Notes under the pieces: model-generated
Seen by the model: the letters and a program-made list of their open reading frames with translations, nothing else
What the model was told of the DNA's origin: nothing
Database searches by the model: none
In this document: piece by piece, positions 1 through 36,443 of the stretch
Layout: the number at the start of each line of letters is the position of its first letter
How positions within the stretch are numbered: position 1 is the stretch's first letter
Assembly (NCBI GenBank): GCA_003140075.1
Contig: PLIO01000272.1
Coordinates: 1 to 36,443 of the forward strand
Length of the DNA: 36,443 nt
Origin: Acidobacteriaceae bacterium
GTDB taxonomy: Bacteria > Acidobacteriota > Terriglobia > Terriglobales > Acidobacteriaceae
Reading direction: 5' to 3'
Program-made: the position numbers and the translations under genes

Positions 1-435
1 AATCACGTTACCGCGTTCCCGCCGTCAACCATGTTCATGATCGGCGATATGGTGGCAACGAGCACGCCGATGAAGAACTTTGTCTTCAGCAACAGCATCG
101 TGAGTGCCGGCATCTATCCCGTGTGGTCGACGGGTGGTGGACCGACAAATTGTGCATACAACGACAAACCACTCACTACCTTCAATGCCTGTTTCAACCC
201 GTATTCGTTCGCCAGCAACGCGGTGATCGGAGGTCCGTATCCGCCCAGTCTTTGGCCCTCGGGAAACTTCTTCCCCTCCAACGCCAGCGCCGTGCAGTTC
301 GTGAATTACAACGATGGTAACGGAGGAAACTATCGGCTCAAGCCCACCAGTCCCTATCGGAAGGCAGGCACGGATGGCAAAGACTTGGGCGCCGACGTGA
401 GCGCCATCCTGGCTGAAACGGCGGGCGTTTACTGA
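1..435 (+). CDS. C-terminal part of a probable secreted beta-helix protein (5' truncated)
   Basis: The reading frame is open from base 1 to a TGA at 433-435, so this is the last 144 residues of a longer protein whose start lies outside the window. The segment is rich in Asn, Ser, Gly, Pro and aromatic residues. It ends in a stretch of the form NYRLKPTSPYRKAGTDGKDLGAD, which resembles the closing strand of right-handed parallel beta-helix (pectate-lyase-like) surface proteins, where 'SPY.NAGTDGKDIGAD' is a familiar ending. There is no PEP-CTERM sorting signal at the C-terminus. A role as a polysaccharide-binding or polysaccharide-cleaving surface protein beside the EPS genes is a guess from fold and position. 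Confidence in the reading frame is high and in the family moderate. Confidence 0.6.
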   Translation, partial: NHVTAFPPSTMFMIGDMVATSTPMKNFVFSNSIVSAGIYPVWSTGGGPTNCAYNDKPLTTFNACFNPYSFASNAVIGGPYPPSLWPSGNFFPSNASAVQFVNYNDGNGGNYRLKPTSPYRKAGTDGKDLGADVSAILAETAGVY

Positions 436-450
436 AACTGGATTTTTCTT

Positions 451-473
451 GAAGCTCCCAGCCAGGAGCCTTC
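451..473. other. Small stem-loop between beta-helix gene and glycosyltransferase
   Basis: GAAGCTCC (451-458) pairs with GGAGCCTTC (465-473) around a six-base loop, giving eight pairs with one bulged C. There is no T-run after it on the plus strand, so it is at best a weak terminator for the upstream gene. The remaining bases of the 436-560 gap show no clear promoter. Confidence 0.25.
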
Positions 474-560
474 CGGTAGTTAATCAGTTGCGTCGCCGGA
501 GAGCCACGACAGTCTGCGCGACATCGGGGCGAAGGAATTTGCCGGCAAGACATCATCGAT

Positions 561-1787
561 ATGAAGATTCTCTGGGTTAAAGCTGGCGGACTGGTTCCAC
601 CTGACACCGGCGGAAAAATCCGCAGCTATAACATTCTTCGCCAGCTTGCGCGGCAGCATTCGGTTACTTTTTTTTCCTTTTATGCCGCGCACGACGGGGA
701 TCTGCACCCAACCTTGGAGAATCTATTTGACCGCGTAGTCTGTGTGCCCCTGTCGCTCCCGGTACCGAAGAGTCGCGCCGAGATGCGCGATTACGGCATG
801 AGCCTCCTTTCTTTACAGCCTTACAGCATTACAAAGTATTGCCGTTCCGAGGTGCGCCACAGATTGCACGCTTTGCTTAAGCAGGAAAAGTACGACGTCA
901 TCCTCTGTGATTTCATGTTTGCCGCGGGTGTAATCCCGTGGGATGATCCCGTTCCCAAGGTGCTGTTCACTCATAACGTGGAGGCCGTAATCTGGCGCCG
1001 GCATTACGATGTGGCCGCGAATCCCGTCTGGAAAGCTATTTCCTGGCTGGAATGGCGAAAAATGCAGGCGGCCGAGCGGCGGTATCTTCGGCTTGCCGAC
1101 CGGGTACTGACAGTTTCTGAGACGGACCGTGAGGCCTTCGCCCCTTTCGTTGAACCGGGAAAGCTAACCGTGATTCCCACTGGCGTGGACGTGGACTACT
1201 TCCAACCCATGCCTGTCGAAGAGAACGCGAACTCTCTGGTATTTACAGGCTCCATGGATTGGCTGCCGAACGAAGACGCGATTCTCTATTTTGTTGAAGC
1301 CATCCTTCCCTTGATCAAGCTGCAATGCCCCCAGGTGTCTCTCAAAGTTGTGGGAAGAAGCCCGTCGCGCAAGCTGCAGGCTTTGGCCGATCGGGAAAAG
1401 AGCGTGCGCCTTACCGGCTGGGTGGAAGACATACGGCCGTTCGTCGCACGAGGCTCGATTTGCATTGTGCCCCTGCGCATCGGAGGAGGTACTCGGCTCA
1501 AGATTTTTGAAGCCATGGCAATGGGCAAAGCTGTCGTTTCCACTTCGGTGGGAGCCGAGGGCTTACCAGTGCAGGCCGGTGAGAACATTCTTCTGGCAGA
1601 TACGCCCAACGATTTCGCTTCGTCTGTGGTTTCTCTGCTGCGTGATCCCGCCGCGCGAAAACGATTGGGAACAGCCGCGAGAACTCTGGTACAAGAGAGA
1701 TATAGCTGGCAGAGTGTAGCGGAGAGCTTTACCCGCACTCTGCACGATGCGGTCGATTCCTTCCGGCCCCGCACCGAGGGCGGCTAA
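561..1787 (+). CDS. GT4-family glycosyltransferase, exosortase-locus type
   Basis: A 408-residue GT-B glycosyltransferase of family GT4. The N-terminal acceptor domain opens with MKILWVKAGGLVPPDTGGKI, with the Gly-rich loop (PPDTGGKI) used to bind the nucleotide-sugar phosphates. The C-terminal Rossmann domain carries VFTGSMDWLPNEDA, the VVGRSPS strand, and RIGGGTRLKIFEAMAMGKAVV with the donor-binding acidic residue (E in KIFEAMA). The overall form resembles the Stp1-like glycosyltransferases (TIGR03087 type) found in PEP-CTERM/exosortase loci. It probably adds a sugar to the lipid-linked EPS repeat on the cytoplasmic face of the inner membrane. The donor sugar cannot be read from sequence. 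It precedes the formyltransferase gene by 17 bases and is probably cotranscribed with it. No strong ribosome binding site precedes the ATG. Confidence 0.85.
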   Translation: MKILWVKAGGLVPPDTGGKIRSYNILRQLARQHSVTFFSFYAAHDGDLHPTLENLFDRVVCVPLSLPVPKSRAEMRDYGMSLLSLQPYSITKYCRSEVRHRLHALLKQEKYDVILCDFMFAAGVIPWDDPVPKVLFTHNVEAVIWRRHYDVAANPVWKAISWLEWRKMQAAERRYLRLADRVLTVSETDREAFAPFVEPGKLTVIPTGVDVDYFQPMPVEENANSLVFTGSMDWLPNEDAILYFVEAILPLIKLQCPQVSLKVVGRSPSRKLQALADREKSVRLTGWVEDIRPFVARGSICIVPLRIGGGTRLKIFEAMAMGKAVVSTSVGAEGLPVQAGENILLADTPNDFASSVVSLLRDPAARKRLGTAARTLVQERYSWQSVAESFTRTLHDAVDSFRPRTEGG

Positions 1788-1804
1788 TCACGATCATAGA
1801 CGCA

Positions 1805-2593
1805 ATGAAGACACTCCTGATATGCCACGACGGCGCGCCGCTAGATCAGGTGGTATTGGCCCGGTGGCTGAGTTCGTTCTCGAATCTCGCCGGGATCGTG
1901 ATCATCGAGGAACCGCCAACCCGCGCCTGGCGCCGCGTTCGCCGAGAGGTCAAACGAATCGGGATTCTTCGTTTTCTCGACGTGCTGGCCTTCCGCGTGT
2001 ATTACCGTCTGTTTCTCGCCAGCACAGACCAGCGCTGGGAAACTCAAGAGCTACGTGAGAAGTGCCGTATCTATGCGGATATGTCCGCCGATACTGCAAT
2101 TCTTAGAACACCGAGCCCCAATACTCAAGAGACCGAAACATTTATCAGAAGGTTGAACCCCGACCTCGTTCTGGCCCGGTGCAAGGTTTTACTGAAAGAG
2201 AGTATTTTTTTAATTCCGGCCAAAGGAACATTTGTCATGCACCCCGGCGTTTGTCCCGAGTATCGAAACGCCCATGGATGTTTTTGGGCGCTCGCTAATC
2301 GTGACCTGAGCAAAGTTGGCATGACGCTCCTCAGAATCGATAAGGGAGTCGATACCGGACCGGCGTTCGGCTACTTCACTTATCCATTCGACGAAGTGCG
2401 TGAATCGCACATCGTCATCCAGCACCGGGTCGTGCTGGAGAACCTCAATGATCTGCGCGCCAAATTCCTGGAGATCCTTAACGGCACTCCCATCCCACTC
2501 GATACTTCGGGACGGCCGTCCGCAGTCTGGGGACAACCCTGGTTGACCAAATACCTCAAGTGGAAATCCCTCGCCAAAAAAGGTGTTCGATGA
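1805..2593 (+). CDS. Formyltransferase-like protein (Formyl_trans_N fold) with altered catalytic triad
   Basis: A 262-residue protein. The central part (residues about 115-190) matches the formyltransferase fold of methionyl-tRNA and glycinamide-ribotide formyltransferases: NPDLVLARCKVLL, then HPGVCPEYRNAHGCFWAL, then GMTLLRIDKGVDTG. Family catalysis uses Asn, His and Asp. His146 and Asp183 are present, but the position two residues before the His, normally Asn (as in N-I-H), is Val144. Residues 1-110 are divergent and the usual C-terminal OB domain is absent. In sugar loci such proteins N-formylate amino sugars on nucleotide-linked precursors, which fits the deacetylase encoded immediately downstream (ATGA overlap at 2590-2593). 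Loss of the Asn means the activity is uncertain; the protein could be an altered or degenerate formyltransferase. Confidence 0.7.
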   Translation: MKTLLICHDGAPLDQVVLARWLSSFSNLAGIVIIEEPPTRAWRRVRREVKRIGILRFLDVLAFRVYYRLFLASTDQRWETQELREKCRIYADMSADTAILRTPSPNTQETETFIRRLNPDLVLARCKVLLKESIFLIPAKGTFVMHPGVCPEYRNAHGCFWALANRDLSKVGMTLLRIDKGVDTGPAFGYFTYPFDEVRESHIVIQHRVVLENLNDLRAKFLEILNGTPIPLDTSGRPSAVWGQPWLTKYLKWKSLAKKGVR

Positions 2594-3381
2594 AGGCCGT
2601 CTGTCTGCTCTATCACGACGTCGTCGAAGACAGCGACTGGGATTCGAGTGGGTTCACTGGGCCTGGAACGGCAAAATACAAACTGAATCGCCCCGAATTC
2701 GAAAATCATCTTGCGGAAATCGCAAGAGTACGCGATGCACCTTTCATCACCGCCCACGAACTAACCAACAAAAACGATGAAACGCTTCCTTTTCTTCTGA
2801 CCTTCGATGATGGCGGGGAGAGCGCCGTCACGCGCATCGCGGGCCTTCTTGAAAAATACGGCTGGCCCGGGCATTTCTTTATCACCGCCGGTCAAATTAG
2901 CCGGAAGGGCTTTCTGAATCCGGAGCAGATTCGCGTTTTGAGGCGAAACGGCCACTTGGTCGGCAGCCACTCGTTTTCTCATCCCACCAGGATGTCGCAT
3001 TGCAGCGTCGACGAATTGACCGACGAATGGACCAGGAGCATCAAAGTACTCTCCGACATCCTCGGCGAACAAGTTGACACCGCTTCCGTGCCAGGAGGCT
3101 ATTATTCGATTCGCGTAGCGGAGACAGCCGCTGCAGCGGGTGTGCGAATACTCTTCAATTCTGAACCCACAACCGAGGTTCATAGCGTTAGCGGATGTCT
3201 TGTGATCGGCCGCTACAACATCCTCAGAGGCACGCCGCCTAGCGTTTCTGGAGCTCTGGTTTCAGTTCGCTCCAGTGCGCGTTCGCGGCAATGGCTCTAC
3301 TGGAATTTCAAGAAAGTTCTCAAGAGAAGCGCCGGCCGGCCTTACCTGGCCGCTCGACAATGGCTTCTGCGAAGAGGATGA
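2590..3381 (+). CDS. NodB-type polysaccharide deacetylase (CE4)
   Basis: A 263-residue cytoplasmic-looking protein with the two metal-binding CE4 motifs: FLLTFDDGGES (metal and base Asp pair) and LVGSHSFSHPTRMS (the H-x3-H type motif). I chose the ATG at 2590 because it overlaps the stop of the formyltransferase gene in an ATGA junction, which suggests translational coupling. An earlier in-frame start at 2560 would run into the upstream gene. The family removes N- or O-acetyl groups from amino sugars. Next to a formyltransferase-like protein, a plausible job is making a free amine on an EPS sugar that is then reacylated; that pairing is inferred. No signal peptide is visible, which favours action on a lipid-linked or nucleotide-linked precursor. 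The gene converges on the dehydrogenase gene with a 21-base gap and no recognisable terminator. Confidence 0.85.
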   Translation: MKAVCLLYHDVVEDSDWDSSGFTGPGTAKYKLNRPEFENHLAEIARVRDAPFITAHELTNKNDETLPFLLTFDDGGESAVTRIAGLLEKYGWPGHFFITAGQISRKGFLNPEQIRVLRRNGHLVGSHSFSHPTRMSHCSVDELTDEWTRSIKVLSDILGEQVDTASVPGGYYSIRVAETAAAAGVRILFNSEPTTEVHSVSGCLVIGRYNILRGTPPSVSGALVSVRSSARSRQWLYWNFKKVLKRSAGRPYLAARQWLLRRG

Positions 3382-3402
3382 CTTAGCCAGCACGGACCCG
3401 AC

Positions 3403-4728
3403 TTACCAGCAAATTCCCTCGTAGGAAGAAGTGCCATCCGAACGAAGCGCCTTATCAAGATTCACCAAGTCGATGACGATCTGTTCCTTGCGCAGATGCG
3501 TCGACAGTTCAGCTTTTTTGACCGACTTGTTCCCGATAATCACCACTTCGCCCCAGTTCAGTACATCCTCCAAATCGGCCGACAATAACGATCCGATGTG
3601 CGGAATCACCTCTTCGATGTACTGCCGGTTAGAGCCGGCCAGGCGGCCGAGGCTGACGTCCTGGTCCCACACTTTCACTTCGTATCCTTCTCCCAGCAAG
3701 CGCTTGACCAGTTGCACTTGAGGGCTCTCTCGCAGATCGTCCGTACCCGCCTTGAAGCTCAGCCCGAGATGCGCGATTTTTCTTTTATTGGTCCGCATCA
3801 CGGCTTCCACGGCGCGCTCCACGTGCTCGGCGTTGCTGGGCAACAGCGACTCCAGCATGGGCAACTTGAGATCCAGTTCCTTCGCCTTGTAGGTCAGCGC
3901 GCGCACATCTTTTGGCAAACACGATCCGCCAAATGCAAACCCGGGGGACAAGTAAGCCGGCGAAACATTCAACCGCGTATCCGACGTGAAGATCTCAGTC
4001 ACGGCCTGAGCATCCACTCCCAAGTGCTTGCACAAAGTTCCAACTTCGTTGGCGAAGGTAACTTTCACGGCGTGAAACGCATTCGAGAGATACTTCACCA
4101 TCTCGGCCACGCCGACACTCGTCTCAAACACCTTACCGGGCGTCTGTCTGTAGAGTTCGCGCAAAAGAGCCAGATGAGAAGCATCCTGCGCCCCCAGAAT
4201 TGTGTATGGCGGTTGCAGAAAGTCGGCGACCGCGCTTCCCTCGCGCATAAACTCCGGGTTGTAAGCAACCGTAAAATCGATTCCGGCACGCCGTCCGCTT
4301 GCCTGCTCAATCACGGGCAGGACCATCGACTCGGTGGTCCCCGGCAACACTGTACTGCGCAGAACAATCGTGTGGCCGGATTTCTTCTGCTTCAGCGCGG
4401 CGCCAATTTCTCGCGCAACCTTCTCGATATGGCTCAGGTCCAGCTTGCCGTTACGCAAGCTGGGCGTTCCAACGCAAACAAAAGAACCGTCAGACTCCAG
4501 CACCGCCGCAGTCGAGTCAATTGTGGCGTGAAGCCGGCCGGCGCGATGTCCCTCGGCGACAAGCTCACTCATGCTCGCCTCGATGATCGGGCTGCGACCG
4601 CTCTCCATCGTCTCCACTTTGGCCGGGTTCACGTCCACGCCGATGACCTGGTGTCCCATGGAGGCGAAACACGCAGCTGACACCGAGCCGACATAACCCA
4701 ACCCGAACACACTGATCGAGAGACTCAC
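3403..4728 (-). CDS. algD: GDP-mannose 6-dehydrogenase (AlgD-like nucleotide-sugar dehydrogenase)
   Basis: A 441-residue nucleotide-sugar dehydrogenase that should oxidise a nucleotide hexose to the uronate with two NAD+. An N-terminal Rossmann fold (FGLGYVG, residues 8-14, then VIGVD) is followed by RSTVLPGT, NPEFMREG, the central K212/N216 region, the catalytic thiol C270 in FAFGGSCLPKD, and FKAGTDDLRESP in the C-terminal domain. Several stretches match AlgD closely (FHAVKVTFANE, LPKDVRALTYKA), and the protein ends in EGICW as AlgD does, so GDP-mannose rather than UDP-glucose is the likely substrate. I chose the GTG at 4728 because AAGGAG lies eight bases upstream and the Rossmann strand follows at once; a GTG at 4785 would add 19 unlikely residues. 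No alg8/alg44 genes are here, so the product is not classical alginate but probably a mannuronate-containing EPS. Confidence 0.85.
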   Translation of the reverse strand: MSLSISVFGLGYVGSVSAACFASMGHQVIGVDVNPAKVETMESGRSPIIEASMSELVAEGHRAGRLHATIDSTAAVLESDGSFVCVGTPSLRNGKLDLSHIEKVAREIGAALKQKKSGHTIVLRSTVLPGTTESMVLPVIEQASGRRAGIDFTVAYNPEFMREGSAVADFLQPPYTILGAQDASHLALLRELYRQTPGKVFETSVGVAEMVKYLSNAFHAVKVTFANEVGTLCKHLGVDAQAVTEIFTSDTRLNVSPAYLSPGFAFGGSCLPKDVRALTYKAKELDLKLPMLESLLPSNAEHVERAVEAVMRTNKRKIAHLGLSFKAGTDDLRESPQVQLVKRLLGEGYEVKVWDQDVSLGRLAGSNRQYIEEVIPHIGSLLSADLEDVLNWGEVVIIGNKSVKKAELSTHLRKEQIVIDLVNLDKALRSDGTSSYEGICW

Positions 4729-4814
4729 TCTCCAGGCTCCTTTGTCCTCTGTCTCGAATCCCGCGCAGACTGGCCGCGTCTTCACCCCAATCCTCTGCGC
4801 GTCGGTAACCTCTC

Positions 4815-4823
4815 ACTATAGCA
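4815..4823 (-). promoter_or_regulatory. Possible extended -10 promoter for the AlgD-like gene
   Basis: On the minus strand this site reads TGCTATAGT, a TGn extended -10 with five of six consensus bases, about 90 bases upstream of the GTG at 4728. No good -35 hexamer is seen, as is common for extended -10 promoters. It lies in the 262-base divergent region between the dehydrogenase and the lyase gene. Identified by eye only. Confidence 0.35.
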
Positions 4824-4990
4824 ACGCTGGGATAACAAAGCACGGCTGCGGGCACACCGAAGTCACCGCGCCACCCATCGATTCTCGAACCTTACTTTCA
4901 ACCACTTACGACACAGACTCTGGAATGTTCGCGGTGCCGGTGATTGAGATGGTAACCTCCTATGACCGCGCTCCGCCCTGGCACGGTAAC

Positions 4991-7372
4991 ATGGAATTTG
5001 TGGCTTCCGCACGGCAGGGAAAATGGTCGCGCCTATCCGGCATGAAGTGGGAAGAAGTGCGCACGCGGGTCGGCCAGGAAGTTTCCAAGCGCGTCGATCT
5101 CATGGTGTACCGCGCAGGCCTCGGGCCACAGGCACCCCGTCTCCTGCCGCATCCTGCCGCCCAACCCAGATTTTTCTTCGGCGAGGTCGATAAAGACGAG
5201 CCGGCCCATCGCGCCCAACTATTGCACGAGCATCTGCCCCGCGAAGCGGACCAAATCATCCAGGAAGCAGACGATATTTGCCGGCATGAATTTCTCTTGC
5301 TCGGATACGAAAAGATCGACTACGGCCCGAACATCGACTGGCATTCCGATCCGGTTCACGGAAAACGCAGCAGCCCGCTGCGTCCCTGGTTCAAGATCAA
5401 ATTTCTGGATTTTCGCGCAGTCGGCGATCATAAGATCATCTGGGAGTTGAACCGCCACCAGCATCTGGTCACGCTCGCCAAGGCGTGGCGCTTGACCGGC
5501 AATCAAGCCTACGCGAATGAACTGGCAAATCAGTGGTATTCGTGGCAGAAGGCAAATCCTCATCCGCTTGGCATCAACTGGGCCAGCACGCTGGAAGTGG
5601 CCTTCCGCAGCCTGTCCTGGCTCTGGGTCAAGAATCTGCTTGCCGGATGCGCGGCCCTCCCCGCCAACTTCGAGACCGATCTCCTCTTCGCGCTGCAAAC
5701 GCATGGACGGTACATCGAACGCTATTTGTCGACTTACTTCTCGCCCAACACTCACCTCCTCGGCGAAGCGGTTGCGCTTTTTTTCATCGGCACTCTATGC
5801 CCGGAGCTTTCTGCCGCAGAACGCTGGCGAGACGAAGGTTGGAGAATCGTGCTGGAAGAGTCCGAACGCCAAGTCCGTCCCGATGGAGTTTACTTCGAGC
5901 AAGCGCTCTACTACCACGTATACGCACTCGATTTTTTCCTGCACGCGCGACACCTTGCCGGCGCAAATGGTTTCGCGATTTCCGAATCATTCGACAACGT
6001 AGTGATCAAAATGCTGGATGTCGTCCACGCGCTCTCTGAAGTTGGCCCTCCCGAAGGTTTCGGAGATGACGACGGCGGTCGAGTCTTCAATCCGCGGCGC
6101 AATCGAATCGAATGCATGACCGATCCCTTAGCGCTAGGTGCAACTCTTTACGATCGCAAACAGTACGCAACTGCCGGTCTGACCGAGGAAGCTATCTGGC
6201 TATTCGGCGACAAGGCCGTCGAAGTCATCGGGAATCCGCATTCCCAGCCGCCTCCTGCATCGAAGGCGTTCGAAGCAGGAGGCATCTATCTCATCAATGA
6301 CCATGAGCCCTACGCTCAGCAGATGATGATCGATGCCGGCCCCCAGGGCACAGGCCGCTCGGGCCACGGCCATGCCGACGCCCTCAGCATTCGCTTATCC
6401 CTAGGTGGACGTCGATTCCTGGTCGATCCCGGCACCTGCACTTATAGCCCACACGAAGATCAGCGCGATCGGTTTCGCGGCACCGCCGCCCACAATACCC
6501 TCCGAATAGACGGCCTTGATCAGGCCGTTCCCGACGGTCCTTTCGGATGGAGTTCGATTCCGAAAGTGAAAGCCGAAACTTGGCTGAACGGTCAGACATT
6601 CGATTTCTTTGTCGGCAGCCACGATGGCTACCACAGGCTACCCGACCCTGTGCTGCATCGCCGGTCAGTGTTTCATGTGAAGGGCGGTTTGTGGTTCATC
6701 CGTGACGCGGCCGAAGGCGGTGGCAGTCATCTTCTCGACAGCTTCTGGCATTTCGCTCCTGAACTTGACGTGAGGGAGGAGCGCGGCATGATCATCGCGG
6801 AACATCCCTCCGGCGGGAAAAAAATGGAACTCTCCAGCCTGGCCATGCTCATCGATCGCGGTTCCACATGGAAAACAGAGATCACCGAGGGCTTTGTCTC
6901 CCCCGCATACGGGGCAAAGCAGACTGCGCCCGTAGTGTGCCTCAGCGCCAACGTCGGGCTGCCACAGGAATGCGGAGTCATGCTCCTGCCAACAGCCCGT
7001 GGGTCCGAAGTCGGTAACTTGGATGCAATCGGCGAAAGCCGCATCTCCCCCGTTCGCGGCTATCGCTACCAAACTTCTCAGAGCGCAGAGTTCCTGTTCT
7101 TTGCTCAAGACCAACGCCCCTGGACCTGCGGTCCTTGGACCGGCGATTCGAGTTTGCTCTACTGCAAAATGAAGAATGGACGGCTGGCGCACGTTATCAT
7201 GGTTTCTGGCAGCTTTGCCGAATGGCGCGGCAAACGATTCGTTTCGCACTCTTCACCCATCGAGAGTTTCGAATGGTTGAGCGGTCCCGATTGGAGCAGA
7301 GCTTCCTCTTCCGCAGGCGGCACGGAGGATGCAGTGGTGAGTGAGTTTGAATTTTCTGACTCCGAGCCCTAG
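4991..7372 (+). CDS. Heparinase II/III-family polysaccharide lyase
   Basis: About 793 residues. The N-terminal half (to about nt 6250) is an (alpha/alpha)-barrel of the alginate-lyase type, with NRHQHLVTLAKAWRLTGN, WASTLEVAFRSLSW and SPNTHLLGEAVALF. The C-terminal half carries the heparinase II/III signature GHGHADALSIRLSLGG (nt 6364-6411), then DPGTCTYS and a beta-sandwich. These enzymes cleave uronate-containing glycans by beta-elimination, in keeping with a neighbouring AlgD-like enzyme that makes a uronate. The start is uncertain: the frame is open from 4742, but homologous N-termini usually begin a few residues before the motif 'GMKWEEVRTR'. I therefore give the ATG at 4991, with ATG 5042 as the alternative; neither has a clear ribosome binding site. 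No signal peptide is visible from either start, which is unusual for a lyase acting outside the cell. Confidence 0.8.
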   Translation: MEFVASARQGKWSRLSGMKWEEVRTRVGQEVSKRVDLMVYRAGLGPQAPRLLPHPAAQPRFFFGEVDKDEPAHRAQLLHEHLPREADQIIQEADDICRHEFLLLGYEKIDYGPNIDWHSDPVHGKRSSPLRPWFKIKFLDFRAVGDHKIIWELNRHQHLVTLAKAWRLTGNQAYANELANQWYSWQKANPHPLGINWASTLEVAFRSLSWLWVKNLLAGCAALPANFETDLLFALQTHGRYIERYLSTYFSPNTHLLGEAVALFFIGTLCPELSAAERWRDEGWRIVLEESERQVRPDGVYFEQALYYHVYALDFFLHARHLAGANGFAISESFDNVVIKMLDVVHALSEVGPPEGFGDDDGGRVFNPRRNRIECMTDPLALGATLYDRKQYATAGLTEEAIWLFGDKAVEVIGNPHSQPPPASKAFEAGGIYLINDHEPYAQQMMIDAGPQGTGRSGHGHADALSIRLSLGGRRFLVDPGTCTYSPHEDQRDRFRGTAAHNTLRIDGLDQAVPDGPFGWSSIPKVKAETWLNGQTFDFFVGSHDGYHRLPDPVLHRRSVFHVKGGLWFIRDAAEGGGSHLLDSFWHFAPELDVREERGMIIAEHPSGGKKMELSSLAMLIDRGSTWKTEITEGFVSPAYGAKQTAPVVCLSANVGLPQECGVMLLPTARGSEVGNLDAIGESRISPVRGYRYQTSQSAEFLFFAQDQRPWTCGPWTGDSSLLYCKMKNGRLAHVIMVSGSFAEWRGKRFVSHSSPIESFEWLSGPDWSRASSSAGGTEDAVVSEFEFSDSEP

Positions 7373-7413
7373 GTCCTGTCTTCGCCTTACTCGGAGGCGA
7401 GTGAAAAAACGGC

Positions 7414-9369
7414 ATGTGTGGAATTGCGGGAATACTCGAGTTCGGCAAAGATGCGCACGTCGATTCCGGCGTCCTGCGGCGCATGTGCGACGTTATTGCC
7501 TACCGCGGTCCGGACGACGACGGCTTCTTCACCCAGGGCAGGATCGGCCTCGGTATGCGCCGCCTCAGCATCGTCGACCTCGCCACCGGCCATCAACCAA
7601 TCAGCAATGAAGACGGTTCGATCTGGATCGTCTTCAACGGCGAAATCTATAACCACCGCACTCTGCGCGAGGATTTGATCAGCCGCGGGCACAGCTATCG
7701 CACGCAGAGCGACACCGAAACCATCGTTCATCTCTACGAAGAGTATGGCAATGACTGCGTCCAGCACCTGCGAGGCATGTTCGCCTTCGCCATCTGGGAT
7801 GCAAATCGAAAATCTCTTTTTGTCGCTCGCGACCGGCTCGGCATCAAGCCCCTTTACTATCGACTCACAGCCGACAATTTTCTCTTCGGCTCCGAGATCA
7901 AGGTTCTGCTCACTTATCCCGGCGTGCGGCCCGGGTTTAATCGCGCCACTCTGCCTGAGTATCTCGCGTTCGGCTATCTTTCCGGAGACGAGACCTTCTA
8001 CAACGGCGTGCATAAGCTCATGCCCGGACACTGGCTCGAAGTGAACGAGCAGGGCAATCTGCGCGTGGAGCAATACTGGGACTTACCGCTCGCTGTCGAC
8101 GATAAACCTCACGACGAGCGCTACTACGTCGAGAGTTATCGAGAATTGCTCGAAGGCGCGGTCGGCAGCCACTTGATGAGCGATGTGCCTCTCGGCGTGT
8201 TCCTCAGCGGCGGCTTGGACTCAAGCGCGGTAGCCGCGCTCACCACCAAAATAAGACGTGAGCCTATCGAAACATTTTCCGTGGGATACCACGAGCAAAC
8301 CTACAGCGAATTGCCTTACGCCAGAACCGTGGCCCAGCATCTCAAGTCGGTGCATCATGAAGTGTTGATGAGCCGCGAGGATTTTTTCGGAACGCTGCCA
8401 AAACTGATCTGGCATGAGGACGAGCCCATCGCCTGGCCTTCCAGCGTCTCGCTTTTCTTCGTCGCCCGGTTAGCCCGCGACCATGTCACAGTGGTGCTCA
8501 CCGGTGAAGGCAGCGACGAAACCCTGGGCGGATATTCGCGCTATGCATTCACTTTGAAGAATATGGCTTTCGACCGCGTCTTCCGCAGTCTAGTCCCGCG
8601 GTCGATTCGGAGTGGTATTCGCAACTCCATCTCGACTTCGACATGGATCAATGCCGCCGCCCGCCGCAAGCTCTCGCACACCTTCCTTGGCCTCGATGGG
8701 GAATCCTGGACGTCTTTTTATTTTGACAACTTTTTTTCCGCGTTCAACCAGAAGGATCAAAACGAACTGCTGACCGATGAACTCAACCATGAAATCGCGA
8801 CCGGCTTCGCCTATCGCGATGTCCTCCAATACTGGGAAGCTTCCTCCGGAGAACTCCTGCAGCGGCTGCTCTACACTGACATCAAGACCTACCTGGTTGA
8901 GCTTTTGATGAAGCAGGACAACATGAGCATGGCAGCATCAATCGAAAGCCGCGTGCCGTTCCTCGATCATGTTCTGGTGGAGTGGGCGACCCGTGTTCCA
9001 GCCAGCATCCAGATGCGCGGCACCGCCGGCAAACAAATCCTGAAGAAAGCGATGGAGGGTTTGCTTCCCCATTCGATCATCTACCGCCCGAAGCTGGGAT
9101 TTCCCACGCCTTGGAGCGGCTGGCTGGCGGGCGCGCAACTGGATTCCATCGAGCGCATGCTCCTGGAACATCGCAGCATGAACCGCGGATTTTTCAAACG
9201 TGCCGCCGTTGAGAAACTTTTCGCGGAGCACCGAGCCCGCTATCGCGACCATTATGACCGCATCTGGCGCTTGCTCAACCTGGAGTTGTGGCACCGGGTG
9301 TGCCTGGAAGGCGAATCTCACGAATTCGCCGGCCGATCCGCCGAAGCAAAATCGGTTCCCATGGCATGA
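7414..9369 (+). CDS. asnB: AsnB-type glutamine-dependent amidotransferase (first of two)
   Basis: 651 residues. The start is fixed by the N-terminal nucleophile: MCGIAGI places Cys2 ready to act in the glutaminase (class II GATase) domain, followed by YRGPDDDGF, RLSIVDL, FNGEIYNH and the substrate loop. The synthetase domain begins near residue 240 with the pyrophosphate loop GVFLSGGLDSSAVAAL and continues with TGEGSDETLGGYSRY and VPFLDHVLVEWA. The family makes asparagine from aspartate, but copies inside exosortase and O-antigen loci are commonly thought to amidate sugar carboxyl groups. With a GDP-mannuronate-forming enzyme nearby, amidation of a uronic acid is a reasonable inference. The gene follows the lyase by 41 bases and converges on the sulfotransferase gene. 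A second copy lies at 12864-14804. Confidence 0.88.
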   Translation: MCGIAGILEFGKDAHVDSGVLRRMCDVIAYRGPDDDGFFTQGRIGLGMRRLSIVDLATGHQPISNEDGSIWIVFNGEIYNHRTLREDLISRGHSYRTQSDTETIVHLYEEYGNDCVQHLRGMFAFAIWDANRKSLFVARDRLGIKPLYYRLTADNFLFGSEIKVLLTYPGVRPGFNRATLPEYLAFGYLSGDETFYNGVHKLMPGHWLEVNEQGNLRVEQYWDLPLAVDDKPHDERYYVESYRELLEGAVGSHLMSDVPLGVFLSGGLDSSAVAALTTKIRREPIETFSVGYHEQTYSELPYARTVAQHLKSVHHEVLMSREDFFGTLPKLIWHEDEPIAWPSSVSLFFVARLARDHVTVVLTGEGSDETLGGYSRYAFTLKNMAFDRVFRSLVPRSIRSGIRNSISTSTWINAAARRKLSHTFLGLDGESWTSFYFDNFFSAFNQKDQNELLTDELNHEIATGFAYRDVLQYWEASSGELLQRLLYTDIKTYLVELLMKQDNMSMAASIESRVPFLDHVLVEWATRVPASIQMRGTAGKQILKKAMEGLLPHSIIYRPKLGFPTPWSGWLAGAQLDSIERMLLEHRSMNRGFFKRAAVEKLFAEHRARYRDHYDRIWRLLNLELWHRVCLEGESHEFAGRSAEAKSVPMA

Positions 9370-9419
9370 ACGAATGCCGGCAACTACATGTCATCATTCA
9401 CGGCGCTGTCCAGAAGGCG

Positions 9420-10514
9420 TCATCGATTAACACTGAGGGGTTCAATCTCTAAGCTCTCCAGGCGGACAAACCGGCCGAGCGGAGTGTTGATCCTGAGCCA
9501 GTGTTTGGCCTCGAACATCGCCAGATAGGTTGCTCGCAGTCGTGCCACACGAAGGCTCGTCCTTGGTTTGCTTTCCGAACCCGGCGTATATCCCAGCTCG
9601 CGCAGAAAATCGCCGATCAGCTCATCGAAAGCATCAATTTGCTCTTGCGACATCTTCGTCTTCCAGCGCGCCACTGGATTGAACGTTCCTTCCGCTTCGT
9701 CGGCGAACGAAGAATTAGGTTCGCTGACGGATCCAATTCCGGTGCGCTGAATCCGGTCGTAGTCGAGATCGTGATCGATGAATAGGCCGAGCCGCGCCAA
9801 CGTTTCCCGTGGATTCGCGTTCAATTCTTCGAAGGACACTTCCCGGTAATCTGCCCCCAATCGTCTTCCCTGCTCACGTCCCTTGCGCACGACCCACTCC
9901 CAATACAATCCCGCGACTCCAAGCTGCTCGTGCCGATCCCATGGCAAGGGATGCGACCACCCCTGCTTCACATAGGAAAGAGCGACATCGCGACCGTCGC
10001 GAATAATGTGGATGAACAGCGCATTCGGTATCTGCCGCTTGATCTCCTCCATGTACAGAAGATGGCCAGGCGTGCAGTCCGCCCAGCGCGCTACACCCTG
10101 CATTCGAGCCACTGCTTCCATCACAATGCGCAGGAAGTCTCCTCCGCTGCGGCATTCGTCCATGATCTTAGCTTCAATTTCCGCGGCCTTCAGTCCGGAC
10201 ACTCGAAAGAGCATGCTCTTTAACCAGCAGTCCATCAGATCTTGTCGATCGCCAGCCGAGCGCATTCCCCCGAAGCGTGGCGCCAGCAAGTTGAAGACGT
10301 TGGACTCTGAGCGGTACACGGCGAAGCCGCCCGCCGATAGCAGCATGTGATACAACACGGTCGTTCCTGAGCGCGGACACCCCAGCACGAAGACGGGAGC
10401 TTGCTTCCTGCTGGCCACAACACGCGCGCCGCTCGTTCCGGTTTTTCCAGCTGGCATCTGCACAATTCGTCGTACGCACTTGTGGCGTAACTCCGGTACA
10501 AACACGAAGTTCAA
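9420..10514 (-). CDS. Sulfotransferase (PAPS-dependent)
   Basis: 364 residues from a TTG start, the last gene of the long minus-strand run. The 5'-phosphosulfate loop is FVLGCPRSGTTVLYHML (residues 42-58), and the 3'-phosphate motif is FIHIIRDGRDVALS with R172 and S180. It therefore belongs to the P-loop sulfotransferase family that moves sulfate from PAPS to a hydroxyl or amine. In this locus the acceptor is most likely a sugar of the EPS. The start is not certain: the TTG is 19 bases after the upstream stop and has a GGAAGG stretch just before it; an ATG at 10454 would drop 20 residues without affecting the fold. No PAPS-forming cysD/N/C genes lie in the window, so activated sulfate must come from elsewhere in the genome. 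Confidence 0.85.
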   Translation of the reverse strand: MNFVFVPELRHKCVRRIVQMPAGKTGTSGARVVASRKQAPVFVLGCPRSGTTVLYHMLLSAGGFAVYRSESNVFNLLAPRFGGMRSAGDRQDLMDCWLKSMLFRVSGLKAAEIEAKIMDECRSGGDFLRIVMEAVARMQGVARWADCTPGHLLYMEEIKRQIPNALFIHIIRDGRDVALSYVKQGWSHPLPWDRHEQLGVAGLYWEWVVRKGREQGRRLGADYREVSFEELNANPRETLARLGLFIDHDLDYDRIQRTGIGSVSEPNSSFADEAEGTFNPVARWKTKMSQEQIDAFDELIGDFLRELGYTPGSESKPRTSLRVARLRATYLAMFEAKHWLRINTPLGRFVRLESLEIEPLSVNR

Positions 10515-10533
10515 GCGCCTTCCAGCGGAAGCT

Positions 10534-12867
10534 TCAAACCACGCCTGCGAGCGCCTGTTCCGGCTTCCTGCGGTGAGGCGCCAGGCTAAGGTAAACTTTC
10601 AACCACTGCTCGCGTACAGACTCCCAGTGGTACCGGACCGATTCAGCGCGCGCATTCTGCGCCAGCCGCGTCGCAAGGTCCGAATCGCTGAGTACTCTGA
10701 GAATGTTGTGCGCCAAAGCGGCTGCATCTCCGGGAATCGAGAGTAGTCCGGTGCGCTCGTGATCCACGATATAGCTCATTCCCTCCGGAGCGGTAGTCAC
10801 CACCGGTGTGCCAGACGCAAAAGCCTCCAGCACCGAAACCGGCATATTGTCCAGGTTGGAAGCATTCACGAAAATATCCGCCCGATCATAAAACCGTCCG
10901 ATGTCCCGGTGCGACGCCACGCCCACGAAATTAACCTTCGACAAATTCAATTGTCGCACCAGACCCCGTATTTCCTGCTCCAACACGCCGCCGCCCACCA
11001 AGTCGAGTTGCGCATCGGGATAGGACCTCTGGACTTCAGCGAATGCGCGCACTACCACATCCACGCCGTAGTAGGGATGGAATCCGCGAGTACAAACGAG
11101 GTGTGGACGCAGCGGACTCCGCAAACGAAAAGAAAACTGAGACAGATCGACAATGTTCGGGACAATCTGAGCTTCCATCCCGAACTCCCGCATGACCTCG
11201 ACCAGATAGCCGGAAGGAACGATCAGCCGGTCGGTCCCTTTCAGCACGCGGCGCGCGACGCCGGACCTTTGCAAATGATCCCGGCACTCTCCGCTTCGAT
11301 AGTTGATCAACGTTCGTTTACCTCGCAGGCGTGCAATCCACCACGCTGGAAGAGGCGCCAGAAGAAATGACGAATACGAGGCAGAAAAGATGTGGGCTAT
11401 ATCGACGTCTTCCAAATCTCGCCACAGCTTCAGAAGGTATAGCGGCTCGCGAATAATGGTGCGCAGGAAAGGGATGCGCTCAACCCAGCCCAGTCCGAAA
11501 GGGAAACGCGGGTCAACGGCGACGAAGCGCGCCGCGACCTCAGGATCTTCTTTCCAATTGCGCATCAGGAGATCGGCCTGCACCGCCTGCCCACCCACAT
11601 AGCGCAGGCTCGGAGCCACGATAGCAACACGGATGCGCGAATCTGCAGCACTCCTCTGGCGATCCTCACGCTGCGCACCAAGGCGCTTCCCTCGGTCTTC
11701 AAGCGCCCCGGCATAGAGTGAGCAATACTGACCGCGAATTCGCTCTACGCTAAAGTTCGCTCGAGCAAACTCCCGCGCCCGGACGGAAATTGTAGACCGT
11801 AACTCCGCATCTGCCAGTACGCGCTCCAGTCCAGCGGCAAGGGCTTCCACGTCATTCGGCGCGACCAGCAGGGCTCGCCCGTCGTCGGCAAGTTCGCGAT
11901 TCCCTCCAACGTCAGTGGCCACAAGCGGCACTCCAGCAGCCATCGACTCGAGCATTACATTCGATAGACTCTCGGAAGCAGAAGGCACAACAGACACATC
12001 GACGCTGGCAAGCACGGCAGCAATATCGCGACGATCCCCGAGAAATTGAATCCGTCCTTGCAGATCCAGTTCGGCCGCCTCGCGCTCAAGTTCGGAGCGC
12101 AGGGGACCGTCCCCCACCAACACAAATTCCACGTTGGGCAGCTTCCGGCTCACCCGCGCCGCTGCCCGGAGAAACTCGCGATGGTTCTTATAAGACGCAT
12201 TCATGCGGGCGATCATCCCCACCCGAAGAACGCCCGCGGCACGAGTCATCGCTGGAGCAGTCTCCGCAAAGGCCTCGGGCGGCAGCGCGTTCCCAATCAC
12301 AACCACCTTGCTCTCGGGCAGGCCGGCTCGCAACAGCCGGTCGGCAGCCGCGTGCGAGTTGCACACCACCCGGTCGCACCAGAGAAACACCATGAGCTGC
12401 GCACGGAATTGCGCGGGAGTGAGCAGATCTCCCAGCTGACGGAGACTGCCAATCACCAGCGGAACCCGCGCCAGCTTAGCCGCTGGAACTAAAGTCAAAT
12501 TGCTGTAGAAGTCGAACGAATGGGCTACCGCAACATCCAATTCTCGCAAGCGACGCATTAATTGGTAGCGGCTGCGAATCGACTGCGGTCGATACAGACT
12601 CCCGCCGAGATCGAATTGCTGGATGTCGCCGAGACCTTCGAGGAAAGGCCCCTTTTTCTGCAGACAGCCAAGATGTACCGGAGAGTGATCCGCCCGCAAG
12701 GACCGTGCGAGTTCCGCGAACTGACGCTCGGTGCCGCCCGTCTCCAGGCTGTCGATCATCAGAAAAATAGAGCCTTGCGAACCCATGGAAGGAGTTGAAC
12801 GAACCGCTTGCGAGGCCGGAGGTTGATTGGGTTCCTCCCCAGTTTGCGTGTTCACACGCCCACTCAT
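10534..12867 (-). CDS. Two-domain glycosyltransferase: tandem GT4 fusion
   Basis: 777 residues containing two complete GT-B enzymes in one chain. Domain 1 (about 33-388) has MIDSLETGGTERQ at its N-terminus, VGMIARMNASYKNH, VLVGDGPLRSEL and the EX7E donor motif with E299 and E307 (SASESLSNVMLESMAAG). Domain 2 (about 411-762) has VAPSLRYVGGQAVQ, LVCTRGFHPYYGVD, LVGGGVLEQEI and NLDNMPVSVLEAFASG, in which the first Glu of EX7E is replaced (D673) and the second kept (E681). A charged linker of about 22 residues joins them. I chose the ATG at 12867 because it overlaps the amidotransferase stop (ATGA). The frame stays open to 13122, but that part lies over the upstream gene and looks non-coding. The protein probably adds two successive sugars to the EPS repeat. 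Confidence 0.85.
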   Translation of the reverse strand: MSGRVNTQTGEEPNQPPASQAVRSTPSMGSQGSIFLMIDSLETGGTERQFAELARSLRADHSPVHLGCLQKKGPFLEGLGDIQQFDLGGSLYRPQSIRSRYQLMRRLRELDVAVAHSFDFYSNLTLVPAAKLARVPLVIGSLRQLGDLLTPAQFRAQLMVFLWCDRVVCNSHAAADRLLRAGLPESKVVVIGNALPPEAFAETAPAMTRAAGVLRVGMIARMNASYKNHREFLRAAARVSRKLPNVEFVLVGDGPLRSELEREAAELDLQGRIQFLGDRRDIAAVLASVDVSVVPSASESLSNVMLESMAAGVPLVATDVGGNRELADDGRALLVAPNDVEALAAGLERVLADAELRSTISVRAREFARANFSVERIRGQYCSLYAGALEDRGKRLGAQREDRQRSAADSRIRVAIVAPSLRYVGGQAVQADLLMRNWKEDPEVAARFVAVDPRFPFGLGWVERIPFLRTIIREPLYLLKLWRDLEDVDIAHIFSASYSSFLLAPLPAWWIARLRGKRTLINYRSGECRDHLQRSGVARRVLKGTDRLIVPSGYLVEVMREFGMEAQIVPNIVDLSQFSFRLRSPLRPHLVCTRGFHPYYGVDVVVRAFAEVQRSYPDAQLDLVGGGVLEQEIRGLVRQLNLSKVNFVGVASHRDIGRFYDRADIFVNASNLDNMPVSVLEAFASGTPVVTTAPEGMSYIVDHERTGLLSIPGDAAALAHNILRVLSDSDLATRLAQNARAESVRYHWESVREQWLKVYLSLAPHRRKPEQALAGVV

Positions 12868-14804
12868 CCCAGGTTCCCAGCCACGCTGGTAACACGGCTC
12901 GCTTCCGTGCCCAAATCCAGCGTCGGGATTTTCTCCAGGAAGTTGCGATGCCACAGTTCGAACATGAGCAACCGCCATATCCGCCCGGATTGGTCCCGGC
13001 GCCCGCGAAAATGCTCGTCCAGCAACTGCCGCACACCTGCTGGATTGAAGTACCCGCGCTGCATCGTCTTCGGCTCGAGCAGAACCGTCATGATCAGTTC
13101 TTTCAATTCGTTCCGCATCCAATGCACCAGCGGCAGGGCAAAGCCCTGCTTCGGCCGGTACAACGCTTCCCTAGGTACGCCGACTCTCTCCGCAAGCTTG
13201 CGCAGAATGTACTTCTGCACCCCGTTGCGCAGTTTCCACTCCACCGGCAGTCCCGTCACCCATTCCAGAAAAAGATGATCAAGGATTGGCACGCGTACTT
13301 CGAGCGAGGGTGCCATGCTCATCCGGTCCACCTTGGTCAGAATGTCGGCCACCATGTAGGTTTTTGTATCCACGTACAACATCTGGCTCACCGCATCTTT
13401 CGCCGGCGCTTGATCGAAATAGCGGTACATTACATTTCCGGGGTTGCTGTTTCCCTTCAGTGTTTCCCGGAATTCATCCGACCACAGCGGCATGTCCCGC
13501 TCGAATGAAGGCACGAATGAAATGCCGTCGACATATCGCTCCCGCCACGGCAACGAAACATTGTAGGAAAATTTTCTTCCGCGCATGTCCTGCGGAAGCC
13601 GGGGATAAACTTGCTCCCGGTATAAACGCCAAATCCAGGGCGGGATTCGCTGGAAAACCTGGCGGCGACGATGAATTGCATAGCGGTCGTATCCCGCGAA
13701 TATTTCGTCCCCGCCGTCTCCGGACAAGGCGACCGTCACGTGCTCTCGAGCCATACAAGAAACGTAATAGGTGGGCAGCATCGAGGAATCTCCAAACGGT
13801 TCCTCCAGCGAACTGGTCAGTGTCTCCACTGTTTCCAAAACGTTCGGTTCCAAAATCAGTTCGTGGTGCTCGGTGCCGAAATGCTTCGCCACAATACGGG
13901 CGTAGTGCGCTTCGTTGAAATCGTCATGGCTGAAACCGATCGAGAACGTTTTCACCGGCTTGGAACTTGCCCGCGCCATCAGGGCAACAACCGTGGAGGA
14001 GTCCGTACCTCCGCTCAGCAAAGCGCCCAGAGGAACATCGGCGATCAGCCGGATGCGCACCGCTTCGGCCAACCGGTACTCGAGTTCTTCCAGACACTCT
14101 TCTTCGCTCTTCGGCTGATGCGTGCTGTACTGCGGCAAATCCCAATATTGACGGACCTGCACCCGGCCTGCTTCGAACTCGAGCAAGTGCCCGGGAAGAA
14201 GCTTCTGAATCGGCAGGAACGCAGTGAGAGGATCCGGCACATAACCGAAATACATGTATTGCACCAGCGCCTCGTTGTTCACCTCCGCGAGTTCCGGAGC
14301 CACGGCAAGAATCGCCTTGATCTCCGAACCGAACAACAACCGCCCGCCCGCCAGCGCATAATGCAGGGGCTTTATCCCCAACCGATCCCGCGCTATCAGC
14401 AGCTTTCGTTTTCGCTCGTCGTACAGCGCAAAGGCAAACATGCCCCGCAGCTTCTTTACGCAATCGGAGCCAAGTTCTTCATACAGATGAACAATCACTT
14501 CCGTGTCGGTGTGGGTATAAAAGCGATGGCCGCGGCTCTCGAGTTCGCCGCGCAGCTCCGGGAAGTTGTAGATTTCTCCGTTGAAAACGACCCAGACGGA
14601 TCGATCCTCGTTGAATACCGGCTGGTGGCCACCGGCCAGATCGATGATGCTAAGCCGGCGCATTCCGAGGCCTACGCCGTCTTTAGCGAAAATGCCTTCG
14701 TCATCCGGGCCGCGATGCACGATCGCCTGGCACATGCGATGAATCGTGGCCGCGTCAATTCGCTCGTCGGCAACCGCGCTTACGATGCCTGCGATTCCAC
14801 ACAT
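12864..14804 (-). CDS. asnB: AsnB-type glutamine-dependent amidotransferase (second of two)
   Basis: 646 residues with the same two-domain build as the copy at 7414-9369: MCGIAGIVSAV with nucleophile Cys2, HRGPDDEGIF, FNGEIYNFPEL, then the synthetase domain with GALLSGGTDSSTVVALM, SGDGGDEIFAGYDRYA and VPILDHLFLEWV. AGAGG lies seven bases before the ATG at 14804, which supports this start. The two copies share motifs but differ across most positions, so they are old paralogues or separately acquired genes rather than a recent duplication. Membership of the EPS run (three bases after the upstream gene, ATGA overlap with the downstream glycosyltransferase) points to sugar amidation rather than housekeeping asparagine synthesis. 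The substrate is inferred, not shown. Confidence 0.88.
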   Translation of the reverse strand: MCGIAGIVSAVADERIDAATIHRMCQAIVHRGPDDEGIFAKDGVGLGMRRLSIIDLAGGHQPVFNEDRSVWVVFNGEIYNFPELRGELESRGHRFYTHTDTEVIVHLYEELGSDCVKKLRGMFAFALYDERKRKLLIARDRLGIKPLHYALAGGRLLFGSEIKAILAVAPELAEVNNEALVQYMYFGYVPDPLTAFLPIQKLLPGHLLEFEAGRVQVRQYWDLPQYSTHQPKSEEECLEELEYRLAEAVRIRLIADVPLGALLSGGTDSSTVVALMARASSKPVKTFSIGFSHDDFNEAHYARIVAKHFGTEHHELILEPNVLETVETLTSSLEEPFGDSSMLPTYYVSCMAREHVTVALSGDGGDEIFAGYDRYAIHRRRQVFQRIPPWIWRLYREQVYPRLPQDMRGRKFSYNVSLPWRERYVDGISFVPSFERDMPLWSDEFRETLKGNSNPGNVMYRYFDQAPAKDAVSQMLYVDTKTYMVADILTKVDRMSMAPSLEVRVPILDHLFLEWVTGLPVEWKLRNGVQKYILRKLAERVGVPREALYRPKQGFALPLVHWMRNELKELIMTVLLEPKTMQRGYFNPAGVRQLLDEHFRGRRDQSGRIWRLLMFELWHRNFLEKIPTLDLGTEASRVTSVAGNLG

Positions 14805-14807
14805 GCG

Positions 14808-16145
14808 CTATCCTCTCACGCCCGCCTGGAAATTTGCGCTTTGCGGGATCTTACCGGTGGACTCGCGAGCCAGTTTCAGCCGGTAGTCGCGGTATTCCCC
14901 AGGGTTTCCCTCGCGGCCATCGCAGGCAGCCCAGATCATGTTCACCATCTGCCGCGCGGTGACGAAATGAATCACCTCTTGCCTTTCTGACGCGCCTTCA
15001 CAGAGTTCGGCGAGGAATCGTTGCATGATTCCTCCCATCACGGCCTCTCGATGCGTGGGATCCATGCTGTGGCAATGAATCTTGATGAAAACCCAGTCCG
15101 GCCGCCCTTGAACGGAAATCGCGGCCTTCCTCCAGAGATTAAGCCGGCGCACACTCGGAGGATTTGCGGCTGTCAGCGCCGCATTCTCGACGCGACCGAT
15201 GCCGTTGCGCGCATTCCGGTCAAAATCCAACATCAATGGTCCCTGCACCATCAAAGGAGAGGTCTGCGGAGTACGGCCGCGACGCAGGTCTCGCCCTTTG
15301 CGATGTGGAGCGGCGGCGTCGAACGGGAGGCTGCACTCATAGAGCGAATTCACTTTCCCAATCTGTGCCGGGTGGAATGCGGCAGCGGGCAAGGTGAAAT
15401 CGGCATAGCAGCCGGTGTCGGCCAGAATCTCCATCTCGTTGTCAACGCCACAAGCATAGCCTCCGGCGGAGTTCGCCAGTGTGAAATTCCCATGAACAAA
15501 CGCGTACTGCGGCTGATCGGAGCCATCGAGGAAGCACAGCGAGCCATGCCTTAGGACCAGAGCATCGCGAAACTCCACGAGTTGTCGGCGTGTATTTTCG
15601 GCGGTATCGGGTGCGTCCACCCCGTGGTGCAGATGGATTTCAATTTCTCCCCACCCTCGGTGGCAGTGCTCCGCGATGCGGTCCACCAAGCCCCGGTCGT
15701 ACTGCTCGCCGGGATAGAAATACGTGTGCACGAACGGCTGTCCTTCATGATCGCGCCATGAATCCACAGCTCGCGGATACTCGGCGCACCATTCTTCTAC
15801 CCGGCGTTCCTGCTCGGAAAAAGGTGCGCGGGCTCGCCCGTCTCCAGGGACAATGGCCGGCTCAAAATGATCGGCAAGAGCGAAGATCAAATGGACTCTG
15901 CCGCGCGGAACCGATCGAGTGAGCCTCTGCCAGGCGTAAGACGGCAACCATCTCCCATACAAGAGCTTGCGCGCGAAGCGTTTCCCGAAGCCAGACTCGT
16001 CCGCCCGAGGAGTGATTGCTTCCGTCTCCCCGCTCGCGGTTGAATTGGTTCGCTTTTTGCTCATCGCACTTTGGTCCACGCATTCAACGGAGTCCGCGCC
16101 GTCCCCAGCTGGAACAACAGCTCCAGCAGGCCACAAGGCAATCAC
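14808..16145 (-). CDS. Conserved EPS-locus protein, probable NodB-like deacetylase fold
   Basis: Up to 445 residues. I cannot name the family with certainty. Visible features are a strand and acidic turn HLIFALADHFEP near residue 90, GEIEIHLHHGVD, FVHGNFTLANSAGG, and EMEILADTGCYADFTLPAA. The spaced Asp/His clusters and the phrase 'DTGCYADFT' resemble the metal site of carbohydrate-deacetylase folds, so a deacetylase or related metal-dependent activity on the EPS is possible. The GTG at 16145 overlaps the methyltransferase stop in a GTGA junction and is used here. An ATG at 16064 (MSKKRT) would remove 27 residues of unlikely composition and may be the true start. No signal peptide is seen. It is cotranscribed with the amidotransferase three bases downstream. 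Confidence 0.6.
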   Translation of the reverse strand: MIALWPAGAVVPAGDGADSVECVDQSAMSKKRTNSTASGETEAITPRADESGFGKRFARKLLYGRWLPSYAWQRLTRSVPRGRVHLIFALADHFEPAIVPGDGRARAPFSEQERRVEEWCAEYPRAVDSWRDHEGQPFVHTYFYPGEQYDRGLVDRIAEHCHRGWGEIEIHLHHGVDAPDTAENTRRQLVEFRDALVLRHGSLCFLDGSDQPQYAFVHGNFTLANSAGGYACGVDNEMEILADTGCYADFTLPAAAFHPAQIGKVNSLYECSLPFDAAAPHRKGRDLRRGRTPQTSPLMVQGPLMLDFDRNARNGIGRVENAALTAANPPSVRRLNLWRKAAISVQGRPDWVFIKIHCHSMDPTHREAVMGGIMQRFLAELCEGASERQEVIHFVTARQMVNMIWAACDGREGNPGEYRDYRLKLARESTGKIPQSANFQAGVRG

Positions 16146-17119
16146 GGCAAGGGCTTTCGGCCCTGCACGGAGATTGGTACTTCCACCACACGCAAGTCCT
16201 GCATCCCGCAGCTTTCAAACCAGCGAAATACCTCTTCGTAAGTGTGTTTCGACTGATACCGCGGAGAGTACCAGTCAAATGTGTCGAGCACTCTCCATTG
16301 AGGGTTAGGATTGCGGTTCACTGGGAAAACGTAGCGCACAATCCCGGATAGCGGCCGCCCGATGCCTGGAATAACCCGCAACGCGCTATCCACCGCATTC
16401 ACCGTGGGCACGACTACGCGAAGCATCCCGTGCAGCGTTTTCGCAGGCAAGCGGTGAGTCACTCTGCGGTAAAGGTCGCTGAACCTGTACCAGCGGTTAT
16501 AAGCGCTGTACAGCCACACGGCGAGCGTTCCGCCGGGCTTCAGGTATTGCGGCAAAGCTTTCACCGCCTGCTCGCAGTTCGGCGTATGGTGCAGCACTCC
16601 AATGCTGTAGATGAAATCAAAACTCTCGGCGGCGAACGGAAGCGAAAAAACGTCGGCCTGCAAGGCGACGAACTCGCGATCGGCCAGGTTACGTGCCGCC
16701 ACTTCGGCGGCCGCACTCAGATCGACTCCTACGACCCTGGCTCCCCAGCGCGTTGCCACCTCCGCAAACCGCCCCATGCCGCAACCCACATCGAGCACCA
16801 GCTTTCCTCTGATGTCTTCGGGGCTCAACCCAGTCTTACGGCGGAAGTCCTTGTCGGATTCGTCACTGCTGGCGTCATCCAACTGCGTGCGCGCATAGCG
16901 CTGCCACTGAAAGCCAAAGCTGTCCGCGTAGTTTTCTGGTGGCACGAAGCGTGCGACACCGCGCTCCTGCGGAAACGCGCGTTGGCAGCCCGTACACACG
17001 TATCCGTCGCCGTGCCGGTTCAGTGACGCCCGGCAATCGGGGCAGCGCAGCAACTCCAATACATCAATGGACAAGAGTAAAGTCACCCGATTTCTTCTTC
17101 CCGGCACGAACCATCCCAT
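16142..17119 (-). CDS. Class I SAM methyltransferase with N-terminal Trm112-like zinc ribbon
   Basis: 325 residues. Residues about 15-50 hold a four-Cys zinc ribbon (LLRCPDC ... YVCTGC) of the Trm112 type, followed by a class I methyltransferase with LVLDVGCGMGRFAEVA (SAM-binding motif I), VVGVDLS, FDFIYSIGVLHHTPN and LKPGGTLAVWLYS. In polysaccharide loci such proteins methylate sugars, but the sequence does not say which position or sugar. The ATG at 17119 gives a 56-base overlap with the ligase gene. A GTG at 17086 would shorten the overlap to 23 bases and starts immediately before the zinc ribbon, so it is a real alternative. It is followed by a GTGA overlap with the next gene, again suggesting coupled translation. 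Confidence 0.8.
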   Translation of the reverse strand: MGWFVPGRRNRVTLLLSIDVLELLRCPDCRASLNRHGDGYVCTGCQRAFPQERGVARFVPPENYADSFGFQWQRYARTQLDDASSDESDKDFRRKTGLSPEDIRGKLVLDVGCGMGRFAEVATRWGARVVGVDLSAAAEVAARNLADREFVALQADVFSLPFAAESFDFIYSIGVLHHTPNCEQAVKALPQYLKPGGTLAVWLYSAYNRWYRFSDLYRRVTHRLPAKTLHGMLRVVVPTVNAVDSALRVIPGIGRPLSGIVRYVFPVNRNPNPQWRVLDTFDWYSPRYQSKHTYEEVFRWFESCGMQDLRVVEVPISVQGRKPLP

Positions 17120-18404
17120 ACCGGCTGCGCCAATCTTTTCCCACCGGGGAGGGTTCGGACGCAGGTTCCCGTTCGTTGATCATCGCTGCCAGAGCCGACG
17201 CATAGGCCACGGCAAAATAAGGAAAGAACTGATAAGCCTCAGGGGCAAACAAAGCCCCGATCACAAACCCAATCATCGAGCTGTGCAGCCCGCCAACAAA
17301 TAACGTCGTCTGAGCGTCCAGATCTTTTCTGCGCCTCAGTTTCCTGAGATTGCGAAAAGCGCTGGCGATAAACAACAAATAGAGAATCAACGAAGGAATA
17401 CCGCCTTCGACCGCGATCTGCAGGTACGTCATGTGCACGTCGTGCCAATCGTCGGAATAGACTTGAAAATTGTGCACACCCAATCCAAAGATCGGGTAGC
17501 GCTCAATGCCTTCGATTGCCTTGCTCATCAGGTACCGGCGCTGCTCGTACGAGGAGTAGGCTCTTCCTTCCTCCTGATTTTCCACCTTGCCGCTGATGGC
17601 GGCCATGCGGTCGGCTAGCGGACGGCCCGCGACGGCCAGCAAAATCACGACGGTTAAAACGCTGCCCACCACCAGGTAGAAGCGCCGTCCCTTCACCCCG
17701 AAGTGCCACAAGCAGACCGTCCCTGAAATCACCAGAGTGATGAATCCGGCCCGCGAAGCGGTCATGAACAGGGCGAGTCCCATGATCAGGATTGCCCCAG
17801 TCCAGCTCAGTCGGGCCAGCACTCCCTTCGCACTCAAAAGAAAAGCCAGGCAGAACGGCAGCGTGAGGACGATCGCAAACGCGAGATCGTTGGAGTTGGA
17901 ATAAATACCTCCAATCACGCCTTCCAGCCTGGGCTGGTTGTGCCCGAGAATGATCGATACCACGCAGATCACCGCTACCGAAGCAGACTGAATGTAAACA
18001 AGGCGTCGCAGCCTTGCGAAGTCCGTGACCAACAGAAAAGTAAGTATCCAGACAACCCACACCTTGGCAAAATCCAGAGTGTGGGTCAGCGCGCCGCCCT
18101 TCCACACGGGCGACAGCGCAGCCGAAATGAACAGCACACCGATCATCCCGAGCAGATAGTTCGACTCCCGGGGAAGATCCCGGATTCTGCGCTGCGTTTT
18201 GCCCAAACTGCTCAGCAATCCCAAAAGCGCAAACACACCTGAGATTTTGGCCAGAGGGATGTATCCAAGGACGGGGATCCAGTCCTCTGGCCGAGCGCAG
18301 TAGATCACGTAAAATGCGCTGAGCCAGAAGAAAGCTCCGTTCAGGGATGCGGGCTTTTGCAACTCGACTGCACGGGGCGCGATGGTTTGCTCTGCTGCTC
18401 TCAC
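17064..18404 (-). CDS. O-antigen ligase/polymerase-type membrane protein (Wzy/WaaL family)
   Basis: 446 residues, strongly hydrophobic, with about ten to twelve membrane segments. Near the C-terminal third there is a large loop with SSYEQRRYLMSKAIEGIERYPIFGLGVHNFQVY and then DVHMTYLQIAVEGGIPSL. This matches the Wzy_C / O-antigen ligase signature (G-x-G-x-x-N-F and a His near the next membrane segment). It should join lipid-linked repeats to each other or to an acceptor at the periplasmic face. I chose the GTG at 18404, which overlaps the glycosyltransferase stop (GTGA). The frame continues upstream to 18725 but that part is an out-of-frame reading of the previous gene. Polymerase versus ligase cannot be decided from sequence. 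Confidence 0.8.
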   Translation of the reverse strand: MRAAEQTIAPRAVELQKPASLNGAFFWLSAFYVIYCARPEDWIPVLGYIPLAKISGVFALLGLLSSLGKTQRRIRDLPRESNYLLGMIGVLFISAALSPVWKGGALTHTLDFAKVWVVWILTFLLVTDFARLRRLVYIQSASVAVICVVSIILGHNQPRLEGVIGGIYSNSNDLAFAIVLTLPFCLAFLLSAKGVLARLSWTGAILIMGLALFMTASRAGFITLVISGTVCLWHFGVKGRRFYLVVGSVLTVVILLAVAGRPLADRMAAISGKVENQEEGRAYSSYEQRRYLMSKAIEGIERYPIFGLGVHNFQVYSDDWHDVHMTYLQIAVEGGIPSLILYLLFIASAFRNLRKLRRRKDLDAQTTLFVGGLHSSMIGFVIGALFAPEAYQFFPYFAVAYASALAAMINEREPASEPSPVGKDWRSRYGMVRAGKKKSGDFTLVH

Positions 18405-19537
18405 CGGATCCACACTTCTTTCCGCCCCGTCACAAAGTTGGCGAAGGCAACCACCGCCGCTGTATTCAAGACAATGAGCGCCAGCGCCGCGTTGGCGACT
18501 CGCCTCAGCACTCCGCGCGGCTGGTTGGACAGAGCATGGTTGGACAAGGCGAACAGACTGAGCGCGTATAAGGCCAATTGCAACGCAAAAGCGGCGCGGT
18601 ACAGAGGTGCAGGAATTGCGGCAGAGGTCACCAGCAAAACGGCCAGCGCAAACGGCACAACCAGCCGGAGCAACTTGTGGCTGACAAACCGGAACCGCAG
18701 CGGGTTCGCGCCACTCAGCACCCACGGCGCAATCTGCAACAACTGGTAGTTTCCAGTCAGGGTGCGCACCTTCCGGCGGAACTCTCTCTCCGCACCCAGA
18801 TCAGGATCGTCCCACGCCCGCGCCCGCCCGTCAAAGATAACGCGAGCGCCCTGCCGCGCAACCTGCAGGGGCAAAAGCACGTCGTCCAGGATGGTCTCGG
18901 CCGGAATCGGCGCCAATAGCGAACACCGGGCCGCGTACAGTGCTCCGGTCGCGCCCACCACCGACCCCGATGCGCTCTCTAGCGACCGGATTTTTTTCTC
19001 CATCCGCCAGTAAATTCCCATGCGCTTTTCCGCTTCGCCCGAAGCTGCATCGCCCAGCATCAATTCTCCGCTCACGCATCCCACAGTCGGATCCGTAAAG
19101 TTCTCGAGGAGCAGCCGCACGGCATCCTGCTCGATCTCCTGCCGCGCATCCATGAAAACCGCGATCTCACCCTTCGCCGCAGCCAGGGCTTCATTCAGTC
19201 GGCAGGCTTTTCCCTTCGCCTTGGGCGAAGCCAGAATGTGAAAGCGCGCATCCTTCGCGGTATCCGCAAGAATTTCCGCCGTCCTGTCACTGGAGCCGTC
19301 CGAAACCACAACAAATTCCAGGCGCTCCGGCGGGTAGTTCAGCGCTGCCAGGTTGCTTAGCTTGCGGGGCAGCGTGGCCTCTTCATTGCGTACCACCATC
19401 ACAATCGAGACCAGGGGTTCATTCGCTCCGCGCAGCACCGGCCTCGGATTTAGACGGCTCCAAATCCACAGCCACACCGCGTATCCGAGATAAGCGTAGA
19501 AGACAACTCCCGTGGCGGCCCAGAATAGCGTCTTCAC
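18401..19537 (-). CDS. Membrane-anchored GT2-family glycosyltransferase
   Basis: 378 residues. An N-terminal membrane segment (FWAATGVVFYAYLGYAVWLWIW) is followed by a GT-A fold: VSIVMVVRNEEATLPRKL, FVVVSDGSSDRTAEIL, IAVFMDARQEIEQDA (metal-binding acidic site), GATGALYAARRC-type acceptor region, ETILDDVLLPL (catalytic-base acidic pair) and REFRRKVRTLTGNYQLL, the R-x-x-R motif of processive-type GT2 enzymes. Three or four C-terminal hydrophobic segments follow. The arrangement resembles hyaluronan and cellulose synthase relatives that transfer sugars at the inner membrane. The GTG at 19537 overlaps the stop of the sugar transferase gene (GTGA). The sugar donor is unknown. Confidence 0.85.
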   Translation of the reverse strand: MKTLFWAATGVVFYAYLGYAVWLWIWSRLNPRPVLRGANEPLVSIVMVVRNEEATLPRKLSNLAALNYPPERLEFVVVSDGSSDRTAEILADTAKDARFHILASPKAKGKACRLNEALAAAKGEIAVFMDARQEIEQDAVRLLLENFTDPTVGCVSGELMLGDAASGEAEKRMGIYWRMEKKIRSLESASGSVVGATGALYAARCSLLAPIPAETILDDVLLPLQVARQGARVIFDGRARAWDDPDLGAEREFRRKVRTLTGNYQLLQIAPWVLSGANPLRFRFVSHKLLRLVVPFALAVLLVTSAAIPAPLYRAAFALQLALYALSLFALSNHALSNQPRGVLRRVANAALALIVLNTAAVVAFANFVTGRKEVWIR

Positions 19538-20907
19538 TGCGCGCCCCGCCCCAGCAGGACGATTTTGATGGTCTGGAACATGATCAGCAAATCCAGACCG
19601 AGGGAAGCGTTCTTGATATAAAACAGGTCGTACTGCAGTTTCTCTCGCGCGTCTTCCAGCGTGTTGCCGTACTTGTACTGCACCTGTGCCCAGCCCGTGA
19701 TGCCCGGCCGCACCACGTGCCGTACGCCGTAGTAGGGGATATCCCTGCTCAGCCACTCCACAAATTCCGGCCGCTCCGGGCGAGGACCTACAAAATGCAT
19801 ATCGCCCTTCAGCACGCACCACAACTGCGGAATTTCATCGAGCCGCGAAACGCGCAGGAACTTGCCCGCGCGCGTGATTCGCGGATCATCGTCCAAGGCC
19901 CAGGTTGCCCCTGTATCCGCTTCGGCGTCCACTCGCATGGTGCGGAACTTGTAGCAGTAAAAAATTCTTCCCCGACGCCCCACGCGCTGCTGGCGGTACA
20001 GCACCGGACCCGAAGAATCCAGCTTGACAGCCAGCACAATGAACGGCAGCAGGGGCAACGAGATCACAGTTCCGGCAAGCGCTACCGAAACGTTCAGTGC
20101 CCGGCGAACCAGCCGGACGAAACCGCTGAAGCGGAAGCCTTCGGCAAAGATCAGCCAGCTGGGGTATAGCTGTTCTACTTCGATCCTGCCCGAGATCCTC
20201 TCCAGCCACGAGGTTGCCTCTTCCACCTTCACGCCCCCCAGGCGCAGGTCGAGCAATTCTTCCACCGGCAACGTGCCGCGGCGGTCCGGCATGGCGACGA
20301 TCACCCGATGCACGCCCCTCCCCCGCGCCAGACCAAGCAGATGCGATGCCACGGTGTCCCGGGTCAGTTCGCCCTCGACATCTCCTGTCCATCCCACCAC
20401 TTCAATCCCCAGCGCGGAGTGCTCACGCAAACCTCTCACCAGTCGCTGCGCTCGCTCTCCCGTGCCCAAAACGTAAACCCGCTCGCGTAAGAACGGCTGC
20501 TTCACCATCCAGGAATAAGCCGCGCGCCAGCCCAGTAGCGTGAAGGTGAGAATGATGAGTCCTGCCAGCGCGGACCCGTTTCCCGGCACGACGCTGGGAT
20601 AGATGAAACCCACAGCCGCCAGGATGAGCGCCAGGAAACCCAAAACCAACAAAAGCCGCAATATCTGGTCCCACTTCGCGCCCAGGCTGGAAGAATCGTA
20701 GAGATCGAACCAGTACGAAAACAGCAGCGCAACGCCCGTAACCGCGAGAATCTTCAGATACCCGTGCTCGACATTGAGCAGGAGCCAGCTGTCCTCCCGG
20801 TTCTGCAGCATCGTTCCCAGTACGAACGAAGTCCAAACGATCAAGCCCTCGCCCACCAGAAGAACCAGGGCGCGCAACGGAAAATAAACTTTGAACAGCC
20901 GGATCAC
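19534..20907 (-). CDS. Polyprenyl-phosphate sugar-1-phosphate transferase (EPS priming enzyme, XrtA-locus type)
   Basis: 457 residues from a GTG with AGG five bases upstream. N-terminal membrane segments and a CoA-binding-like soluble domain (VYVLGTGERAQRLVRGL, near residues 145-170) precede the C-terminal bacterial sugar transferase domain (about 265-457). That domain shows the expected motifs: LDSSGPVLYRQQRVG, YKFRTMRVDAE, SRLDEIPQLWCVLKGDM, FVGPRPERPEF and RPGITGWAQVQY. The enzyme loads the first sugar phosphate onto undecaprenyl phosphate at the inner membrane and so begins each EPS repeat. Its overall form resembles the TIGR03013 group tied to exosortase A loci. It follows the kinase gene by 15 bases. 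Confidence 0.9.
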   Translation of the reverse strand: MIRLFKVYFPLRALVLLVGEGLIVWTSFVLGTMLQNREDSWLLLNVEHGYLKILAVTGVALLFSYWFDLYDSSSLGAKWDQILRLLLVLGFLALILAAVGFIYPSVVPGNGSALAGLIILTFTLLGWRAAYSWMVKQPFLRERVYVLGTGERAQRLVRGLREHSALGIEVVGWTGDVEGELTRDTVASHLLGLARGRGVHRVIVAMPDRRGTLPVEELLDLRLGGVKVEEATSWLERISGRIEVEQLYPSWLIFAEGFRFSGFVRLVRRALNVSVALAGTVISLPLLPFIVLAVKLDSSGPVLYRQQRVGRRGRIFYCYKFRTMRVDAEADTGATWALDDDPRITRAGKFLRVSRLDEIPQLWCVLKGDMHFVGPRPERPEFVEWLSRDIPYYGVRHVVRPGITGWAQVQYKYGNTLEDAREKLQYDLFYIKNASLGLDLLIMFQTIKIVLLGRGAQ

Positions 20908-20922
20908 GTTTGCCTGTTTCCC

Positions 20923-21861
20923 CTAAACCTTGGACTCGGTCACATTCTTCTCCTGCACGTCGTAGTAATAGCGGGTATAGGACATGGCTTCATTGTCGGT
21001 CCCGTTCAGCACCACGCCCACCAGGGCCTGTTCTGGAAATTCCTGACGCGCCCGGCGCGCCATATCGACCGGCGTCACATTCGAGCGCACCACCATCAAC
21101 ACGCCGTCACAGGCCTTGGCCAGCACGCTAGCGTCGGAGACCGGTACCGCCGGCGGTGAATCGATGATGATCCAGTCGAACAAAGCCTCTACCCGCTGCA
21201 GCAGGAACTTCAGCCGCCCGTTGGCCACGAGTTCCGCGGGATCGGAAATTTCCTGGCCGCTCGGAATAAAAAATAGGTTTTCCATTTGCCCGCGCTGCAT
21301 GATCGCGAATTCGTCGCTCGTTCCTTGCAGATAGTCCGCGAGGCCGGGAGACGAAGTTGTGCCCAGCATCATGTGCAGCCGCGGACCGCGCAGGTCGGCA
21401 TCGATCAGCAACACGCGGCGTCCATGCTGCCGCACCAAGACCTGCGCCAGGTTCGCCGACGTGAAGGACTTTCCCTCCTTCGGCAGCGCGCTGGTCACCA
21501 GGATTTTTTTCAGGGGCATCTTCTCGCGGGCGTGGTATAGCCGGGAACGCAGCGTGCGGAATTCCTCGGTGCCGCGTGCAGTATCGTCGTCGTTGAAAAA
21601 CAACATCGTCTTCACATCCGGCGTCCACTGCAGTTCCGGGCAGCGCGCCAGCAACGCGTCAAGGCTGAACGGACTGGCGAACGACGGCATGCCTGACGCC
21701 AGCGGAATGCCAGCGGCGGACACTCTCGCTGCCGGTGGCTCTTCCAACGTCGTCGGGGTGGGGGCCTGCTCCGTCGCCGCGAAACTGGGCTGGACTGCAC
21801 CTCCCTGCATTGCCGCCCGCTCCTGTTCGGCTTTCTTCAACGCTTCGTGAATTCGGCTCAT
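20923..21861 (-). CDS. CpsD/CapB-type bacterial tyrosine kinase (XrtA-locus type)
   Basis: 312 residues. The N-terminus MSRIHEALKKAEQER is typical of the exosortase-linked kinase group. The ATPase domain has Walker A SALPKEGKS (124-132), Walker A' LLIDADLRG (151-159) and Walker B WIIIDSPP (230-237). The C-terminus holds a tyrosine cluster (Y295, Y298, Y299, Y300), the usual autophosphorylation site. The protein lacks its own membrane segments and should work with the separately encoded Wzz-type protein at 22966-24516 to control chain length and export by cycles of phosphorylation. Its ATG overlaps the stop of the ATPase gene in an ATGA junction. Confidence 0.9.
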   Translation of the reverse strand: MSRIHEALKKAEQERAAMQGGAVQPSFAATEQAPTPTTLEEPPAARVSAAGIPLASGMPSFASPFSLDALLARCPELQWTPDVKTMLFFNDDDTARGTEEFRTLRSRLYHAREKMPLKKILVTSALPKEGKSFTSANLAQVLVRQHGRRVLLIDADLRGPRLHMMLGTTSSPGLADYLQGTSDEFAIMQRGQMENLFFIPSGQEISDPAELVANGRLKFLLQRVEALFDWIIIDSPPAVPVSDASVLAKACDGVLMVVRSNVTPVDMARRARQEFPEQALVGVVLNGTDNEAMSYTRYYYDVQEKNVTESKV

Positions 21862-22820
21862 ACTTTCCTTTCCTTGGGGAGGTCCTTCTCTTCCTCTTCT
21901 TCACGCAACTTATCGGCTAATGTGGCCAGAGACCGCAAGGCATCCACTAAATCAAATTTCTCCTGGCCCGCCGCCTGCGGCGGCGCCGTCATCGCCCCCG
22001 CTGCGATGCCATCACTCAGATCAAAATCCCGGGCTACGCTGTCCACCACCGCCGGCCCGATCACTTTCTGCTGATCCACGAACGCGCTCACCAGGCAGTG
22101 CTCGCACAGAAGATTAATCACGCGCGGAATGCCCGTAGCATAGCGGTGGATCGCGACCACGGACTCCGGATCGAAAATCTGCTGGCCGTTGGAGCCGGCG
22201 ATGCGCAACCGCTGTTGCACATAAGCTTTGGTCTCCTCCAGGGTGAGAGGATGCGTCTTGGCCCGCAGCGTCAGCCTTTGACGCAACTGCCGCAGTTGCG
22301 GTTGCTTCAGTTTCTGCTCCAGTTCAGGCTGACCCACCAGCACAATCTGCAGCAGCTTCTCCGTGAAGGTCTCCAGGTTGGTCAGCATGCGGATTTCTTC
22401 CAGCACCTCATCGCTCAGGTTCTGCGCCTCATCCACGATGAGCACCGCGGTCTCGCCCGCCCGGTAGCGATCCAGCAGCCAGTTGTAGAGCCGCAACAGG
22501 ATCTGGCTCTTGGCCTTCGAATCGCACGGAATGCCGAAGTCCGCCATCATGTAATCCAGAAACTGGGGCGTGTTCAGGCGCGAGTTGAAAATGAAGGCCG
22601 TCGCCACCTGCTGCAGCCGCAACCACTCCAGCAATTTGTTGATGAGCGTGGTCTTGCCCGTCCCCACTTCCCCGGTCAGCAACACGAACCCTTTTCGGCT
22701 CTGGATGCCGTAGGTGAGGCAGGCCAGCGCCTCCTCGGTGTGCCGCGTCAGGAACAGATAACGCGGGTCGGGGTTTACGTTAAACGGATTGGCCCGCAGG
22801 CCGTAAAACTCTTTGTACAT
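21858..22820 (-). CDS. ExeA/GspA-like AAA ATPase (XrtA/PEP-CTERM locus type)
   Basis: 320 residues beginning MYKEFYGLRANPFNVNPDPRY, a characteristic opening of the exosortase-linked ATPase group (TIGR03015 type). Walker A is GEVGTGKT (50-57) and Walker B is LIVDEAQ (127-133), followed by a sensor region with LVGQPELEQKL and an arginine-rich helix. The C-terminal part is acidic. The relation to ExeA/GspA suggests a role in envelope assembly or export energetics of the EPS machine; the exact job is not established for the family. A gap of 145 bases, large for this run, separates it from the Wzz-type gene and holds two secondary-structure elements. Confidence 0.9.
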   Translation of the reverse strand: MYKEFYGLRANPFNVNPDPRYLFLTRHTEEALACLTYGIQSRKGFVLLTGEVGTGKTTLINKLLEWLRLQQVATAFIFNSRLNTPQFLDYMMADFGIPCDSKAKSQILLRLYNWLLDRYRAGETAVLIVDEAQNLSDEVLEEIRMLTNLETFTEKLLQIVLVGQPELEQKLKQPQLRQLRQRLTLRAKTHPLTLEETKAYVQQRLRIAGSNGQQIFDPESVVAIHRYATGIPRVINLLCEHCLVSAFVDQQKVIGPAVVDSVARDFDLSDGIAAGAMTAPPQAAGQEKFDLVDALRSLATLADKLREEEEEKDLPKERKV

Positions 22821-22851
22821 GTTCTTCGCCTAAACGCTTTCGTCCACTCTT

Positions 22852-22887
22852 TCATCCCGAGCTAGCGCACTTTCCGCAGCGAGGATC
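22852..22887 (+). repeat. Copy 1 of TCATCCCGA-type palindromic repeat, inside the EPS gene run
   Basis: TCATCCCGA (22852-22860) is followed by a stem-loop: GCT, a bulged A, GCG, loop CACTTTC, CGC AGC. GAGGATC (22881-22887) comes next. The two ends match the repeats at 34811-34859, 35254-35300 (inverted) and 35349-35392. It lies between the Wzz-type and ATPase genes. Confidence 0.5.
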
Positions 22888-22890
22888 CGG

Positions 22891-22942
22891 GCGAGCCGCG
22901 CGAAGCGTCGCAGCCTTTGCCACGCAATAATCGCGCGCTCGC
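22891..22942. repeat. Long inverted repeat in the wzz-ATPase gap
   Basis: GCGAGCCGCGCG (22891-22902) pairs with CGCGCGCTCGC (22932-22942), eleven G/C-rich pairs with one bulged C and a 29-base loop. There is no T-run on either side. In the minus-strand transcript it would fold between the Wzz-type gene and the ATPase gene, where it might pause transcription or protect one part of the mRNA. Confidence 0.45.
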
Positions 22943-22965
22943 TTCCTTGTCAAACTCCATCGCGA

Positions 22966-24516
22966 CTAAACTCTGGCCGTTTCCTTTCTCTCGTCCGGCT
23001 GCTTTTTCCGCTTCCAGAAATGGCCCTTGCCATCGCCGTTTGTCGCCGCTATCTCTACCACCCACGGCACCGCGACCAGCATGGGAAGTTCCAGAGCCGC
23101 CTCGGCATCCGCCTCCGTGCGGATGCACTTGTCGCGGAACTCCAGCCAAAACGCCAAACCAAGCCCCAGCACCAGACCGGCGCCCAATCCTCCGCCCGCA
23201 AACAACAGGCGATTCGGGAAGCTAGGAGAATCCGGCAGATTCGCCGGGTTCAGAAGCGCCATCTGTTCCCCTTGCTGCTGCTGCTCGGCCTGCGTCGCCA
23301 TCTTCGATGTGCTCTGCTTGGCCAAGTCATCTTGATAAACTTTCTGCGCGTTGTCGTAATCCCGCGCCAATTCCTTGTACTCTTCCTCAATTCCGGGACT
23401 CGACGCTACCCGGCTCTGGTAGACAGCAATCTCCTGCTGAAGTTTCTTCTGATCGCGCGTCGCCTGCGCCAGCAAATCCTGATACTGGTGAACCTGCAAG
23501 CGCAATTGCCGAATCTCGGGCGGCTCGGTCGCGGATCCTTTGTCGTTCCCAGCGTCGGTTGCCGGAGTGGACGGGTTATTGACTTCTGCGAGTTCCTTCT
23601 TGACCTCGGCAATGTCCGCTTTGGTCTTGATCACGTCCGGATGGTCGTCGGTATAGCGTCCCTGCAAATCGATGAGTTCGGCCTGCAGCTGCGAGAGCTG
23701 CTGCTGCAGGGTTTGGGGATTGTTTGCCGACTGCGACGCTTTCCACGCCGCCAGTTGCTGCGTCAGCAGCGACTCGGTATAGGACTTGTCCTGCGTCGCC
23801 CGGTTCAAGGTCTGCGTATTGGCATCGAGTTGCGAATTCAGCCCCATCAGGATTTTTAGGTTGTTGTCCTCGTCTCCGGGAAGCTGCCCCATGTGCTGGT
23901 TCTTGAAAGCCGCCAGTTTCTTATCCAGATCATCGAGATTCTGTTTGGCGTCCTCCACCTGCTTGGTGAGGAAAAACGTCGTACCCTGAGTCGCTTCCTG
24001 CCTCGACTTCAGGTCCTCTTCCAGCAGCATCGAGGTCAGCTCGGTGCATACATCCTTCGCTTCCTTCGCGGTCGACGCGGTGTAGTTCACGTAGAAGCCG
24101 GGAACCGACGAGTTGTTCGGGCCGGGCTTTCTTTTGCCGGGGAACTGCGAGATGTCCGGAACCGGCTCGATCCCCATGTTGAGCTGGATGTTGGCCACCA
24201 CATCATCGAAGTTCTGCCCACCCTTGGCCAACCCCAGCTTTTCCACCATGGGCCGCAGCTGGCTCGGGCTCAACACCCGCTGCTCGATCGTGGTAATGTG
24301 CTGCGTCAAATCTTCGGTAAAGACTTGCTGCACCACCGCGTCCGGAATCTTCGGCGGCGTCACCAACACCAGCGACTGCGAGGTGTATTTGGCGGAGAAA
24401 ACGTACGAGATCAGAAATCCGGCCAAAGGCGCGAGCAGCGCCGGAATCAGAATCACTTTCATCCGGCGGCGCAACATCGCCAGATAATCGTCCAGGGTTA
24501 GTTCGCGGTTTCCCAT
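22966..24516 (-). CDS. Wzz/GumC-type polysaccharide chain-length determinant (XrtA-locus type)
   Basis: 516 residues. An N-terminal membrane segment (VILIPALLAPLAGFLISYVF, about 20-39) is followed by a large periplasmic region, and then by a C-terminal membrane segment (LLFAGGGLGAGLVLGLGLAFWLEF) preceded by the Pro-rich PDSPSFP motif of polysaccharide co-polymerases. The middle (about 160-420) is rich in Gln, Leu, Lys and Glu in heptad-like spacing and should form long coiled coils. There is no fused kinase domain; the separate BY-kinase downstream supplies it. The C-terminal cytoplasmic tail is short. In the family it sets the length of the EPS chains and links the polymerase to the export channel. 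Its ATG at 24516 follows AAGAGA. Confidence 0.88.
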   Translation of the reverse strand: MGNRELTLDDYLAMLRRRMKVILIPALLAPLAGFLISYVFSAKYTSQSLVLVTPPKIPDAVVQQVFTEDLTQHITTIEQRVLSPSQLRPMVEKLGLAKGGQNFDDVVANIQLNMGIEPVPDISQFPGKRKPGPNNSSVPGFYVNYTASTAKEAKDVCTELTSMLLEEDLKSRQEATQGTTFFLTKQVEDAKQNLDDLDKKLAAFKNQHMGQLPGDEDNNLKILMGLNSQLDANTQTLNRATQDKSYTESLLTQQLAAWKASQSANNPQTLQQQLSQLQAELIDLQGRYTDDHPDVIKTKADIAEVKKELAEVNNPSTPATDAGNDKGSATEPPEIRQLRLQVHQYQDLLAQATRDQKKLQQEIAVYQSRVASSPGIEEEYKELARDYDNAQKVYQDDLAKQSTSKMATQAEQQQQGEQMALLNPANLPDSPSFPNRLLFAGGGLGAGLVLGLGLAFWLEFRDKCIRTEADAEAALELPMLVAVPWVVEIAATNGDGKGHFWKRKKQPDERKETARV

Positions 24517-24559
24517 TCTCTTTACCCATCCCGCCAGCCCCCCAGGGCCGGCCTCAAAA

Positions 24560-26089
24560 TTAATCCAGCCGGATCGGCCGGGGAGTCCAATCCAGTCCGA
24601 TCGTACCCACTTGCCGCTGAGAAATATGGCTGCATGGGCCCGTGCTCGAAGAACCTGACAACGGACACGCCGTATTGAAGCCCAGTTCGTTGAACTGATA
24701 GCTCACGAACCCACGTAAGTTACGGCCGAACTGCCGGTGGAACGCCACTCCGGCGTAGCCATAGCTGAAGCTGGTCGCGCTTACGGCCGCCCCAGGAAGC
24801 TGCAACTGGGTGTTCTTGGCATAGCCAAGGTCAGCAATCATGTCCCAGACGCGGGTCAACGGTCTTGCGGCATCGAGCTGCGCAATGTTGGTCTCCGCAC
24901 CTGCGAACAGCCCGGAGCCGCTCGTGTCATAACGCTGGCCGCTCAACGAGAGCATGGTTCGCGGGAACTTGTAGCGTAGCGAGATGCGGCCGGCAACCCC
25001 AATCCGAAGCGTACCCACCGAATTTACAGTGCCGCCTGCACTCGTACAGTCCCCCAACGTAGCCCCCGGGATGGTACATCCCTGCAGGTTTATCAGCGTA
25101 AACTGCGGCCCCGCGCTAATCAGGAAATCCATCCGCCCCGAAATCCGGTGCCCGTACATCGCCTGTATGACGTTCGAGTGAAATGCCGTACCCTCAACCG
25201 AAAAGTCAAATCCCTGGTAGCCGTAACTCAGCGCGACCTGGTCTCTCGGATTCAGGATCCGGTCATAGCCGACTTGCGCTGTTACTTCGGAACTGCCCAC
25301 GAAGGAAACGTTCACCGGCGTCGAGCCGCCAAAGAGAGAGTTCTCGTTGAGGGCCCCGTAGAAATGGACTACCCCGTACCCCGCCGCGAGCGTAACCGAT
25401 GACTTGGGCGTCAGGTTCTCGACGATATCCGCCAGTCCCAAATTCAACAGGCGCGGCACCTCCCCTACCGAGACGCCATTTCCTCCGGTGAACGAGCTGG
25501 CTTGACCGCCGAATGCGGCGGACCCCAGCATACCCGAGCCTAAGGAGCCGAGGCCGGAGTCATAAGCCCCGCTGCCACCGTAGGCGCTGAAACCGAACGT
25601 GCCCTCCGGTAGGTAGCTGACCGAGTCCCGGATCGCCAATTGCCCGCGCTTCCAATTGATCCGGTTGTCCATATCAAACTGCTGCAGTTGCTCCAGCCCG
25701 ACGCCGCCGCTGTCATAAACCACGCCCCCGATGTAATCCATCGCCACGGCGTAGTTTTTCCAGAGCTTTTGCAGGGTTAGGCTTCCCAGACCGCGTGTGA
25801 CCGCGCCGAACGACGAACCGCCCAGCGTGTCCCCCGGGTTGGAATCCGCGGACTCGCTGAAGTGCAGACCGGGCAACAGGAAACTTTCCGGGGCCGCATG
25901 GGGTTCCAGTCCGGGCTGGTCAATCGCGGAAATCGGCGGGTTCTCGCTCACCGCCGGCACCGGGTTTTCCTGCCCGAAGGCAGGCGCTGGAGGAGGCGCA
26001 GCCGGCGGGTTCTGATCCGTCTGCGCCCAGGCCACGCTAGCCCCGATCAGGGTCAGCGTTAGGGTCATCATCATGTGGCCTTTTTTCAT
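24560..26089 (-). CDS. Outer-membrane beta-barrel protein of the EPS export module
   Basis: 509 residues. I chose the ATG at 26089 because GAGGAA lies seven bases before it and a signal peptide follows (MKKGHMMMTLTLTLIGASVAWA, cleavage probably after AWA). A start at 26128 would put a charged extension before the signal. After a Pro/Ala-rich linker the protein alternates short amphipathic strands and Gly/Ser turns to the end, with a closing strand rich in Thr and Arg (IGLDWTPRPIRL), as expected of a barrel. No enzyme motif is seen. Proteins of this sort, of unknown exact role, sit in exosortase loci between the export and chain-length genes; here it may form or support the outer-membrane exit path of the EPS. 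The name is by topology and context only. Confidence 0.75.
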   Translation of the reverse strand: MKKGHMMMTLTLTLIGASVAWAQTDQNPPAAPPPAPAFGQENPVPAVSENPPISAIDQPGLEPHAAPESFLLPGLHFSESADSNPGDTLGGSSFGAVTRGLGSLTLQKLWKNYAVAMDYIGGVVYDSGGVGLEQLQQFDMDNRINWKRGQLAIRDSVSYLPEGTFGFSAYGGSGAYDSGLGSLGSGMLGSAAFGGQASSFTGGNGVSVGEVPRLLNLGLADIVENLTPKSSVTLAAGYGVVHFYGALNENSLFGGSTPVNVSFVGSSEVTAQVGYDRILNPRDQVALSYGYQGFDFSVEGTAFHSNVIQAMYGHRISGRMDFLISAGPQFTLINLQGCTIPGATLGDCTSAGGTVNSVGTLRIGVAGRISLRYKFPRTMLSLSGQRYDTSGSGLFAGAETNIAQLDAARPLTRVWDMIADLGYAKNTQLQLPGAAVSATSFSYGYAGVAFHRQFGRNLRGFVSYQFNELGFNTACPLSGSSSTGPCSHISQRQVGTIGLDWTPRPIRLD

Positions 26090-26172
26090 CTGGGTTCCTC
26101 TTCGACGTCTTTCTCCATCCTTACGCACGGGTCTTACCGAACAGTCTCACAGGACGGTCTTACGGCACGTTC

Positions 26173-26802
26173 TTACGGAACAACGATCGTGTCTCCCGGT
26201 TTGAGCGTGATATTTGGCTGATCGCCCCGGCCCTTGATTGCGTCTTTGTAGTTAAACGGCATCTTCGTTTGCTTGCCGTCCTGCACGCGCAGCAGGTAAA
26301 TCGCCTTCAGGTTGGCAAACTGCGTGAACCCCGCGGTCGACAACGCCTGCAGGACCGTCATACCGGGCAATAGTGCCATCGGGCCGGTATGCAACACCTC
26401 GCCTAGTACGTAAATCCGCTGGCTGTTCATCGCCGTCACCACCACGGTAACGCGCGGATCGGCCATGTATTTCTTCAGCTTGTCATGGATCGAGATCCCG
26501 AGTTGCATGGGCGTCATACCTGCCGCCTGCACATCATCCAGCAATGGCATGGAAATCTTGCCGTCGGGCCGCACCGGCAGCGTGACGCTCATGTCGGGTT
26601 CTTTCCACACCGAGATGCGCAGCGTATCGTCCGCCCCGATCATGTAGTCCGATGGAACCCCAGGGCCGGACGCCTGAACTTCCGGCACGGCAGCCTTCGC
26701 CGGCTTCGCGGGCGCCGCATCATCTGCGTCGTCTTGCGCCCACATGCCCACGGCCGCCAGCCCCAACAGCGCCAGGCAGGCAAGCTTCATTGCTCTCTTC
26801 AT
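26173..26802 (-). CDS. Polysaccharide export protein (Wza-type, SLBB domain)
   Basis: 209 residues with GAGGAG five to six bases before the ATG and a signal peptide (MKRAMKLACLALLGLAAVGMWAQ, cleaved near the A-Q). There is no lipobox Cys at the cleavage point. The Poly_export domain (about 50-125) begins YMIGADDTLRISVWKEPDMS and has VRPDGKISMPLLDDVQAAG. A single SLBB domain follows, IYVLGEVLHTGPMALLPGMTVLQALSTAGG-like, then LKPGDTIVVP at the end. The size fits the short exosortase-linked export proteins (TIGR03027 type) rather than full-length Wza. It should form the periplasmic or outer-membrane part of the export channel together with the beta-barrel encoded next. Confidence 0.9.
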   Translation of the reverse strand: MKRAMKLACLALLGLAAVGMWAQDDADDAAPAKPAKAAVPEVQASGPGVPSDYMIGADDTLRISVWKEPDMSVTLPVRPDGKISMPLLDDVQAAGMTPMQLGISIHDKLKKYMADPRVTVVVTAMNSQRIYVLGEVLHTGPMALLPGMTVLQALSTAGFTQFANLKAIYLLRVQDGKQTKMPFNYKDAIKGRGDQPNITLKPGDTIVVP

Positions 26803-26818
26803 GTGCTCTCCTCTGCAG

Positions 26819-27772
26819 CTAAGAGGCTCGGTATTCGGAGCATCCCATCTGTTTGAGCTTGTACAGCAATGCCTTGTAACTGATTTGCAACTCCTCCGCG
26901 GCCCTCCGCCGGTTCCAGCGAGTACGGGTCAGAGTCCGCAGAATCAGCTCTTTCTCCGCTTCGCGGGAAGCCGCACGCGCCGCCTGCTTCAGCGAAACTC
27001 GGCCGCCGTTGCTTCCTCCATCCGTCCGCCGCAGCATGGCGCGCAAACCGCCCATGGCAAGAGTTTCATCTCCCAGAGCCACAATCGCCTTGGCCGCGTT
27101 TTCCAGTTCCCGCACGTTCCCCGGCCACGAATATTCCTCAAACAAGCGCAGGGTCTCTTCACTCAGTGCCGGGACCGCACGCTGAAAATCCCGCCCGTAT
27201 TTCCGCAGAAAATGTCTCATCAGGACGGGGATATCTTCCCGGCGTTGGCGCAGCGGCGGCAGCCGCAAACACACTCCGCTGATCCGGTAATACAAATCCT
27301 CGCGGAGATTCCCTGCTCTCACTTCCGCCTCCAGGTCGCGAGCGCTTCCGCAGATCAGCCGAGCCATACCCGGCGAGCGGCCTCCATTCGTATTCCCTCG
27401 CGTCAAGGCCTGCAGCAATTGTGCCTGCCCCTTCGCGCCCAGATCTGCCAGTTCCTCCACAAAAACCGTGCCTTCGCCAAGCAGCCCTTGCGGGCCGCCA
27501 GAATCTTCAAACTTGCCGGACTCCAGCGTGGCGCAAGCAACCACTCGAAATGCCTGTCCTGTCCGCCGCGAGAGCTCGTGAACCCGCAGAGCCGTCGTTT
27601 TCTTGCCCGCACCGCGTTCTGCCAGCAGCAGCACCGGAACCTCGCTCTGCGCGACTTCCAGAATCACTGCTTCCACGCTCCGCATGCTCGGGCTGACACT
27701 CTCTACGAACTCGAGATTGCCAGTCATCGCGGCCCGCATGTTTTCCACAACTGGGCGGAAATCTGATTCCAT
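26819..27772 (-). CDS. Atypical NtrC-family regulator lacking GAFTGA and receiver domain
   Basis: 317 residues, first gene of the long minus-strand run. Residues 20-235 match the AAA+ domain of sigma-54 activators: a Walker A-like AERGAGKKT (51-59), Walker B-like VFVEEL (103-108), LREDLYYRISGV with Arg finger, PLRQRREDIP and YSWPGNVRELENA. The C-terminus (about 283-312) is a Fis-type helix-turn-helix (NRRRAAEELQISYKALLYKLK). Two parts are missing: there is no receiver domain, and the segment that should carry GAFTGA is reduced to about 20 residues between VVACATLE and GTVFVEE. Both Walker motifs are altered (first Gly to Ala; Asp to Glu). It may therefore bind DNA without activating sigma-54. 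The ATG at 27772 has AAAAGG seven bases upstream; an upstream start at 27856 is less likely. Confidence 0.8.
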   Translation of the reverse strand: MESDFRPVVENMRAAMTGNLEFVESVSPSMRSVEAVILEVAQSEVPVLLLAERGAGKKTTALRVHELSRRTGQAFRVVACATLESGKFEDSGGPQGLLGEGTVFVEELADLGAKGQAQLLQALTRGNTNGGRSPGMARLICGSARDLEAEVRAGNLREDLYYRISGVCLRLPPLRQRREDIPVLMRHFLRKYGRDFQRAVPALSEETLRLFEEYSWPGNVRELENAAKAIVALGDETLAMGGLRAMLRRTDGGSNGGRVSLKQAARAASREAEKELILRTLTRTRWNRRRAAEELQISYKALLYKLKQMGCSEYRAS

Positions 27773-27938
27773 CTTACGGCCTTTTTCCACCGGCGTACCA
27801 CACTCGTAAATGTCCCCTGGGAAGACTACGGGCTGTACCAGCACGGCGAGTACCATCCTTGTTCTCCGCGAGGAAACTCAGCTTTACTCGCTTAGCGTCT
27901 TATTTTCAATAGTTTATCAGCCAGAACCCGGCTCAAGA

Positions 27939-27961
27939 AGAACAAAAAGCTTCTGTTCTTA
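27939..27961. promoter_or_regulatory. Candidate operator palindrome upstream of the EPS regulator
   Basis: AAGAACA (27939-27945) and TGTTCTT (27955-27961) form perfect 7-base arms with a nine-base spacer, 16 bases centre to centre, a spacing that suits a dimeric helix-turn-helix protein. It lies between the divergent regulator and exosortase genes. The Fis-type regulator encoded alongside is the natural candidate ligand; this is inference. Confidence 0.4.
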
Positions 27962-28154
27962 CCCCACTGCGTTCCGCACAAAAGAGAAAGTATTTGCTCA
28001 ATCGATAGTAACCATCTGCGTCAAGCCACCGTTCTACGCAGAGGAAATAGTGCCCGCTCGTTTCCTCCTCAGGGAATGGCGATGAACGCGGACCACGTGC
28101 ATTCCTTTACTGCGCCTGCCAGGCGAACTAAGGTGAGAGGTTCTCGGGTTGCGA

Positions 28155-28183
28155 TTGCGGACCCTCACCACTTCGCTTATGCT
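28155..28183 (+). promoter_or_regulatory. Possible sigma-70 promoter for exosortase-epsI
   Basis: TTGCGG (28155-28160) and TATGCT (28178-28183) are separated by 17 bases, about 40 bases upstream of the exosortase start. The -10 matches four of six consensus bases and the -35 three of six. Identified by eye only. Confidence 0.3.
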
Positions 28184-28224
28184 GGACGGCATTCCTGATA
28201 GATTAAAATAGAGGCTTCCTTATT

Positions 28225-29118
28225 TTGAGCCACGTGTTGCAAGCCGAGCAACCACCTGCGCCAGCACTCGTCGCCGATCCGGCAGGGCCGTCTCTGTGGC
28301 AAACGGTCGTGCTCACGGCGCTCTTGTTTTGGTTGTACATGCCTACTCTTGCCCACTTGGTCGGACAGTGGTGGCAGGACCCAAATTTCTCCCACGGTTT
28401 CTTCGTTCCCCTCTTCGCAGCCTTTGTCGTTTGGCAGGAACGGACCAAGCTGGCTGGCCTCACCCTGCGCCCCTCCTGGTGGGGACTGCCGTTCTTGGGC
28501 TTTGGACTGTCCCTTCTCGTCGTTGGTCAGATGGGCGCGGAGCTTTTCCTTTCTCGTTTGTCACTGCTGATTGTGCTGGCTGGCTTGATCGTGCTCTTTT
28601 GCGGTTGGAGCTTCTTCCGCGCTCTTCTGTTTCCCTGGGCGTTCCTGCTGCTGATGATCCCCATTCCAGCTATTGTCTTCAACCAGATTACCTTTCCCCT
28701 GCAGTTGCTGGCCTCGCAGGTTGCCAGTACGGTGTTGCCCTGGCTGGGCGTGCCTGTCTTGCGGGAAGGCAACGTCATCGTTCTTCCGGCCATGGCTTTG
28801 GAAGTGGCAGACGCATGCAGCGGTATTCGCTCTCTAATGTCCCTCGCGACCCTCGCCGTGATCTACGGCTATCTCATGGAGCGTAAAATCGCTGTACGAG
28901 TTCTGTTGGCTGTGGCTTCGCTTCCCATCGCCGTCGCCGCCAACAGCTTCCGCGTCGTGATCACAGGACTGCTTGTTCAATACTGGGACCCGGATAAGGC
29001 ACAAGGCTTCTTCCACGAATTTCAGGGATGGCTCATGTTCGTCGCATCGCTGCTCATGCTCTATCTTCTGCATCGCCTCATTCGCATTTTCTGGCCGGAG
29101 GAAGGCGCGGAATCATGA
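28225..29118 (+). CDS. xrtA: Exosortase (XrtA/EpsH family)
   Basis: 297 residues, eight or so membrane segments, from a TTG start with GAGG ten bases upstream. The family's catalytic residues are all visible: C198 in EVADACSGIRSL, R243 in ANSFRVV and H264 in GFFHEFQGWL. The early loop NFSHGFFVPLFAAFVVW is also characteristic. Exosortases are the proposed transpeptidases that cut PEP-CTERM proteins at the inner membrane and pass them to the surface with the EPS. The A-type assignment rests on company: the ATPase, BY-kinase, Wzz-type, export and priming-transferase genes of XrtA loci lie divergently beside it. No PEP-CTERM substrate is in the window. Its stop overlaps the epsI start in an ATGA junction. 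Confidence 0.9.
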   Translation: MSHVLQAEQPPAPALVADPAGPSLWQTVVLTALLFWLYMPTLAHLVGQWWQDPNFSHGFFVPLFAAFVVWQERTKLAGLTLRPSWWGLPFLGFGLSLLVVGQMGAELFLSRLSLLIVLAGLIVLFCGWSFFRALLFPWAFLLLMIPIPAIVFNQITFPLQLLASQVASTVLPWLGVPVLREGNVIVLPAMALEVADACSGIRSLMSLATLAVIYGYLMERKIAVRVLLAVASLPIAVAANSFRVVITGLLVQYWDPDKAQGFFHEFQGWLMFVASLLMLYLLHRLIRIFWPEEGAES

Positions 29119-29768
29119 AGCCACTCCGCACCTTGCGTTTCATTCTCGCTGCCACTTTAATCGCGCTCACGGCGATTCTGCTGCAGGCGCGCGGACGCAC
29201 CGAGATCATTCCCTCGGGCTTGCCGCTTTCGTCTTTTCCCGCGCAACTCGGAAACTGGAGCGGTAAAGAAATCCCCCTGGATAAGGAAACTCTCGACGTT
29301 TTGGGACCGGGCGACTTCTTGGTCCGCGGCTACCAGGACCCGGACAGTAGCCTGCCCTATGTCGATCTGTTCCTCGCGTATTTTCCCAGCCAGCGCGCCG
29401 GCGACACTATCCATTCTCCTAAACACTGTTTGCCCGGCGCCGGATGGACCCCCGAAGAGAATGATCGCGTTACGCTTTCACTGCCCGGCCATGGACCTTT
29501 CCCGGCCAATCGCTATGTCATCTCGAAAGCCGGTGCGCGCAAGCTGGTCTTGTATTGGTATTGGGCTCACGATCGCGGTGTGGCCAGCGAATACTGGGCT
29601 AAATTTTATCTGGTGAAAGACTCGATTCGCATGAACCGCAGCGACGGCGCTCTGGTGCGCATTACCGCAGACATGCTTCCCGGCGAGACGCCCGACGACG
29701 CCGAGCGGCGTCTTCTCCCCTTTGCCTCCGACGTGGTCCCGCTGCTCAATAACTACATTCCGCGCTGA
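29115..29768 (+). CDS. epsI: EpsI-family protein (exosortase partner)
   Basis: 217 residues. The ATG at 29115 overlaps the exosortase stop; an earlier in-frame start would lie inside that gene. An N-terminal membrane anchor (LRFILAATLIALTAILL) is followed by a periplasmic domain with the family hallmark HSPKHCLPGAGW (100-111, Cys105), then VLYWYWAHDR and EYWAKFYLVKDSIRMNRSDGALVR. EpsI is found directly downstream of, or fused to, exosortases. Its exact job is not known, but it is thought to assist EPS or PEP-CTERM processing at the outer face of the inner membrane. The tight coupling to the exosortase gene indicates balanced production of the two. Confidence 0.9.
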   Translation: MKPLRTLRFILAATLIALTAILLQARGRTEIIPSGLPLSSFPAQLGNWSGKEIPLDKETLDVLGPGDFLVRGYQDPDSSLPYVDLFLAYFPSQRAGDTIHSPKHCLPGAGWTPEENDRVTLSLPGHGPFPANRYVISKAGARKLVLYWYWAHDRGVASEYWAKFYLVKDSIRMNRSDGALVRITADMLPGETPDDAERRLLPFASDVVPLLNNYIPR

Positions 29769-29776
29769 TCAACGGG

Positions 29777-29798
29777 CCGGATCCAATCTGCGATCCGG
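29777..29798. terminator. Stem-loop between convergent epsI and fkbM-type genes
   Basis: CCGGATC (29777-29783) and GATCCGG (29792-29798) form a perfect 7-bp stem with an eight-base loop in the gap between two convergent genes. There is no clear T-run on either side, so a bidirectional terminator role is likely by position only. Confidence 0.4.
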
Positions 29799-29835
29799 AA
29801 TCTCTGAAAATCAGTAACGCTCTCAGGCAGCCTTT

Positions 29836-30720
29836 TCAGGGCCGTGCGTCGGTAAGGCTTTCCACCACGTGCTGTGGTTCCCTCGCCAGCGCCGCCAGGT
29901 GTTCCGCTGCCAGAAAGAAGTAGTTCTGGCTGCGCTCGCCCCGTTTTCGCGGGACAAGCGTCTCCCCGTTGAACCAATAGGGATCCAATCCCTCCGCACG
30001 CAACAGCGCAAACGTTTCAAATGCCGTGGAAGTAGGGTCATCCGGGTCGGGGTTAACTTCGATCAGCATCGCCGGACGCGAAGCACGAATCATCCGCAAT
30101 GCGCCTCGCAACACCGCAAGCTCGTGATAGTTGGCATCGCATTTAACGAACGCGATCCGCGGAGCAGACCCGCGTTCGTCAAAGAAGTTATCGAGCCCTC
30201 TGCTTCGCACCTGGATTTCCCGCCAGTCGGGATTGGATTTGGCGGTTTTGACCTGCGCGTCATACCAACATTCACTTCCCCAACGATAAGTTGGGATGAC
30301 CATCGTCGTGGTCTTTTCGATGTCCGAAAGAGCAAAATTCAACACTTCGACATTGCTGAGACCGAGCTTGCGCACATTGTTGCTCAGAAAATCAAAGGTC
30401 TGTGGAATCGGTTCGAATGCATATACGTGCCCCGTTGGCCCGACACTGCGCGACAACAGCCGGCTGTATAGCCCAATGTTAGCGCCGACATCGAGGACGC
30501 TGTCTCCCGGAGAAATCAACCGCTCAGCCACCGCAGCATCTCTCTCCAGCCAATCCCCCGGAGTGTTTTTCATCAGATACGCGTAATAGCTCTTCTTAAC
30601 CCGGTGCATCACGCTGTCGGGGAGCACGCGTGCCGCTACACGGCCGGCCATCACCTTGGGATTCCACTCCGACTCCGTGCTCAATAACCTTCGGACAATC
30701 GACTCACGCTGGGTTGCCAT
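29836..30720 (-). CDS. FkbM-family SAM-dependent methyltransferase
   Basis: 294 residues. The SAM-binding motif I is SVLDVGANIGLYSRLLSR (about 74-91), followed by VYAFEPIPQTFDFLSNNV, VEVLNFALSD, LDNFFDERG and IAFVKCDANYHELAVLRGA, then LIEVNPDP. This order is that of FkbM methyltransferases, which O-methylate sugars or other hydroxyls in glycan and polyketide loci. In most FkbM proteins the fourth motif reads 'IKIDVEG.E'; here it is VKCDANYHE, a variation that keeps the Asp. GGGAG and GAGG lie just upstream of the ATG at 30720. It probably decorates the EPS but is not part of either operon beside it. Confidence 0.85.
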   Translation of the reverse strand: MATQRESIVRRLLSTESEWNPKVMAGRVAARVLPDSVMHRVKKSYYAYLMKNTPGDWLERDAAVAERLISPGDSVLDVGANIGLYSRLLSRSVGPTGHVYAFEPIPQTFDFLSNNVRKLGLSNVEVLNFALSDIEKTTTMVIPTYRWGSECWYDAQVKTAKSNPDWREIQVRSRGLDNFFDERGSAPRIAFVKCDANYHELAVLRGALRMIRASRPAMLIEVNPDPDDPTSTAFETFALLRAEGLDPYWFNGETLVPRKRGERSQNYFFLAAEHLAALAREPQHVVESLTDARP

Positions 30721-31010
30721 GTGCTCCCGACCTCATTGCCAGACTGGTCCTGGCCGAAATTTCTTTCCGTCCCGACGTCAAACGAAATTCCTCTTCGGCA
30801 TCAAACCGCACTATTTTACGCCCATTCCGGCCGTTCGGGCATTGTTAGAGTACGTCTCGTTGAATCAACTGCATTTTCAGCAAATCGCACTTTCATCTTG
30901 CTCCCAGCCCGCATCGGTGTTATTCCTGACTCGCTTTACTCGCTTGCGACACACCGATCACGAAATGCCGAGCGCGACTTTGGCTGTTAACCTGACCCTG
31001 GGGCACACGA
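30721..31010. other. Divergent intergenic region without recognised elements
   Basis: 290 bases between the FkbM-type gene and the permease gene. I see no gene, strong promoter, riboswitch or stable hairpin by eye; several short frames are open but have no ribosome binding site or recognisable product. It must contain promoters for both flanking genes. Confidence 0.4.
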
Positions 31011-32492
31011 TTGCCTGACCCGAACGCGGACATCGACCCGCCGCACCGACCGTTGCTTTCCCCCGGCGTCTCCATCGCTGATGCCGAAGATCCCAACCGT
31101 CCCAAGCGCGTGCTCGGCTTCCGTGATCTAGTCCTGTTCTACGTGGTCACCGGCATCAGCCTGCGCTGGATCGCCACCGCCGCCGCGGCCGGCCCCAGTT
31201 CCATCGTCATCTGGATCGGCGCCTGGCTCTGCTTCTACACCCCTCTCGCACTCTCCGTGCTCGAACTTTCTTCCCGCTATCCCAGCGAAGGCGGCCTCTA
31301 CGTTTGGAGCAAGCGAGCCTTCGGAGACTTTTCCGGCTTCATGTCCGCCTGGACCTACTGGACCAGCAACCTTCCTTATTTCCCCGCCGTCCTCTATTTC
31401 GCCGCCAGCAACATCCTCTTCATGCGCCAGAACGCCTGGGCACATCTCTCGAACAACGCCACGTTCTACATTGTTTTCTCTCTGCTAACGCTGGCCGCCG
31501 CCACGCTGATGAACATCGTCGGGCTCGACGTCGGCAAATGGCTGCATAATGTCGGCGCACTCGCCATGTGGATCCCCGTGGGCATCGTCATCGTGATGGG
31601 ATTGATCGCCTGGCATCGCTATGGCTCGGCCACCTCGTTTACCGTGCATTCGATGACCCCCAGCACCCACTTCAATGACATTATTTTCTGGTCAGTGCTG
31701 ACCTTCGCCTTCGGTGGCTGCGAAACCGCTTCCTTCATGGGAGAAGAAATCAAGAATCCCCGCCGCTCGATTCCCTTCGCATTGTTGTTCGGTGGCGCGA
31801 CGGTCGCCTTTTGTTACATAGTCGGAACAGCCGCGATACTTCTCGCATTGCCCGCAAGTGAAGTCAGCAATCTGCAAGGATTAGTGCAGGCCATCTCGAA
31901 AACCGCATCCCGCATGGGTTTCCCCGGAGTGTTGCCGGTCGCCGCATTCCTGATCGCACTCAGCAACATCGGCGCCGCCGGAGCCTACCTTGCCGCCGTC
32001 GCTCGCTTGCCCTTCGTAGCCGGCCTCGACCGCTTCCTCCCGCCAGCCTTCGGCGCTCTGCACCCGCGCTGGAAAACTCCGTGGGTCGCTTTGCTCACCC
32101 AGTTTGTTCTCGGCGCGCTCTTCATCTTTCTCGGACAAGCCGGAACCAGCGTCAAAGGCGCCTACGACGTTCTGGTCAGCATGGGCGTAATCGTCTACTT
32201 CATTCCCTACCTCTATCTCTTCGCAGCAATGATCAAGCTGCAGCGCGACCCCGCTGGGCCGGAAGTAATTCGAGTGCCCGGAGGAAGCGCAGTGGCGAAG
32301 TTGGTGGCGACCATCGGATTTGTCACGACCACGCTGACCATCGTCTTATCCCTGATTCCGCAGCCGGATGAACCCAACAAGCCGCTGGCGCTGGTGAAAA
32401 TCATTGGAGGAACCGGCGCTCTCGTGCTGGTGGGAGTATGGCTCTACTTATCAGGAAAGCGGCGAGCGGCGAAGGCGCCTCTGCAAAAGTGA
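31011..32492 (+). CDS. APC-superfamily amino acid/amine permease
   Basis: 493 residues with about twelve membrane segments. The N-terminal unit FRDLVLFYVVTGISLRWIATAAAAGPSS and the YPSEGGLYVWSKRAFGDFSGFMSAW segment are typical of APC transporters of the glutamate:GABA-antiporter-like group, where the Gly-rich first helix and the P-x-E-G-G-x-Y motif line the substrate path. A later segment GGCETASFMGEEIKNPRRSIPFA is also characteristic. The substrate cannot be told from sequence. The frame is closed by a stop at 30993-30995, so the TTG at 31011, with GGGG seven bases upstream, is the first possible start. There is no sign of a functional tie to the EPS genes. Confidence 0.85.
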   Translation: MPDPNADIDPPHRPLLSPGVSIADAEDPNRPKRVLGFRDLVLFYVVTGISLRWIATAAAAGPSSIVIWIGAWLCFYTPLALSVLELSSRYPSEGGLYVWSKRAFGDFSGFMSAWTYWTSNLPYFPAVLYFAASNILFMRQNAWAHLSNNATFYIVFSLLTLAAATLMNIVGLDVGKWLHNVGALAMWIPVGIVIVMGLIAWHRYGSATSFTVHSMTPSTHFNDIIFWSVLTFAFGGCETASFMGEEIKNPRRSIPFALLFGGATVAFCYIVGTAAILLALPASEVSNLQGLVQAISKTASRMGFPGVLPVAAFLIALSNIGAAGAYLAAVARLPFVAGLDRFLPPAFGALHPRWKTPWVALLTQFVLGALFIFLGQAGTSVKGAYDVLVSMGVIVYFIPYLYLFAAMIKLQRDPAGPEVIRVPGGSAVAKLVATIGFVTTTLTIVLSLIPQPDEPNKPLALVKIIGGTGALVLVGVWLYLSGKRRAAKAPLQK

Positions 32493-32504
32493 TGCGCAAG
32501 AACG

Positions 32505-32552
32505 ATGTGGGGACAGCCGCCCTCGACTGTCCACCGGGCAAAGCCCGGCCTG
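32505..32552 (+). repeat. Double-hairpin repeat, left copy (REP-like)
   Basis: The copy contains two consecutive palindromes: GGACAGCCG-CCCT-CGACTGTCC (one mismatch) and a perfect CCGGGC-AAA-GCCCGG. It matches 40 of 43 bases of the copy at 33495-33537 in the same orientation, and the three differences are all A/G. It lies between the permease gene and the toxin-antitoxin module. Confidence 0.75.
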
Positions 32553-32589
32553 GACTGAGATTGCCCACCACACCCAGCGGATTCCGATA

Positions 32590-32618
32590 TGTTACAATGC
32601 TTACAATAGTTACGCAGG
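32590..32618 (+). promoter_or_regulatory. Promoter/operator region of the toxin-antitoxin pair with 9-bp tandem repeats
   Basis: TGTTACAAT (32590-32598) is an extended -10 element. It lies in a run of 9-base steps: TTACAATGC (32592-32600), TTACAATAG (32601-32609) and TTACGCAGG (32610-32618). Short tandem repeats over the promoter are what ribbon-helix-helix antitoxins bind, so this is a candidate autoregulatory operator. The last step merges into the AGGAG ribosome binding site. Confidence 0.45.
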
Positions 32619-32626
32619 AGATTGCC

Positions 32627-33094
32627 ATGAAATCGGCCCCTTCAACGGTCATCAGCATGCGCCTCCCCGCCGCCAGCGGCAAGCGCCTCAAACGCATGGC
32701 AAACCGCCATGGGTGGACCCCCAGCGACGCCAGCGCCCGTCTGGTAGAGGAAGGCTTGCGCCGCTCGGAATTTGCCTTCATCGATTTTCGAGATTCTTCC
32801 GCAGGCCGGCAAGCCTGCCTGCAAGGCAGCACGCTCGCCGTATGGGAGGTCATGCTGCTCGTCCATAGCTATCAAAAGGATGTATCGGCCGTGGCGCGAC
32901 ATCTCAAATGGCCGGAGGCGAAAGTCCAGGCAGCCGTCAACTATGCGGGCGCGTTCCCCGAAGAGATCAATGAGGCTCTAGCCGAGAACGAGACGACGGA
33001 TTTTACGGCTCTAAAAAACATGATCCCCCAGGCAGTCGAATTCGTTCCCGCGAGAACGGCAAGAAAACGAAATGCTCAAGCTTCTCCTCGATGA
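32627..33094 (+). CDS. Antitoxin: RHH DNA-binding part plus DUF433-like region
   Basis: 155 residues. The start is fixed by AGGAG six bases before the ATG; the frame is open farther upstream but crosses the repeat element. Residues about 7-50 (STVISMRLPAASGKRLKRMA then TPSDASARLVEEGLRRSEF) have the strand-helix-helix pattern of ribbon-helix-helix DNA-binding proteins. Residues about 50-120 (GRQACLQGSTLAVWEVMLL, DVSAVARHLKWPEAKVQAAVNY, FPEEINEALAENE) resemble DUF433-type antitoxins that pair with PIN-like toxins. It overlaps the toxin gene by 23 bases. It should both neutralise the toxin and repress its own promoter; neither is demonstrated. Confidence 0.75.
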   Translation: MKSAPSTVISMRLPAASGKRLKRMANRHGWTPSDASARLVEEGLRRSEFAFIDFRDSSAGRQACLQGSTLAVWEVMLLVHSYQKDVSAVARHLKWPEAKVQAAVNYAGAFPEEINEALAENETTDFTALKNMIPQAVEFVPARTARKRNAQASPR

Positions 33095-33443
33095 GCACAT
33101 CTCCCCAGACGTAGCGCATGGCCTGCGCCGCCGCAATCGCGCGATAGAAATTCGCTATATGGTCGAGTGGGAAAATGGCCGATTCCTCGGACAAGACGAC
33201 CGAGCTTGCTTCCGAGAAGCCGCGGTTCAGGGGTTAACACTTGTGACGTATGACCGGAGGACGATTCCTCCCCTGCTCAAGACTTGGGCGGAAGAAGGCC
33301 GAGCGCACGGCGGCGTGGTTTTTGTAGACGAAAAAACAATTTCTCCCGCCGATATCGGCGGCCTGGTGTGGGCCTTGACCAGACTGGCAAAAGAAACCGG
33401 GACTTGGGACTGGACGAATAGAATTTATTTCCTTCGCCCCTGA
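33072..33443 (+). CDS. PIN-like toxin (DUF5615 type)
   Basis: 123 residues beginning MLKLLLDEHISPDVAHGLRRR, the signature of DUF5615 PIN-like proteins, with an acidic residue at D7. Further acidic positions lie at D42/D43 (LGQDDRACF) and D61 (LVTYDRRTIPPLL), spaced as in the metal site of PIN-type ribonucleases. The natural reading is an RNase toxin controlled by the antitoxin encoded upstream, whose gene overlaps it by 23 bases. The length is that of the family, and no catalytic residue seems lost. The target RNA is unknown. Confidence 0.78.
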   Translation: MLKLLLDEHISPDVAHGLRRRNRAIEIRYMVEWENGRFLGQDDRACFREAAVQGLTLVTYDRRTIPPLLKTWAEEGRAHGGVVFVDEKTISPADIGGLVWALTRLAKETGTWDWTNRIYFLRP

Positions 33444-33459
33444 CGCTAATCGCCTCGAT

Positions 33460-33476
33460 GGGGTGGACGCCGCCCC
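33460..33476 (+). terminator. Weak stem-loop after the toxin gene
   Basis: GGGGTGG (33460-33466) pairs with CCGCCCC (33470-33476) through a three-base loop, seven pairs including one G-T. It is followed by TTGA rather than a T-run, so termination is possible but unproven. Confidence 0.3.
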
Positions 33477-33494
33477 TTGAATCAGGCAGAAAGC

Positions 33495-33546
33495 ATGTGG
33501 GGACAGCCGCCCTCGGCTGTCCGCCGGGCGAAGCCCGACTAGCCTG
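33495..33546 (+). repeat. Double-hairpin repeat, right copy (REP-like)
   Basis: GGACAGCCG-CCCT-CGGCTGTCC is a perfect 9-bp stem with a four-base loop, followed by CGGGC-GAA-GCCCG. It is in the same orientation as the copy at 32505-32552, 990 bases away, and the pair brackets the toxin-antitoxin module exactly. Confidence 0.75.
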
Positions 33547-33549
33547 AGC

Positions 33550-34746
33550 CTACACCGGACTCTCCGTCTTCCTCGCCGGATTAAAGAACGGCAGCCCCGT
33601 CACCTTAACATTCGTCTTCAGCCGGATCGCCTCAATCGTGATCTCCATCTGTAGCTGCGTACCCAGCTTCGAATGCTCCGTCTCAACGCTGGCCAGCGCG
33701 ATCATCTTTTTCAGGATCGGCGACCAACTTGTAGTTGTAGCCTTCCCAACTTGTTTATCGCCAGAGTACAACGGGACAGCCACGCGCGAAGCCTGGCTCG
33801 GCGCCGCCGGAGTCAGCCCATAGCGTTCATACAGCGCCTCAACATCGGTCCAATCGACTTCCACACCCACCAGTTGCCGCGCCACGCCATTCATAAAGTC
33901 TTGTTCCAGCGCTCGCTTGCCAATAAAATTCTCTTTCTCCAGATGCACCATCTTGCCAAAGCCCAACTCATACGGCGAATACTTCTGCGCCGGAATCAGC
34001 GCCTTCTTCGAACTCGAGTAGTCCACTTCAATCAGCAGCAACCCAGCCTCCACCCGCGCCACATCCAACGCCAGCATTCCAGCCGCATGCAAGTCGAACT
34101 GCTTTCCTTTCTCCCACAGCGCATCCCAAACCTTCGCAGCCTCATTCCACGGTACCCATATCTCATATCCCAGATCGCCGGTATACCCCGTGCGCGAAAT
34201 ATCCACTGAAACGCCAGCAATCTTCCCATGCGTCACGCGAAAATACTTCAGATTCGCAATGTCCGCCTCGGCCACGGACTTCAGCAGCTTCGCCGAGGTC
34301 GGCCCCTGCAGCGCCAGCGCCGCGGTCTTCTCCGAGATATCTTCCACCTGCACATCCATGTTCAGGCCATTCTGCCGGAACCAGCGCAGGCTCGGGTCGG
34401 CCGCCGTCCAGCGATAGACATTTTCCTCGAGGCGCGAAACGGTTCCATCATCGATGACCTTGCCCTCTTCATCGCACCAGCAGCAATAAATCACCTGCCC
34501 CACTTTCACCTTGTTGATGTCGCGCGTGATCACCCGGTTCACTAACCGGGTCGCGTCCTTGCCGGTAACCAAATATTTGTACAGCGGCGAAATATCGATC
34601 AGCGCCGCCGCATTGCGAATTGCGTTGTACTCGTGCTCGTGATGCACCTCATACACGCTGACCGTGTAGTATCCCGACCACTCGCGGTAATTCAAGCTCT
34701 GGCAAAGCGGAAATGTTCTCTCGTGAAACGCAGTTCCAATGGGCAA
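33550..34746 (-). CDS. gcvT: Aminomethyltransferase (GcvT-like, folate-binding)
   Basis: 398 residues from a TTG with GAGG eight bases upstream; the N-terminus MPIGTAFHERTFPLCQSLNYREWSGYYTV is typical of one GcvT-like group, which supports the start. Further matches are ALIDISPLYKYLVTGKDA, EGKVIDDGTVSRLEENVYRW (the Asp-Asp of the folate site), LALQGPTSAKLL, SRTGYTGDLGYEIW and GFGKMVHLEKENFIGKRAL. The family moves one-carbon units to tetrahydrofolate, as in the T protein of glycine cleavage. No gcvH, gcvP or lpd genes are near, so it could instead be a stand-alone relative such as a dimethylglycine or DMSP demethylase-like enzyme. The gene ends three bases beyond the right-hand repeat copy. 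Confidence 0.82.
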   Translation of the reverse strand: MPIGTAFHERTFPLCQSLNYREWSGYYTVSVYEVHHEHEYNAIRNAAALIDISPLYKYLVTGKDATRLVNRVITRDINKVKVGQVIYCCWCDEEGKVIDDGTVSRLEENVYRWTAADPSLRWFRQNGLNMDVQVEDISEKTAALALQGPTSAKLLKSVAEADIANLKYFRVTHGKIAGVSVDISRTGYTGDLGYEIWVPWNEAAKVWDALWEKGKQFDLHAAGMLALDVARVEAGLLLIEVDYSSSKKALIPAQKYSPYELGFGKMVHLEKENFIGKRALEQDFMNGVARQLVGVEVDWTDVEALYERYGLTPAAPSQASRVAVPLYSGDKQVGKATTTSWSPILKKMIALASVETEHSKLGTQLQMEITIEAIRLKTNVKVTGLPFFNPARKTESPV

Positions 34747-34810
34747 TGAAGTGGCCTCGAAAAAGTTAAGGTCGAAGTCGCATTATACGCCGGAACCCTT
34801 ATCGAATGAG

Positions 34811-34859
34811 TCATCCCGAAGGCCCGCGTTTTCCACCAGCGGGCCGAAGGATCTCCCTC
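34811..34859 (+). repeat. Copy 2 of TCATCCCGA-type palindromic repeat, upstream of the GIY-YIG gene
   Basis: TCATCCCGAA is followed by a perfect stem GGCCCGC (34821-34827) / GCGGGCC (34839-34845) with loop GTTTTCCACCA, then GAAGGATCTCCCTC. The inverted copy at 35254-35300 has the same loop sequence and a stem that differs by a compensatory pair. Confidence 0.75.
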
Positions 34860-34920
34860 AAATCGGCTCTATGTTCATTCGTCACAGAAAGCGTCAACCC
34901 TACTGCGCTAAACAAGAACG

Positions 34921-35331
34921 ATGCGCCCTCCCAAACAATTCTTCGTCTACATCATGACCAACGGACCGAAGTCCGCCGTCCTTTACACAGGCATCACAGG
35001 CAAACTCCCTTACCGGGTCTGGCAGCATAAGAACAAACTTGCTCCCGGATTTACCAGCCGATACAACCTCACCCAACTCGTTTACTACGAGCGTTTCTTC
35101 TATCCAGATGCCGCCATCGCACGCGAAAAGGAAATAAAGGGCTGGCGGCGGAGTAAGAAGATAAAGATCATCGAATCGATGAATCCGCAATGGGATGATT
35201 TGGCGAAGGACTGGGGCAACGAGTACAAGCTTGACCCCGCAGCAGCAGAGCGAGGGGATATCCCTCGCCCCGCTGGAGAAAACGCGGGGCTTCGGGATGA
35301 GGTCACCGAAACGGAACTGAAATTTGATTGA
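34921..35331 (+). CDS. Small GIY-YIG nuclease-family protein with a repeat-derived C-terminal tail
   Basis: 136 residues. Residues 8-90 match the GIY-YIG domain of the small UPF0213/YhbQ-like group: FFVYIMTNGPKSAVLYTGIT (the GIY and YIG motifs appear as VYI and YTG), then PYRVWQHKNKL, LVYYERF, AREKEIKGWRRSKKIKIIESMNPQWDDL. The Arg (R in PYRVWQH) and Glu (E in REKEIKGW) positions used for catalysis are present. The last 33 or so residues (from LDPAAAERGD onward) are not part of the fold; they are encoded by an inverted copy of the TCATCCCGA repeat. The gene therefore lies between two oppositely oriented copies (34811-34859 and 35254-35300). The role of these single-domain proteins is not known; DNA repair or mobility are both proposed for GIY-YIG enzymes in general. 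Confidence 0.8.
   Translation: MRPPKQFFVYIMTNGPKSAVLYTGITGKLPYRVWQHKNKLAPGFTSRYNLTQLVYYERFFYPDAAIAREKEIKGWRRSKKIKIIESMNPQWDDLAKDWGNEYKLDPAAAERGDIPRPAGENAGLRDEVTETELKFD
35254..35300 (-). repeat. Copy 3 (inverted) of TCATCCCGA-type repeat, inside the GIY-YIG coding sequence
   Basis: Read on the minus strand it starts TCATCCCGAAG, has stem GCCCCGC/GCGGGGC (35284-35290 with 35267-35273 on the plus strand) and loop GTTTTCTCCA, and ends GAGGGATATCCC. It aligns with the copy at 34811 over its full length. It is translated as the tail of the GIY-YIG protein. Confidence 0.75.
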
Positions 35332-35348
35332 ACGGAAAGTATGCTGCG

Positions 35349-35392
35349 TCATCCCGAGCGCAGCCGTTCTTCAGGCGGAGCGAAGGATCTCC
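35349..35392 (+). repeat. Copy 4 of TCATCCCGA-type repeat, diverged
   Basis: TCATCCCGA (35349-35357) and GAAGGATCTCC (35382-35392) match the ends of the other copies. The middle is an imperfect stem, CGC-A-GCC with GGC-GGA-GCG. It lies 17 bases after the GIY-YIG stop. Confidence 0.6.
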
Positions 35393-35416
35393 GGCGCGCA
35401 CCGGCCGTGCGCGCCG
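35392..35416. terminator. Strong G/C hairpin between convergent GIY-YIG and membrane-protein genes
   Basis: CGGCGCGCAC (35392-35401) and GTGCGCGCCG (35407-35416) form a perfect 10-bp stem with a five-base loop. It abuts the diverged repeat copy and lies between convergent genes. There is no T-run, so it may be a bidirectional terminator or the outer part of a compound repeat. Confidence 0.5.
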
Positions 35417-35419
35417 CGA

Positions 35420-35668
35420 TTACACTCGAACTGACAAGACAAGCATCCAGCCCGACAACGGCCCGACGAGCGAGAGGAGCCACAATTTTGAGCCTCGCCA
35501 GGCAGCGATAAGCGCCGCCGGAATTGCGCAGGTCATGATTCCGACGAACGCCACATCGATGTAGACGGAATGCTGCGGGCCTAGTGGCGCCCGAACATAA
35601 ATCTGGAATGCCAGCGAGAACACGATGCCGGCGATCCCAAACCAGTTCATCTGGAACAGTCGCTTCAT
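35420..35668 (-). CDS. Small membrane protein of unknown function
   Basis: About 82 residues from the ATG at 35668: MKRLFQMNWFGIAGIVFSLAFQIYV, then a short polar loop, a second membrane segment (IDVAFVGIMTCAIPAALIAAW) and a third (LWLLSLVGPLSGWMLVLSV), ending in a few charged residues. I do not recognise the family. The frame stays open to an ATG at 35770, which would add 34 basic residues; no ribosome binding site clearly decides between them. It converges on the GIY-YIG gene, with a strong hairpin in between. Nothing in the sequence indicates a partner or role. Confidence 0.5.
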   Translation of the reverse strand: MKRLFQMNWFGIAGIVFSLAFQIYVRAPLGPQHSVYIDVAFVGIMTCAIPAALIAAWRGSKLWLLSLVGPLSGWMLVLSVRV

Positions 35669-35904
35669 GGCAAGATAATCCAGGGTACGCCTCTTGGCCC
35701 CGATTTTGCAGACAAAACTCCCCATTCCCGATAGAATAACGCTTCGGCTCGCAACCATGCGCTTCCTCATCCCAATCCTGTCGAATGTCCTCCGCAGCTG
35801 GAGCGTCCTACCCAGCGGCCTCTAATACGCGCGCCCCAAAACTGCGCTAGTATTTCTTCGCAACACCCTCAACCAGCAGGCTAACCGCTAAAGGCTAAGA
35901 GCTT

Positions 35905-36443
35905 ATGGCTACTTCATACGACGTAATCGTAATCGGCGGCGGCCACAACGGCCTGGTCAACGCCGCCTACCTGGCCCGCGCCGAAAAGAAAGTTCTGGTT
36001 CTCGAACGCCGCCACATTCTCGGCGGCGCGGCCTGCACCGAAGAAGTCTTTCCCGGCTTCAAATTTTCCGTGTGCTCGTACGTAGTCTCGCTGCTGCGCC
36101 CGGAAATCATCCGCGACCTCGACCTTCCGCGCCACGGCCTCGAAATCCTCCCGCTCGATGGCACCTTCACTCCCATGCCCAGCGGCGATTACCTCTGGCG
36201 CGTGAACGACCATGGTAAGACTCACCGCGAAATCGCCCGCCACTCCCGCGTCGACGCCGAGGCCTACGACGAATTCGGCAAAGCCATGCAGGCCATGTGT
36301 CGCTTCGTGAAACCGATTCTCAGCATGGTGCCGCCCGACCCCAACACGCTCAATCCCCGCGAACTGATGAAGCTCCTTTTCATCGGTCGCCGCTTCCAGG
36401 GCATGTCGAGCTACGACAAGTACAACCAGGTCCAGCTCATGAC
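35905..36443 (+). CDS. FAD-dependent oxidoreductase, phytoene-dehydrogenase/PYROXD2-like (3' truncated by window end)
   Basis: The first 179 residues or so of a longer protein (relatives run to about 500-550). The N-terminus SYDVIVIGGGHNGLVNAAYLARAEKKVLVLERR is a Rossmann dinucleotide fold with GxGxxG-like GGGHNG and the acidic Glu at the end of the second strand that binds the FAD ribose. It is followed by ILGGAACTEEVFPGFKFSVCSYVVSLLRPEII, typical of the phytoene-desaturase-like group that includes PYROXD2. No carotenoid genes are beside it, so a role in carotenoid synthesis is not implied. The ATG at 35905 follows AAGAG at short distance. The C-terminal half is outside the window. Confidence 0.85.
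   Translation, partial: MATSYDVIVIGGGHNGLVNAAYLARAEKKVLVLERRHILGGAACTEEVFPGFKFSVCSYVVSLLRPEIIRDLDLPRHGLEILPLDGTFTPMPSGDYLWRVNDHGKTHREIARHSRVDAEAYDEFGKAMQAMCRFVKPILSMVPPDPNTLNPRELMKLLFIGRRFQGMSSYDKYNQVQLM

Follow-up and report, generated by a model that had tools for sequence, protein, structure and literature searches.

The window (the whole stretch of 36,443 nucleotides that was analysed) carries near its right end a gene for a small, single-domain GIY-YIG nuclease, which lies between two hairpin repeats in opposite orientation and is followed by a third (Table 1). The open reading frame matches PF01541 with 43.4 bits, and no NCBIfam family matches the protein at an E value of 0.001. The motif residues VYI, YxG, R, H, E and N are conserved across 14 aligned proteins; the catalytic role of the GIY-YIG motif residues is established for the superfamily. 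Among the matches listed from species genomes, the closest protein (75% identical) belongs to Acidobacteriaceae bacterium bog_174, and the best relatives among solved structures are the distant UPF0213 proteins 1zg2 and 1ywl. PADLOC returned no defence-system match for three proteins, and a defence system was rejected as the identity of the locus on this ground.

Table 1. Features of the window that bear on the GIY-YIG locus.
Feature	Position	Strand	Remarks
Degenerate repeat copy	22852..22887	+	Distant from the gene; weak fold
Left neighbour ORF, 398 aa	33550..34746	-	Anchor for the orthologous site
Upstream flanking repeat, type A	34811..34853	+	Foot TCATCC..GGATC
Single-domain GIY-YIG nuclease, 136 aa	34921..35331	+	Pfam domain about 34939-35163
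Downstream flanking repeat, type A, inverted	35259..35300	-	Translated as GDIPRPAGENAGLRDE near the protein C-terminus
Third repeat, type B	35349..35389	+	CGTC tag
Right neighbour ORF	35905..36441	+	Continues past the window end; anchor for the orthologous site

All four repeat positions reported by the earlier note, three at the gene and a degenerate one at a distance, were recovered, and copies 1 (+) and 2 (-) indeed flank the PF01541 frame as an inverted pair. The difference between their stems (GGCCCGC/GCGGGCC versus GCCCCGC/GCGGGGC) is real. All four are copies of one hairpin repeat, the third having a stem of another type. Type A matches nine other places in the own genome, outside the window, and type B matches 18. 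A repeat motif that was composed after the copies had been seen has four matches in the window, compared with a mean of 0.12 and a maximum of 2 in 200 random windows matched in dinucleotide composition. As single-stranded DNA, copies 1 and 2 fold better than shuffled sequences (z of -2.4 and -3.1), while copies 3 and 4 fold no better than shuffles (z of +0.3 and -0.7).

The inverted copy had also been said to supply the C-terminal tail of the protein. It is translated here, but the tail varies among loci: the stop codon lies past the start of the downstream inverted motif repeat in 17 of 40 family loci having such a repeat, and the congener G082 translates the inverted copy in another frame. 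Because the tail is present at only 17 of the 40 loci and its frames differ, a conserved function for it was rejected.

Hairpin repeats beside small GIY-YIG genes

The own genome contains seven PF01541 matches. Five are small frames that pass the cut-off, one lies within a 662-residue frame, which is taken to be uvrC, and one is weak. Hairpins of one design are located within about 250 bases of all five small genes and on both sides of four of them, with L009 having repeats on one side only. These hairpins are of the TCATCC[CT]GA...GGA[CT]C type and occur in both orientations. Their stems vary from locus to locus, and different enzymes of the one genome adjoin different repeats. The repeats of the C95 and C254 cassettes are also dispersed in the own genome. 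Many of the places matched in the C95 search represent a further short repeat of about 28 bases, which lies between the C95 GIY-YIG gene and its hairpin (L012, about 1320-1350) and is identical or nearly so at many places. At L003, L004 and L005 some repeats are part of a larger element that has inverted ends (e.g. GGTCAGTTTGAATTT...AAATTCAAACTGACC), and part of the dispersal may be passenger transport by such an element.

PF01541 is present in 116 of 120 genomes of the same family. The family motif was set on 29 further loci (L016-L044), and 40 other loci were then drawn from the PF01541 matches listed, small open frames only; rows near the left end of a contig, G054:C42 and lower-ranked rows were excluded. 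A motif repeat lies within 500 bases at 29 of these 40 loci and on both sides at 24, in opposite orientation at 21 of the 24. When variants missed by the motif are counted, as scored by eye, the number rises to 38 of 40: of the 11 motif-negative loci, eight have repeat variants to both sides of the gene, one has them on a single side, and the remaining two sit at tRNA genes. The repeat density is 3.15 per kb at 0-250 bases from the gene, 0.65 at 250-500 bases and 0.16-0.23 farther out. The enrichment near GIY-YIG genes that the earlier note had proposed to look for thus exists, at about 16-fold within 250 bases relative to the region beyond 500 bases.

None of 20 GIY-YIG frames as large as uvrC has a motif repeat closer than 500 bases. 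Since the 3' side of uvrC is coding, the distance profile and the ORF controls are the better comparisons. In a motif-free test, an inverted word of at least 12 bases is shared between the flanks of 30 of 36 loci (those having a callable ORF and sufficient flank) and of 6 of 210 control ORFs. Y1 transposases occur in 50 of 60 family genomes; a repeat lies within 500 bases of 1 of 30 RAYT-like Y1_Tnp loci and on both sides of none, and a RAYT was rejected as the partner of the repeats on these counts. Away from the genes, in the distal parts of 60 regions, the dispersed repeats are mostly single (30 singles and 4 pairs).

Some small GIY-YIG genes, which form a side branch, are arranged differently. 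At L050, L054 (6001-6210) and L040 (1501-1710) the gene directly adjoins a tRNA gene (tRNA-Val twice and tRNA-Met), and a 30-33 base direct copy of the tRNA 3' end lies at its far side, as if the gene were inserted in the T-arm; no hairpin repeats were seen at these three loci. L034 adjoins tRNA-Arg and L029 adjoins tmRNA, with no clear copy at either.

The same arrangement extends to other phyla. A tblastn search of a plasmid collection gave 36 records, 14 of which were examined. An inverted word of at least 10 bases is shared between the flanks at 11 of the 14, namely those from Novosphingobium aromaticivorans, Azospirillum lipoferum 4B, Sinorhizobium meliloti, Neisseria gonorrhoeae, Aeromonas caviae, Spirosoma, Rhizobium CIAT894, Shinella, Sphingobium, Methylobacterium and Sphingomonas. 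The longest inverted word at the N. gonorrhoeae locus is not the hairpin, which gives a 13-base word. The N. gonorrhoeae GIY-YIG protein is 44% identical to the window protein, both have VYI, YxG, R, H, E and N, and its gene is located among CGTCATTCCCGCG..GGGAATCC repeats. Photobacterium and Rhizobium tumorigenes have no shared inverted word of that length and carry a CGTC- or CCTC-like repeat about 200 bases downstream. The Planktothrix locus is without a shared inverted word of at least 10 bases, yet such repeats are found all around it. On this Planktothrix plasmid (L109, 5998-6282) the repeat-surrounded gene sits within a DISARM cluster, with an MmeI-type gene on one side and drmA on the other.

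A scan of species genomes yielded at least 80 loci, 77 of them testable. Inverted words of at least 12 bases are shared between the flanks at 43 of the 77 (2 of 154 control ORFs) and direct words of at least 16 bases at 34 (4 of 154). Neither an inverted nor a direct word above 10 bases was detected at ten loci (L150, L163, L186, L187, L188, L199, L213, L214, L222 and L228), four of which are from Clostridia. In 54 of the 80 scanned loci, the head [TC]GTCAYYY occurs within 250 bases at 51, with a density of 9.75 per kb at 0-150 bases and 0.35-0.61 beyond 600 bases. The commonest arrangement across many phyla is a repeat with its tag outward, the gene and an inverted repeat. The earlier note had pointed to homologues that normally lack flanking repeats as evidence against its idea; this was not the outcome in the own genome, the 40 family loci or the 77 cross-phyla loci.

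The hairpin foot and its correspondence with the enzyme

An alignment of 34 acidobacterial repeats, from which L077 and seven short repeats (24-28 bases) that aligned poorly were left out, reveals a foot of four pairs, followed by a tandem GA/GA mismatch, one further pair and a top that varies. Standard pairing is seen in 97.1% of the cells of the five foot pairs, versus 85.4% after shuffling and 15-68% in slid registers, a percentage that is biased toward the structure because the structure was drawn on the same alignment. Of the 170 foot cells, 22 are changed on both sides, none is changed on one side and five are unpaired: the foot is maintained through compensatory changes, whereas the top varies. 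Cells with a two-sided change number 7.1 on average after shuffling, and 22 was equalled in none of 500 shuffles. Three foot pairs show a two-sided change, which was equalled in 44 of 500 shuffles, and the number of pair types in the foot is not above that of shuffles.

The two copies at one locus resemble each other. Among the 53 loci with a two-sided motif repeat, out of 74 examined, both copies share the C:G or T:A pair at 52 (shuffled mean 27.4) and are concordant in the next varying pair at 44 (31.7 when shuffled). In the tail, 5.5 of 8 letters agree between the two copies of a locus, compared with 2.65 when shuffled. Some loci are in contig orientation, and the concordance counts are independent of locus orientation.

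The type of foot also follows the enzyme. On a tree of 85 enzymes, which is built on few columns and has many open forks, the C:G/T:A pair type, labelled in 58 rows, requires 8 changes, versus a mean of 18.2 and a minimum of 13 in 500 shuffles; L078, with a stop in the domain, is absent from the trees, and L020 and L040 were left out of this test. The second varying pair shows no tree signal (7 changes, shuffled mean 8.7), and a third feature follows the tree weakly (5 changes, mean 8.5, minimum 5). The overall correlation between enzyme and repeat in a Mantel test is small (Pearson 0.20, the largest of 2000 permutations being 0.18; Spearman 0.11). Because the foot is kept while the top is free, and because the foot type tracks the enzyme, it is most likely the folded foot of the hairpin that the enzyme recognises.

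Presence and absence at fixed sites and copy number

The window site between the same two neighbours was retrieved from 14 of 18 congeners searched; G127 ends at a contig border, and 13 were compared, with site states here and at a second site scored by eye. The unit is present in G082, G130 and G120, its gene being apparently frame-shifted in G082 and bearing an internal duplication in G120. In G122 (L133) the GIY-YIG gene is inverted and its frame is apparently broken, as recombination between the inverted repeats and subsequent decay would give. G128 has a repeat pair without a gene, G121 and G124 have a single repeat, G006 and G132 have neither gene nor repeat, and G125, G126, G123 and G134 contain other or degenerate content. 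At the second site, which lacks a GIY-YIG gene, one genome did not align and 17 are readable: a type B repeat is present in eight (the own genome included), type A in one, a degenerate repeat in one and none in seven.

The unit of A. lipoferum 4B occupies a 617-base spacer between sufB and sufC, where the spacers of three relatives measure 91, 87 and 129 bases, and its gene is flanked by two repeat pairs. All 11 other Azospirillum records listed match in two pieces, without the unit. Neither a target-site duplication nor an exact insertion junction was resolved at the window site, the second site or the A. lipoferum site.

Repeats were counted in the 120 family genomes with a covariance model, up to about 46 among the matches listed per genome, and were found in 114. 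The number of small genes, taken as PF01541 matches minus one, correlates with the number of repeats (Spearman 0.58, n = 120, kinship ignored). The median number of repeats among the matches listed is 12.5 in the 50 genomes without a small GIY-YIG gene and 43 in the 27 with three or more. In 27 genera having two genomes that differ in gene number (the own genus, with three genomes, was excluded), the comparison is concordant in 18, opposite in 7 and tied in 2 (p = 0.043). The earlier note had held that a link would be refuted if genomes lacking the gene had just as many repeats. On average this is not the case, but the coupling is not strict, because 5 of the 50 gene-less genomes have at least 40 repeats; four of the 70 genomes with a small gene have at most five.

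A probable cognate nuclease of CGTC-type repeats

The flanking hairpins are, judged by their sequences, relatives of the CGTC-tagged REPs. The passages on this class in a 2013 survey state that such REPs 'apparently lack a dedicated transposase', and include among them Neisseria dRS3 and Rickettsia RPE-4 and RPE-6 (PMC3733652). Both groups are multicopy hairpins with a (T/C)GTC tag beside a stem starting with AT (compared with the class description in PMC3733652). The tag begins 33 of the 34 acidobacterial repeats, as TGTC in 29 and CGTC in 4, and the last is AGTC; the search motif had fixed the last two tag letters and left the first two free. The tags of the window copies are AGTC, CCTC and CGTC. 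The 8-9 bp stem starting with AT that marks the class is not found in the acidobacterial repeats, which keep AT on the 5' side and have the 4-pair foot instead, under a longer and variable top. The CCA tail is absent as well, the acidobacterial tails being locus-specific (e.g. CTGCAGTT), and ATCCA is seen at the Sinorhizobium, Rhizobium, Shinella, Azospirillum and Aeromonas loci. Azospirillum lipoferum and Novosphingobium aromaticivorans, in which a GIY-YIG gene lies between inverted repeats, are listed in the survey as CGTC-REP hosts (PMC3733652).

The main text of the 2013 survey does not contain the word GIY (PMC3733652); in their available text, a survey of the superfamily (PMC1564403) has no word beginning with palindrom-, and PMC6006769, which cites the 2013 survey, contains no GIY-YIG. 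The dRS3 repeats are described, in the section concerned, as sites of recombination and phage insertion (PMC10745880). In the open literature searched, GIY-YIG occurs in no paper alongside 'repetitive extragenic palindromic', alongside dRS3 or alongside palindromic elements of Rickettsia; 'site-specific single-stranded nuclease' is a phrase absent there, and among the matches listed from the broader literature none joins GIY-YIG enzymes with such repeats. Ssn, a Neisseria GIY-YIG single-strand nuclease described by Chenal, Veyrier and colleagues (Nature Communications 2025), is reportedly paired with a dispersed repeat that numbers hundreds of copies, is said to have homologues in the thousands and to cleave single-stranded DNA sequence-specifically, and reportedly modulates natural transformation in Neisseria. 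The N. gonorrhoeae protein described above is presumably Ssn. To our knowledge, neither the spreading of repeats nor a link to the CGTC class is part of that work. The window system resembles Ssn in the combination of a single-domain GIY-YIG enzyme with a dispersed repeat, but differs in the host phylum and in the architecture of the acidobacterial repeat (4-pair foot, tandem GA/GA, variable top). The suggestion of the earlier note that the system might be undescribed is accordingly doubtful for the enzyme-repeat pairing: if Ssn is as reported, the pairing as such is already known, and what is new here is the generality of the repeat-gene-repeat unit, the CGTC-class link, the covariation and the site polymorphism.

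Folded-foot recognition is likely and the RAYT-like genes are without these repeats, and the small GIY-YIG enzymes are therefore strong candidates, on sequence evidence, for the cognate nucleases of the hairpins that flank them. By analogy with RAYTs, they likely also spread these repeats. The full explanation, a cognate single-domain GIY-YIG nuclease of CGTC-REP-related hairpins whose cutting, followed by repair, would spread them, is in our judgement somewhat probable. The enzyme would bind the repeat folded in single-stranded DNA, such as that of the lagging strand, and would cut at the hairpin foot. With less certainty, cutting and repair may disperse the repeats and at times the entire unit too; the solo repeats would then be non-autonomous, like the REPs of RAYT systems, whose nuclease is chemically unrelated. 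The likeness to REP-RAYT systems and REPINs consists in a small nuclease gene between inverted copies of a dispersed palindrome and in repeat types that are paired with the enzyme. Between the repeats, however, a GIY-YIG gene replaces the Y1/HUH transposase gene of the GTAG REPs, and the tag differs (as the GTAG class is described in PMC3733652); up to nine PF01541 matches, uvrC included, occur per family genome. The RAYT-like role that had been proposed for the enzyme is supported in part. We put forward more tentatively, as a possibility somewhat short of probable, the broad form of this reading, in which single-domain GIY-YIG nucleases are the mobilising enzymes of CGTC-type REPs across Bacteria (dRS3, RPE-type and acidobacterial hairpins), the repeat-gene-repeat unit is autonomous, the solo repeats are its non-autonomous progeny, and the system is convergent with REP-RAYT and has no HUH chemistry.

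The competing explanation that survives best, although we consider it unlikely, is a cognate nuclease without a spreading role, which would act on incoming or exposed single-stranded DNA, in transformation or hairpin removal, while the repeats spread otherwise. All the pairing evidence fits it equally well, and the reported effect of Ssn on natural transformation in Neisseria is in its favour. The inverted arrangement at 21 of the 24 two-sided loci and the presence or absence of the unit and the repeats at fixed sites, in contrast, are expected of a mobile pair, and a housekeeping role would not predict enzyme-specific repeats within one genome. It is improbable that the gene is a selfish gene of homing type that inserted beside or between pre-existing repeats, which would be mere landing sites. 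The gene-less repeat pair of G128 where others carry the gene, the position of the A. lipoferum gene between two repeat pairs, and a weak resemblance of four of five relatives to a group I intron endonuclease profile, below the curated cut-off, would suit such a gene; the match between the two flanks of a locus (52 of 53) and the tracking of enzyme clade by repeat type would not.

Mobilisation by another enzyme, either RAYT-like or of a transposon with longer inverted ends, with the repeats as passengers beside GIY-YIG genes, is very improbable. Y1 transposases are widespread in the family and some own-genome copies do belong to a larger element bounded by inverted ends, but repeats accompany 1 of 30 Y1 loci, never on both sides, against 29 and 24 of the 40 GIY-YIG loci. 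Chance proximity of common intergenic repeats to an unrelated small gene, which the earlier note had called the simpler reading and which the abundance of the repeats (114 of 120 genomes) might suggest, is excluded by the roughly 16-fold distance enrichment and the motif-free controls (30 of 36 and 43 of 77 loci).

The reading of the small GIY-YIG enzymes as cognate nucleases of their flanking hairpins has several consequences. The 2013 survey, in its treatment of the CGTC-tagged palindromes, left open which enzyme makes them (PMC3733652), and one candidate family, found in many phyla, can now be named. Specificity can be read from sequence, in that every enzyme gene adjoins its own repeat, which provides a large natural set of enzymes and targets, and whether the enzymes are cognate is open to a simple cleavage assay. 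If the enzymes do spread the repeats, populations of REP type would have arisen at least twice, with unrelated nucleases.
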